DNA of 64,000 nt from Dysidea avara (taxonomy: Eukaryota > Porifera > Demospongiae > Dictyoceratida > Dysideidae). The stretch covers positions 60,338,574 to 60,402,573 of the forward strand of contig NC_089272.1 of NCBI RefSeq assembly GCF_963678975.1, read 5' to 3'. Below the pieces are notes generated by a model. It saw only the letters and a program-made list of their open reading frames with translations, did no database searches and was not told the origin of the DNA. Position numbers and translations under genes: made by a program. Below are positions 1 to 64,000 of the stretch, one piece after another. Position 1 is the stretch's first letter. Every line of letters starts with the position of its first letter.

Positions 1-58
1 GAAGGTAGCAAAAGTTCTGGATATAGTTTTTTAATAACTGCTGTTTTTTTTCATCAAG

Positions 59-121
59 GAGAGTAATGGTGATTCAAAGGCAAAAAGGCCTGGAAGACCT
101 AAGAAACTGAATGAGATAAGT
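59..121 (+). CDS. possible exon with an AT-hook motif
   Basis: The frame ESNGDSKAKRPGRPKKLNEIS is open here and follows a pyrimidine-rich stretch ending in AG (position 58), a plausible 3' splice site. The core KRPGRPKK is a good match to an AT-hook (GRP flanked by basic residues), which binds the minor groove of AT-rich DNA. The open frame ends in a stop about 20 bases further on, so an exon end must lie near 119-125, but no strong GT donor is obvious. It lies upstream of, and on the same strand as, the BEN-domain exons and could be part of that gene. The phase from here to the exon at 627 does not match directly, so an exon may be missing from this model. Confidence 0.35.
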
Positions 122-626
122 TTGTGTACTAAAAAGTAGTCTCTATTGAAATTTTCAACATGCGTACATATTTTCAACATAAATTTGCTTTTAGCAATTG
201 TGAAGGTTTGGCTCACATTATAATACTTTTGCAATGCACACAAAAGGGTCTTAGATTAATTCAAATTACTTCTAAATTTATAATTCTAGCTGTGCCTTCA
301 GTACTTTGTACAGGCTTGACTTTTTCCAACATTTTCTATCACAACAAAGCTGTCTGTAATTTTTACACCTGACTTAAACTTGACCTTATTACTGATCAAT
401 ATTTCTCTGTCATCAGTTGAAGTATTGGTTTGATCAAAGGTAAACTTTAGACTCAGTTACTTTGTTTGGAAGCTAGACAATCCCTCTATTAATAATGCAA
501 ACCATACACTTATAATGAGGCGGTATATTGTTATACTGTTGTATTAAAGTTTTCTAATTTGAAATTGCTACTGCAAGCATATACATGTACTTATATTTTC
601 TACACTGGTACATTTTATTTCTTTAG

Positions 627-680
627 GATGAAAATTTTATATTAGCTGTTGGGGCCACTCCTCCAAGAGATAACTTTAAG
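627..680 (+). CDS. internal exon, 18 codons (BEN-domain gene model)
   Basis: A phase-0 exon lies between a clear acceptor (TTTCTTTAG, ending 626) and a donor (AAG|GTATAT, 681). It encodes DENFILAVGATPPRDNFK. No domain is recognised. Boundaries and phase fit the next predicted exon at 1786, so I place it in the same transcript. The intron that follows (681-1785) contains a hAT-type MITE. Confidence 0.4.
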
Positions 681-729
681 GTATATGGTATAGTCGAACC
701 CCATGCACCATCAGATATATAGTAGCTAT

Positions 730-1353
730 TAGGGTTGGGCGATATACCGGTATGACGGTAACAAGACGATATTACAGCTGGCAATAATCGATACCGCCTT
801 GTTTTTTGAAAAACCGCCATACCGGTATAAACGGTTATTGCGATATCATGGCAGGAATACAGCTGCAACTACACACTTACACGTGTTAACAATGCCATAT
901 TGTACTTGTCAACCAGTATTTCAGCCTCCTTGTACTAGCAAACAAGCCTAACCCATGCACTACTACACGAAGCGACGCACTAATTATTAGAATACACGCT
1001 AGGCAAAGCACGTGTACCGGATAGAGCACTACTGTGATAGTGGGATAAAAGTTCTGGCTTCACATTAGTAAGCCTTAGTAAATTATCTGCTAGCTATATA
1101 CATAGAAACTAGCTATGTCTCCTTCAAAATTTATATGCACTCCATGCTATATGCACTCCATGTTAGGCTGGTTTTTCCAAACTCCTTGCAGTTGTGGTAG
1201 CTGGTAAACAAAGTTCACCCATGCAAATATACTGTGTAAACAGTTTTGAGTGTACTTGCTATAGTTCATTTCAATACCGTGATATTTGCAATAATTGTGA
1301 TAATAAGCTCCACAACAACCGTGGGAGGAAATTTTCAATATCGCCCAACCCTA
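730..1353. mobile_element. hAT-type MITE with 8-bp target duplication
   Basis: Both ends carry the 16-bp terminal inverted repeat TAGGGTTGGGCGATAT. The element is flanked by perfect 8-bp direct repeats GTAGCTAT (722-729 and 1354-1361), the signature of hAT transposition. It is 624 bp with no convincing ORF. Subterminal sequence is also partly inverted (GATAT/ATATC and CGGTAT tracts). It lies in a predicted intron. Confidence 0.9.
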
Positions 1354-1785
1354 GTAGCTATCAACCTGAGGCCAAGGCGTTGATAAATAGATATCCTGCA
1401 AGTGCAGGTGGGGTTTAACTAGCTTCTATCCCACACTTTGAAGCAGTCAAGTTCACAAACAACGTGTCAATAAGGCTAGACTAGTATGTCAGTTGTGTGT
1501 GGCTTCATTTCTGCTGAACTTGGTAGTTTTACTGTATAGCCTTATCCCCAGACACCCACACACTTGATCACGAGAGCATGGGCAGGTAGGGACAAGACTA
1601 TAGTTTTACAATGTGTATGGCTTTAATTTTTGCTGAGCTTGTAGTTTATATGCTTAAGGCTTCAATTTGCTTTGATTGCACTTCTTTCAATTGAATGTGT
1701 AAATATATGTTGTCTTCCATATATGCACTAGAGTTTAACCACCATTCCCAAGGTTTAACTCCCAGTTTTTTTTACTTTGATGTAG

Positions 1786-1804
1786 GGCTTCAGTGGGATA
1801 GAAG
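1786..1804 (+). CDS. micro-exon (BEN-domain gene model)
   Basis: A 19-bp exon candidate lies between TGATGTAG (acceptor) and GAAG|GTATAT (donor). It encodes GFSGIE plus one base (ends in phase 1). It receives phase 0 from exon 627-680 and hands phase 1 to the exon at 1866, where the split codon gives Gly. Phase agreement on both sides is the only support. Confidence 0.3.
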
Positions 1805-1865
1805 GTATATTAACACGTTTTTTACATAATTATGACTTTGTTATCATGAACCTAGAACATAAAAG

Positions 1866-2177
1866 GGGATGGTGAGGTAATGAAGGAAGATCTACCCAGT
1901 AGTGAGGTGGTGAAGCAGGGTCTGCCTACTTATGGAATGGTAAAGGAAGGTCTGTCCACTGATAAAGTACTGAAGGAAGGTTTGCCCACTGATAAAGTGG
2001 TGAAGAAAGGTCTGCTTACTGATAAAGTGGTGAAGGAAGGTCTGCCCACTGATCAGGCAGTAAAGGAAAGTCTACCTTATGATGAGGCAGGGAAGAAAAG
2101 CATGCTTACTGATGATGAGGTGGTAGAGAAGCAAGATACTGATTCAGCTCAAGTAGTACGTATGGTACATGTTGATA
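1866..2177 (+). CDS. repeat exon: decapeptide repeats of the EGLPTDKVVK type
   Basis: The exon starts after an AG at 1864-1865 and reads GDGEVMKEDLPSS, then about seven to eight imperfect copies of a 10-residue unit (consensus EGLPTDKVVK), each coded by a 30-bp tandem DNA unit. It ends with an acidic tail (residues DDEVVEKQDTDSAQVV). Without splicing the frame stops at 2186-2188. A GTAACA donor at 2178 would end the exon in phase 1 and join in frame to the acceptor at 2878. The product is charged, likely disordered, and alternates acidic and basic residues. No known family is recognised. It is probably a linker in a chromatin protein, given the BEN domain further downstream. Confidence 0.5.
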
Positions 2178-2878
2178 GTAACAAGTAGCAATGTGCTGTC
2201 TTGCGTTTATCAGTACCAAATGTTGTGCAGCTTATTATTGATTTTGGTATGTATTGTGCATTAAGTCAATGTAAAGTTTCATCACTATACAAGTTTCACT
2301 TTGTAACCAATCTACAATTACAAAAAAAAGTATGTCAGTTCACCAATTCATAATTGTGACTGGCTGAGCAAACACCTGTCTTTTCACACACTCCTTGAGT
2401 TCCATTTATTGCTTCTTCGTTGACTATAATAACAAAGAACTGAAGAGCCAAAGTTTGTATCTACCTTTCTGTTCAATAGTTTTAGCGTTATAGATGATTG
2501 GAAGGCAATAAATTTATTTGTACAGCAGCAATTAAATACTTTCCTCATGAATAGGCAATCGGGTGGTGCACAGATAGGTTTTATATAGTTGACCTGTATT
2601 TTACTGAGCATCAAAGTAATTAGGACATGCATAAATTTATTATGCAGCACGTGTATTTTTGCCCTGTTTAGTTAATACAAAATGAATTTGTGAAAATGAC
2701 AGGTTTTTGCTCACCTGATCACAATTTCCTAACCTTAATATGCAAATGCCAACTACCTACTATATCAATAAAACCACAAATTGTAATCCCAAAAGTACTG
2801 ACATTTAAATATTTATAGCTAATATAAAATACAAGCCATAAGATGTCATTGATAGTAGAACAATGCTTTATTCTACAG
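2178..2878 (+). other. predicted intron, 0.7 kb
   Basis: AT-rich, with no repeats or coding signal that I can support. It ends in TTTATTCTACAG, a good polypyrimidine-AG acceptor at 2877-2878. Confidence 0.35.
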
Positions 2879-3564
2879 GCTTTCACACTGGACTATCAAG
2901 TTCAGCTTTGTATCAGACAGGACCATCAAACTTGAATCAATACAACACAGGAAACCCATGGCCAGCTCAAGGATTATCATCAAGCCCGGCTCAATACCAG
3001 AGAGGACCATCAAGTTCAGGCCAATACCAAACAGGACCATCAAGCTCAGCTCAATTTAACACAGGACCATCACGCCCTGCTCAATTTAACACAGGACCAT
3101 CAAGCTCAGCTCAATTTAACATAGGACCATCAAACTCAGCTCAATTTAACACAGGACCATCAAGCCCAGTTCAATTTAACACAGGACCATCTCAATTTAA
3201 CACAGGACTATCAAGCTCAGCTCAATTTAACACAGGACCATCAAGCCCAGTTCAATTTAACACAGGACCATCAAGCCCAGCTCAATTTAACACAGGACCA
3301 TCAAGCCCAGCTCAAGGGTTATCATCAAGCATGGTTCAATACCAGAGAGGACCATCCAGCTTGGATCAACACCAAACAGGACTGGCAAGTTTGGCTCAAT
3401 GTAACATGGGACCATCAAGCTCAGCCCAATACCAAACAGGACCATCAAATTCAGCCCAATGCCAGGTAGGATCTTCAGGTTCCATTACCACAGATAGCAC
3501 AAATACCAGGAGGAAATCTTTCTCGATCGGAGCTGACACAAATCTTTATGAGAAGCTGCTCTAG
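2879..3564 (+). CDS. repeat exon: QFNTGPSSSA decapeptide array
   Basis: From the acceptor at 2878 the frame reads FHTGLSSSALYQTGPSN and then about twenty copies of a 10-residue unit (consensus QFNTGPSSSA, with variants QYQTGPSSS and QGLSSS). The DNA unit is 30 bp and the copies between 3040 and 3300 are nearly identical, so expansion is recent. The composition (Ser, Gly, Pro, Gln, Thr, Asn) is typical of a low-complexity disordered region. The frame ends RRKSFSIGADTNLYEKLL and a TAG at 3562-3564. The BEN domain follows in the +1 frame, and the two frames overlap for about 90 bp. A start at the ATG of 2863 is possible but the splice-in at 2879 fits phase better. Confidence 0.55.
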
Positions 3565-3814
3565 AAAGAACATGGTTGTACTGATGACAAGAAGGTTATT
3601 TAGTGAAGAAGTCCGAGTGTCGTCTAATGTTGCTGGTCATAATAAGAACAAACTGAATCCTCAGATTATTACATACATTCGAAAGATAGTGCTTGCTTTT
3701 TTTCCAAGTGCTCAATTGGATACTTCAAAAGAGTGGGGTGAGTGTGTGATTGTGATTGACGAGAGTTCACGGAGGTGGAAGAATAAGCCATTGAAATCAA
3801 AGAATTGCCAGTAG
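3471..3814 (+). CDS. BEN domain, C-terminal end of the gene
   Basis: The open frame from about 3471 to the stop at 3812-3814 encodes a BEN domain: KNMVVLMTRRLFSEEV, then SSNVAGHNKNKLNP, ITYIRKIVLAFFP, and a last helix around EWGECVIVIDESSRRWKNK. BEN domains bind DNA or chromatin proteins and are usually C-terminal, as here. The upstream repeat exon is open in the other frame to 3561, so a single +1 shift anywhere in about 3471-3561 would join them. The cause could be a one-base indel (pseudogene or assembly error) or an unseen splice. The BEN core shows no stop, so the domain itself looks intact. Combined with the upstream AT-hook and repeats, this suggests a nuclear DNA-binding protein. A BEN call from sequence alone is good but not certain. 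Confidence 0.6.
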
Positions 3815-4083
3815 CTTTTCAGTTGCAGACCCAATCACTGCTATATTTGTTTAACGGACTTGACAAGGATTTTGGACACGATTTGTAAGTAACTTGTTAA
3901 GTGATTTATATCTTGATTATGTTTTATCAGTGCAAATTATAGGTTTAGTGTTTTCTTTTATTTTGTGTTTAATACAGCTTCACAATTGTGGTGTGCTCTA
4001 TTTGTAAGTGCTACACATGTAGTTTTTGTAAGTGCAACTAACCTCATAGATTTGTAATAATTATTAACAACAGTCACAATACT
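3815..4083. other. 3' flank of the BEN gene, no gene
   Basis: AT-rich sequence between the BEN stop and the Tc1 remnant. I see no canonical AATAAA close to the stop and no inverted repeat that clearly marks the transposon end. Confidence 0.4.
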
Positions 4084-4089
4084 ATAGTA

Positions 4090-5093
4090 TCAGAATCCAC
4101 TAGGATTTCCATTCATTTCAATTATTTTGGGAATAACTTTGTGTAAATGGGCTATGTACCGTCTACAAACTTGTGGTGTTAGAGATTGCCAGAATGTTTG
4201 CACACCTTGTTTTAATTCATCCAAGTTCCTTGGCTTATGCTTGTTACGTAGATATTGCTTAAGTGATCCCCACATATTTTCAATCAGGTTGGTATCAGGG
4301 CTTTCAGGGGGTGTTGGCCACCAGTTTATCTCATTTCTTTCAAAGTAATCATCGATGTATTTGCTGCGGTGTTTAGGGTCATTGTCCATTTGGAATCGGT
4401 GACCATCAGGGAAACACTCCCTTATGAAAGGTGCAAGAGAAGTGTCCAAGATTTGGCCAAAGCGAATAGCATCCATGATCCCAGTGAATATTACTATGCA
4501 TGCAGCTCCACGTGTTGAAATTGCACCCGAAACATGCAACTTAGATGGGTGTTTAGGGCGAGGCTTCAGCTTTCGTAGTTCTTTACTTTTCCGGAAACAT
4601 AGACGTCCATGATGTTCTAGTTGAATAGAGCACTCATCAGAAAAAATTACATCACTGAAGTCTTCTTTGACCCTTTGTTGCTCTTTGCACCAAACAAGTC
4701 GCTTCACCTTGTTCAGTTCTCTAATCAGTTGGCAATAATGCGGTCTTGTACAGACCCACCCAAGGTTTTGTCAATGTCATTTAATTGTTGATAAGGACAC
4801 TTGCAATTCTGGATATTGTTGAGTAAGCACGGTCCTCAAATGTGTAGCAGTAGCCTCATCATTGCACTTTAACTCGTTGTTGCCATGTCTTCAGTGATCT
4901 TTTTCTCTCGCTTTCTACAATGCAAATCGGTGTACTGCTTTGTTTCTCGAAACTTCTTTATCAATCGATACAAACTTCGCTTAGTAACAACTATTTTTTC
5001 ATCATTAAATCGCTTTTCAATATCTGACACAGCAAACTCAGACTGAAACAACTCAATAACTCTTCTTCTCTCATTTAAACTTAGTCTGGGCAT
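4090..5093 (-). pseudogene. Tc1-like transposase, broken
   Basis: Two minus-strand open frames make up one Tc1-type transposase. The N-terminal part (5093-4869) starts MPRLSLNERRRVIELFQ and is a paired-like helix-turn-helix DNA-binding domain. The C-terminal part (4707-4090) holds the DDE core: first D in FSDEC, second D in QMDNDPKHRS, then E in NLIENMWG, with 34 residues between the last two, the DD34E spacing of Tc1 elements. Between them (4868-4708) the frame continues through VSLSTIK and LGWVCTRPHYCQLIREL but contains stop codons and a frameshift. It is therefore inactive. I could not find terminal inverted repeats with confidence. It lies antisense to, and 270 bp downstream of, the BEN gene. 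Confidence 0.88.
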
Positions 5094-5869
5094 CTTTTAC
5101 GTACGTACATAAAGAAACAATGGTTACGAGTTCACTAGAAGGATAAAGGGTAAAGGTTGGTTAAACCTTCGAGTGCACTCGATCACCCATGGGACCACAC
5201 AGGGATTAATGTCAACATCAAAATCACACTTACCTGATTTGATTCTGAGCTTTAGTTAATGCTAAAATTCAAGACTTTTTCGCGTCTTTCCACCATGATC
5301 GTACCTTAAATAATGCTCACTGTCACTTATCTTAATTGATGCCCACTTGCCTTGAATTAAATTTGGCTGGCCTTGGCATGGGTTTATAACACAAAAGGAA
5401 GGTAGGCTATATGTACCGTTATTTACCTGTGTCAATTAGCGGGTTAGCTAATTTGGTATGTAGGTAGCAATATTTAGTAGCAAGCTATAGCTATACTACG
5501 TATATACGTATGGGCTCTATTAATGATGGTTATCTCAGAGCTGATCGAGGGGCTGAATACATACATGCATACTTACGTGCGTAACTCGTTAGAGCAAAAA
5601 TGCAAGGGGTTCCTATTCAGCAGCCGCGAGTGATACGGTCTTTACACGTAATTAGTCCCTCTCGATTCTGTACCTGTGAGTGCGGGACTCCAGAGTGCGA
5701 TGTTGCATTAAATCTGTACCGTACATTGATGCACCTTTTGTGTAAAATTTGAATGCGTGATTGCTATCCTTGGCAAGTCATGCTAATTTAATTTATTTAA
5801 AACCGTTTATCTCAATACTTCTAATCTTCAATTGGGATTGTTTTTCCAAAATCCAGTCACATATTGTTT
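5094..5869. other. intergenic, no gene seen
   Basis: No ORF with coding character and no clear repeat structure. Several TACGTA and GTACGTAC runs occur but form no recognisable element. Confidence 0.4.
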
Positions 5870-6240
5870 TACAACTCTCCACAAGGCAACTTGTAATGTA
5901 GTTGAAATCCTTACAGGGTGACTTATTTGTGGCTGAACTCTCCACATGGTGACTTTTGTAGCTAAACTCAGGTGACTTGATCATAGGTAATCTCAATATG
6001 AACATAAAACATATGCAGCAAATTTTTGTTGATAACTCTCTACAGGAAGACTTTTCGTTTCTATTGGTAGAAGAGCTCTCTAGGTTGACCTGTTTGAAGC
6101 AGAGCTCACTACAAAGTGCCTTATTTTGTATTTGAACACTTTTTACAGGGTTATTTATTTGTAGCTAAACTCTCTACATGGTGACTTGCTTGAAGCTGAA
6201 CTCTCTGTGTTACTGTACTTACTGAATGTCCTAATAGAGT
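5870..6240. repeat. degenerate tandem repeat, about 40-45 bp unit
   Basis: At least six imperfect copies of a unit containing AACTCTCTACATGGTGACTT and TTTGTAGCTGAACT can be aligned by eye (for example 5875, 5935, 6040, 6110, 6170, 6200). Copies are diverged. There is no coding potential. Confidence 0.5.
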
Positions 6241-7409
6241 GACTGCACTATTAAATTATCTTGATTAAGCATCTGCTACGCATACACTAGTTGGTTTTTA
6301 TAGTAAGTGTACTTTATTGTGAGTTTTCACTGAAAGTCTATGATGATTAGTCCACTTATATACCAATTTTCAGCTCATTTCTATAATTAAGTGGTTTGCC
6401 TAGTAGGTATGGCAAATACAGTAAACATTTTAAACAAAAGTTGATTGTGTAATGTTTTTTATACACTGTTGGTTTTTCATTGTATTTGGATGGTCTTAAT
6501 CTTGATTTCTTAATCACCAAAAGGCACTCCAACAATGGTTTATCCTAACTACAGACCAATTTTTTTAAGTTGATTTCTCAAAGTGGTTTATCCTGTAGAT
6601 GTGACAGACATTTAATTTAATTTTATGCGAATAATTGGTCATAACTCTGTGAATCTTGATTGGAAATTAGTACTGAGATTTTCTTTAATAACATGTTTAG
6701 ATTTCAGTTTGAATAAAATTTACTTTTGTGTTTTTATGGAGGATTTTGTAAAGTGTGCAAAAAGTAGCAGAAAAACAAAGACAAAACTCCAAATTTTTGG
6801 CCACTCGTAACTTGGAAATGGCTAGGGCAATTTCCCTCGAATTTTGTATGTAGATTCTCTTACCCGGTGCATATCTATATAGCTAATTTGTTATGGGACC
6901 ACAGAGCTACATATGTATAAAAATCCTGTTTTCTTTCTTCCTGTCAATATACCAACTTGGGCGGCATGGTAAACTACATGTACATACCTTGTGTTTTGAT
7001 ACAGCAGAACTCTCATAACTGACACTTTGAGACCCAAATGTCTGGGAATACAGGGTGGGTGTATACAGTGTATTTCCTGTAATATAAAAGCTTTCCTTCC
7101 TCAGAAGTAAATATGTATGGAGCCAGACCAGCACCTTTGTCCTTACTATGGAGATATTTTCTTACGTTTTATAAAATAAACAATTTATACAAAGTTGTGC
7201 ATATACGATGCTACAGATGCATGTACTGTAGTTACATTAACATAATCCAGATATGTGACCAAGCCTGCAAAAAACAGGGCATTTGGGTACATAAATTTGC
7301 CTACTTTTTCAGATTTTCATTACCTGTAACTCTTTACGCCACAATGCTGCAGTCATGCAATTTTTAGCCTATATTATTGACTTTATGCATATGTTAAAAC
7401 ATAGCCATG
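6241..7409. other. intergenic, no gene seen
   Basis: AT-rich, with short ORFs only and none with recognisable composition. TATGTGACC occurs at 7252 and resembles the terminus of MITEs at 8270 and 38980, but no partner end was found. Confidence 0.4.
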
Positions 7410-7478
7410 AGTGCTATATGAAAAATAAAGCATGACGTGCGCGGCCGAGTGTTTTATTTTTTCATATAGCACGAGCAA
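7410..7478. repeat. short perfect hairpin with AATAAA on both strands
   Basis: Arms GTGCTATATGAAAAATAAA and its reverse complement flank a loop of about 25 bases. Each strand presents an AATAAA-type hexamer in the hairpin. Confidence 0.55.
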
Positions 7479-8231
7479 GGCTACGCTTTAAATGATTTAT
7501 GGAACTTTCTAGTCATGTAGCTTTGCCATACACTAGGACTCGTAATTAACATGCGTTGCACGAAATATTAGCAACCTGAATGTACACAAACTAGTTTAAC
7601 AAAGTAACTTATGTGTAGTTCACCATAGTTTGGCATGGAAGACATTCATTGCGTATTTTGGCAGGTTTTGCTCGCAACCCACAATCGATTCTATAGTGAG
7701 TCACATGGTGACATATTTCCGTGATATCTCCAGGACTTGTCCGTTCACATTAACAAATGTAACAGCAACGTTACCTTCTCCCACCCACCATCGAAGCATT
7801 TAGGTATGTCTATAAAAGCAATCCAGTGGTAGAACTCTTATTGGCTGGGATGATTGATCACTCAGCACGGCGAGGCTATCAGCCTTCACCGGCGTAGGTG
7901 ATTAGTGATACTGGCATAAGCCCCGCAGGCCATTAGCCTGCACTAGAGCACATGGGAAACTGTGCTTTATTGCCCACAAAGAGTGCTTTATTGCACCACC
8001 AAGAGTACTTTATTCGTTCAATAAAGCACTCTCTGTGGTCATGAAGCACTGTTGGCTGGCTGCGAGTGTACTTTATGAAATTTAAAGTACACTTTTTCCT
8101 TTGATCTCACTCACGTAAAGTTCTATAAAATAAAGTTATAGAATTAAAATATTCTTTTCCAGCCCTGAGATGTGACCTGTTACGTATGTGACAGGGTGTA
8201 GTTTATGCCCACATGCCCTGTTTTCGCAGGC
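7479..8231. other. intergenic, short inverted motifs only
   Basis: Around 7950-8080 the motif AGTGCTTTATT/AATAAAGCACT recurs in both orientations. No gene is seen. Confidence 0.35.
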
Positions 8232-8735
8232 CCAATCACATACACTGCAATAAAATGTGTATTTGTGCATATGTGACCGGATTAGACAAAACCAGGCTTC
8301 CACACACATCCAATTCTTTGCCTTTAACCTGCTGTAACTTGATCACCCAACATGCTATTGCCCTGGAATTTTCACACGTTCTTTTCATACAATTAGGAAA
8401 TAGCAGGTCCAAATATGAAACTGATTGTATACATCTACATTGAGTTATGTTCCTTCAAAGTCATTAAATTGGATGTGTGTGGAAGCCTGGTTTTGTCAAA
8501 TCCGGTCACATATGTGGTATGCTCTAAATGTGTTGTACATAGCATGCACTCCTGTGGTGTATGTAATGTGTAGGAGATGATAGTTCACATTTGCTAACTA
8601 ATGGGAAAATGTGAACTATCATCTCCTACACATCACATACACCACAGGAGTGCATGCTACTGTATGTACAACACATTTAGAGCATACCACATATGCACAA
8701 ATACATATTGTATTGTAGTGATATGTTGATCACAC
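8232..8735. mobile_element. hairpin MITE, split by a second MITE
   Basis: The left arm (about 8232-8312) contains ATTTGTGCATATGTGACC and CCAGGCTTCCACACACATCC. Its reverse complement appears as 8469-8514 and resumes at 8690-8735, so the right arm is interrupted by the insertion at 8515-8689. It has no coding capacity. Outer target duplication is not clear. Confidence 0.7.
8515..8689. mobile_element. nested foldback MITE, near-perfect hairpin
   Basis: 175 bp that are almost entirely two complementary arms (8515-8592 and 8606-8689) beginning TGGTATGCTCTAAATGTG, with a loop of about 13 bases. Flanked by CATATG on both sides (8509-8514, 8690-8695). Removing it restores the continuous right arm of the host MITE, so its borders are well fixed. 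Confidence 0.8.
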
Positions 8736-9440
8736 CACCACATCTTTAATTCAGGGACATACAGAGGTTCATAACACAGCATGTATAGAATTGTAGAGTA
8801 ATGTGTTCATAATGCCACAAATTACAAGCTGAATACACACACATGTTTTGTACCTGAACAAAGACTTGCATTTGAGCACACTCCATTTATCAACACAGTA
8901 CGTCTACTGCAAAAACAGCCACTTGAACATGCAGGAATTTGATCACACACCCTACGAACTGTTACATTGCTACAAGTCAATTGCCAACTACATGTGTGAT
9001 ACTGTTCTCCTGAAGGACAACCTAAAAATGTAAGAAATAAGATTAGTGCTTCACCTTAAATACAATGTCAGACTACAGTATTTGTTAACTATCAGTATGT
9101 ACATATCCTATGTTGTAGATACAGTATGTATGCGCAAGCATTATAAGCACACATATACTTCTATTACTGTATATGTGACCAAATTTTAGAAAACTGTCGA
9201 TATCCGCACAATTTTCAAAATGCATTTTATTTGTTCTTTGTCTTTTACAGGGACAGAGGAATGGACTAGCTAAGTTTCAGCTTCCTAAGTTAAACAGCAT
9301 TGGAATACAGCACTATACAGCCGGACGAGCAAATAATTTGATATGTACAGAAGTTATCGAGAAAAGAATCTACAGGCGCGTACATAAACCATCATAACTA
9401 TATTGATACAGCGACGTACGGAATTGAATCTTGGCTCATT
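8736..9440. other. intergenic / 5' flank of retroelement A
   Basis: No gene seen. TATGTGACC occurs at 9173, another lone MITE-like end. The 5' end of retroelement A probably lies in here but I cannot define it. Confidence 0.35.
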
Positions 9441-11034
9441 GTGTTCACCATGAATTTGTGCACCCACCAAGGTATAGTTTTTCCCAGGCATACCTCTTTG
9501 TTCGAGAAGGAAGGCAAATTCACCTCAGGATCTGCAGGACCTTCTGGTCTGGAAGCTTATGGCTGGAGACGTTTGTGTTCATCCTTCAAATCTGCCTCTG
9601 CTGAACTTTGCTGTTTCATTGCTATTTTAGCTCGTCGTCTGTGTATGTCATTTGTTGATCCTGAAATTGTTTTGCCACTTGTGTCGTGTAGACTTATTGC
9701 TTTGCATAAAAATCCTGGTGTCTGCCCTATTGGTGTAGGAGAGGTAGTTAGGCGCATTATTGCCAAGGCTGTTCTGTCAATTATTGGACCTGATATTCAA
9801 CGTGCTGCTGGTCCTCTACAGCTTTGTGCTGGCCAAACTTGTGGTGTTGAAGCTGCAATCCATTCCATGAGGTCCATTTTTGATGATGAGAAATCTGAAG
9901 GTTTTTTACTTGTTGATGCCAGTAATGCTTTTAATTCACTTAACAGGGCAGTAGCATTGCAAAACATCCAGTACACATGCCCTGCTTTTTCGACCATTCT
10001 AATCAACACATATCGTTTTCCAGCACCATTATATGTTGATGGTGATGTTATTTATTCCAACGAAGGGACTACTCAAGGGGACCCCCTTGCTAAGCCTTTT
10101 ACGCCTTATCTACAGTACCTCTTATTTGTAGATTACCTAACAATGTCACTCAGGCATAATATGCAGATGACGCAAGTGCTTGTGGTGAAGTTTCACATCT
10201 GCATCTGTGGTGGGACCAGCTTTCATTACTTGGACCACATTTTGGGTATTTTCCAAACGCATCTAAGACTTGGCTTGTTGTCAAAGAACAATACCTGAAT
10301 CATGCTCAATTGCTTTTCGCCAATACTTGTGTCAATGTAACCACAGACGGACGGCCTCATCTCGGGGCTGCTATTGGATCTACTGCTTTTGTTGCACAGT
10401 ATGTTTCTAATAAAATCACCACTTGGATTAGTGAATTAAAGTTGTTATCATCTTTTGCCATCACCCAGCCCCATGCGGCTTACTCTGCTTTTACACATGG
10501 ACTAGTCAGTAATTGGTTATTTGTTGCTCGTACTATACCTAATGTTGATGATCTTTTTCACCCACTTGAGGATTGTGTTAGACACAGCTTCATTCCTGCA
10601 GTAACTAGCCATCTACCACCCAGTGATTTAGATAGAGACTTTTTGGCTCTTCCCACTAGGATTGGCGGTATGGGTACTTATCAACCCTATATATCAGAAT
10701 GTGTGCTTTTGAGTTTACCGCCTCTAACAAAGTTACCAAGCCTCTGGGAATTAGTAAAACGCGGAATAACGGAATTGCGGAATAACGAAATAAGCAAAAC
10801 TTATCTTTGCATATTGTACAAATAGTTATATGCTCTATAGTGATTATACTTTATTTACCTTTTTTTTTTCATTGCTTTACAGATACACAGCAAAATTACA
10901 AAGATGGTAGGTACAATAATAAGACAGTATGATTGGAAAGGTGATCTGAAGGACAAATGACAATCAATGCCAGATGCCTATAAAACTAACTACTTATACT
11001 TAACTTAATTACCAAAAGCCTATAAAGCTAGTTA

Positions 11035-11250
11035 TTACAATAAATGATAGTTACAAGGGTTGGGGAGCTTAGCACAATTACAACAAGGACATGCGAAATG
11101 GAAAGTACATTTATTATTTGAATTAAAATTACTTTTAAAATGTTCCCATAGATAGCTCTTTAACTGTTGCTTAATTGTGTTGAAGGAGAGGGTAAGGTCA
11201 ATTACTGGCAGAGAATTCCATAATCTGGGAAGTCTATAAAAATAAGAATT
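11035..11250 (-). pseudogene. LINE reverse-transcriptase C-terminus fragment
   Basis: The minus strand reads RLPRLWNSLPVIDLTLS, then IKQQLKSYLWEHF and a Cys-rich tail CTFHFACPCCNCAKL ending in a stop at 11035-11037. The WNSLP motif followed by a short alpha-helical stretch is the usual C-terminus of CR1/L2/Jockey-like LINE polymerases. It is 5'-truncated, as LINE copies usually are. No start codon lies within the fragment. Confidence 0.75.
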
Positions 11251-11272
11251 GGCACATATTGAATTACTTTAT

Positions 11273-11705
11273 AACAGCTCTGCATGGCGCACCACGGCGA
11301 TGGATCAACAGCAGCTGGCGAGCATTAAATGGGACGAACACACAACCAATCACCCTAGCACGATCTACCTTTGCTAACGTTACTTACCTATACTCTTGAT
11401 TCAAACCTGAAGTGTTTTGAAATCCATTTAAAGAGTAAAGACACACAACCATTGGACCTCCCTACTGAACTCTAGTGTGTCTCTAATAAATTCGGTTGTA
11501 TACACGTGAAGGGCAGCTAGTTTAACCTAAGAATAGAACTAGATCTTGGCGTTTTGTAGCTAGATCAACTAAGGAGTATAGATAAGTAAGTTTAGCGAAG
11601 GTAGATCGTTCTAGGGTGATTGGTTGTGTGCTCGCTCTTCCCATTTAATTCTCGCCCAGCTGCTGTTTAGCTATCCATCGCCGTGGCGTGCCATTCAGAG
11701 CTGTT
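11273..11705. mobile_element. MITE with about 120-bp inverted arms
   Basis: The left arm starts AACAGCTCTGCATGGCGCAC and the right arm ends with its near complement (GTGCCATTCAGAGCTGTT). Inner arm sequence (ACACAACCAATCACCCTAG) is also mirrored at 11615-11640. No coding capacity; target duplication unclear. Confidence 0.75.
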
Positions 11706-13492
11706 GCAAGGTGTAAATAAAGTATGATTGCTATAGAGCATGTAACTATTTGTACTATCTGAGTTTTGTTTATTTCGTTAATCCGCAATCCCTTCTGTTA
11801 TCTCAAACCAGCACTTTCTCAAGTGATATTCGTGGTGAACAACTTTTAATAAAAAATGAAATATATCACATGAAATTTTCCATGACATCTTCTAACAAAG
11901 CATCTTTACTAGAAGGGGCTACAACTAGTCTAAAGAGATCAATTGAACTAGCTTCTGAAAAGGGAGCTTCAAATTGGTTATGTGTTCTGCCTTTGCAGAA
12001 GTACAATTTTTCTCTTCACAAAACTGCTTTCCACGACACTGTTGTGCTTAGATATGGATGGAATCCTGCCAGGCTTCCTCAACATTGTGCGTGTAAAACT
12101 AAGTTCACTGTTGAACATTCCTTTACTTGTCCCAAGGTTGGCTTCTCTTCTATCCATCACAACGAGATCCGTGACTTAACAGCAAGTTTACTTACTGAGG
12201 TCTGCCATGAGGTGGATGATGAACCACTGACATTTACAACCTATTACTGGTGAGCAGTTCACCTTAGCCTCTTCAAACATCGAAGATGATGCTCGACTAG
12301 ATATTTCAGCCAATGGTTTTTGGAGTGGCCGTTGTGAGAAAACTTACATTGATGTTAAAGTCTTTAACCAACACGCTCCTAGTAATCGTACCACCAGTGC
12401 CAGTGCCATTTACAGAAAACATGCATTGTGTAAGAAGCTTTCATATGAAGCTCGCATACGTGAAGTTGAACAGAGTTCCTTTAATCTTTTCAGCCACAGG
12501 AGGAATGGCTAACGAATCAACCATGTTTTACAAACGCCTTGCTTCCTTGCTATCAGATAAATAGGATTCAAATTATGCTGCTGTAATGGGGTGGATCTGG
12601 TGGTGCTTGTCCTTTTCACTTCTGAGGTCAGCAATTAGATGTCTGAGGGGTTCTAGATCCTCAAATAGCTCCTTTCAGTTTGGCCACTCTTTAGGATCAG
12701 CACGAATTGACCTCATTCAAGTAGAGTCAAGACTGCCATTAATTAAGCAGTAACTCTTATTGCATTTTCCCTCTTTTTGTATGTTTAATTTGTTGTTTCT
12801 ATTGGGTTAAAAAAAACAAAAAAATTAAAGAATCATAAAATAAATAAAAATTCACTGAAAAACGATCGTCGATAAATTCTTTCGTCACCGAAACGTAAAC
12901 AAACGTCTGTAACTTTTGAATTTTTTTCGTGTATGGAGATAAAACAGATTTTTGTACTCCCTATGGTAGGGTCCGAAATGTGAAATTTCGACCTCCCAGA
13001 ACAAACTACCAAACCACCCACAAATGCTAGGCTAGGTACCACTTAGAAAATGCCAGATTGGCGTTATTTTTTATTAACGTCTTGTCGTGCAAATCGGCAA
13101 ATATGCTTACAAATTACGAGATTTTTTTCTATATCTTCAAGGAAATGTATTTTAAAGCTACAATACGCGCTCTCAACCTTTCTTACCAACTGTACTCTAA
13201 ACTAAAACCATCAGTGGCTGCATTTTCTGGAGCAATTTCCAGCCACAGCATCGTGAAATTGAAATTTCGGACTCGAAAAAGTTTTGATGCCAATGAAACA
13301 CATAGTAGCGATGCCAAAGTAATCCTCTCAAGTCAAACTGGTCTAGTATGGGTACCACACCAAATATCATCAAATTCCAAAATTGTTTGCCATCTGGCTG
13401 AGCTCGACGGCTGCCAAAAATTCGTCAAAAATGCTAATCTTATTCACTGACGGGAACCTTTGCTAGCCAGATGTGCTAGTTTACTCCTCAAA

Positions 13493-14105
13493 AGATTGCT
13501 ATTATTATTATTATTATTGTTTACTGAGCAGTCAGCCCTGCTGGTGTGCTCAGGAATCACATAAACAAATACATTAGGTACAATAATATGATTGGAGTCT
13601 AGCTGTAAATACAGGGGCGGATCCAGGGGGGGCACAGGAGGCACGTGCCCCCCTCCCTTAAAAAATGTATATAAGATCGAGATACTCTAATAGAGCAGTC
13701 AATCACCAATCACTCTAATAAAAGCAGTCACATTGTTCATGGGGAAGTGTAGCTTACTTAGGAAGCTTAATAGGATTTTATTTTACATAACATACGTGAT
13801 ATAATGTATTTGGTAAAGGATAACTAGCTATTATTGTTGTGACCTTTTTTTTTTTTTTTTTCAGCAAGGTGCCCCCCTCTTTCCAGACTCTGGATCCGCC
13901 CCTGAAATAGATCAGTATCTGCAATTTCAATTGTATCAGTTGGTAGTGTGTTTCACTCGTTTATTGTTCTTGAGAAATAGCTGTTTTGGTATGCCGTGAT
14001 GGATGAGGTGGGTAAAATATAGTGAAGATGGTGGTATTGTCTTGTTGGTCGTGTTTTTGGTAAGTAATAATGAGGAATTTGGAGTGATAACTGTTGGTAG
14101 TGCTA
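13493..14105 (-). pseudogene. LINE 3'-end fragment, interrupted by a MITE
   Basis: Minus-strand sequence nearly identical to 51480-51780, which encodes the LINE polymerase C-terminus (see there). It ends at the low-coordinate side in an ATT/AAT microsatellite (13500-13520), typical of a CR1/L2-like 3' tail. It is inserted in the left arm of the foldback 12967-15782; the right arm shows the uninterrupted sequence. A MITE (13612-13904) splits it. Confidence 0.8.
13612..13904. mobile_element. MITE, CAGGGGCGGATCC termini, 5-bp target duplication
   Basis: Termini CAGGGGCGGATCCAG and the inverse, flanked by AAATA on both sides (13607-13611, 13905-13909). The intact LINE copy at 51.5 kb is an exact empty site (reads GCTGTAAATAGATCAG), which fixes the duplication at 5 bp. 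Internal poly-T tract near 13846. Confidence 0.9.
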
Positions 14106-15964
14106 GATACATAGCCAATAGCTTTCATTCATAGGGTTAGTCTGGCAGCTCTTCTAGTGACCTCAAAAACCGCCAAATGCCGATATCCACGATTTTTTCC
14201 GATATCGGCCAATTTACAGTGCGTTAAAGAAATCTTGCACATCACACGTGATGCTTTGCCTCTCTAAAGTCATGCTGCATCCTTGTTTGGTTATATTCGT
14301 CCATAGGGTGGCACTGGCGGCTCTCTTAACGAGGCCAAAATTCATCAAAATTCCCACCTCACCATTTGTCATCAGTTTTAGGAAGTTTTACAAGTCAAAC
14401 ATGCCGGTTTGGCTCTCTACATCTTTACTGGACATTTCAATCACCTTCGTCTGTGTAGGTACCTTTCTTCAGTCTCTTGAAAATGTCAGAGCACGCAAAT
14501 TGGGAGCAACCATCAACACCACTTACTGCTTATTTTGTTTCATTGATCCCTCGAAAATCCAGCAGAAATATTACATAACCCAACTAGAGTTAGTCTAGTT
14601 TTAATATCCACCCTTCGGAACTCTACACGAATGGAAATTTCGATTGTGGTTTTTGATAATTGGAATTTGCATTTAGGTAATCATTTATATTAACCTGTAG
14701 AGTACAATATTTAGAGCTAGACTAACTCTATTTTCGATTTATTACATTTCTGCTGGTTTTCCTGTCATTTTTGCGTTTTTCCTGTCATTTTTGCGTGGAA
14801 CCAACGAAACAAAAATTAATAAGCATTAACTGGTATTAATGGTTGCGCCAAATTGGCGTGCTCTGACGTTTTCAAGAGACTGAAGAAAGGTGCCTACACT
14901 GACGAAGGCGATTGAATGGTCCAGCAAGGGTGTAGAGAAATAAACCAGCATGTTTGACATGTAAAACGTCCTAAAACTAATGACAAATGGTGAGATTGGC
15001 ATTTTGATAGATTTTGGCCTCGATAACAGAGCCGCCAGTGCCACCCTATGGACGAATATAACCAAACAAGGAAGCAGCATGACTTTAGAGAGGCAAATCA
15101 TTACGTTTGATTTGCAAGATTTCTTTAACGCATTGTAAATTGGTCGATATCTGCAAAATTCGTGGATATCGGCATTTGGCGGTTTTTGAGGTCACTAGAA
15201 GAGCTGGCAGACCAACCCTATGAATGAAAGCTACTGGCTATGGGTCTAACAAGCTTTTGAGGAGTAAACTAGCACATCTGGCTAGCAAAGGTTCCCGTCA
15301 GTGAATAAAATTGGCATTAATGACGAATTTTTGACAGCCGTCGAGCTCAGCCAGATGGCAAACAATTTTGAAATTCAATGATATTTGGTGTGGTAGTAGT
15401 TGGATCCATGCTAGACCAGTTTGATCTGGAAGGGTTACTTCGGCATAGCTAGTGCGTGCTTCAGTGGCATCGAAACTTTTTTCGAGTCCGAAATTTCATT
15501 TTCGCGATGCTGCGGCTGGAAATTGCTCGAGAGAGTGCAGCCACTGATGGTTTTAGTTTAGAGTACAATTGGTAAGAAAGGTTGAGAGCGCGTATTGTAG
15601 CTTTAAAATACATTTCCTTGAAGATATAGCAAAAAATCTCGTGATTTGTAAGCATATTCGCCGATTTTCGTGACAAGACGTTAATTAAAAATAACGCCAA
15701 TCTGGAGTGGTACCTAGCCTAGAATTTGTGGGCGGTTTGGTAGTTGATTCTCGGAGGTCGAAATTTCACGTTTCGGACCCTACCTATGGACAGGCGAACA
15801 CGATGATTCCCAGGATTTATCTATTGGCGGCTTAATTCGCCCACCAACGAGGCGATAAAACTTGCGTAATTTTTTCTGGAGCTTGCGTTTTTTACCCGTA
15901 GTTTTTAAATGTGCCTTATTACAAAAGTACTGTTGTGCGCATGTCGACGATTTTCCAAAATTTG

Positions 15965-16130
15965 GTCCCATATATATCAAGACTCCGCGCGGCCAAGAAA
16001 CTACAAAGCGCACGCCACAATTAAAACGCGCGGGCACTACTGTGAGTTATTTACGTGTAGGGACGGTTTCGCAATATTAGCCCTGAATTGCACAACCTTT
16101 CTCAATAGGTTTATACTGCGTTTTTGTGAT
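15965..16130. repeat. dispersed repeat, inverted copy at 26.8 kb
   Basis: Contains GGCCAAGAAACTACAAAGCG and CACTACTGTGAGTTATTTAC. The reverse complement of 26815-26985 aligns with it along its length, with substitutions. No ends or target duplication identified; function unknown. Confidence 0.6.
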
Positions 16131-16170
16131 TTAAAAAAGCTTGGTGTCATTGTTTTCTTGTCGCAACCTC

Positions 16171-16615
16171 TTAGCAAGCGTATTTAGAACTTTACGCTGA
16201 CCTTCCAGGTTATCTAGCTAGTTCCAGCCCCCCTAGTACCATCCCAACCAATCTTTCCTCCACCCTCAGCAGGCCTGACTTGGTATTGGTTTCTAATGAT
16301 TCCATTTGTTTGTTCGAATTGACAGTACCAACTAATACCGAGCAACATATTTTTGCTGCTAGAGCTAGAAAGGAAGATCGATATAGCTCCTTGCAATATG
16401 ACCTCCAGCTTTCTGGGTTAACTGTCAATCTTGTTCCAATTGAAATTGGTTGTTTAGGCCACTTTTTGTCAGAAACAATTGCTCAAATGGCTACTGCTTG
16501 TGAAGTGTCAAAGAAAACCATAAGATCCTTGTTTGAGCAGGCAGCTCGCATTGCTGTGTCCTGTTCTTATAGAATTTTGAATTCTAGAGCCTCCCAGGCT
16601 GGAATCTTTTAGACC
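16171..16615 (+). pseudogene. retroelement B: restriction-like endonuclease domain fragment
   Basis: Open frame from about 16171 to the TAG at 16610-16612. It reads ELYADLPGYLASSSPPSTIP, then a PD-(D/E)XK-type nuclease core: RPDLVLVSN, CLFELTVPTNTEQH (acidic residue plus Thr) and ARKEDRYSSL, followed by VPIEIGCLGHFL. This order is that of the C-terminal endonuclease of RLE-bearing non-LTR retroelements. The reverse transcriptase is absent upstream, so the copy is 5'-truncated, but the nuclease frame itself has no stop. It is a different lineage from copies A and C, where this region reads ARLDI. Confidence 0.75.
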
Positions 16616-16982
16616 ACCTTAGGTAAACTTTAAGTATTACATATAATTATGTAGATATTGTTTTTTTTTCGTGTATTGTAAGTTAATTTACCTTTAGTTA
16701 ATGTAAGTCTTGCAAGGGTTCCTGTACTGATCCATCAGCACATGGTACCCCTGTGTCTAGGCCATAGGCGTTTTAAGCAGAAATCTTTTAAACTTCATTT
16801 AGTACCATGCCTCATGCGTGCGTTGATGATTGGCAGATGTCTTATAAACAAATGTGAAAGCGTCAAGAATGTAGTGTCACTAGAGAAGGTGCTCCAAGCA
16901 TAATTCTTGTTGCCACACCACACATGGTGTATTGTGTGTTCTGGTGGTGTTCAAACCAGCTTGTTACATAGCATTACCCACC
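16616..16982. other. 3' flank of fragment B, no gene
   Basis: Contains a poly-T tract (16662) that may be the 3' tail region of fragment B. Nothing else recognised. Confidence 0.3.
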
Positions 16983-17645
16983 CTAACAGCAAGTAGTCAC
17001 TCCCATTGCCAAGAAAGCTAACAGACTACTAGCAGTTATTCACAAGACATTTCAGAATTTCGACCATGCCACATTCATCAACTTGTATAAATCATATATC
17101 CGCCCAGTTTTAGAGTATGGTAACATCATCTGGGGACCACAATACATTCTAGATCAAGAACAAAATTAATAGAGAAGATACAGAGAAGAGCCACAAAATT
17201 GGTCCAGGATCTTCAAAACTGCACATATAATGATCGCCTCACTGCTCTAAACTTGCCATCACTTAAATACTGCAGACTGCACGGAGATATGATAATGTTC
17301 TATCAGCTATTACACAGCCATTTCAGTCTAGATACATCAGATTTGTTTACTACTGCAACTTTATCAACAACTAGGGGTCACAATTACAAGTTATTTAAAC
17401 CTCAAGCAACATCAAGAGTGAGATCTACTTTTTTCACTGTACGAGCCATCAATGACTGGAACAGTTTACCCAATCACATAGTTAATGCTCCCACACTTAA
17501 TGATTTTAAAAATTTTCTTGACAGTGGCTGGTCTACTTTATTGTATGATTATTAATTAGTTAACTATTATTGTATATAAGTTTTTGCTATGTAGTTGCAA
17601 ATTTGTTAAATTATTTTTGTACAGATCAGGCTTTACAGGCTCCTT
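16983..17645 (+). pseudogene. LINE reverse-transcriptase C-terminal fragment with 3' tail
   Basis: First frame: VVTPIAKKANRLLAVIHKTF and SYIRPVLEYGNIIWGP, the thumb region of a CR1/Jockey-like polymerase, ending in stops near 17168. After a frameshift the +1 frame continues KIQRRATKLVQDLQ, TYNDRLTALNLPSLKYCRLH and AINDWNSLPNHIV to the stop at 17553-17555. The 3' UTR ends GATCAGGCTTTACAGGCTCC and then TAATAC-type repeats at about 17660. The same tail occurs at 63367-63425. 5'-truncated and frameshifted, so inactive. Confidence 0.85.
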
Positions 17646-17786
17646 GAGCCTTCTTTACCTGTAATACTAATACATTGTGGCTTTCATCATGCATGTCATT
17701 TAATTAATACACATGTTACATAACAAAATATATCACATTAATTGTTTGGGACATTAACAATGAAATTCTGACAATAAAATGGGTTA

Positions 17787-17961
17787 CAGTGGAAACTGTC
17801 TAAGCCGGTCAGCTTCGGGCCAAGATTTCTTGACCTTAATAGGGAGGTGGCTGCTTTAGACAGATAAATTAGTGTATAAACTTCTCACTTGGGGAATTTA
17901 AAGTTGGTCTTTTAAAGAGGTGGCCTTTCTATACAGGTGGCCGCTAAGACAGGTTCCACTA
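17787..17961. mobile_element. pogo-like MITE with TA duplication
   Basis: Ends CAGTGGAAACTGTCTAAG and the inverse of TAGTGGAACCTGTCTTAG, flanked by TA on both sides. 175 bp, non-coding. A further lone end of the same type lies at 18782-18806. Confidence 0.7.
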
Positions 17962-18054
17962 TAGTTAGTCCCATCGCAACTGTACGCTCATCCTGGAAAT
18001 TCAGAAGATTATAATCAACTGAGATAATAATGCCAAGATCTTATCAGGCCTCAT

Positions 18055-18695
18055 CGTCCACGTACACTTGACAATTGAGAACTAAAAAACACACATAACA
18101 TTATATAATTCCTCTGTCTATATAAACTTGCTCCCCCGAACCTTGATCTTTACGTATGCACCATTGCTAATGAGAGAACCGCATGCTATGACCAAGTACC
18201 CTGTACATGTAAATTTGACAGCTAGGGAATTAAATACAATGCAGCTAAAAATCTGTCACTTTCTATTTAAATGACAGATTTGGGGATATGAAAATTCATC
18301 ACACCCTTGAGGTAATACAAAAATTTCTTAGTATACACACAGACTGACTTGAAGATCCACAACATCCTTGATGTTACTACAGTTCACGCACACTTGGTGT
18401 ACAGTCCACGTACACTTGACAATTGAGAACTAAAGAACACACATAACATTATAAAATTCCTTTGTCTACTTACCCCCGAACCTTGATCTTAGTTGCCACG
18501 TTTAGAGCAGCTCTAGCCAATGTATGTAGCACTGCTAGTAAGAGAACCGCATGCTATGATCAAGTACCCTGTACCTGTAAAATCGACAGGCGGGAATTAA
18601 ATACAATACAGCTAAAAATCTGTCACTTTTTATGTAAATGACAGATTTGGGGAATTGAAAATTCATCACATCTTGAGGTAATACAAAATTTGAGG
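18055..18695. repeat. tandem duplication, period about 345 bp
   Basis: CGTACACTTGACAATTGAGA at 18060 recurs at 18408, and ATGACAGATTTGGGGA at about 18271 recurs at about 18636, with conserved order between. The copies differ by small indels and a block in the middle. No coding signal. Confidence 0.75.
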
Positions 18696-18841
18696 ACCTG
18701 AAAATTCATCACACCCTTGAGGTAATTAATACGTTTGAGGATTCACAAGTTGGCCCAGCAGTGACCTTACTACACAGTGTCCTGATTAGACAGGTTTCAC
18801 TGTACATAAAGACCAGTATGCAATGTGAAAGAGAATTTTTT

Positions 18842-19108
18842 GTATTGAGGATTTCCAAATCTTTGCAACACATCTGAAACGCAAAGCAGAAAATGTGAAC
18901 CAGTATGTCACTTCCTGCCTTTACCCAATCAACGGTTTAGACTTTTTAGACTGGACCAACGATTGTAAGTCACTTGTTGATAGATTTTACTAGTGTGTCA
19001 GTGTTTCACTAGTCGCATGGCGTGTTATAGGAATTTTAAATTTCACGTGATAGGCGTGCATGTGAACACATTGCGCTTTTGTGTTACAAAGATTTGGAAA
19101 TCCTTAGT
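18842..19108. mobile_element. small foldback element
   Basis: The arms share AGGATTTCCAAATCTTTG in inverted orientation (18844 and 19081), with complementarity continuing a few tens of bases into GAAACGCAAAGC/GCGCTTTTGTG. No target duplication is certain. Confidence 0.55.
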
Positions 19109-19529
19109 ACAAGCATCATGTAGATTACCTTATTTCTTCCACCTAGTTCCAGGACATCTAAATTGGCACTACAGTGACAATACTGAAAGTTGTTTAGTCT
19201 GTACGAGTACACCTTGTTGACAATCCATCCATGAGATATAATTTCAAGTGGGTAAATATTGGTACTTGCTGCTACTCAACTTGGTATCATCACAGAAGTT
19301 TTCAGCTTGGTCTCAGTGAACTTGCACTAGTCAGTGCAGACGTCTGACAGTCTAAAAACCAATCGCATCCACGTGGTTAATCAGTGTGAATAGATGTGAC
19401 ACTTTGTACACTAGCCTCATTTTTTTCACTTCTCCTTTCGTTGCTGAACCTCCACTCCTCGTTTCATTACCGAACCTCCACTCCTCTTTTCGTTACTGAA
19501 CCTCCACGAAGAGCTGAGTACATCAGTAT

Positions 19530-21186
19530 TCTAGGACTGTGTGTGATTTGTCCTCTCAACTCGCTCCCCTTGAGGAGGCTATTCGTCTGCACTTGCTGCC
19601 GAAGTTATGTCTCCATGCCCCTAATGACTCTGACCGGGTTATGTTTGCTTTGCCAATCCGTCAAGGGGGCCTTGGTGTATTTGACCCTTGTAAATCTTTC
19701 TAAGACAACTATCAGTTTTCCACATCTATTACATCCCCCCTAGCATCTGCCATCCTGAATCAGCTTTCTTGCTTTGATTCCTCCATCCTACAACAACAGC
19801 GTGCTCTTAAACAAGAAGCTCTATCCATCAAATGTCAGAATCTCTCAAAGATTTTCAGAGTTTTTCTCGACTTTGTCCAACAATCTCCAACTGTCCCTGA
19901 AACTTGCTGGTGAGAAGGGTGCATCCTCCTGGCTTTCCACTTTGCCTTTGGAATGTCATGGATTTGCTCTCCACAAAGGTGGCTTTTGTGATGCGTTAGC
20001 TCTCCATTATGGTTGGTCTCCTAAGAATCTTCCTGTCAGCTGTGTCTGTGACAGATCCAACAACATTGAACATGCTCTCAGCTGTCCGAACGGAGCCTTC
20101 CCTACCATCTGCCACAATGACATCTGAGATTTTACTGCAGAATTAATGTCAGAGGTTTGTCATGATGTATCTACTGAACCTCCCATTCAGCCCTTGAGTG
20201 GTGAATCTCTCTCCCTACGTACAGCTAACCAAGATGTCTGTGCTCGCTTGGACATCAAGGCTTCTGGATTCTGGGGTTCTTGGTTTGAACCTACTTTTTT
20301 GATGTTAGAATATTTAACCCTTATGCCCCTTCAAACCGTTGTAATCCCTATCGCCAGCATGAAACTTCGAAGCGCCGTCAGTATGAGGAGAGAGTGCGAG
20401 AGGTGGAACATGGTAATTTTAGTCCTCTTGTTTTTTCAACTTCTGGAGGCATGGGTGCCTCCACCACTGGCTTACAAGCGCCTGGCCTTCCTCCTATCTT
20501 GTAAGTGGAAATCACCCTACTGTAGGGTGATGAGCTGGCTTCGCTGCCGTCTTGGCTTCTCTTTATTGCACTCTGCCATCATGTGCATAAGGCAATGGCG
20601 GATCCAGGATGGGGCATTTGGGGCAAATGCCCCCCCCCTCTCCACCTTGTGGAGGAGCCAGCCATGCTTCTGATTAAAATAGCTAGTGAATTTTGTCAGG
20701 CCAACTGAGATCAGTTTAAAACTCATGAAATTATGCACATTTTACTAGCATTTATTACAAATTCACCTGAAACCAAAGCAAACTGAAGTCAAACTAACTG
20801 TAAAATGGTCACTCAGCACCTTCGTGCGTACTAAGCGCCTCTAAAAATAATTATCGTGTTGCTGTTATTTAAGACATTCAGAGCCTTTTAAACAGTTTAA
20901 GACTTCACAACCATCTGAAAAGGCCAAAATGGCAAAAATTAACAGTGAGACACCACTAAGAGGTGATTATTTGCTGCTTCAAAAAAGCAGCACTGAACTA
21001 TAGAGAATATGGCTCTCCCCATACATGCAACCACCTACAACTTACCCTGTTTGTGCCCCTCCCCTAGCCAGCTCCTGGATCCGCCCCTGTAAGGGGTTCT
21101 CGCTCCTCCTCTGGTCATCCCTTTAAGGGTCATGTTCCAGCATCAGTTGACCTTGCACTGGGGGAGGGGCGTCTTGCGGCCGTTTA
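19530..21186 (+). pseudogene. retroelement C: RLE-type non-LTR element, 3' half, broken
   Basis: Same family as copy A. From about 19541 the frame reads LAPLEEAIRLHLLPKLC, MFALPIRQGGLGVFDPC, then stops at about 19700. After a frameshift 19883-20127 gives AGEKGASSWLSTLPLE and a zinc cluster (CVCDRSNNIEHALSC), followed by a TGA within HNDI-DFTAEL. The 20146 frame contains ARLDIKASGFWGSWFEPTF, the endonuclease region, then a frame change and ends in LLSCKWKSPYC, LRCRLGFSLLHSAIMCIR. A MITE (20593-21089) interrupts the last part; excising it with one copy of its 5-bp duplication restores the frame (CIR-GSRSSSGHP), which continues to a TAA at about 21186. 5'-truncated and frameshifted, so inactive. 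Confidence 0.85.
20593..21089. mobile_element. MITE, CAGGGGCGGATCC family, 5-bp target duplication TAAGG
   Basis: Termini CAATGGCGGATCCAGGATGG and CTGGATCCGCCCCTG. Flanked by TAAGG on both sides (20588-20592, 21090-21094). Its interior is clearly homologous, in opposite orientation, to the element at 21914-22382. Confidence 0.9.
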
Positions 21187-21530
21187 AGCCCCATTTCCTT
21201 TTTTTTTCTATTCTGTGTTCTATAGGTTCTGTTTCAGTAGCTCTGTAGGTGTAGGAATAGGCTAAACCCATTTTATAGAACATCTTAGCGTAGAGTAGAG
21301 TGTGGTGGATGGGAGTGCCAACTTGGGCCGGTTCTTCTTTCTTAAAAAAAATAACAAAAAAAAACATCAGTATTCTCGCCGGCGACTCTTTAATATCCAC
21401 TCGACGTTCCTTCTTCAAGTGGTGTAGACTCTACGTATCTTAGTTTCAAATCAGTTAAGCACGCTTAGCCACTCCATTGAAATCCAGTTACAATATAACA
21501 AATATTTAGCAGTATTCAGTCTTCTCAAAA
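21187..21530. other. no gene seen
   Basis: A-rich and T-rich tracts (21195, 21340) and GC-poor spacer. May include the 3' UTR of copy C. Confidence 0.35.
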
Positions 21531-21900
21531 TATGGACTGTCATCGATAATTAATGTAAACCACGTATCACGTGTATTCACTTGAGGTGTTACAGGTGTTA
21601 CAGGGACTTCCCAAGAGATTTCCCCTAAATAGGCCACGTGATCATTATCAGTCAAGTGGAACTTGTTCTTGGTTATGTCTCTACAATGCGGTACTCGTAC
21701 TTTAATGTATTTTAGTTTAATAATAATATACTTCTCTTTCAAGACATAATTATATGGACTGCCATCAATAATAATATAAATCGCGTATCAAATGTCATTC
21801 ACTGTTCACTTGAAGTGTTACTGTGCAGGGTCTTTCAAAGGGATATCCCCTAAATAGGTCACGTGATAATTGTCAGTCAGGTGGAACTTACTTATTTCCA
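21531..21900. repeat. tandem duplication, period about 220 bp
   Basis: TATGGACTGTCATCGATAAT (21531) recurs as TATGGACTGCCATCAATAAT (about 21752), and CCCCTAAATAGGCCACGTGA recurs as CCCCTAAATAGGTCACGTGA. Non-coding. Confidence 0.75.
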
Positions 21901-21913
21901 ATAATGCACCATG

Positions 21914-22382
21914 CAGGGGCGGATCCAGGACCTGGCAAGGGGAGGGGCACAAACAGGTGGTTAGAGTCAGTCCTATGTTAGTTAGTTAGTTGCTACATCT
22001 TGAACAGCAAATAATATACCTCTTAATGGCATCACAGCGTTGATTTTTACCATTTAGCCTTTGTAGATGGTTGTAAAGTCTTTAAAGTTGTTTTAAAAGG
22101 CATTGACGATAATTACTTTAGAGGTGCTTAGTACGCATGAAGGTGCTGAGTGACAATTTCACGGCTAGTTTGACTTTGGTTTACTTTAGGTTCAGGTGAA
22201 TTCGTAATAAATGCTAATAAAATGTGCATATTTTTGTGAGTTTTATAAGTAAGCTGACCTTTTCCTGGCATAAAGTTTAGTATTTTAATCAAAAGTATGG
22301 CCCTCCAATCCATGAGGTGAGGGGGGAGGAGGGGGGGGGGGGGGGCATTTGCCCCAAATGCCCCATCCTGGATCCGCCATTG
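21914..22382. mobile_element. MITE, CAGGGGCGGATCC family, 5-bp target duplication CCATG
   Basis: Termini CAGGGGCGGATCCAGGACC and GGATCCGCCATTG, flanked by CCATG (21909-21913, 22383-22387). Contains a run of about 18 G (22331-22345). Inverted relative to the copy at 20593. Confidence 0.9.
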
Positions 22383-22383
22383 C

Positions 22384-22580
22384 CATGGAGCTTGTGTTGT
22401 GGCTTTCATTAATTGATCATTATGCACATACCATGGTGCAACAAAGTTTGTAACAAATTGCTGGAATGTGGTTCGTGGTTTGCTGGTATGAGCTTGTGTT
22501 GTGGCTTTCAACTTTTGTAACAGATTGCTTGAAAGTACGTGGTTCGTGGTTGCCAATGATTGAGTATATGAGTTGGGGTT
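22384..22580. repeat. short tandem duplication, period about 105 bp
   Basis: GAGCTTGTGTTGTGGCTTTC occurs at 22388 and 22492, each followed by TTTGTAACARATTGCT and GTGGTTCGTGGTT. Confidence 0.7.
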
Positions 22581-22599
22581 GTTCCACACTGCTTGCACA

Positions 22600-23155
22600 A
22601 TATTGAGATGTCTGCATGACGACACAAGGTTAAGTGAGACCTGTAAAAGAACAAGCAGGCACTGAACTTAACCTTAAATTAAACACACATACGACTAACC
22701 TGGAACATCAGTCGCAACACCAAAGACACTTGCTTGGATATCCTCATGGCTTAACTATGGAGTGACAAGTGTAATTAACCGGCACTAAACAGTATCTACA
22801 ACACAATTTTCTTTTCTGCAAGAACTTTTTAGCACCAAGTAAAGTCACTACCAACTCTCCTACAAGAGCATTTCACAAGAGATGTGGTATTAACTTGAGT
22901 ACAACCAATATGTGGTGTATGTTTGTGAACATGTGTGTATAGTGTTTGCACATTGTGTGTGCGTCTTGTGCTTGTATATGATGTAAATGTGCGTTTGTAT
23001 GTAGTGAAATAAAAATAATATTATGATGTTTGTGATCTCTTTCATAACCCTTAGCAAAGCATCTAGCTCTACGAGTGGCAAACCAAGTTGATAGGTTATC
23101 CTCAGGGCACTATGGCAGTGGTCATAGCAGGTTTTATTCATTGACAAGTACAGAA
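22600..23155. other. no gene seen
   Basis: Contains GT-rich stretches (22915-23000). No coding or repeat structure that I can define. Confidence 0.35.
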
Positions 23156-23159
23156 TGAT

Positions 23160-23245
23160 TGATATACTCCAATAGAACAGTCAAGCAATAAGTACTCTAA
23201 TAAAACAGTCAGGCAATAAAATACTCTAATAGAACAGTCATTGAA
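23160..23245. repeat. three tandem copies of an ACTCTAATAGAACAGTCA motif
   Basis: Copies at about 23167, 23193 and 23222 with a spacer containing AGCAATAA. The same motif is scattered through the window (see findings). Confidence 0.65.
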
Positions 23246-23432
23246 CAATATAGCTGATTATTTACATCTCTGTCTGAATACACTCCCAGATCCCAGGTGC
23301 AATCTCAGAGTTGCTATTTCAAGATGGTGGCATCCCCCAAGACCACCTAGAATAGCATGCTTTGCAAATAAGTGCTTTACACAGCTTGAACATTGGGTCT
23401 GTAATTATATAACTGACAAAAATTAGTGATAT

Positions 23433-24157
23433 CCCCCCAAAAACACCTTTGCTGTAAAAAAAGGCGTGTCCAAGAAACTACAAGTATCTGTAACCACATG
23501 TAAAACAGATAAGCTGTAGAAAAACACTCCTTGAAATTAATCGGTAACTGAAAGAGCTGATATCTAGAGCAGCCAAGAATCAATAATGTTACTACAATTG
23601 ACTATGATTACCAAAGAATACCTTGGCTGTAGAACAGGTAAATAAAAGTAACTGGCAACCAAAACAGCTGATATCTGAAGCGGCCAAGACTAAAAGTTAA
23701 GTTGATACAGCTTACTACAATTATAAACTTGCAACATTGAATCCTAATCATTGAAAAAGGCGGCCAAATTACCAGCCAATTAGAGTTACAAAGAATTAAT
23801 TTAGGATGTAGCAAGGGTGAATGTATAGAACACAGTTGAATGATGAGGGTTCAATGTTGCAAGTTTATAATTGTAGTAAGTTGTATCAACTTAACTTTTA
23901 GTCTTGGCCGCTTCAGATATCAGCTGTTTTGGTTGCCAGTTACTTTTATTTACTTGTTCTACAGCCAAGGTATTCTTTGGTAATCATAGTCAGTTGTAGT
24001 AACATTATTGATTCTTAGCCACTCTAGATATCAGCTCTTTCAGTTACCCATTAATTTCATGGAATATTTTTCTACAGCTTATCTGTTTTACATGCGGTTA
24101 CAGATACTTGTAGTTTCTTGGACGCACCTTTTTTACAGCAAAGGTGTTTTTGGGGGG
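23433..24157. mobile_element. foldback element, about 325-bp arms
   Basis: The arms 23433-23758 and 23832-24157 are near-perfect reverse complements, starting CCCCCCAAAAACACCTTTGC. Each arm contains two related sub-repeats (GAGCTGATATCTAGAGCAGC and CAGCTGATATCTGAAGCGGC, about 130 bp apart). No ORF and no certain target duplication. Confidence 0.85.
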
Positions 24158-24301
24158 TAATTATTACATTAACATAAATCTATAGTCATAAAAGTAATTA
24201 TCTATAACAGATTTAAAATTATTTAATGAAGAATTACCGGACCTGTCCACCAGATGTTTAAAGGAAATTCATTCCACCACATGTTGAAAGGAAATTCTTT
24301 A

Positions 24302-26010
24302 CAACTTGTGAAGTTATTGATGTACTCATTGTTGGGGTCCACGGGGACATTGATGATCATAGCTGTAAGTACTGTCACAACAGAAGGAAAGGAGCCATTA
24401 TCTATGGTATACTGATTTTCCAGGTCAGTTTATATACACTCAACCACAGAAATGTAGAACTTTGGTTGCAGGTGGAAAATAAACACCTTTTCACTCAGTT
24501 ACAAGAGATTCACCCAGCTGGGATAAAAATGTTGAAGTGAATGTCATTAGTACCAACTTGTTCATCAGGTATTGGACAATTCCAAGTGTCCAGATTATGT
24601 AGTTGTCCTCACGTTCAAGTTTACATGTTTAGGAAAGTTCCACAACATCCTATAATCTATTACTATATCGGTGTGGAATAATGCTCATAATTATAATATT
24701 TTTCATATTTTTCAATACCCAGACTTTAGGTGTATTGTATTTAACACATGCTTTTTGGTTTTTGCAGGCCATCTGGCCATACCAGTTTATCCACTAGCAG
24801 TTGAATGTGATCATGGTACGTATGTAAGTTCAGGAACAAAGATACAGATGTCATGAATTTTAGGTCAGTTGACGTAAAGAGGAATTGTATTATTGCAATT
24901 GTTCTTTTTGTAGTTATCAATTATCAGTGACCAGGTTGTGATAGCGTACTTTTGTTTGACTAATGTCCTAATGTTCTGGTTTACATGCTTACCCAACAGT
25001 TATGTTATTCACTTAACCTGAATAATATTAATTATGGGATAAAAATTTTTTAGTTCATTTTGATTATCCATCCTATTATTGATACAGCCTGGCATATTGA
25101 TTCTTTGCACATTCTCTTTTTAATTCAGTACCTGCTGGATTGTTTCGTCAGATATCGAAACAGGTGTCTTTGGTGTTGTGACCGATGTTCCAGGTCAGTT
25201 GCATGTGTGTTTAATTTAAGGTTAACTTCAGTGCCTGCTTATTCTTTTACAGGTCTTGGTATCGAGTGTCATGAATTTCAGGTCAGTTGACATACAGAAG
25301 AATTGTATTATTGCAATTATTGTTTTTGTAGTTATCAATTATCAGTGTGTACTAGTGACATGAAGGGTATGGTCAGTCTACTCAGATGTATCGGGCATAG
25401 TGTTGATGAGTCCAAACAAATATCCAGTTTAGACTGCAGTGGCATCAAGGGTGTTAATTTCCAAGGCAGTTTACATGTTGTGATTTTAGTGATTTTTTTC
25501 CTAGTACCCAGATGTTAAGTGTATTGTATTTAATGCCCACCTGTTATTTTTTTGTCAGTGTGGAAATTGCAACAGTAAGCCTTCTGTGTTGTAGTAACTA
25601 TTTGTTTCATAATTATGCTGTTGTCCTGGAATGGCACAATTTTTGGGCAACCAGTGTGAAGTCCAGTGCATGGTACAAACATTGTGACCAAGCGTACTTT
25701 TGTTTGACTAATGTCCTAATGTTCTGGTTTAACATGCTTACCCAACAGTTATGTTATTCATGCACTTAGCCTGGGATATAATTTTTGTTCATTTTGATTA
25801 TCCATGCTATTATTGATACAGCCTGGCATATTGACATTTTGTACATTCTCTTATTAATTCAGTGCCTGCTTGATTGTGTCATCAGATATTGAAACAAGTA
25901 TTTTTGGTGTTGTGACCGATGTTCCAGGTCAGTTGCACGAGTGTTTAATTTAAGGTTAACTTCAGTACCTGTTTATTCTTTTACAGATCTCAGTATCGTC
26001 GTACTGACAT
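24302..26010 (+). other. tandemly duplicated locus with exon-like segments
   Basis: Several short segments have good splice borders and open frames. 24302-24423 reads VIDVLIVGVHGDIDDHSCKY and ends CAG|GTCAGT. About 24768-24818 reads HLAIPVYPLAVECDH and ends before GTACGT. 25129-25193 reads CWIVSSDIETGVFGVVTDVP, splicing in phase 1 to 25253-25281 (LGIECHEFQ). 25343-25467 reads CTSDMKGMVSLLRCIGHSVD. A block of about 750 bp is duplicated: 24716 matches 25505, 24946 matches 25688, 25129 matches about 25862. In the second copy the exon keeps its frame (ACLIVSSDIETSIFGVVTDV). That conservation suggests a real or recently dead gene. No family is recognised. Confidence 0.45.
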
Positions 26011-26814
26011 ACAAGGATCATCACTATTGTTGAACTGTTTTTAGTAATGTCTTGATTGGATGTTGATTAACGTTGTGTTACACATTGTTGTATGTATACC
26101 ATATGGCAAGAACTTTTCATGGCCATCATGAAATTTGAATATTGTGTAAGTTGTGTGTAGAGCCCCAACTCATACACGGTCATTGGCAAACCACAAACCA
26201 CATTCGAACCACAACACCACCAATCACAATTGAGCAATCCATTACAAAATTTTGTTGCAACATTTGTGTGTCCATGGTACACACTACATAGAGGTGGTAA
26301 CCCCTAAAGGCTTGTTACCTTTTGTATTCACTGTACTGGCCTTTGTGGTTAATTTATTAAAAATTAGAAAATTGAAGAGTATGCTTAAAGCACCTTCGCT
26401 AGTGACTTTTTCTTCACACTTTGTTTATAAGACATCTGGCGATTTATAAACGTTCTCATGGGGGTGCAGCACTAAATGGAATTTAAAAGATTTCTGCTAA
26501 AAACGCCATCCCTAGGGAACTTATGGTGCAGCATGCTGTCACAACTTGTTTATCAGGCATTAGAGCTTGTGTCCACGTCGTGTCTTTAAAAGTTATTGTA
26601 GGGATTAAATGTTTGATTGTAGAAAATACGCATATAAGCAAACCAGAATTGGATAATGTCAGTGCTAGATGGACTGTACAAACATGGCTATGTTGACTGG
26701 TATAACATGACAGTAGTTGTAACATAAGGTAGAGAAATAAAGTGAACTACGCCTATTTTTTATTTTTCGATGGCTACTTTATTGATGATGACGACTCCTA
26801 AAGATTTTTTATCA
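26011..26814. other. no gene seen
   Basis: No coding region supported. CAAACCACAAACCACA-type short repeats at 26185. No defined element. Confidence 0.35.
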
Positions 26815-26985
26815 TGTAACGCAATACAAATCTATTGAGAGATGTTGCATAATCCAGGACTAATATTGCAAAACCTACCCTACACGTAAATAACTCACAG
26901 TAGTGGCCGTGTGTCTTTTAATTGGGCGTGCGTTTTGGAGTTTCTTGGCCGCAACTCACTACCTTGAGTCTTGATATATATATAT
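26815..26985. repeat. dispersed repeat, inverted copy of 15965-16130
   Basis: ACGTAAATAACTCACAGTAG and GAGTTTCTTGGCCGC mirror the copy at 16 kb. Ends in a TA dinucleotide run (26975-26986). Confidence 0.6.
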
Positions 26986-27382
26986 ATGGTAATTGCATGG
27001 AAGAAGTGTTGTGAATGCATGCGCATACTGTATGTAATAATAAAATTTGTTATACAACAGTAACAGACTATCAAACCAGTGGTAGATCAGAAACTTTCAT
27101 AGGGATTTCAGATTCCACTCAACTTCAGCCTAGCTGTAAGTCAAAGTCCAAAAGAAAAAGGTCACAACATGCTGTAGAATGCCGTAATTGTGATTTCAAA
27201 GGCTAAAGTATGAAGTTTTTCCACTAGTACAGAGTCATTCTATAACACACTATATATAACTCGTGGCGATTTTATGACCCACACATGACGACTTGTCAAT
27301 AAACTTAAGGCGCGTACTATTTTTAGAGGGGGTTTCAGCTGAAAACATTGCAACCCCCTGTATCCGCCACTGCAAGCCCTTG

Positions 27383-27408
27383 TATGTGCATGTGTGTGAA
27401 TTTGTGTG

Positions 27409-27463
<55 letters not shown>

Positions 27464-27535
27464 GTGTGCGTGTGTGCGTGTGTGCATGTGTGTGCATGTG
27501 TGCATGTGTGTGCGTGTGTGCATGTGTGTTCCAGG
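27383..27535. repeat. GT/GC dinucleotide-rich microsatellite
   Basis: About 150 bp of (TG)n with interspersed CGTGTG and CATGTG units. Long ORFs in several frames here (poly-Val/Cys or poly-His/Thr) are artefacts. Just upstream (27346-27370) CCCCCTGTATCCGCCACTG looks like a lone MITE end. Confidence 0.95.
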
Positions 27536-28071
27536 TGAGACTTCAGGTGCCTACACCTTCATCTGTGAGACATGGCACAGCCTCCTTGGTTTTACTAGTC
27601 CTGCCCCAGTAGAATTTTCTTGTGCTAAGTCATAGCACCTGAGCAGTGCATAAGTGTCCTAGAGCTTCTTTGCTGGGTATGCTAGAACAGCAGTTGAAGG
27701 CTTTGCTTTTGTGTGTGTGCTTGCACGTGTGCATGTGAGTGTGCATTCATGTATGTACATTGGATAAACACATTTGCTTATGTATATAAATCAATTATCA
27801 ATTTAGTATGGTATTATTCTCCTCAACCTATACTTATGTATATGGTTTTATGTACAATGTATCTATTTCACAATCATGTTATTACTCACTACTACAACTA
27901 AAGGAAAAGTATGATATTGCTTATACGATTATATATGCATCAGTATACACACTAGTACTATTGTACAATATTACATCTATCAGTAACAAAAGCAGCTATT
28001 TTGTAAGATATCAGAAAATGGAACATTAGTCCTGTAAAAGAACCATAGCCTTTTCTGTTCTTTTCAAATCT
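27536..28071. other. no gene seen
   Basis: AT-rich spacer with no supported feature. Confidence 0.35.
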
Positions 28072-28888
28072 CAGGGCTGGAAGAAGCAGTCCAGCCAGTC
28101 AGGCCATAGCCTGACTACTTTTTCAGCATTGATTTTAAAAATATAATATCTGAGTCGCTGATAAGCACTGGCCGATTCTGCTGCCGTGTTTTTGTGAATA
28201 ATAGCTAGATGCCTAAAGCATCATACAAGCATTGTGATAATGCCAGCAGAGTACTTACATCATATCAATCAGTCATGGAAAAGATCAAAACACTCTAATA
28301 GAACGGTCACCCTAATAGAACACCCAGGTATTTAGCCTACTGATTTACTTGTCAAACACTTTATGCAGCTAGCAAATACAAAGTATAAATACCTTTGTAT
28401 GGAAGCATACATAGCTAGTTGGATAATATTTGAGCACAGTAGCATAACATGATAGGGTATGATTATGTATATAGCTTAGTACCTAACTAGCTATTTACTG
28501 AGTTGTGGCTTCATCACATTATATAAGCTAAGTTATATGCAATTTCAAATGCTAGCTATAACTCATACTGCATGTGTATAGTAGTTATAACAAAAGGGAA
28601 CAATACTGTATTTGCAAGTGTTACAACTGTATAGTGTAAGAAATTAATGTGAACATTTGATGTAGCTACATGCAATGAGTTTAACACAAGTGTTAGACAA
28701 TAGTATGCTAGGGAATTTACAGGTGAAAATAGTCTACGAGATTTAATTTCAGAGCATGCAATTTTGAAAAATTTCCTCAGAGAGCATGCTCCCACATCTT
28801 CCTAGCATTTACACAACTGAAAGTGCTCAGTATATCATAGTGTGTACCCCTTGGCCTGACCACTATAGAATTGCTTCTTCCAGCCCTG
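28072..28888. mobile_element. MITE, CAGGGCTGGAAGAAGC termini
   Basis: Left end CAGGGCTGGAAGAAGCAGTC and right end GCTTCTTCCAGCCCTG, with mirrored CAGGCCA further in. Flanks AATCT and AACCT could be a decayed 5-bp duplication. The interior carries two ACTCTAATAGAACGGTCA-like motifs (28290-28322). No transposase. Confidence 0.8.
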
Positions 28889-29215
28889 AACCTGTGGTAA
28901 TTTCTCTTGTCTGCCAGTAACAGATGTATGTACATGTGGTATGATTGAAGTATTTCACACCTTGGTGATAGTGTTCATTGAGGTAAACATAAAAGGTAGG
29001 AAGTTACAGCCACAGATAATTGACAGTTTACATAGTATTCCACGTATTGTGAAACAGGGTGTTATTGTATTTAATAATGTGGTTTAATTAAAAGCTTACA
29101 TCACCAAAAAAATTTATGAAAACGTCACAAACTGTGTAATAAATAGTATTAACATGTTCCATAAGGAGCGAATCAAATCCTATGGACAAGGGAGTGTGTA
29201 ACTCCATATAGTGCC

Positions 29216-29611
29216 TAGTCTGGAGTAGCCGACCCGCGCGGGTCTGGTGACAGCCGCATTCAGTACCTGTGCAGATGGAATGCAATTAATTTAGAAAATA
29301 TGCGCGAAACACGTGGACAATTTCCGATAACAGAGCGCGACAGTTACTGTACTTGCACTTGATGTGACATCTATTTCCTCTACAAACCCTTATACATTTG
29401 TGCTGGTTGTACATTTGTGCTGGTCGTGGAAAAGACATAAGAAGCTCGCCATAATCAGTGGACAAATCAGAAATAACGTCATAGAATGTTGTTAATTGGT
29501 CACTAAGCGATCTGATTGGACGCACCAGATTTTCGTAAGGCTGGCACAGGTATTGAATGCGGCTGTAACCAGACCCTCACTCTACGCGCGCGGGTTAGCT
29601 ACGCCAGACTA
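29216..29611. mobile_element. MITE, TAGTCTGG termini, about 65-bp inverted ends
   Basis: Left TAGTCTGGAGTAGCCGACCC and right end the inverse of TAGTCTGGCGTAGCTAACCC. Both continue through CGCGCG and ACAGCCGCATTCA to CCTGTGC. No clear target duplication. Confidence 0.8.
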
Positions 29612-29663
29612 TACACTACCAATTTTTTTTTACGTGTAGTACTGAAAACTATGGTGATCATAA

Positions 29664-30600
29664 CACACGTAGAGGAACTCACCTGATATCGGACGGGCTC
29701 CAATATCGGACGCTATTTCTCCTAAACTACAGTAAATATTCAAACATTCCGCACATCTCCAGGTAGGCCAATGCTTCATAAACTTGTGTACCAAGTTTCA
29801 GATCTCTCGGTTTCTTGGTCGCGGTACAGCAACCTTTTGAAGACTAGTCCGAATAATACGTAAAATCGGAAAAACGCTCAATTCAAGGTCAGCCATTGTT
29901 TGCAGATCACACTTGCATTAAATCAAAAGTCGCATACATTCAGATTGTAGGGCTACTCATGTACTTTCTAAATATGTATGGCTTATTTCATTTAAAGTAT
30001 TGTACTGATGAGTTATAGACCAAAGAAAAGAGGCTGTCACTGGAGCAATAATCGCCATAGCTATTTTTGCTCAAAATCAGAAAAAAATAGTTTGAAAATG
30101 CATACAAGGTGGATGATTGTTTTCGATTATGTACTGAAAGTTGTTAAACACTAGTTCCTGCAAATCCAACACTATAAAGACATAAAATACTGCAGACTTG
30201 ACTGCAGAAATAGCAAAATATGTAATATAGCTGTCAAACACTCTAACATAAAAAGTCAATCATTTCAGCTGAAATCCTAAAATTCTAAAACAAAATATAC
30301 ATAGAACCACATTTTAAGTATATCAGCATTATGTAGAATTGATTTACACCCCCTGTTTCCAATGGCTGTCCTTGAATTGAGCGTTTTTTCCGATTTTCCG
30401 TATAATTCGGACTTGTCTTCAAAAGACTGCTGTACCGAGACCAAGAACCCGAGAGATCTGAAACTTGGTACACAAGTTGATGAAGCATTGGCCTACTTGG
30501 AGATGTGCAGAATGTTTGAATGTTCATTGTAGTTTAGGAGAAATGGCGTCCGATATTGGAGCCCGTCCGATATTAGGTGAGCTACTCTACATACTGAAAA
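29664..30600. mobile_element. foldback element, about 235-bp arms
   Basis: Arms 29675-29905 and 30355-30590 mirror each other, with outer sequence CTCACCTGATATCGGACGGG. The inner arm contains a conserved AGATCTCTCGGTTTCTTGGT. It directly abuts the 3' end of retroelement D. Non-coding. Confidence 0.85.
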
Positions 30601-33600
30601 CTACAACATACTACTACTTATTACCTAACTATATACTTATTGCTACCTATACGTACTTAACTTAACCAATGTCAAAGTCAGGAAATTCGTCCTCAGCAGT
30701 AAGCGAATACTGGCGGAGTATCATTTTTGCATTGTACCTCCACAAAGTCACAGACAGTTGCTGGAGAAGTTGGCGCCTAGCAAACTTTCGAGGTAAACCG
30801 TTTCTAACAGTTGTTCTGTCAGCTATGGATCCTAAAATTGATAGGGCATATGGTGACCAAACACCAAAGGTCTCACATACAAGAGTGATACAATCTCCTC
30901 CATTATCATTCACAATGTCCTGGTATTGGTTGTCCTTAGCTATCTCACCAACAGCAGCGGCCACCCCAGCCTGAGAAGAAGAAGAAGATATGACAGCAGA
31001 CTGAGTGGTACTCCTGACGGAGAGATCAAAGTAGGTAGGACGACCAAGATGAAAGTCAGGGTGGTATATGTCGCCAGGACGAGATAGGTCAGATGGAATG
31101 CTTTGCTCCCTAAGAACACCAGGGTGATCTTGGAGCAAGGCATGGTGTACAACAGACACTAAAGCATTATGACGCTGGATCCTCAAGGGACCATGAGAGC
31201 ACCCCAGCAGATGATCACCAAACTGGTCAATGACAGATAGACAAGTACAGAGTGGTAAAGAAGGGAACAAAGGAATGCCAAGCCACAAACGTAAAGCTAT
31301 AGTAAAATCGTGAGGAGGAATAGCTAGACCCAAAGCAGGCTGTGGAAGTGCTTTAAGCCAATCACTGCTGGTGCCAGAAGAATGTGATAAAGCACGCAGA
31401 CGTGCTTGATCACGAATGGTGGAACTGCTTACAAGCTGTTTAAAAAGTGAATCATCTAAAATGGCTTGAAGGTCAGTTTGAGAGGAGTTTTGCAACACAG
31501 AAACAGACGAAGAAAGCGAGGGAGCAATCCTCCCCGGGAAATGGCATAAAAACATCAAAAGTTTCCACTAAACGCGACACTAAAATACGGGAAGAATTAC
31601 AGGACCCCACAAATGCAGGAGCAGCAGTACGCTCAGATTCACGTAGGCCCAAGCCTCCTAACCTAAATGGCAAGGTGGCTTGTGTCCAACTACTATCAGA
31701 AATTCCACAACACAAGATTCTACTAAGGCATTCTCGCAACCTAAGGTCAAAATGTGAGGGAAAGGAACCCAAAGAGGAAGATGGCACACAACGTAAAAGG
31801 TGAGTGACCTTGCAAACGCTAAGATAGCCCTAAGCAGATGCAACTCTACTTGAGGGTCCTCGAGGTCAACCAATTTATCCTGAATTGCAACTATTTTATC
31901 AAATTGAACAGATAAAAAGGCATCGTAAAACTGTGGAGGTCCCCAAATAGGAGATCCAAGAAGCTCCAAACCACTGTTCTTGAGGTTGATACGCTTGATG
32001 GCAGGATGAAAGTTAGGAAAAGAACTGTCACCAGAAGGCCAGTATAGTTCACACTTGGATAGATTGATGTAAAGACCAAAACTGGGACCCGACTCAGTAA
32101 AATGTGAAAGTAATACGTGAAGACAAGATCTAGTACCTATAAATGTGCCATCATCTAAATACCACAGGTTAAGAAGACATGTTTCACTAAAAGAGATGGA
32201 ACGAAGAAATTGTACCAACACCAAAGAAAAAAGAAAGGGACCAAGAGGATCTCCCTGTTGGACACCTGTGGAAGCAAGAATACGCCTGTGGCCAAACCTC
32301 AGCTCAGCAGGTTGACTGTAGCACCAATACACCCAGGGGGAAATCTCTGGAAATTCTTTACACACACCATCAAGAAAAGCTGAGCGATTACATTCATTAA
32401 ATGCATTCTTCATGTCTATTTTGAGTAGAGCTAGAGATTCATCATTGCCAAATTGGGAAAGAGAATGACGGACAGCATGGATAGCTGTCTCAAGACCACC
32501 TGGGAATGGCTGGGATACCAACACCCACTTGACCATAAGGTAGGAAAAAGTCAGAGAGAAAGGGACGAGCAAACTGACAGCACAGACGACTGGCAAGGCG
32601 ACGAAGAATTTCACCAACTGCAATAGGACGAACATCCCCGTTCTTTTTCAGAAGAGCTGTTAAAGGGGCACCACACAACCAAGGGGCAAGCGATGGAGAA
32701 GCTTTTCCAGAAAGCAAAAAGTTCATCAGACGAGTGAGGGTGGTAAGGCAAAGTTCAGCAGAAGGTGCAGTGTGGCCACTGACTGCATCAAGATGGTGTT
32801 GTGCCCGTAAACCAGAGGCACCAGGACTGGTACCACGAGGAAAACCCTTCAAACATATTAATACAGCAGATTCATCTACAACTAAAGAAGCAGTCTTGGG
32901 GGCCGAACAAGAAGGTGGATCAGAGACAGGATGTCGCTGAAGCAACTCTTGAAATGCCAAATCATCATTCTTATCAGCCACACCAGTAGAAGTAAGAGAC
33001 TGTACTGCATTACTGTACCTACCTTCCCGAGCCCAGAACAAAGCTCGAGAAATATTGCGTTTTGAAGGCTGAATACAGTGACTGGAGCGAGAGACATGTA
33101 AATCATCTTGTAGAGCTTTCCAAAGATTATACAAACCATCGGGCTGAGACCAGAGATGAAGGCGGTCTAGCAAAACAGAAGCTAACATAAAACGACGGCA
33201 GCGCTGACGAAGTGGAGGCATACGTAGTGCCAGTTTAGCAAACAGAAAAAGACGCATAAAGCCCCAGACTGAAGAAATTGCATTTCGAAACTCGGTAGAC
33301 AAGACTCTAGCTAGCAAAGGACGAACACTGCGGGGAATGTGAACAACAGTTGAGACAGGACAGGTCATAACATAATTCATCACTACAGAAAGAGCCTCAG
33401 ACTCAAGATGAGGAGGGCCAACAAAAGAACATGGAGAAGCTGACAGAAGGGCTAACTATAAAGGATCAGAAGGAATACTGGTGGAGAAAGCTAAGGAAGG
33501 TGGTGAAGGAGAAGTGGGAGACTGACTTTCAGACTGATCACAAATTAAGAAAGGAAGATCAGAAGCAGAAACTAATGGAGAATTACAGCGCTGACCAGGC

Positions 33601-33747
33601 TTAAGTAAACGTCTGCAGCCTGTTTTACGAAAACATTCATGAGTAGCCCAACGGCAGGAAGGAACAGTGCAAATAAGACGGTTACAGCAAGCAAAGAAAG
33701 TCGCAGATGGAAAAACATACCTAGATATGTGAACCGAGTTGATGTGT

Positions 33748-36264
33748 GGTGGGGACTATTCTACGGAACGGAACTGAACGGAATGATGGACTAAACCACG
33801 GAACGGAACGCTTTCTCAAATTGAAGCTTGCAACTTACCATTGCTGAAACTTCCCTTATAAGTTAGCAGTGGCATCTCCAGTGGGTGATTAAACATAAGA
33901 TAAAAAGAATTAACGGATCGATTGTGGGTTTCTGTTGGTTGTCATTAGTAACGAAGTATTATTGTGGGATGAGCTGTATCAGTGATGTTCATCCATATGG
34001 AAGGGAACTTTATATGAGCTGTTTTTCTTATTTAGACTTTAGAAAACAGTCTGGGCCGGTCTTTCAAGTCATAAGTCAGTGTATAAATAAAGCAAGCAGG
34101 AAGATACTGGTAACAGGAAAGAGCCAGCTGAATTAAAACTTGAAGAATTTTGTGCAGTGTGTGAGGAGCAAATATTTTGGCAGACCGCAAGGAGGGTATA
34201 TTCTGCAAACATCACTGAAGTGTATGCATGGAGTTATTTATATATTAACAGCTGGTGCAATGGACTAATGCCGTATTCAATAGTGATCTGATTTTATCTG
34301 TTGCACAATTCAAGGATGTGTCTGACTGCTAGCCTTGAATCAGGCTAAATGCCAAAACTCCAAGATCAGCTAAATCTCTATTATAAGCCGCATGTGAAAC
34401 CATGCCCGTAGCCACCAGGCAAACGTGATTTGGACCAGGATGTGTGTGTAATTTCAATGTATCTAGTCAGACCTGAAATGGAACACTCACATTAATTACA
34501 TGCCACCTAAGAATCCTAGGATTTCTTAAGTGTAACATTTCACATGCTTCACTTCAAACAAAACAGGTTAAATTTGTTTGTCTATTTTCAAGTGATTCCC
34601 AGTCCAGCTGGTCCATGAAATTACAATGGAATCACATGTATTTGTTACAGTGCGGGCTGTCCTGTGTTGGATCTACTCTAGAGTTGAGATTTCAAGGTAG
34701 ACTCACTGCCAATGTACTGACACTAGTACTGTTGTAGCATGTTTAAGTGGAGGACAAATGAAATAGTAATGCTAGATTATTTATGTATACAAATTTTTCA
34801 TAATGAAATTGATATCCCATTTTGATTTGTACTTCCACTTAGCAACATATTCAAGAACAAGAAGCTACCACACTTAATCTCCAACCACTGTCATTAATTA
34901 ACCAAGATCTCACTAGTCTGTAATTCACCTTACTGTAGTGATTTTATTGATTCATCTGTATGTTTTCTTCATTTTCCTTTGACGTTGTACCAAGAGTTCA
35001 TAATAAGGTGGAGAGTGTCTAACTTGAACGCATTCACCAAACACCCTGCTTAAAGTAACACCTCAGCCTTATTTCAGAACAAAGGCTTTACCTTCTTCAG
35101 CAACACTAATCAACAGTTTTCTATCCCCCAGTAAAGGTGTTGATTTGATGAAAGGTGAACTTTACGCAGGGTGTTTGTACAGGCCATACTGAGAGTTAGA
35201 CACTCTCCCCCATACAAATCAGTATTACGAACTCTTGGTTGTACAGTATAGGTAAACTAAGATAAGTTTCTCTCCCATCTTATTCTAGGATTTCTATTGA
35301 CAAGGAAAATTCAATTATTTGTATACAGGCTCAAAATTGAGATAATATAAAGAAAGTGAATTAATATTAATATTATATAGTCAGTTTGCTTTTGGATATT
35401 TAATGCCTCCAACCACAACAAAAATTCGATGAATCCATGCATCTCATCACTGGTCGTCTGAACATTCTGAAAGTGATACCTCACTCAATCAACCATATAT
35501 TGTTTATTAGACTGAATAAAGTCATGATTACCTAAACAATTACTTAATTAATGTTTTATAATTATCCTATTCCATTTTTCCTGGAGGTTCCACTGAGAAA
35601 ATGCAATTTCAGCAATGATAGCAGCTAGCCAAGCTGCAAGTTGATTCAGAAAGCATTCCATTCTGTAAAATAGACCCCATTCAGAATTCAACTCAGTACT
35701 CAGGCTGAGATATCTGACAATAGTCCACTACTCTGTTAATGAATCATTGATGTTCACACAATATAGCCTCCTTGAGGTATCTGAATGTTTGCTCCTCACA
35801 CACTGCACAAAATTCCTTTAGATTCTGCTTAGACTGAGTTGATTCAGCTTGTCACCATACTTGTTTCCTTTGTAGTGTAGCTATACACATACTGATTTAT
35901 GCCGATTAGAAAGGCTGGGCCTCAGACTGTACATTCTAAAGTCAAGTAAGTAAAAATAACTCACATACTAGTAAAAAAAGTCATACATTAAGTTCCCTAC
36001 TTGATATATCCGAAGATGAACACACTGAGTCAGCTATTCCCACAATTAGTACTTCGTTACTAATGACAACCAACAAGAACCCACAATCGATCCTTAAATT
36101 CGTTTTATCTTTCTTGGGGTACGTTTGATTACCTGCTGGAAGTGCCACTGATAACTTGTACAGCAATGGTAAGCTGCAAGCTTCAATCTGAGAAAGCATT
36201 CCGTTCCGCAGTTTAGTCCATCATTCCGTTCCGTTCCGTTCCGTTCCGTAGAATAGTCCCCACC
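33748..36264. mobile_element. 2.5-kb foldback DNA element with 9-bp target duplication
   Basis: Terminal inverted repeats start GGTGGGGACTATTCTACGGA, contain GGAACGGAAC runs and extend imperfectly for several hundred bases (for example GGATCGATTGTGGGTT at 33916, mirrored at 36080). Flanks TTGATGTGT (33739-33747, 36265-36273) are perfect 9-bp direct repeats. A 9-bp duplication and long TIRs fit a Mutator-like element, but no transposase is present. A nested MITE lies in the middle. Confidence 0.85.
34990..35238. mobile_element. MITE nested in the 2.5-kb element, 5-bp duplication TTGTA
   Basis: Inverted ends CCAAGAGTTCRTAATA with mirrored GAGAGTGTCTAACT further in. TTGTA on both sides (34985-34989, 35239-35243). 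The interior also mirrors ACACCCTG. Confidence 0.75.
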
Positions 36265-36762
36265 TTGATGTGTTGCCATAAAAGAGAACAAGAGGAACAG
36301 GATTTATTACAAATAGGACAAGATAGAAGTGAAGAAAAGTGATCAGCCGAGGAAGCACTGGCTGGGATATCCGCCATCATTGGTGAGGGCTGCAAAGATG
36401 ATTGCATCATAGTGTGAGACAAATCACGACTGTCTGAACTTGCTGGAGAGGGCACAACTTTATCAGGACTTGCTGGAATAGTAACAACTTTATCAGGGCT
36501 TGCTGAAGCGGACAAAACTACATCAGAACTTGCTGGAGAAAGAGCAACTTCAATACTTCGTACACTACCAATACTTCGGACGAAATTCAAACATTTCGTC
36601 CAGTGTTACTATGTATTATTATTGATTGTTGTGCAGACCTCAAAAGAGTATGGTGCACAAAAAAGGGTACAATTGCTACTGTCAATTACAAAAGGAAAAC
36701 AAACTTATATAATTATACAATATTTACTATACACAAGACCATATATACACATTGATAAATTA

Positions 36763-37020
36763 TTAAACAGTTACTAGTCCAGTTAGGCTGTGCTTGAATT
36801 GATCAATCTCTGTTAAATCAATCACGTGTTGGGGTAAGGAATTCCAAATATTGATTGCAGAGGGGGGAAAAGAAAATTTATAACAGTCAATTCTAGTCAT
36901 ATGTATATAATTGGTTTCATCATTCTTACGCGCAACAGGGAAGTACTCAATAGAGGGTTTGCACGCGAAAAGTATTGTGGCGCGAATTATAAAAATGCTT
37001 AACAACCGTTGCTAGTCTAA
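36763..37020 (-). pseudogene. LINE reverse-transcriptase C-terminus fragment
   Basis: The minus strand encodes FPVARKNDETNYIHMTRIDC, YKFSFPPSAINIWNSLPQHV and a final helix ending TGLVTV before a stop. INIWNSLP is the usual terminal motif of CR1/L2/Jockey-like LINE polymerases. Only about 80 residues remain. Confidence 0.75.
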
Positions 37021-37345
37021 CATTTGTGAGGTTTACTTTTCAATCGCACGCAATGGGGGCGAATGCACTTATTTCGTCACCACGCTTTACCAAATAAGAG
37101 AATCTCTGTCAAAAGCTAGGATAAGGTTAACAACAAATAGTAAATACTAGCAGTAAGTTGAACAAGCGTAATATCAATTTTTCATCGATTATCGTGAACC
37201 CTGACACTTTGTAAAATTTTGACGACGGATATCCTAGTTTATACAAGTGACTAACATAGCGAACTTGTTCCAATCTACACTGAACTATTGAGACTGGCTG
37301 TAGCCTTCACTCGCGTACCTCACAAATGTCTGACAAGCAACAATT
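37000..37345. mobile_element. small foldback element
   Basis: ACATTTGTGAGGT at 37020 is mirrored by ACCTCACAAATGT at 37316, with weaker pairing of GTTGCTAGTC/GACAAGCAAC outside it. Ends not fixed. Confidence 0.5.
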
Positions 37346-37715
37346 GTAAAGTATTTTACGAAAATACGCCATAACGCATCACGCGTGCAATCCCTCTATG
37401 GGCTGCTACTCCATCGTCTAGTGTGAAGATTGCAAAGCTGCTATGATAGGAAGATCGTCAAGTCGAAACTAGGTAAAGCTTGGAATAGTCAAGCGGAGTA
37501 ATTTTGCGTAATTGTCGACTGTATAAAAACTGTCCTGCTAAGCCTGAGCCCCGGCCTGAGCTACTATTCCTCCCACGTGCAATTGAACCGGCTTCGTTTC
37601 TATAATTTTGCTTAGTCGCAGCGGAAACGTGACGTTTTTGCGCATGCGCCTCCGCATAATATCCTAATTAAGAATTTTTAAAAGTTACTTATTACAGTGC
37701 ACAATAGCCATGTTT
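37346..37715. other. no gene seen
   Basis: Less AT-rich than the surroundings, with scattered CG dinucleotides. No coding or repeat feature supported. Confidence 0.3.
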
Positions 37716-37800
37716 GAATTTCGCTCTTTACGAAGTTAGCTACATGAATTTCGCTCTTTACGAAGTTACATGGATTTCGTTCTTTACGAAGTTACATGCT
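37716..37800. repeat. three tandem copies, 28-bp type unit
   Basis: GAATTTCGCTCTTTACGAAG occurs twice (37720, 37746) and as GGATTTCGTTCTTTACGAAG at 37771, separated by TTAGCTACAT or TTACAT. Confidence 0.85.
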
Positions 37801-38979
37801 CTCTTGTCTATAGGCCGGATTTGATGCGCTTCTGGTTCCACCTTCCAACAGGTATAGTTCTGTCTTTGCTTAGTTACACATGTCTCTCCCTGTGTTACAA
37901 GTGCTTGGATCATAACTGTTTCTTATAAACATGTTATGCACTACCTAATCTACAGTATAATAATGTCAGTGTGTCATAGCACACTAGCTAATTACAGAAA
38001 GTAACTGAATATGTAGCAACCCCGAAAAATCACCTTTGGTAGTACGTAGTAAGGAACAGGGCACTACATATGCAATAAAGTATCCACCTGTACAATAAAA
38101 TTACTATTATGTACAACTTAATTTTGACAGTTTATTATGGTTATACAGTATACAATATCATTACACACAACTAACTTTGGCCTTCAACATAGTGTATTAT
38201 CACAAGTAAACTCCCACACAGTAGCAACTGCCACGACTTCATCTACATGTAGAGCAGACAGAGAGTATACACTGCTGGGCAGCACATGAGACTTTTAATT
38301 CTACACTACATGCAGCATTGTGCCAAAGCATGCTTTCATCCCAAAAGACTGTACTACTCACAATTTTACCCATAACTGCACAGTACTGAAAAAATGAGTA
38401 GTTAATACTGTGGCAAACAGTGAATGTCACTGCAAATTTTTAGTGATGGTCACTAAAATGCATAATGACACTCACTATTTGCCGTACTGTGTGAACTGGT
38501 TTGTGGATAGCTATTTATTATCAAGTGCAAGCTTTCAATGCATCAAGACTAATTCATAAATAAAACATTAGAACCACTTGCCTGTCATCTGAAGATCACA
38601 ATCTCTGGAGATCACAATGTTAAAAATAGTGATTTAATTTTTTTAAAATTTAATATGTTTGCAATTTAAATAATGGATAATGGTAATGACCTGCTTGCCC
38701 ACATTATATTTTAGAAAAACACTTTTTATTAAACAGTGGTCTTAGATTATAGAAATCCATACATCTGTGTAACTATATCAACAGTTGTGTCATGTTGAGT
38801 AGCAACATGTTATAGCTACTGACCTTCTTGTCAGTGCAGTTGTCAGTGTATTTTCACTAGTCTATAGGGTTAGGTGGTAAGGATTGTACGATACAAAGCT
38901 TAATTACATCATTAAATTCACACAGTTGTGTAGTCAGAGTTAAAGTAGATATAGTTAGTTACTAAATCCTAGCATTATA
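37801..38979. other. no gene seen
   Basis: AT-rich spacer. Contains a perfect palindrome TTTTAGTGATGGTCACTAAAA-like site at 38438-38458, shared with an intron of the Ginger element (58360). Confidence 0.35.
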
Positions 38980-39449
38980 TGTGACCGTCTCAGCAAAAAC
39001 CCGACTTGTTCGCACAAGCATGCGTATTGAGAAAATTGAAATTTAAAAATAATTCGTAAAATTACGCATGCTACAAAAAACTACGCAAATTGTTATCGAG
39101 CCAGTACTCGAAGAAGGAAGACTCAAATCGATTAAAACTATATACCATCTTATTCGCCTGTTCATGAAGAGTTCGAAAATCTTTGTTTCGTTTCCCTAAC
39201 TCCAACGGTATGCGTGTCACGTGCGTTTGTTTACGATGCGGTAAACGTAAACAAGGTTGTCATCGTTTCTTCTACGAAACCACCTTATCTTGCTCTTCCT
39301 ACTGCCTAACGCTATAATTCCAAAACTACACTCCACAGAAGGCTGAAACTTTGGTGGTCCATTCCTTGGACACTGCTGATATTGCTAAGTGAATAAAAAA
39401 GATTTTTTTAATTGTGCGAATAAGTCCGGTTTTTGCTGAGACGGTCACA
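38980..39449. mobile_element. Tc1/mariner-type MITE with TA duplication
   Basis: TIR TGTGACCGTCTCAGCAAAAA on the left and the inverse on the right, continuing to GTTCGCACAA/TTGTGCGAAT. TA on both sides. 470 bp, no transposase. Confidence 0.85.
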
Positions 39450-39590
39450 TATTATAGTTATAAAGCGTTAGTATTTTTTACCAACAAACCGTTTTAATTA
39501 AATAATATGTAGCCTTGGTTACTAGTACATACACCCGAGAACAAGTTTACAATACAGCATTTCAAATAAATTTTTTTAAAGTCTTAACGC

Positions 39591-40519
39591 TCAAACTGTG
39601 GGCAGAAAGGCGAACTCTGCCCAATCCTGTGTCAATGGAATCGTCACCATTACAGATGCAGAATTGCCACATTGAACATCGATAGCAACCTTCTGAATCA
39701 AGAATTGGGTTGATCTATTATCACCAGACTGCCCCATTACCAGGGACATATCCGCCTCACTGATGAGCGTGCACATGGTTCCCAAGTACCCAGGGTATCA
39801 ACACATAGAGGCCAGAAGTAAAAAGGAGTTAGAGAAGAATACTTCCTGATCTTAGCTGACTCTGCAGAGTTTGCCACCCGGCTGGCACCATTTGCTGAAG
39901 TAGACAAATTAGATGGGGCTAAGGTATCTGAACAGGTAAAGTTCCAGAGCAAGGATTTCCACCTCATTAACTGAAATGAAGTCATTAAGATATTGTTATT
40001 GTCGTAATGATTGTATTACAATAATAACAATTGCATGTACGTTAACGTATGATTATGATTATGATTATGATGTGATTTGGGTTGAGGCTTAGAAACCTGT
40101 ACGCCCATTCAATTACGTACATACAAATGCATAAATGAGATTCAATAAACAAAAATTAACTATCAATATAATTATTACATTAACAAGTACGTATGTCCAG
40201 GACACAGCTGAAAAACAGCTTTAGCTGATGCTGTCTCCCTGTTTAAATAACAAGAAAAACAAAAAATAACAAAAAAGGTAAGCTCCACGACCAAAGAGTC
40301 AGTGACATGCCATCTAGCCTCTTAATATCATCCCAACACACACCGGCAGGCTCCAAAACAGCAAGTAGACACCACAGTGTGACAAATAGTTTCATCCACT
40401 ACAGCGTGTCGAGGAATGCCTCCCGTACGCCTGCAAGACAAACCATGAGTACCAAAAACGCGAAGGGTGCGACACCTTCGCAAATCTGTACGTGATTTGA
40501 AATCATTACTAATTTTCAT
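39591..40519 (-). pseudogene. retroelement E: LINE/RLE C-terminal fragment
   Basis: Minus-strand pieces read in order: RVFGTHGLSCRRTGGIPRHA (40519 region), KRLDGMSLTLW at about 40300, then after a 0.3-kb interruption RWKSLLWNFTCSDTLAPS, KIRKYSSLTPFYFWPLCVDT (39985-39745) and, after a frameshift, GDNRSTQFLIQKVAIDVQCG to a stop at 39591. The order Cys/His cluster, R-x-DG, W-x-FTC matches the C-terminal endonuclease region of a LINE family common in cnidarian and sponge genomes (from memory, not checked). It lacks the RT core and is broken. Confidence 0.65.
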
Positions 40520-40692
40520 GATTTGAAACTTGGATCTGTGATTAATTTTTGAAATTGAATTTGTGATTTGAAACTTGATTTGAAATGTGAAACGTTAGGC
40601 GTGATTGCCAGACTGTGATTTGTAAGGTTATTACTGGGTTCTGAAAGACATCAGTTCATGATAAGAATTATGAACTGGAGGAAGACTGAGTG

Positions 40693-40740
40693 TAGCCCCG
40701 ACTAGACATTGGGTGACCTGCAGTTCGAATCCTGGGGCTA
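40693..40740 (+). repeat. tRNA-like SINE fragment (B box)
   Basis: CAGTTCGAATCC matches an RNA polymerase III B box, and TAGCCCC...GGGGCTA could pair as an acceptor stem. Only 48 nt and no A box, so not a functional tRNA gene. Confidence 0.35.
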
Positions 40741-40810
40741 GAGGGATTTTTTCCTTACTGTGGCCCCTTTATTGTTACACCTTATCAGTCAGTAAGTCAA
40801 GTCATTAGGT

Positions 40811-41870
40811 CTAAGTCCCTGAAATTAGGTGAGAGCTGATGAAGAGTTCTATAAACAAGGATGGCAGTATGGAATCTTTACGTTCAGCCAAAGTGTGGCA
40901 CAAAAAACTTTGTGTAGCTGGGATCAACGAACAAAACTTAGAATGAATACGTTCAAACTTTTTAAAATAATGTACAGACAAAGGTGACCACACAACATCA
41001 CAATAGTCCAGTAAACGAAGTACAAAAGCACAATACAACTTGCCCAGCAGCTCATTAGATAAGGGACACAAATGATAAAGACAGTGCAGCCTAGACTGCA
41101 CTCTCTGATAACCATATTGAGTATGCTTCTGCCAAGTCAAATTTTCATCAATGTAAACTCCAAGATATTTAAGAAATAGTACTCGACAAAGCTGTTTTCT
41201 GCTGATATTAATACACAAATCACTATCCCGTAATTTCTGTCGAGAGCCAATCAACATTACATGAGATTTTCCCACACTAAGACTTAACTGGTTGGTCGGC
41301 AACCAAAAGTCAACAGAATCCATATCACTCTGCAAGCCACATTTTTCCGAGAACAAGTCACCACTAGAGCAATGTAACTCCATATCATCACAATACATAT
41401 TTAGTTGAGAGCCTTGAACAACAGACGGTAGATCGTTCATTTATATACTGAACAACGAAGGGCCCAAAATGGACCCCTGAGGCACACCAGCATGAACCGT
41501 ACCCCAGTTAGAAGCTGATCCCTGAAAACACACCCGCTGCCTACAGCACGACAATTACCTAGCAAACCACACAAGAGAATCATCCAGTACTCCATAGCAA
41601 GCCAACTTTGACAGTAGAATGTCATAATTCACACAATCAAAGGCCTTAGACACATCCAAGAAGGCAGCAGCAGTAAATTTACTTTCATCAATGGCCTTGC
41701 GCCAACAGTCAGTGACATACATTAAAACATCCTGAGTAGAGTGTTGTGGGCGAAAACCAGACTGTCTGTCTGATAATAAATTAAACTTCAACAGATAAGA
41801 AACTAATTGATCATGAACAACCTGCTCCAAAATCTTTGAAAGCACCGGTAAAACTGAAATCGGTCATCTA
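40811..41870 (-). pseudogene. Jockey/CR1-like LINE reverse transcriptase fragment
   Basis: The minus strand begins PISVLPVLSKILEQVVHDQL (about 41870), continues FRPQHSTQDVLMYVTDCWRK and AAFLDVSKAFDCVNYDILLS (catalytic D), then is frameshifted near 41560. The palm motif QGSILGP-like stretch is in another frame (about 41470). The frame 41440-40811 has MNDLPSVVQGSQLNMYCDDM (YCDD box), FLKYLGVYIDENLTWQKH and the thumb, ending in a stop at 40811-40813. It is truncated at both ends relative to a full LINE and has two frameshifts, so is inactive. The endonuclease part is absent. Confidence 0.88.
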
Positions 41871-42186
41871 GATTTATGACACTTTGAATATTGTGTTTGG
41901 TGCAATGCAATATACATAAAAAGCTTTGAAAATGCTGTACACAAAAATCATTACGCTGTAAGCTTCTTTTCCTTATATCTTTTGATAGAAACCACTGATT
42001 GAGGTGGGGTTTGCACTAAAATGACCCTGAAAATAGTACAATATTTGGCATACTAATGAATGTATGGAATGTTAATTATTTAATTTAGTTGGAAATCTCT
42101 ACTTACTATATTATAGTGTATGTAGTGAGACTACTACGTGAGTAGCATTTATAAAGTAGATAAGAAGGGGTAGCGGGTAGCTAGCA
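41871..42186. other. no gene seen
   Basis: AT-rich spacer between the LINE fragment and a SINE. Nothing supported. Confidence 0.35.
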
Positions 42187-42268
42187 GCGATAGCACAGTG
42201 GTTACCGCACTGCCCATAGTTGCAGCAGTCCAGGGTTCGAGTCCAGGTTGAGTTTTTGTGGTGTTTTT
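42187..42268 (+). repeat. tRNA-derived SINE head
   Basis: Pol III promoter elements are visible: A box TAGCACAGTGGTTACC and B box GGTTCGAGTCC, at normal tRNA spacing. The sequence continues GAGTTTTTGTG and is cut by a hAT MITE at 42269; it resumes at 42891 with GCTTTTGACTC. It does not fold into a good cloverleaf, so it is a SINE, not a tRNA gene. Confidence 0.65.
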
Positions 42269-42882
42269 TAGAGTTGCACCGATATGCATTTTTTCACATT
42301 TGCCGATACCGATTATTTGCCTATTCCTTTAACCGATATGCCGATATTTACCGATATTCTTCATTTCTTCAGAACAGAGGAGGAGGAGCAGAAAATCACC
42401 TAAAGTTTATGCGTATAAACTGCATTTGTAATGATAATGTAATCAATGTAATTAATTACGTGGGCGGCCGACTTTTACAATGTTTTACAGTTTTGCTACT
42501 ATCTCCTTTCATGGAAAAGGAAGCCAAGTAGTTATAAAACAGCTAATCAAACAGTGTTTTAGTGGGACTACAGACCCTTTGTGAAGAGTGATCAACTAAT
42601 TGCGTGGGCGGCCGATAAATATACACAGCCTACTATAGCCTTGCAACCACACTTGTGCAAACAAACAAACTCAAATAGTTACAAAACAGTTACAACAAAC
42701 CACTTACTGCTACATTCACCACCTTCTTTACTTTCACCTGTTCATTGTCATCAACTTAACGATTGATTGTGGGTTTCGGTTAACCGGCAAGTTATTTCCG
42801 CTTCGTTGCCGATACCGATACTTGTAAAATTAGCTAATATCGGTTGTTACCGATAATTCAACCGATTATCGGTGCAACTCTA
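42269..42882. mobile_element. hAT-type MITE with 8-bp duplication GTGTTTTT
   Basis: TIR TAGAGTTGCACCGATA at both ends; perfect GTGTTTTT flanks (42261-42268, 42883-42890). Many GCCGATACCGAT repeats lie near both ends and GTGGGCGGCCGA occurs twice inside (42460, 42604). 614 bp, no transposase. Confidence 0.92.
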
Positions 42883-42890
42883 GTGTTTTT

Positions 42891-43729
42891 GCTTTTGACT
42901 CTTTTTGTCTTAAGTTTTACCGTTGATTCAATAGCGAGTCCGACTTATTGAACTGTGTTTCGGTTCAATAACCACTGCCTATTATAAACAATACAAGCTC
43001 ACAGTGATAAATAATAATTTATTTTCAGCATTATTATTATTATTATTATTAGCACTTTACAGTAACCAGCACTGAAGGTCTGACAGCAACATGTGCTGCA
43101 GCCTTGTAGATTTCCAGCTAGTTATAGCTAGATACACATCGGCTTGTTAAAGTTCACCTAAGGGAACATTTTATGTATAAATGCTACATACAGCTGTAGA
43201 ACAGATGTGCTGAGTTGTACATGTGAATTAGGGGGTTTACCCTCTACCCAGTTGAGAGACCCCCTCTTGATAAATCCTGGATCCACCCCTGTGTTGTAAG
43301 TGACTGCATGTGTAGGTAGCATTGTCTGCAGCAGTTTAACCTGATGCAGTGATACTGTATGTTGTTCTGAGTACCCACAATAAATATACGCATAAATTTT
43401 GAACATAGTTGGCATGTACTCTTCTGTAGCCAATTTGCTCATTTGAAGCATTACAGAACCAAGAGAGTAATTCACTGTGATGATTTTAACACAATCACCC
43501 TCACAGAACACCGATACACACGTACACACAGACCAATAGTGTACTATGTGTATCATGAGTATCTGTTGTATAATCATTTCCTTGAACACCAGAAAACCAC
43601 TGCATCAAATACATATCTTGGCAAACCATTATTGACATAATCACCACATCACATGACCACTGGTGGGTGTGGATACTATTGTTGTGGGTAGAGAATGGAA
43701 CAGGAAAATAGAAATGGGTGGTGACCACA
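42891..43729. other. SINE remainder, ATT microsatellite, lone MITE end
   Basis: 42891-42990 is the likely body of the split SINE. An (ATT)n run lies at 43028-43050. 43230-43291 ends CCTGGATCCACCCCTG, a lone right end of the CAGGGGCGGATCC family. No gene. Confidence 0.4.
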
Positions 43730-43735
43730 ATACAA

Positions 43736-43743
43736 TATAAAAT
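43736..43743 (+). promoter_or_regulatory. TATA box of the secreted-protein gene
   Basis: TATAAAAT lies 28 bp upstream of the first ATG (43771) and 58 bp upstream of the second (43801). With a start site 25-30 bp downstream, the first ATG would have almost no leader, which favours the second ATG. Confidence 0.5.
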
Positions 43744-43770
43744 ACGATTGTTCTATTTTGTGCATTAGAA

Positions 43771-44802
43771 TTGTTCAGTGTTTTGCATCAACCTCTAACA
43801 ATGCTAGTAGTTTATTACATTGTAACAATGATCCTCACTAAAGAACTGGTGATGGCTGCTGACCAGTGTGAAGATTACCACTTTCAATCACCTTTCCACC
43901 CTGGTGAGTCCTGTGAGGACATTTACAATATGAATCCTGAGAGTCAGGACAAGCCAGGATATTATTGGATATTAGATGGTCCCACCAGGGTATATTGTGG
44001 AATGGCTTATACTGGGTCGTCTTGTGCAGACATCTACAACAATAATCTTGAAACTGGTGACAAATCAGGTTACTATCGTATTAATGACACACAATGGACA
44101 TATTGTAACATGACACAAATTCCTGTTGGCTTTATCTCCACATGTGCTGGTGTTGGTGGAGGATGGAGAAGGGTTGCCCATATCAATGTCAGTGCAGGAG
44201 ATGACTGTCCTAGTGGATGGCGTAGAGACACTTACTCTAATGTTAGTTTCTGTCGTCTGGTCAGTGATGACCCACTTACTTGCTCTTCTGCCAACTTCTC
44301 CACTAATGAAACAAGTTACCAGAGGGTGTGTGGTAGAGCAAGAGGATATCAGAAGGGAGCCCAAATTAGTTTCTGGTCTTATCACTATCGTGGTCAAACA
44401 ATTGATGGCTACTATGCTGATGGTCTACTGATCACTTATGGCAGCCCTCGTCAACACATTTGGAGTTATATCGTTGGAGACTATGATAATCATACTATTA
44501 ATACTAACTGTCCATGTGCTTATGGAGGATTATCCCCTCCTCCTTTTGTGGGTACTAACTATTACTGTGAATCAGGAGCTACTGATGTTTACGATATCTC
44601 TGCCTATTACTTCAATGACCCATTGTGGGACAGAGCTGGTTGCATCACTAGTAATTGTTGTGATACCCCTACCCAACCATGGTTTTATCGTGAGTTGTCC
44701 GGAGCAACTACAAGTGCTATAGAAGCAAGGATATGTTCGCGGAATGAAGGCTGGGCTCAAGGATCTCCTTTGATTGATCAACTGGAGCTCTACATTCAGT
44801 AA
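43771..44802 (+). CDS. secreted protein with duplicated fibrinogen-like motif
   Basis: An intact single-exon frame of 343 codons, the best candidate for a live host gene here. Residues 11-30 (MLVVYYIVTMILTKELVMAA) form a signal peptide if the second Met at 43801 is used. Two copies of a motif like the start of fibrinogen-related domains follow: SCEDIYNMNP with KPGYYWI and YCGM (48-78), and SCADIYNNN with KSGYYRI and YCNM (85-114). The rest of the fibrinogen fold is absent. From residue 131 comes a Cys-rich region (GWRRVAHINVSAGDDCPSGW, VCGRARGYQKG, DGYYADGLLITYGSPRQHIW, CPCAYGG, DPLWDRAGC, NCCDTPTQPWF, ELYIQ end) that I recall from sponge and cnidarian proteins without a name. Several N-glycosylation sites and about 20 cysteines suit an extracellular recognition or matrix protein. 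Function is not known. Confidence 0.85.
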   Translation: MFSVLHQPLTMLVVYYIVTMILTKELVMAADQCEDYHFQSPFHPGESCEDIYNMNPESQDKPGYYWILDGPTRVYCGMAYTGSSCADIYNNNLETGDKSGYYRINDTQWTYCNMTQIPVGFISTCAGVGGGWRRVAHINVSAGDDCPSGWRRDTYSNVSFCRLVSDDPLTCSSANFSTNETSYQRVCGRARGYQKGAQISFWSYHYRGQTIDGYYADGLLITYGSPRQHIWSYIVGDYDNHTINTNCPCAYGGLSPPPFVGTNYYCESGATDVYDISAYYFNDPLWDRAGCITSNCCDTPTQPWFYRELSGATTSAIEARICSRNEGWAQGSPLIDQLELYIQ

Positions 44803-44992
44803 TACTAACAGTTGTTGTAGTATTTTTAGTTTTATACTCAACATACACTAGTGTGTTTCTAGCCATCTTGTAACCATTAACAAGTACATAGAATTTTTGG
44901 TAGACTATTGTAAATCATTGTTTGTCATTTTTGAAACTAAGAAGTTATTGGTTGTTACTACTTCTCTATTATTTACTCTTGTTACTATGTAT

Positions 44993-44998
44993 AATAAA
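44993..44998 (+). terminator. polyadenylation signal AATAAA
   Basis: AATAAA 190 bp after the stop of the secreted-protein gene, the first canonical hexamer downstream. Confidence 0.5.
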
Positions 44999-45004
44999 CA
45001 AAGT

Positions 45005-45952
45005 TGCGTATTGAAAAATTTCCACTATGAAATTCACAATGGGTTATACACTCTGACTTTATACATGTAGTAACTACACAATGGAGTTTGTACCAGTCAG
45101 GTAATTGTATAGGAAAAGTTAGTGCAATTTGACAGTTTATATGTACAATTATTCCTTAATTGTATAAGAACATGTATAATTGTCCACATACGTAGTGACA
45201 ACGTGTAACCATTATGTGCTGAACAGCAAATGTGTCCAGTTGTGCGGCCATTAACTTATAACTGATGATTGTTATCCACTTAAACAGTTTCACAATCTGA
45301 TTGGCTACTTATGATATCACTAGTTGTACTTAACGGCTTCCTTTATTCTGTTACCTCATTGGCTGCTTTTTAAATACACTTCTACTATTGCATAACCACA
45401 GAAATGCATATCATAATTCTGTCCTACTTGACTGTTTACATGATGTTCACACTATCCCAGGTTGACCAGAGTGCTTTCAATTTGGATTATTAAACTCTAG
45501 TTCACACTACTGCATCAGGCACGATAGTGAGCTAAACCAAACACAAAATAATTATAATTAGTAATAGGCTTTTAACATCTAAAGGCTAACGTCAGTCAAT
45601 CATTTGTAATGCTATTCGCATCACATGACAAAATTAATGGATGCGTACGGCTAGTTAATCTCAAAAATGCATATAGCTACTATTTATAGTTCATGCATTT
45701 ACGTAGTAGCAAAAGTGCAATAGAAATGTCCCTTTCAATCATAAAATCCCCTCTTTGGTGAGGCAGTTTACATACCATAAGTTTTGGTACCACAAGCAAA
45801 ACCAATTGGGTGTGTCTGCAAAACAATGAACACAACATGTTCCACCATGCCCCAGGCAGTGAAAAATAAAACGCCCATTGGAACACGACTGTAAATTGCA
45901 CAAAGCTGAGGAAACTCATGTCTGTGGATACACACTGTATGTATGAGTGTCA
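45005..45952. other. no gene seen
   Basis: AT-rich spacer. No supported feature. Confidence 0.35.
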
Positions 45953-45960
45953 GTGTGTAT

Positions 45961-46659
45961 CAGCGTTGAAACCGGGTCACTACTGCTGACCCGGATGACC
46001 CACTGACCCGGATTTGACCCGGATGTGACCCGGATTAAATTAAGCCGAGGCGCGCGATAAGAGCTATGTTTCGGGTACTCTCAAGCAAGCGAGACTACGT
46101 TTCGAGCGTTCGATTCGAGTAAACAAGTAATTATGTGATAACTAAGCCGGTAAGTTTATAATTTAAAATCAGTCAGTGGGTTTGTTTCCACGTATATAGC
46201 TTCTGTGAGTTTACAGACAGCAATTGGGTGTGGTTTCGTACATACTTAGTATTGCAATTTCCCAATATATTAAAATGCGTGTGGCTCACAAAAGTACTTA
46301 TCCTGCTGCAAGACTATACCTAGACTATATACAACTCATACATTAATCGATTAGTGGGCGTGGCTTCACGTAAGCTTGCAGACAGAAACGGACACAGTTT
46401 CATGCTACAGACTGCACTTAATAAATGGGCGTGGCTGAGCTTATGTTTGTAACGCGATAAGTGGGCGTGGCTCACGAAAGAGCTACGCGACTAGCGTTTA
46501 TAGGTTCCACGTCGTCAAACGATCAATTTCGTTTCTCACGTGATCCAATCCGGGTCAGACCCGGATAATTTGTAAACCGGGTCAGACCCGGATGACCCGG
46601 AGAAAATGTGACCCGATTGACCCGGATGACCCGGATGACCCAACCCGGTTTCAACGCTG
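45961..46659. mobile_element. hAT-type MITE with ACCCGGAT subterminal repeats
   Basis: TIR CAGCGTTGAAACCGGGT at both ends; perfect 8-bp duplication GTGTGTAT (45953-45960, 46660-46667). About six GACCCGGAT units follow the left end (45983-46037) and about eight precede the right end (46548-46648). The middle contains several GTGGGCGTGGCT motifs. 699 bp, no transposase. Confidence 0.93.
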
Positions 46660-46667
46660 GTGTGTAT

Positions 46668-48019
46668 GCATGTACATAAGGGTAGCACTCCTGACTCTGC
46701 CATGCAGTGCACACCAGGCAGGATAAGAGGATCCCCTCACATTGGCCTGGCAAGCTAACAAGAAAGAGAGCCTTACATTATGCATGCACCATTGTTTGCA
46801 CGACGAGGACCAAGACACTGACTAGGCCCCAGCAATCATCTATGGCCTATTCACCCTCCTGGAGGTCCTCTCATTTCAAAAGTGTTTATTCAGTGTCCCC
46901 TGGCTGGGTGAGTAGAGATGCTGACCTCAAGGTCTATAGACAGGCTGAAGTGTATGTATGACATAATGTAGAGTGTGACATTAACATGCATGTAAGCTGT
47001 GATGAGTTCTTGGACACAGGGGTCAACTTAACTTTGCTTGCCCATACGGAAATTACCAGGGTGCTGCAACCCTGCTGCTGCCCTGTCACCACCAGGTTGA
47101 GGACAGGCAGTTGCACGGTTGCTGCAACCGTGAAATAACCCTGGATTTGCAACACGGTTTGTCTAGTTTAAGGGTTGCTGCCAGGTTGAGAATGCCCTCA
47201 AACAACCTTGCATGTTGGGTGCATAAATCTTCCCTTCTACCACCCTGCTTACAGGAAGTTACCATGTGGCAATAGTACAGCTGATCATTTCACTGTGAAT
47301 TATATGTATATATTTTCATTTCAACAAATACAACTCAATACTTTACTGTCTGTTCAATAAATCTGTTATCTGTCTCGTCTAACTTGCTCTACTGTTATCT
47401 CTGTTATCTTTATCTTTGTTATCAGCTTCTGTACATCATATGCATATCCCTGCAATACAATATAATAGTAACAAAAGTTGATCTAATATTTAGCTACACA
47501 TGAGACTTGATATTATATATCGTATAAGTACTTGTGTGATTTATCAAATTATTTTATCATGTGTCTATTTTTCAGGATGAAGTTGAAGTACTGTAAGATC
47601 TAGGTACCATGCAGAAAAGTATTAAGGTGGATTTAGAATAGTAGAAGTGCTGGAACTCCAGATTTGTGAATCCTCAAAAATAAACTGTTCAATTAGAGTA
47701 TTTTAGGTGTGTACTCTATTAGAGCATATTCACTAATCAAGTCACTTCCTTCTTATATACTATAGAATGTGCGAAGATGAAGACATGGACAAGGATATGC
47801 TATTGTTTTTGCTTGTATCGTAAACAGTAAAGTCCTTTACTTGTTTCTTAAAGCTGCATGTGCTTGCTTGTGTAGTAGCAGAATGAAACTTTGTGATTAA
47901 CTGTACAGTTTATGCACAAAACAAAATGTCGTAAATGATTCCCATATTAGTTGCAAGCAGTAAATAGTCTTTTTGTTTTAAGTTATTAACCTACAGAAAA
48001 GGTAATAAAAGATGAGACT
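46668..48019. other. no gene seen
   Basis: GGTTGCTGCAACC-type inverted repeats between 47050 and 47180. ACTCTAATAG-type motifs at 47690 and 47727. Short ORFs are not convincing. Confidence 0.35.
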
Positions 48020-48027
48020 CGGTCAGT

Positions 48028-48969
48028 CAGTGGCGGATCCAGACTTATACAAAAGGCGGGGTCAAAAATGAACTGAGGCACCACATTGTCTCTGGTTTGG
48101 TAAGGTGAGACCCCCAAAAAAAGGTCACAGCCAGCTGACAATACACTGTTAAAATGAGGTGTTACAGGTGCACCCATCGTAAAGGTGTTCATGTACACCC
48201 ATGGTATTTACAACACCCTAAGGGAGTACTGTAGCACTAGGGGTGTTATTGAACACTACAAATGTCACTTTATTCCCCATAATAGCTAAGCCACTGTAAG
48301 GGTGTTTGCCTACACCTTGGTATATTGAAACCCACAATCGGATGCTTCTATTAAAAATTAGGTTATAAATACATTTTGTTAACTTCTATAAGAGTGACTT
48401 GGAAACAACCATGTGATAAGTATAAAAGTGTTGCAAAAATATAATTGTGTACTGCTAATGTGGTTTGTTGTTGTTAATCATTGCGTATAAATTGAAATCA
48501 ACATGAAGGTTACCGGAATGTTATAGCAAGCCTACATTTCTTTTCAACAAAATGCCACCATGGAGAGCACTAGAACACCTTTAAAGTGTACTGTGACGCC
48601 TTTATAGCTATTCCTAGAACACCCTTAGGGAGTATTGTAACGCCTTTGTAACACCTTTTAGTTGCTCCTAGAGCACCCCTGGGGAGTACTACAACTCCCT
48701 TCAAAGGAGTTTAATTTAAACAGCAGTTAGAACTCCTCTAAAGGTGATTGGATTACACCCTATTTTTAACAGTGTAGCTGCCCACCTCACCAACTACACA
48801 TTTATAGCTGATAAAGTACATAAAAATTCTTAAATAGCTCACTACACACTGTTCTAATACTGTGGCTGCTTTATTAGAGTGACTGCTCTATTAGAGTATC
48901 CTGATCTTATACTAAAATTTTTGGAGGGAAGGTCAAGAGCCCCATTTGACCCCCCTGTATCCACCCCTG
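48028..48969. mobile_element. MITE, CAGTGGCGGATCC end type, 8-bp near-duplication
   Basis: Left CAGTGGCGGATCCAGAC, right GTATCCACCCCTG. Flanks CGGTCAGT and CGGTCACT match at 7 of 8 bases, so this member may be of hAT type rather than the 5-bp type. Contains a nested MITE and an ACTCTAATAG motif pair near 48875. Confidence 0.75.
48144..48774. mobile_element. nested TA-flanked MITE with ACACC repeats
   Basis: TIR CACTGTTAAAA with TA on both sides (48142-48143, 48775-48776). The interior is rich in GGTGTT, ACACCC and GGAGTACT units in both orientations. Confidence 0.75.
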
Positions 48970-48977
48970 CGGTCACT

Positions 48978-50276
48978 AAATATCTTGCAAGTACAGATGG
49001 ATTCTGTCCTAAATATCTTAGATGGATTCTATCTGTGTCTATTTGAAGCAGTTTTTGAGTTTATAAATGAAGATGTGTCGGTAAAGCTAAACAAACATCT
49101 ACTGTACGCATTGTATGTCGTGTTAATTTTTATTAATTTTGTTCAACAATTACCTATATTGCTCAGCATTAATTGACTATTTCTACAATTTTACCTTAAC
49201 GTGACTGTTCTGTTTGAGTATCTTGAAAGCTTTCTTTACACTTGTTTGTTACGTTATGACTGATGAACCCTCACATATCACATGGAAAGAAAGAGTGGCA
49301 GTTATGGCACCAGACTTATGAACACTTGCCTCAACTATTAATTACTGAAAAAGTAAAGTGGCCATTATTATATGCATGCCTTGTTTTCAGTTCACTACAC
49401 AGCATTACAACCAAAGAACAGTACTAGAAGCCCTTCTGCAATTAATCCATTTACTGTATTTAATAACAAACATAGGGAAGCCGTACATGCTACCACAAAT
49501 CAACATCTTGTCCTGTCAATGAAGAGAAATGGGACACAAAGGAGGACAGAGGTAAGCATGCAATGTATGCACTGCAGTATGCCAAAAGGTATCTGTCAGG
49601 CTGAAACAACATCTAACAGTGAAAAAATTCAAGCCCATAACCTTGACCATCCGTTATTGAGCTACACTTGTTTGAAGGCATCAGGCAGATAGTCAGCTAG
49701 CAGAAAATTCCACTCATCATAAAATTTCATAGTAACCTATTGGAAACATGCCAACTGAAGGCACCTTTGGGCTTAGTGATACTTAACCAATACTGCCAAG
49801 TGGTTATGAAGGTATAATTTTTAGGCTGTATATTTGTTTGTAAAAGTGTAACCCTCCATGATTCCTAAAAATACAGTACAATATTACCACATGATAAGCA
49901 AAACTTATCAATTTACTAGCTAATGGCATTATTAAAACTTAAGAGTTGTTTGACTTACAGGTGTTACCTTATAAGTCAAACAAAATATTGGCCGTGAATA
50001 CACTATAGGATATTACTATCAATGAATAATAGAATAAGAATTCCCCTACATTCTGTGAGAAAACTGGACACAAAACACCATTACTGAAAGGTGAAGCATA
50101 ATAATTATTATGAACTGTAAAAATTCTATTAGAAAAGCATCTTTTTACTCAAATTAACCATCTTTGTGGTTGTTTACAAGGATTTTAGTGAGTAGCAAGT
50201 TGAGTTAGACAAAACCAAAGAGAAAAGCTGTTTAGGAAAGTAGCTATTCGAATGAAATGAAAGCAATTTTCTAGAC
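48978..50276. other. no gene seen
   Basis: AT-rich. Short ORFs (for example 49372-49692) show no recognisable domain and no intron signals that make a model. CGTGACTGTTCTGTTTGAGT at 49200 resembles the dispersed motif. Confidence 0.35.
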
Positions 50277-50278
50277 TA

Positions 50279-50423
50279 CAGTGAAATTTCTCTATTCTGA
50301 CATCCAGACTACTCTGATACTGTTTGCGGTATCAATAAGACTATGTATTATACTAACACAATGATCCAACTCCTCACTAATCCAACACAAGATTTTAGCA
50401 CCATTGAGCATGAGGTTTCACTG
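50279..50423. mobile_element. pogo-like MITE, 145 bp, TA duplication
   Basis: Ends CAGTGAAATTTCTC and the inverse of CAGTGAAACCTCAT, TA on both sides. Confidence 0.7.
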
Positions 50424-51479
50424 TACTTAGAAGGGCTGAAAAATCAATCTGTTGTGGTTCCATTCACAAGTTATACAAATGCAATGCATCGTGACTGTCG
50501 GCCAGATGAACTCAGAGCTGAGCAACCAAATCAGATCAATGCAGCCATTGTTATCTCTGATTAACTTGTATGTGGAGTTTATGAACCTTTATATATATAA
50601 GGTGTGGCACAGCAAAGAAATTACTGTTTTAAAAATCTTTTGTTACCTTATAATTACAGTCTAACAAAAATTTACCATTCAACTGACAATATTCATAAGC
50701 ACTATATGCTGGAAGCCTTTAATGCTTATGTACATTTTTACAGGATACAAACATACCTGTGCTTTGTTTGCTGACACTCCCCCCCTGTAAAGCATGTATT
50801 AATAATAACATTTGTCAACATATTATTATGTCATGTTTACCTGATCAATATACATGATTAGAGAATTGGTGTATATAAGGACAACAGCTTTCAGCTGAAC
50901 ATTGATGAATTTTCTCAGCTAAGTAGTTTATAGTAGATCATCATTATAGCAAAGAACTTTAAAAAGATGCAACTATATAGTGTGAGACATGAGACAAATA
51001 TCTAAATATGGCTAATTATCATAACACTATTGTAGCTACCTTTTGATCAAATAATCTTCATAGCAATGGTACTGCTACATTAGCACACTCCCGGGCTGTC
51101 TTCACATTATACTGTGCAGTTGCAGTGATAGTGAAACCTGAAGCAGTGGTACAATGTACATGCAGTAACATAACTCAGCAGAAATGAAGTATGTATAACT
51201 ATGTCTCCCTGCTTTCATGGTGTGAATTAAAATCAAAATGATAATCAGACAAATAATTGTATGAGTGTCTGACCATAATGCAATTTTGTCCAGACATAGT
51301 GTCCCATAATAGTACTGGTAATCTCACTGCAGGCTGTCAGTACAGCCAGGAGCTTATAAGCACCTTTGTAGCACTTATGAGCTCCTGGTACAGCAAAGAA
51401 TTGGCAATGGTATATTATGTACATTTATTTATATGGTCACTCTCTATCTCCTAGCAGCCAGCTCAGCTATAGTACTATT
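50424..51479. other. no gene seen
   Basis: AT-rich spacer. TACAGCCAGGAGCTTATAAG and its near complement (51341, 51383) form a small hairpin. Confidence 0.35.
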
Positions 51480-51950
51480 ATTATTGTTTACTGAGCAGTC
51501 AGCCCTGCTGGTGTACTCAGGAATCACATAAACAAATACATTAGGTACAATAATATGATTGGAGTCTAGCTGTAAATAGATCAGTATCTGCAATTTCAAT
51601 TGTGTCAGTTGGTAGTATGTTCCACTCGTTTATTGTTCTTGAGAAATAGCTGTTTTGGTATGCCGTGGTGGATGAGGTAGGTAAAATATAGTGAAGATGG
51701 TGGTATTGTCTTGTTGGTCGTGTTTTTGGTAAGTAATAATGAGGAATTTGGAGTGATAACTGTTGGTAGTGTATCTTATGCAATATTTGTAACCTAGATA
51801 ATTTCCGACGAATTTGTAATGTAGGCCATTTCAGCTGATCCAACATTAGAGAAACTGAACTGAATCTGCCATAGTCATTCAACACCCAGCGCGCTGCTCT
51901 TCGTTGTACTATGCAAGTGGATAGTCGGACAATGGGTTTTAGGCAACTTC
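51480..51950 (-). pseudogene. LINE reverse-transcriptase C-terminus with intact 3' tail
   Basis: The minus-strand frame reads CIVQRRAARWVLNDYGRFSS, MLDQLKWPTLQIRRKLSRLQ and RTINEWNILPTDTIEIAD to a stop at 51541. The 3' UTR ends in an ATT microsatellite at 51478-51488. This is the uninterrupted version of the fragment at 13493-14105. Truncated upstream of about 51950. The WN(I/S)LP motif is that of CR1/Jockey-like polymerases. Confidence 0.85.
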
Positions 51951-52470
51951 TGGCTTAATCTTGTCAGGATATTTACCCACAACACATCTTACATAATACA
52001 TTATACTGTATCATCAAGACCTTTGCAGAGATTTTTCCCAGTTGCCAATTTGTTACATAACATACTCACATATCTTTGTGCTCACAACATGCATATAATC
52101 ATAGCTAGAGATTCATGAATACCTTAGGAAAGCCCAAGCAACTCTTAGCAAACTTGAATAGGATAACAGCTAGTGTATTTGAATTCATCAAAAAAGAAAA
52201 AAAATTGCTAATCTTTCCTATTATTTCCACTATATCATGACATCGAGATCTCTTGACATCATGGTTTGAATATCTTTCTGTAAAGTGATTCTATAGCAAA
52301 CATTATTAATTGGAACAATTACAGTAATGTTAAAGTTTGATATAATTACATGCCTGAGTGCAAGCTGCTGAACAAGGCTATAGCTACGCGTATACACGCA
52401 TTGTCTCATTAGCTATAGCTAGCTAGCTGTTTCATGCATACAATGTGCTCACTGTCATACACGGCCAACA
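51951..52470. other. no gene seen
   Basis: AT-rich with a TAGCTAGCTAGC run (52420). No supported feature. Confidence 0.35.
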
Positions 52471-52478
52471 CTGTAAAA

Positions 52479-53446
52479 CAGAGGCGTAGCCAAGGGGGGG
52501 CAAGGGGAGGCATTTGCCCCCCATCACCGTAGTGGTTTTTTTTTTTAAAACCTCCGTCACAAGCTTACCAATACTAAACTGTCACGCAAATGACTATAAA
52601 TTATGTGCGCTACTACGCGGTACCACTAGAGGTTGCTAGTGAACGCGCACGCACAACATTCAACTCGCTCGTGAATCCACCAAACGAAAATATTAGAGAC
52701 ACACTTCTATATTTAGCCTAGATTACTCACGTGATAGAGCATTTTCGAATCTAAAGAGTGACCCGCTCAAAGGACCTCGCTGCAGCAGGAGTCACAACTT
52801 ACAATTAAGTGACAAAGGAGACCAGATGACGCTAAGAACCTACTGCCTATGAGGTCATAAAGTGTTAAATGTACCAAGTTTATTTTCTCGAGTCGATCAC
52901 ACTAGATCTTTGTACGGCAGTGCTGCCAGTCGGCCTATTCCAAGAGGGCGGTTCTTCAGAACCCCCTGGCTACGGGCTTGGATCAGTCACAAACTTACAA
53001 GTTCTGCTAGCAAGAAAGACCCGTGGGATTTCATGCAATACGTGGCATTTGAATTTCTCCGAGTGAAGTGAGTGAACACGTCATCCTGTCAGCAGTGTGC
53101 TAGGACTGCAACACAAGCTGTGGCTAACGTAAAGTAACTTCTATTAGCACTAAAATATTAACAATATAGCTCTACCGGACTGTGGATGAATTTGTTGGAG
53201 TACAGTTGTGGCACGTGCGATCACGATGATGCTCGACGAATATACTTCCATTGAATCATTGATAAAAGATAAGCAATCAGTACTGAAGTAGTTACATAGC
53301 TAGTTGTGTGAGCTGTAATAATACAACACCGTATGTTGGCTAGCCCACCATTGGGTCATTAGCCCTTTTTGCAATCATGAATGATTTTGAGTGTTTCGTG
53401 GGGGCATGCTTGCCCCTCCATCACCTTCTGGCTAGCTACGCCCCTG
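52479..53446. mobile_element. hAT-type MITE with 8-bp duplication CTGTAAAA
   Basis: Left CAGAGGCGTAGCCA, right TAGCTACGCCCCTG; perfect CTGTAAAA flanks (52471-52478, 53447-53454). GGCATTTGCCCC and TTGCCCCTCC near the ends. 968 bp. ORFs at 52862-53071 are not convincing. Confidence 0.92.
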
Positions 53447-53454
53447 CTGTAAAA

Positions 53455-53985
53455 GATAAATGTGTTCTGCACACCAATATGTGAGGATTTAGAAGTCTAT
53501 CACTTTTAATGTACGTACGTCGGCCTTGCTTCGTTGATTGGTCGTCTCTTTCAATCCTCAGGCATATCCTCAGAAACATCAAAATGCATCAAACATCTAT
53601 TTGGTTGGCTCTCCGTTGCCTCTGTCCATGCATGGCGCTCGAGTGAAGTCAAGATTCAAAATTTAAATAATTCACGTGCGGTCGCGTGATCATACATGGA
53701 CTTCGTTAGCAGAACAGTGATAGACGCGAAGATAGACTTACCTCCAGACTTACTCACTAGGTACACACAAAGAAGAACAGCATGGAGTAATATTCTAGAC
53801 TATAATAGTACAGCGGTGCGGGTCGTCTTCATGATAGCAGTAACTTCATGATAGCTACTCGCTGCCGGGGAAATTCCGGATGTCTCTACGGCCTTGATCT
53901 CTACATTCCAAGCTACATTCAATTTCAGACTGTTCAGTGTGTGCCGTTGGAATCCTTTGCGTGTGAGTAAACTATTACTATACTT
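53455..53985. other. no gene seen; left flank of the split 95-bp repeat
   Basis: Could include the outer part of a BEL/Pao LTR, but I cannot delimit it. Confidence 0.3.
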
Positions 53986-54051
53986 GTAAGCGATTCGTCT
54001 GGTTCCTTATTGTCGACTTCACCCGTCACAACCCTTGCCGTCGTTATCACC
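53986..54051. repeat. 95-bp direct repeat, left piece (copy split by Ginger)
   Basis: Starts GTAAGCGATTCGTCTGG and ends TTATCACC. Identical by eye to 62317-62382. The copy continues at 59699-59727 after the Ginger insertion. Confidence 0.85.
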
Positions 54052-54216
54052 TGTCAACGCACCGATGGTCCGGGCAAAAACGGTCCGGCCGGACCATTTA
54101 TGCTGTCATAAATGGTCCGGCCGGACCATTTGTGCATGCATAACTGGTCCCCCCGGACCATACATGTCTGTGCAAAAATGGTCCGGCCTGAACATAAATG
54201 GTCCGCCTCCAGTCTT
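54052..54216. repeat. left terminal repeat array of Ginger (GGTCCGGCCGGACC)
   Basis: After TGTCAACGCACCGA come several copies of the palindrome GGTCCGGCCGGACC or half-sites of it (54065-54210), separated by ATTTATG-type spacers. These are probably transposase-binding sites. Confidence 0.85.
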
Positions 54217-54796
54217 TCATTAGCCGGCCATAACGGCACTCCCTACCTCAAGTATTCCGCCACTGTGCCACCAGGGATCCCTCTGCCACCGTAACTAAGC
54301 GTCCACAAACGCATGCCTGATGCCGTGGCTTTGCTACAAGAAAGCTATATCAATACCAGTACCTGGACTGAGCATAATATAGCCGACCCTATAGTAGAAC
54401 GTCTCTTTGCTAGCATAAACAACTATGGTGTACTATACTGTAGTTTCTATTCCAGAACAATTCGTGATTAGAATAATTACACTGTTAATTCGAGTGGATG
54501 ACTCCTGTGCCAACTTGCATGAAGATCATACAAATCATAGCTACATGTATGAGATTCATACAAGTTGCCACAGATGTTATCTACAGTGTATGAAGTTCAT
54601 ATTTTCGAATTAACATGCAGTGTAGCTATATTCTGGCACAGCTAATAATAATTAACTGTAGCTATGTTAGGTATAGTTACTCATATCTTGCTACGTAGCT
54701 AATTCTGTTACAATTTTCCACAGGTGAATTTTGCTATTAAAATAAGATTATAATGCTAAAGCACTGTAGCTATAAAGATACATGGCATGGTTGCAA

Positions 54797-55239
54797 TTAT
54801 TCAAAGTCATTAATCTGGTGAATGTCCTGGGAGCATTCGTGGCATGAAAAAGTTTTTACATTCTTGGCCTCTTCAGGCTTCAGGTTGGTACAGATGATGT
54901 GTGACCATTGCTTACATTTATCACATCGTACCTGTAAAAATACATTAAAATGTGCATATATTATTGTGTATTAGTCTTACCCAATCAACATATTGTGGAT
55001 GACTTATACTTTGTTCCCCTGCACCACACATTATACACCTTTCGGTCATATCAACTATAGAATGTGTATATCAAATACCATAATGCAGGCACATTCGTTT
55101 GTAGCTAGAGGTCATTATGTACTATAGTACCTGAGTATGAAAGCAATGCAACACCTATATCAATCCGTGCTTGTGTAGTATTCATTCTGCACAGGCTATT
55201 TTCTTCAATGCTTCCTGATAGAAACAGCTGCTCAGCCAT
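54797..55239 (-). CDS. Ginger gene 3' exons: PHD finger
   Basis: Three exons: 55239-55131, 55054-54981 and 54931-54797, all with GT-AG borders and matching phase; stop at 54797-54799. The first reads MAEQLFLSGSIEEN and leads out of the protease domain. The others form a C4HC3 PHD finger: CIMCGAGEQ, WVRCDKCKQWSHIICTNL, FSCHEC. Every zinc ligand is present, and the aromatic residues (YVDW, KQW) sit where PHD fingers read histone H3 tails. A chromatin reader on a transposase suggests targeted integration. No damage seen in this part. Confidence 0.85.
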
Positions 55240-55287
55240 CTAAAAAAAAACTATAATGCTATACTTATAATGATTGTATGATTATAC

Positions 55288-55707
55288 CTTCATGCAGTAT
55301 ACACCACAGTTGGAGGTATCATACTGAATCTTTCTCTTCAGCTGCTTCAACTCAAACTTAGTGATGTCTAAATGGTCCTTTCCTAATATTTCACCCCTTC
55401 TCTTGAAGTAATTCCTGTATAAACAGGTGTTCAGCAATTGAAGTCACATTTTCAAGTAACATGTATGCCAAAAAACTTATTTGCCATGTAACTAACTAAC
55501 TTTACAGCAGCAAATGCACCACGGCTTGACCGTGAAGGTCCATAGGGATCAAGATAATAAAAGCTTTTCTGCTCCAAGTCCTTAGCCTAAAAACATAATA
55601 GCGTAACAGATGACAATGTTACTGATGAGCAGACTTACAATGAGAATCCAATGGTTACTACCTTGGTTGTAGCATCCTCCAATGTACTTATACGTGCTCA
55701 ATGATTC
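55288..55707 (-). CDS. Ginger gene exons: Ulp1/SENP-type cysteine protease
   Basis: Exons 55707-55639, 55585-55506 and 55414-55288, GT-AG borders. In order they contain the His of NQGSNHWILI, the Asp of YYLDPYGPSRS, and QYDTSNCGVYCMK with the oxyanion Gln and the nucleophile Cys. H-D-Q-C in this order is the catalytic set of C48 (Ulp1/SENP) peptidases, which process SUMO or related modifiers. No stop codon occurs in these exons. The exon 55707-55639 acceptor is weak, so its 5' border is less certain. Known Ulp1-type domains occur in several transposon groups; here it is fused to the integrase in one gene. Confidence 0.8.
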
Positions 55708-55806
55708 CTAGCAACCAAGGGAACAACTCTCATTGCAATAATTATACATAGCTTAATTACTTTGTTATTGTGTGCAAAATGTTACTAACCGTCATTGTAA
55801 CTGTAC

Positions 55807-57130
55807 CTTAGACAATAGGTGTGAATGCTTCCCAGCAGAGGTATGGCTGAGTATGCAAGATAGTGTCTGAGAAATCATGGCAAAAGTATTTCCTTGGATA
55901 TTTGATAACAGTTCAAGGTATGTATGGATTATCTTTGGAATTTAATACATTTAAATAAGCACATACATGTCAGACATTAATGAACCTCATCATTTACATC
56001 TTGATTTGGTTTTAGGCTGTGGAAACTTCCGTGGTGAACTGCATTTCTACCTATCCTTGCTTTAACAACATGACATGGTTTTCCATTCCAAATCTTAGTA
56101 AGCTGTTTCTTGAGGAATAAAACACATGATAATATTTTGTGCATACATACATAACATATATTCATTATACATGTGCTCCATGTAGCATAATGTATAGCTG
56201 TATAACTACTGTATAGCATTGTTATTATACCTCTGCATTATTAGTGGATCCTGTATCCATCTCACAGTCATTCTTATGAATCTCCTTCACTGGATCACTC
56301 TTTACCTTCTTGCAAGCACTCTCATTCTGTACAATGTGCCACATGTAGCAGCACCATTATGCAGATGAATATGCCAAACTTACAGTTTTAAAAACATCTT
56401 TCAGCAATTTGCGCTTCCTCTGTGGTTTCACAAGATCAGGACAATTCTTATCAGGACTAGAAAACTGCAGTAATCTTTTACATTTAGTAACTCCTTTAGG
56501 CGAATCAAAAATTGCATCTACAATTCTATTCTCTGTAATTTGTGATGAATCAAAATAATACAGAAATTTGTTGAAACACCTACCAGGTGATTTAGGTGTA
56601 GCACTAAGCTGTGTATCTCCTTTCTTAGTCCCACAAATTGGTGAAATTCAAGTGCCACTTGGAAGTAGTTCAGGAACAAACTCTTCCATACAAAGAGGTG
56701 TGCTAGCTTGAATTATACTGTTAACTTCCTGGCTATCCTGTACAACTAAATGAAATAAGTACGATGTGCACACCTTGAAGTATAATTCAATAAATATACA
56801 CATATACCATCAGAGTGCTCCTTGCTTATTCCTTGGCTTAATGAAGGAAGTGGCACAGGTGAATTAGAATTTCTTGCAGTACTGTCAGATTCCATTTGTT
56901 GATCTTGCAGTCGGTTTACTACAAACAAATAACTTATAAATTTATCTATACACATAATTTATGCAGATACACACAATTATGCATACAGTATTAGTAAGAC
57001 AGGGTGTACATCCTTAACTGAATGTATTATATAAATAAATACCTTCACAATCCTTAAATTTTTGATTTTTGCTTGATGAATCGGAATATGATGTACCAGA
57101 ACTGGTAGATGCATCTACTGCAGTTGGACT
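55807..57130 (-). CDS. Ginger gene linker exons between integrase and protease
   Basis: Exons, high to low: 57130-57043, 56918-56808, 56745-56584, 56532-56384, 56325-56231, 56108-55986, 55866-55807. All have GT-AG borders in consistent phase. The product is Ser/Lys/Asp-rich and looks disordered (SPTAVDASTSSGTSYSD; KPQRKRKLLKDVFK, a likely nuclear localisation signal; KKVKSDPVKEIHKND). The last exons (KQLTKIWNGKPCHVV; HTSAGKHSH) probably lead into the protease fold. One in-frame TGA lies at 56648-56650 and looks like a CGA-to-TGA change. Confidence 0.65.
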
Positions 57131-57191
57131 CTAAACATAAACAGAAGAGGTAACCAAGGTAGAAGTAATGTCAAATATTCAGTTAACTTAC

Positions 57192-59111
57192 TTTAGGAGG
57201 TATTGGCTGTATTGGAGACATATAAGGCTTGAGACGAGTGCCATGCACTCTTTCAATGACCTTTTCAGGATTTTCAACTCCTTTTAAACTGTAGAGACCT
57301 TTTCCTAGTGATTTTACAATTTCATAAGGACCAAGCCATCTGTAATCCAGTTTTCCTCCCTTCCTTTTCTTCCTTTTATTATCTCTAATAAGCATTTTGG
57401 CTCCTACAGCATAAGCTCCTACATAAAGAAATTGAACTGGCGTATCTTTAGATATATATTACATACCTGGCTTATAGTTTCTCTTATCATACTGTTCTTT
57501 TTGTCTTTGTTGTGCTTTCAGAATGTTAGCCTTTGCAGCATTAAGTGTTGCTTGCTTAGCATGATGAAGCTCATTAAGTAGAGAAGGATCTTCTGCTTTG
57601 CAAAAATCCGTTAACAATACATCAGGATCTTTCTTTTCGGTATTAATGTCAACCGGTAGCACTGGCTTTCGTGCAAACATGAGTTCAAATGGTGAGTATT
57701 GTGTAGATTCTTGTTTGGAGGTATTATAGCTATAAACACATGTATCCAAAAAGTCTTCCCATTGCTCTTTCTTATGATCAATAAATTTCACAATCATGTT
57801 CTGTAGTGTCTGGTTAAATCGTTCAACCAAGCCATTGGCCTAAGGGAAATATATATACTTAATCGACAATCTGTATATGATATAATAACAATGTAGTTGT
57901 ATAATTGCTACGGACACCAATGCAAGAAAATTATACCTGCGGATGATAAGCAGTTGTTAATCTGTGATCAATCTGGAGCAATGACATCATTCATTTATCA
58001 AGGTGGTTGTTAAATTCTGTTCCCTGATCTGTTGTGATGACTCTAGGAATTCCCATCCTCATGAAAATCTATAATAAAACACAGATCTATAAATAGATAT
58101 CATTTACATAAAGCTACGTATATAGATACCTTAAATAGAGAATTAGCTACTTGAAATGCACTTTTGTCCGGGGTAGCTATGGCCTCTGCCCACTTTGTGA
58201 AGTAGTCAATAACTGTTAAAATATAGCGATTTCCTGCAAAAAATGTGTGCAATTTTTACAGAATAAATAATAATAATTGATGCTGATTCATGCATGCACT
58301 GTGAAAAGTAAGTGCATGGTGATACCTGTGACAAGTGAATGCCAATAGCTATATTATATTTTAGTGATGGTCACTATATTAATATAATATGTTTGCCACA
58401 GATCTCACCATTAATCTTTACAGAGCCATTGCATGCTTTTACTGTATACATACCTGCTGGAGACTGATATGCAATTGGGCCAATAAAAATCTACGCCTAG
58501 ATGATACCAGGGAGCCTTGACTGGTACAGGATTCAGTGCAGGGGCAATAGTTTCTAGCTTTCTGTTCACATGCTGGCAAATATCACATCGTTGCACCTAT
58601 GCATTCCGTACAAGATATGGCATCACATTTGTATTACATGCTCATGCAGAGTGCATCTTACAATTTCTTTAGCATCCTTAGATACCCCTTTCCACATAAA
58701 CCTCTCAGTAATTCTTGCCAGTGTCTTCCTGTATCCAAGATGGCCAGAGGTCTGATCTCCATGACAAGCTTGTACAATCCTAAGCTGTTCCTTTCTTTCT
58801 CTAATGTATCGAACTTGTTGCACCTGAACATGCAAATTAAGAAATGATATGGCTACATATACATGCATGTATGTGCACTATAGCCACACCTCATCCTTTC
58901 CTTTATGTTTTTTTCTAAACACCAATTCTCCATCAACCACACAAAAGTTTGCTGCCTTTCTTCTTACAATTCGCTTCTGATTTTGAGTAAGGCCTTCTCT
59001 ATACTGCTTCTTTGTCACATAAACATGAACATCTTCTAGTGTGTCAGTTTCCAATTCGTCCTCGAAATGGTTATCCTCCTTATCAGTATTATGAGCCATC
59101 ACTGGAAGCAA
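57192..59111 (-). CDS. Ginger integrase-type transposase, 5' exons
   Basis: Seven exons: 59111-58890 (start MLPVMAHN; the second Met at 59099 is also possible), 58823-58662, 58596-58454, 58233-58130, 58068-57937, 57839-57467, 57418-57192. Domains in order: an H2C2 zinc finger (ACHGDQTSGHLG plus RCDICQHVN), a Gypsy-like DDE core with D in HLGVDF, D in TTDQGTEF and E in NGLVERFNQ, then a GPY/F region (YRWLGPYEI, GLYSLKG). Introns of 40-250 bp interrupt it, unlike a retroelement integrase. An extra base in the A-run 58485-58489 breaks the frame just after the first D, and a TGA at 57991-57993 falls between the second D and the E. So this copy cannot make a full protein. Confidence 0.88.
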
Positions 59112-59560
59112 GCAACTTGCGCCACTTCAAGTTGCAGATTATTCACTCTAAACTTGATCTCTGAGCCTTTCGTGTTCGTTAGAGCTAGTATATAGTCCTG
59201 CTGTAGCTGCAGTATAGCCGCGGATCCTCAGTCAGTAAATTGAACGCCGGCACGCGACTGCTTCGTATCGAATCTTGCTCCTTAGCCGGATATGCTGTAT
59301 AAGCTAACTACCAGACTCCCTATACCAACAAGATACGGCCGCAACAACCAGTTATACAGTCTATACACTCCAACTCTGTCTGCTATTTGAGCTAACTAAG
59401 CAGTACTGAGATATCTATTGGATTTAGTTTATGTCAGCATGCTGAGAGATTTTGCGAGATTTCTTTGAAGGCACCGCTTCAAAGAGATGAGGCTAACCTA
59501 TATTTGGTGTATATAGCTATTCTTGTCGACTGTACGGTGGCAAATAGTCGTTGCAGTTTA
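59112..59560 (-). other. Ginger 5' region
   Basis: 450 bp between the first exon and the terminal array. The promoter should be here but no TATA box is clear. Confidence 0.4.
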
Positions 59561-59566
59561 GTTTGG

Positions 59567-59694
59567 TAACCCGGACCATTTATGTTTGGGTAGGACCATT
59601 TATGTCGTCATAGATGGTCCGGCCGGACCATTTATGTCGAACATATTTGGTCCGGCCGGACCGTTTATGCACCCGGACCAAATATTTTGTTACA
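59567..59694. repeat. right terminal repeat array of Ginger
   Basis: Two complete GGTCCGGCCGGACC palindromes, a third with one mismatch, and half-sites spaced by ATTTATG and CATAAA, ending in TTACA. Mirrors the left array. Confidence 0.85.
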
Positions 59695-59698
59695 CACC

Positions 59699-59727
59699 AC
59701 TTGACTCGAGGTGAACTCACGTGCGAC
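59699..59727. repeat. 95-bp direct repeat, right piece
   Basis: ACTTGACTCGAGGTGAACTC then ACGTGCGAC. One base differs from 62383-62411. Confidence 0.85.
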
Positions 59728-60480
59728 ACAATACCCAGATTTAACTGTTGTTGGATGATGGCATTGTATTCCTGTAGTACCTCGGGGTGATGACGGAGCC
59801 TCTTAAGCAGTCCTTCAAGTCGCCTCTTAGCTAGCAGAAAGTTACTGGGAGGCCGTATCTGATCTGAGCGCCATGGGAGACTTACTTCATATCTGCCATC
59901 ATCAAACTTAATGAACTGTTTGAAAGTGTCATAGACTGAAGGTTCGACGAATTGTATACCCAGTGACTCCAATTCCCAGAAGTTCTTAAGCAACTGGTCC
60001 ATGGACTGTACATCAGAGGTTTGAACAAGGAGCGAGTGAGTAGGGTTCAGGTTAGGCAAGTTAGCATCACTACAGACTGGACCAGGTAGGCGGTTGGACC
60101 ACTCTGCCCACGGATCACTTGTCCTGTTACCAGCTGCCAATAGTGGTCAGAGCCAATTAAGGCATCTACTTGCAGGTCATTGCCAACTCTAGAAAAGTCT
60201 GCCAAATTAAGGTCTCTGAGATGTCTGTACTTCTCCTTGGTATATGCAATCGGTTGACAAGATAGTGGCTCGCAGATAAGCGGAACCGTAGACAACATCA
60301 ATTTAACAGTGGTACCATTCTTAAGAGGTATACCAACTCTCACCATCTCCACTGTCTGCATTGTTGTGGTATCTGAGCCAAACGTTTTGATCTGAACCTG
60401 TTCAACATGATCTGGTAACAACCCCAGTGCATCCCTCACTCTCTGTGTTATGTAGGACCGCTGACTCCCCCATCCAGCAT
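59728..60480 (-). pseudogene. BEL/Pao retroelement: protease and start of RT, broken
   Basis: The 60480-60047 part is a retroviral-type aspartyl protease region of the BEL/Pao kind (MTIRLMLDGG, an altered DGG(S) active-site region, then VALIGSD-like DALIGSDHYWQL). The 60140-59730 part has FWELESLGI, YEVSLPWRSDQIRPPSNFLL and LQEYNAIIQQQLNLGIV, the N-terminal part of the Pao reverse transcriptase. The catalytic RT palm, RNase H and integrase are missing: sequence stops at the 95-bp repeat (59727). Frames change near 60100 and 60450. Old, inactive copy. Confidence 0.82.
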
Positions 60481-61203
60481 CAGTCTAATGGTCATTCTAC
60501 GCTTAGGTTCATCTAATTTGTGTACATACGCCTTGGCAGTTTGCAACAAAACTGGGACTTCCGTGTTGACGCAATACAACTGGGTGGTAGTTGGTATGTC
60601 CTGCTGCCCTGGTGGCAGTGGCTGTGGAGCTTGTAAATTGAATGTTGGTGGCTGCAGTGTTGATAAACTGGATTGCGGTAACTGTGGCGTTATTGTTGCA
60701 TTGTGTTCTGCAGCAGTATGGTTCTGGGAGTCTGAGCGTGGTTGTCCTCTAGAGACTGTACGACTGTTCTTACAAATACTGGAGTGATGCCGTCCACTGC
60801 AATGCGCACACTTGGCGGAGGATCTGCAATCCTTGCTGAGGTGATGCCTTCTTAGGCAGACAAAACAATGCCCTGTTCGCTTTAGAATACCTTTCCTCTG
60901 GGTGATGTCTGTTATAACAGTGCAAGACGATGAAGAGTGTCCCTGTCTACAATAACAACACTTGGGTTGGCCATCACCTGCAATAAAGGCTGCTGTAGTG
61001 GACATCACAGACCCTTGTGAACCTCCAATAGAAGAAAAGGCTCTCTCCCGAGCACTGATTTCATTCTCTACTATAGTCATTAATTGGTCTACAGTCCATT
61101 CAGCATCTCCAATTTCTCTGCTGACAATTAACCTAAGGTCTTCAGGCAACTTGTTCATAAATAAGGATGACAACAAATGTCCATATGAAGACAAAGGAAA
61201 CAC
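60448..61203 (-). pseudogene. BEL/Pao gag: C-terminal part with zinc knuckles
   Basis: Minus-strand frame with SYGHLLSSLFMNKLPEDLRL, then Cys/His knuckles CCYCRQGHSSSSC, HCFVCLRRHHLSKDC and CAHCSGRHHSSIC, typical of the gag of BEL/Pao elements, and a Gln/Pro-rich linker (PQPLPPGQQDIP). It runs on from the capsid-like part upstream after a stop and a frameshift near 61204-61222. No intact polyprotein. Confidence 0.85.
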
Positions 61204-61219
61204 TGAGTGATTTGAGGCT

Positions 61220-62107
61220 TCATACCTGAAATTCTACTTGATCATAAAAGCGGCGAAGAGCTTTAGTGTTGGTTGCAGATGGAACTGATGCTAGTTCTAC
61301 TAATGTGTCCATATGGCGAGCAATAATCAACTGTTTATTACCAAATCGCTTCTTAAGAATGTCAATTGCCTCGGTGTAATTAGAAGTAGAGAGTTGTAAG
61401 CCCGCTATCGCTCTCATTGCAGAACCTTCAAGCAATGAGTTTAGGTACGAGAATTTATCTACTGCAGACAATGATGGGTTAAGATGTATGGATGACTCAA
61501 ATGTGCTCCAGAATGCTTCCCACTTAGTGAGGTCACCGTTAAAGGTCTTCGGCACTAGCTTAGGTAACTTGACTCTGCTACCAGCATCTGTAGCTGGTGT
61601 CACTCTATGTTCCGGCCTTAGTTCTGAGGCAGCACCTGTGCCGGTTGTGGTAGTTGTTGCCGTGGTAGTTGTTGCCGTGGTAGTTGCTGCTGTGTCTGTT
61701 GTAGTTGTTGATGCGGTAGTTGTTGGCGAACTGCTGTGTGTGGGAGGTGTATTTCGATGTGTTGAAATAAGCTGCTCTACGTGACATATTGACTGTTGTA
61801 ATCTTTCAGAGAACACGTCTGCTTGTTCTATCTCTTCCTCTATCGCATCATCCTCGATTGATGCCAACACTTCGTCATTAAAGGTGCGAAGTTTAACTAA
61901 CTTTTCATTCAATGAAAGTTTCCACTGATGCAGCTTCTCGAGTGCCGGTCCTCCAGTGACGGCACTTGCTTCTTCCAGCTGATTCATCAGTCTTAAGGCT
62001 GACGAACGATGTCCAGCTCTCACTTTCTTGATTCGTGCAAGGGTTTCCATCGTCGCTAACAATTGAAAAATGTTGCAACTCTTGGTCAAAGTATCGACTG
62101 ATGTCAA
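61220..62107 (-). pseudogene. BEL/Pao gag: capsid-like N-terminal part
   Basis: Frame from 62107 (or Met at 62050, METLARIKKVRAGHRS) to a stop at 61220. A helical segment (KLHQWKLSLNEKLVKL) is followed by a Thr/Ala low-complexity stretch (61610-61740), then the conserved gag core LPKLVPKTFNGDLTKWEAFW, FSYLNSLLEGSAMRAIAGL and ILKKRFGNKQLIIARHMDTL. This is the DUF1759-type Pao gag. It ends RRFYDQVEFQV and a TGA, where the next frame takes over. Confidence 0.85.
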
Positions 62108-62316
62108 TTACAATAAATTCTAATTGGTGTCCACCAAACTGAATCGGATCGCCTAAAGAAAACAGCAGAGAAATACACATTAATTGACGCAATGCACTAG
62201 TCTGGTCGGGTACCATTTATAACCCGGTACCAAGGTGTCTGCGTTTGTGGTTAAAGATTTCTGCTACTGACTGTCTTGCCGTTGTACACCAGTGCGTGTC
62301 CGGCTCGAAGGACCAT

Positions 62317-62411
62317 GTAAGCGATTCGTCTGGTTCCTTATTGTCGACTTCACCCGTCACAACCCTTGCCGTCGTTATCACCACTTGACACGAGGTGAAC
62401 TCACGTGCGAC
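62317..62411. repeat. 95-bp direct repeat, uninterrupted copy (Ginger empty site)
   Basis: Same sequence as 53986-54051 plus 59699-59727 with one mismatch. Located 240 bp upstream of the Pao gag (minus orientation), with its partner just past the truncated RT, so both may be parts of Pao LTRs. Confidence 0.8.
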
Positions 62412-63356
62412 CAATACTATCTAGCTATAGTCTACCTTTATATTACTCCATCTGCTGAGTGCGTCGAGCCTGACTAGTGGCGGTGGAGCCAGCCGTTATG
62501 CGGACTTGACATGGGTACAAAAATGCTTGTGTAATAATATCGAAGTAGATAATTATTTAGCCGGTCCTTTGTTGTGTAAACATTAGGAAGTGTCCTATAA
62601 CTCGAGTATCAAACAGGTTACCATTATTCCACGGAACGGCACGGAACGGAATGGCATATTCCGTGGCATTATTCTCCGGAACGGAACGCCTATAGTGCCT
62701 AGATATATCCTCTAAATCACTTTCAAACACTATACTATGTTACTTTTGTGACAAACAAAACGAGCCGGCTGTTTCTTGTAGCCGATAAATGCCTCGAATT
62801 ATGCTAATGTGGGGTTTTATCACGTGACCTGCAGCTGTCATCAGGTGACAACACGAGGGAACACAAGATGAAGATGAGTTGGTGACGAATGCAAAGAAGT
62901 CATTTTGTGGTGAATTCAGTCTTTGCTGTAGTTATAGAAACGGTGCTTATAGCAGGAAGAACCAGAATGGAAGGAAATTCCGACGGCAGAACCAGCCGGA
63001 GTGGAAAACAACCTGCACAGCAGAACCAGTGTGGTAGAAGGACTGAGAATTATATTTTAGGTACTATAACAGATCTCCGTGATTTTGATGAGAGATTCAG
63101 AGTTTTATAAACAAAGGCCACTCAGTTGAAAACTGAACTTTGGCTTGATTTATGAAAGAGAAATTTAGTATTGTTGTATGTTGCAATAAGTATGGCCCTA
63201 ACACAGAATTTGAAAACTTACATGAGTGGACAAGAATCTTTTGGGTATCAGTAAAAGTGGTGAGTGTGTGTTTGTTTGACATGTTGTCTCTCAACGGGAC
63301 AGCCTAACTGCTCCAAACTACTGAGCTACAATTTTATAATCTTCTTAAATGCAACA
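62412..63356. other. no gene seen; CGGAAC-rich patch
   Basis: 62628-62695 holds ACGGAACGGAAT runs like the ends of the 33748 element. A short ORF at 62889-63110 lacks support. Confidence 0.35.
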
Positions 63357-63425
63357 ACTTTGTAAAGATCAGGCTTTACAGGCTCCTTGAGCCTCCTTAC
63401 TTGTAAACCTAATACTAATACTAAC
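63357..63425 (+). repeat. LINE 3' tail copy
   Basis: GATCAGGCTTTACAGGCTCC followed by TTGAGCCTCCTTAC and TAATAC repeats; same as 17625-17670, the 3' end of the LINE there. No coding part is left. Confidence 0.7.
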
Positions 63426-64000
63426 TTTAGAATGGATTTACCATCAATTGAGCAAAATGAACACTAGTGGTGATAATTTTAGTGGCTGTAAGTTAAAATT
63501 TTATCAAATCTCTTTCGTGCTGCATGGGTTTGCTAAGCCTGTAGTGGAGTTACTGAAGTGTTGGTAGCCTGTAGTTGTTTACTAGATAGGAAAAAATGGC
63601 AAGGCCAACAAAAAAATGTCATTGCTTACTTTCTGGACAAGAATAGCATTGATAGTAGCTTTTTGATGCACTGCAGTATCACATTGTGGTGGTGATACAC
63701 AAACATTTAATGGTAGTACCCATTTTGCCACTTTCTCTCTCAATACTTTTCTTTGACTACTTGGTTCACACCAATGAAATTATATAGAACATGCTGACCA
63801 GGTTTCTACTCTATTTAGAGATCATTTTAATATGGGCTCTGCTACTAACAATTAACCGTACATTTTAATGTTTTAGCGGGAAAAATGATTAATATTTCCT
63901 TACTTGTTTTGTAGTTAATTAATATCATTATGTTAACAGTTATTATGTTTGCTCCAACATGCAGATCATCTAGTGTGCAGTGAGGAAGGCTCATCACACA
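63426..64000. other. no gene seen
   Basis: AT-rich end of the window; nothing supported. Confidence 0.35.

Follow-up and report, generated by a model that had tools for sequence, protein, structure and literature searches.

A Ginger1-clade transposon in the sponge Dysidea avara carrying integrase, Ulp1 protease and PHD finger in a single 20-exon gene

The element and its gene

We analyzed a 64,000-nucleotide stretch of the Dysidea avara genome (the window; NC_089272.1, positions 60,338,574 to 60,402,573, forward strand). It contains a 5,643-bp element whose first T lies at 54052 and last A at 59694, with TG..CA ends and terminal inverted repeats (TIRs) that match each other at 80% over 104 aligned columns. 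These ends, a CACC target site duplication (TSD) and a second, element-free copy of the flanking repeat place the borders exactly where the initial annotation had drawn them. The palindromic repeats in the TIRs are predicted, as likely candidates, to be transposase binding sites. The window's element sits within an LTR-like element.

54052..59694, gene on minus strand: whole element, 5,643 bp, ends TGTCA...TGTTACA
54048..54051: left TSD, CACC
59695..59698: right TSD, CACC
54052..54210: left TIR, repeated palindromic units (CATAAATGGTCCGGCCGGACCATTTATG-like)
59565..59694: right TIR, at the gene's 5' end, palindromic units as in the left TIR
62316..62411: element-free second copy of the repeat that flanks the element (families D4, D5), showing the insertion site unoccupied

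The element holds one minus-strand gene of 20 exons, whose 934-aa product comprises, in order, an H2C2 zinc-binding domain, a DD35E integrase core, a GPY/F motif, a linker, an Ulp1 protease domain (H-D-Q-C) and a C4HC3 PHD finger. All 19 introns are of the GT..AG type and measure 48-220 nt. A first exon model of 906 aa had wrong borders at 13|14 and 16|17 and was replaced by the 934-aa model based on an intronless sister gene (see below) and the database protein P0001, which is itself modeled by NCBI as one protein. Spliced alignment of P0001 to copy L038 recovered 19 introns, 18 of which match our hand-built model, with one acceptor off by 6 nt.

58890..59099, minus: exon 1, start codon at 59099
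58662..58823, minus: exon 2, H2C2 zinc-binding domain begins
58454..58596, minus: exon 3, H2C2 end, first catalytic Asp (aa 160); one-base frame shift in the window copy
58130..58233, minus: exon 4, integrase core
57937..58068, minus: exon 5, second catalytic Asp (aa 220); nonsense codon in the window copy
57467..57839, minus: exon 6, catalytic Glu (aa 256), DD35E spacing
57192..57418, minus: exon 7, GPY/F motif (aa 404)
57043..57130, minus: exon 8, linker
56808..56918, minus: exon 9, linker
56584..56745, minus: exon 10, linker; nonsense codon in the window copy
56384..56532, minus: exon 11, linker, basic part
56231..56326, minus: exon 12, linker
55986..56108, minus: exon 13, Ulp1 region start
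55807..55932, minus: exon 14, Ulp1
55639..55707, minus: exon 15, Ulp1 catalytic His (aa 754, 55651-55653)
55501..55586, minus: exon 16, Ulp1 catalytic Asp (aa 771, 55548-55550)
55288..55414, minus: exon 17, Ulp1 catalytic Cys (aa 823, 55306-55308), preceded by the Gln (aa 817)
55131..55239, minus: exon 18, Ulp1 region end
54981..55054, minus: exon 19, first two PHD cysteines and the first of the cage tryptophans (aa 890)
54797..54931, minus: exon 20, PHD cysteines 3 and 4, the other cage tryptophan (aa 899), the PHD His, cysteines 5 to 7 and the stop codon

The initial annotation had proposed a single gene of about 20 exons with splice borders and phases agreeing throughout, a complete H-D-Q-C set and a full C4HC3 finger. 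Exon number, catalytic residues and all eight zinc ligands were confirmed; the agreement of borders and phases holds for the family but not for the window copy, which is dead, with one frame shift (exon 3) and two nonsense codons (exons 5 and 10). The HMM searches that it had suggested placed Integrase_H2C2, rve and Peptidase_C48 of P0001 above the Pfam cut-offs and PHD below (19.3 versus 24 bits); the PHD score exceeds the cut-off in the related proteins P0003 and P0121. Pfam detected no reverse transcriptase in the element and no OTU domain in P0001.

The top PDB sequence match of the Ulp1 region is yeast Ulp1 (E 6.5e-4). A structure model of P0121, the Ulp1-PHD protein of a second D. avara family, matches SENP2, Ulp1 and SENP1 best (target TM 0.69-0.78, ranks 1-15), and also matches NEDP1 and chlamydial deubiquitinases, clan members with other substrates. 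The Ulp1 Asp position is Asn in P0002, indicating that a working triad is not universal among relatives. The PHD finger matches Alfin-like, KDM5B and KDM5A fingers in sequence, and two tryptophans, present in P0001, P0002, P0003 and P0121, align with those of KDM5B PHD3; we take these to be the cage of KDM5-type H3K4me3 readers. The structure model of the PHD finger was poor, and an AlphaFold model of the whole protein (mean pLDDT 40.9) was left out of the evidence. A word-based search with the Ulp1-PHD part alone matched only P0001, P0002 and P0121.

Genomic copies and target sites

The D. avara genome contains 22 matches of at least 737 bp at 95% or more. The Ulp1 and PHD exons are present in all 15 other near-complete copies (in L050, exon 18 has a 38-nt gap), so that paralogues lacking them, which the initial annotation had named as evidence against a single gene, number zero of 15. 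Intact paralogues, also sought at its suggestion, do exist: the 934-codon frame and all splice dinucleotides are preserved in 8 of the 15. Divergence from the majority sequence is 0.09-0.35% in 15 of 16 copies, comprising the window's and 14 of the 15 others, which indicates that the family moved recently; the exception, L032, has a truncated end.

Of 21 copies examined, among them the window's, 17 have a perfect 4-bp TSD; the TSDs of L043, L046 and L050 do not match, and L032 lacks one end. Ten of the 17 perfect TSDs read GNNC, five fit only NNNC and two only GNNN, and none is CCGG or CCGT/ACGG. All five internally deleted copies missing parts of the gene (L034, L037, L039, L048 and L049) have TSDs, which we explain by trans-mobilisation. 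CpG in the flanks of 20 copies showed no significant excess (0.57 versus 0.48, p = 0.24) in a weak test whose background was 66 pieces from the window only, leaving promoter targeting unsupported.

Ginger1 relatives and an intronless sister family

The element is a variant of the Ginger1 clade. In keeping with the Ginger1-type assignment of the initial annotation, it has the 4-bp TSD (17/21 copies), TGTNR termini (TGTCA and TGTAA) with TIRs in the 40-270 bp range (104 columns at 80%), the H2C2, DDE and GPY/F series, and a C-terminal Ulp1 where Ginger1 elements have OTU or Ulp1, not both. The protease has the His-Asp-Gln-Cys residues and the fold, as judged on P0121, of the Ulp1/SENP (C48) family. 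The YPYY position before the zinc finger reads Y-R-F-F here (aa 33 on, by eye), with Pro replaced, and Y-P in P0124 and P0147. Because none of the 17 TSDs is CCGG or CCGT/ACGG, we file the element as a variant and not as a typical Ginger1. An integrase tree of 42 rows hand-picked from 227, in which Hydra rows stand in for Repbase Ginger1, recovers a 23-row Ginger group with support 96/97 that includes the Hydra proteins P0136 and P0160. This group comprises 17 Ginger-like rows, four with OTU at four different places in the tree, a fish C48 protein and one other. All 16 reverse transcriptase-bearing Gypsy rows fall apart from it, Gypsy integrases being the nearest outside relatives.

The initial annotation had left open whether such a combination with Ulp1 and PHD had been described. 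It is not new: Table 1 of Bao, Kapitonov and Jurka (2010; PMC2836005) lists both domains on the Ginger1 transposase of Hydra Ginger1-9_HM, and other sponges carry it as well. As described in the available text of that paper, Ginger1-9_HM resembles our element in both domains, in similar TIRs (120 bp there), a 4-bp TSD and TGTNR ends; compared by description only, it is 3,758 bp long with two introns, versus 5,643 bp and 19 introns here. The same text gives the TSDs of 112 Hydra elements as CCGG (75%) and CCGT/ACGG (24%), in contrast to the GNNC preference (10/17) in D. avara. Introns reported in Ginger1 number 0-4. What differs in D. avara is the 19 introns, the GNNC targets, the dN/dS ratios of Ulp1 and PHD, the KDM5-type PHD tryptophans and the intronless sister. 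We found no paper on a Dysidea Ginger in the literature searched, and the word "ginger" is absent from the main text of the D. avara genome paper; the family may already have an entry in Repbase, where autonomous Ginger1 entries numbered 23 in 2022.

The second D. avara family (P0003, P0121 and P0122; locus L059) has the same domains, shares nine introns in position and phase, and is 49% identical in the aligned part. Its linker is longer, and no ends were located in 7 kb at L059. In Ephydatia muelleri, the domains H2C2, rve, C48 and PHD all exceed their Pfam cut-offs within the single protein P0124; judged by eye, its Ulp1 is of another subtype and its first cage tryptophan is replaced by Met. 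Two metagenome proteins, P0006 and P0131, are fused as well.

The sister family (L051) is intronless, with integrase, Ulp1 and PHD collinear in one gene that is also dead, and lacks every testable intron of the 19. Its TIRs match those of the element at about 88% over 168 nt (left) and 94.7-95.5% over 133 nt (right). In a comparison of the UTRs, similarity in the 5' part extends beyond the TIR (82 versus a shuffle maximum of 36), while the 3' part shows none (39 versus 47), giving no support for an origin from full-length read-through RNA. The introns were presumably lost through cDNA. Reverse transcription has been proposed for transposase intron loss in CACTA transposons, as far as the consulted part of Buchmann (2014; PMC4158355) describes; that case concerns plants and few introns, whereas the present pair, intron-rich and intronless within similar TIRs, offers a clear case for how a DNA transposon loses all its introns.

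Between L038 and L051, dN/dS is 0.04 for H2C2, 0.09 for the core, 0.49 for the linker, 0.13 (0.07-0.22) for Ulp1 (aa 664-840) and 0.12 (0.05-0.30) for PHD, ratios that are rough because L051 is itself a dead gene and synonymous change in the PHD part approaches saturation (pS 0.67-0.70). Ulp1 and PHD thus look, from sequence comparison, as if kept by natural selection, under purifying selection comparable to that on the catalytic core.

Roles of the accessory domains and competing explanations

The presence of ubiquitin/SUMO proteases and PHD fingers in Ginger transposases has called for an explanation since 2010. We consider it likely that the locus is an inactivated copy of a recently mobile Ginger1-clade cut-and-paste transposon, whose PHD finger would dock on marked chromatin and whose Ulp1 domain would remove SUMO there. 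The anatomy, recent mobility, target pattern and selection on both accessory domains are shown above; we infer the accessory-domain roles, binding partners and order of events as follows. The Gypsy-type integrase (H2C2, DD35E, GPY/F) would act on the TG..CA ends and join these to the two target strands 4 bp apart, with a preference for GNNC sites. The C-terminal PHD finger would most likely dock the enzyme on H3K4-methylated chromatin. Where the element is excised or inserted, the most probable task of the SENP/Ulp1-like protease would be to free either the transposase itself or silencing and repair factors of SUMO. The chromatin control or targeting suggested by the initial annotation fits the selection on both domains and the cage tryptophans; the weak flank CpG test was negative. 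The predicted ligands, SUMO and H3K4me3, lend themselves to simple assays, and the many young, near-identical insertions make chromatin context mappable.

The long, fast-evolving linker that separates the domains, and a database model listing the Ulp1-PHD half of the second family as its own protein (P0121), could suggest that a neighboring host gene had been joined to the transposon gene. This is highly improbable and is ruled out by the copies: the Ulp1 and PHD exons lie inside the inverted repeats in 15/15 near-complete copies at different places. Moreover, P0001 is one protein, integrase, Ulp1 and PHD lie collinear in the intronless sister, and P0124, P0006 and P0131 are fused. The probability of a decayed Gypsy LTR retrotransposon or domesticated integrase gene is lower still, even with Gypsy integrases as closest outside relatives and an LTR-like element around the insertion. 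Anatomy and copies rule it out, since the element has no reverse transcriptase, its terminal repeats are inverted and not direct, many copies have TSDs, and the tree separates it from the Gypsy rows.

Ulp1 and PHD might instead be passengers without a role in transposition, as the TSDs of internally deleted copies (5/5) would allow. Ulp1 and OTU also interchange within the group, both in our tree and in the available text of Bao et al. (2010; PMC2836005), which implies that neither is indispensable. The dN/dS ratios of both domains, near that of the core and below that of the linker, make this reading unlikely. Somewhat more plausible, yet still doubtful, is that Ulp1 is a self-processing or ubiquitin/NEDD8 protease and PHD a protein-protein or dimerisation module: NEDP1 and chlamydial deubiquitinases match the P0121 model, and relatives carry OTU deubiquitinases in the same slot, but SENP and Ulp1 structures rank first, and P0001, P0002, P0003 and P0121 all have the two cage tryptophans.

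Extending our preferred reading of an inactivated, recently mobile transposon, we can only tentatively suggest that one transposase polypeptide combines DNA cutting and joining, H3K4me3 reading and local SUMO removal, finding active chromatin and undoing SUMO silencing, in a lineage that also produced a mobile form of itself without introns, made by reverse transcription and flanked by ends of the same type. A possible working analogue is RAG1/RAG2, in the available account (PMC8355894) a transposase-derived recombinase guided by an H3K4me3-binding PHD finger; it is not a member of this group, differing in its transposase family, in having the PHD finger on a partner protein and in having no SUMO protease.

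Structure of the transposon, its gene and its surroundings

The interval 54052-59694 is a complete DNA transposon of the Ginger1 clade. It starts with TGTCA and ends with TGTTACA (TGTAA on the other strand), its inverted repeats are 80% identical across 104 aligned columns, and CACC stands on both flanks. Inside the inverted repeats are several palindromic units of ~30 nt each (family D1), likely candidates for transposase binding sites. The features in and around the element are:

54068-54205 and 59570-59670: palindrome-rich unit of ~32 nt (family D1), seven listed copies, within the inverted repeats
62316-62411: unoccupied insertion site, seen in a further copy of the flanking repeat that lacks the element
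59695-62420 and 53985-54051: BEL/Pao-like host element (DUF1759 and DUF1758, minus strand)

The BEL/Pao-type LTR element appears to surround the transposon. A 67-nt and a 33-nt repeat are each found again on both sides of the Ginger element, which suggests LTR pieces and an internal deletion.

The transposon's gene comprises 20 exons on the minus strand, with 19 introns of 48-220 nt, all GT..AG. The single fused gene read by the initial annotation has intact paralogues in the genome of Dysidea avara, a demosponge of the order Dictyoceratida: 8 of the 15 other near-complete copies have an unbroken 934-codon frame and all splice dinucleotides. L043 keeps the frame with two splice dinucleotides broken, and L031, L041, L044, L050, L040 and L046 carry stops, frame shifts or deletions. 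In the window copy itself, the frame is broken by a one-base shift and interrupted by two nonsense codons, each CGA to TGA. A further five of the 20 copies have internal deletions, and only their ends entered the analysis.

In P0001, the family's D. avara database protein, Pfam identifies Integrase_H2C2 (64.6 bits), rve (42.4) and Peptidase_C48 (42.0), with PHD at 19.3 bits, below the cut-off of 24. The integrase catalytic residues are D160, D220 and E256 (D220-E256 spacing, 35 residues), the Ulp1 catalytic set is complete (H754, D771, Q817, C823), and all PHD zinc ligands are found (C872, C875, C893, C896, H901, C904, C920, C923). Yeast Ulp1 aligns to the protease with an E-value of 6.5e-4, and a structure model of P0121, from a second D. 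avara family (mean pLDDT 50.3; Ulp1 blocks 55-91), gives SENP2, Ulp1 and SENP1 as top structure matches (target TM 0.69-0.78 over ranks 1-15). The PHD finger matches those of Alfin-like, KDM5B and KDM5A proteins and contains both KDM5B-aligned tryptophans (aa 890 and 899), which we take to be methyl-lysine cage residues; tryptophan also occupies both equivalent positions in the related protein P0002 and in P0003 and P0121 of the second family.

Mobility and target sites

We found 22 matches of at least 737 bases at 95% identity or more in the D. avara genome, counting the window copy. Perfect 4-bp target site duplications (TSDs) flank 17 of the 21 copies examined: ten read GNNC, the C alone is present in five and the G alone in two, and none of the 17 is CCGG, CCGT or ACGG. 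With both strands taken into account, TSD position 1 is G in 27 of 34 cases, as is the base two positions out from the TSD in 22 of 34. Fifteen of 16 copies, the window copy among them, diverge from the majority base by 0.09-0.35%; L032, which lacks one end, reaches 2.5% because unrelated sequence was aligned at the missing end. A rough CpG test for promoter-like flanks, run on 20 copies, was negative.

An intronless sister family and selection on the accessory domains

A sister family in the same genome encodes the three-domain gene without introns:

L051:3401-7001 and L052 (contigs C12 and C1): intronless sister, three-domain gene, similar inverted repeats

L051 shows no intron at all 18 testable exon borders, the 19th falling in a 141-nt deletion. 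The two loci are 99.4% identical and have stops, frame breaks and the deletion in common, so the transposase of another copy probably moved them; they carry separate TSDs of the GNNC type, GCTC and GTGC. The sister gene is 57-65% identical to the window family's in the longer aligned stretches. One end is 94.7-95.5% identical over 133 nt and the other 88% over 168 nt. Set against differences at about half of synonymous sites, this means that the ends either are under strong constraint or were exchanged. More partial, contiguous sister copies occur in the genome, and contig C14 holds eight matches to the intronless integrase (~3.77-10.1 Mb, 68-71% identity), of which the one inspected, L060, is degenerate.

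The second D. avara family (P0003, P0121, P0122; locus L059) is multi-exon, with tens of genome matches; its ends were not found within 7 kb at L059. Of the window family's introns, 17 lie within the aligned part, and nine of these recur in the second family with matching position and phase; a tenth is offset by two residues, and an eleventh is implied because the P0003 model omits an exon that P0121 has. It follows from these common positions that the introns predate the split and were lost in the sister, most simply via cDNA.

Between L038, a window-family copy, and L051, dN/dS is 0.04 for H2C2, 0.09 for the core, 0.21 up to GPY/F, 0.49 for the linker, 0.13 (95% 0.07-0.22) for Ulp1 (aa 664-840) and 0.12 (0.05-0.30) for PHD, where synonymous sites are near saturation; the sister gene is itself dead. 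With L052, the values are 0.04, 0.09, 0.21, 0.48, 0.14 and 0.10, respectively. Ulp1 and PHD are thus close to the core, which indicates that selection maintained both about as strongly as the integrase core.

Proposed mechanism and relation to other Ginger elements

The mobile element, its ends and target pattern, an open gene in related copies and selection on both accessory domains are established. In the mechanism we propose, the integrase core would cut at the TG..CA ends and join with a 4-bp stagger, and the PHD finger would dock on nucleosomes methylated at H3K4, as the RAG2 PHD is reported to do (PMC8355894). Ulp1 may deSUMOylate the transposase, or else factors that act in silencing or repair.

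Bao et al. (2010, PMC2836005) already propose a role for Ulp1/OTU in transposition or repair, and list Ulp1 and PHD in Ginger1-9_HM; the combination on a Ginger transposase is therefore known. They give 0-4 introns per Ginger1 family and, for 112 Hydra elements, TSDs of CCGG/CCGT, whereas the D. avara gene has 19 introns and its TSDs lean to GNNC. To this the D. avara case adds its intron number and target pattern, together with an intronless sister and evidence of selection.

Among 19 related proteins scanned with Pfam, PHD is listed in nine (above cut-off in five), and rve, C48 and PHD are listed together in five: P0001, P0002, P0124 (Ephydatia muelleri) and the metagenome proteins P0006 and P0131. 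Only in P0124 are all three above cut-off. In an integrase tree of 42 rows picked by hand, 23 rows that have Ulp1, OTU or a related domain layout, Hydra proteins within, form a group at 96/97 support, which excludes all 16 RT-bearing Gypsy rows. The four OTU rows fall at four separate places, interleaved with Ulp1 rows, so the C-terminal protease type switched repeatedly between OTU and Ulp1. P0192, from the fish Pseudochaenichthys georgianus, has rve and C48 by Pfam; by eye, it also shows an IW-G stretch before its Ulp1, and a C-x2-C start that resembles the one in the PHD of the window's family.
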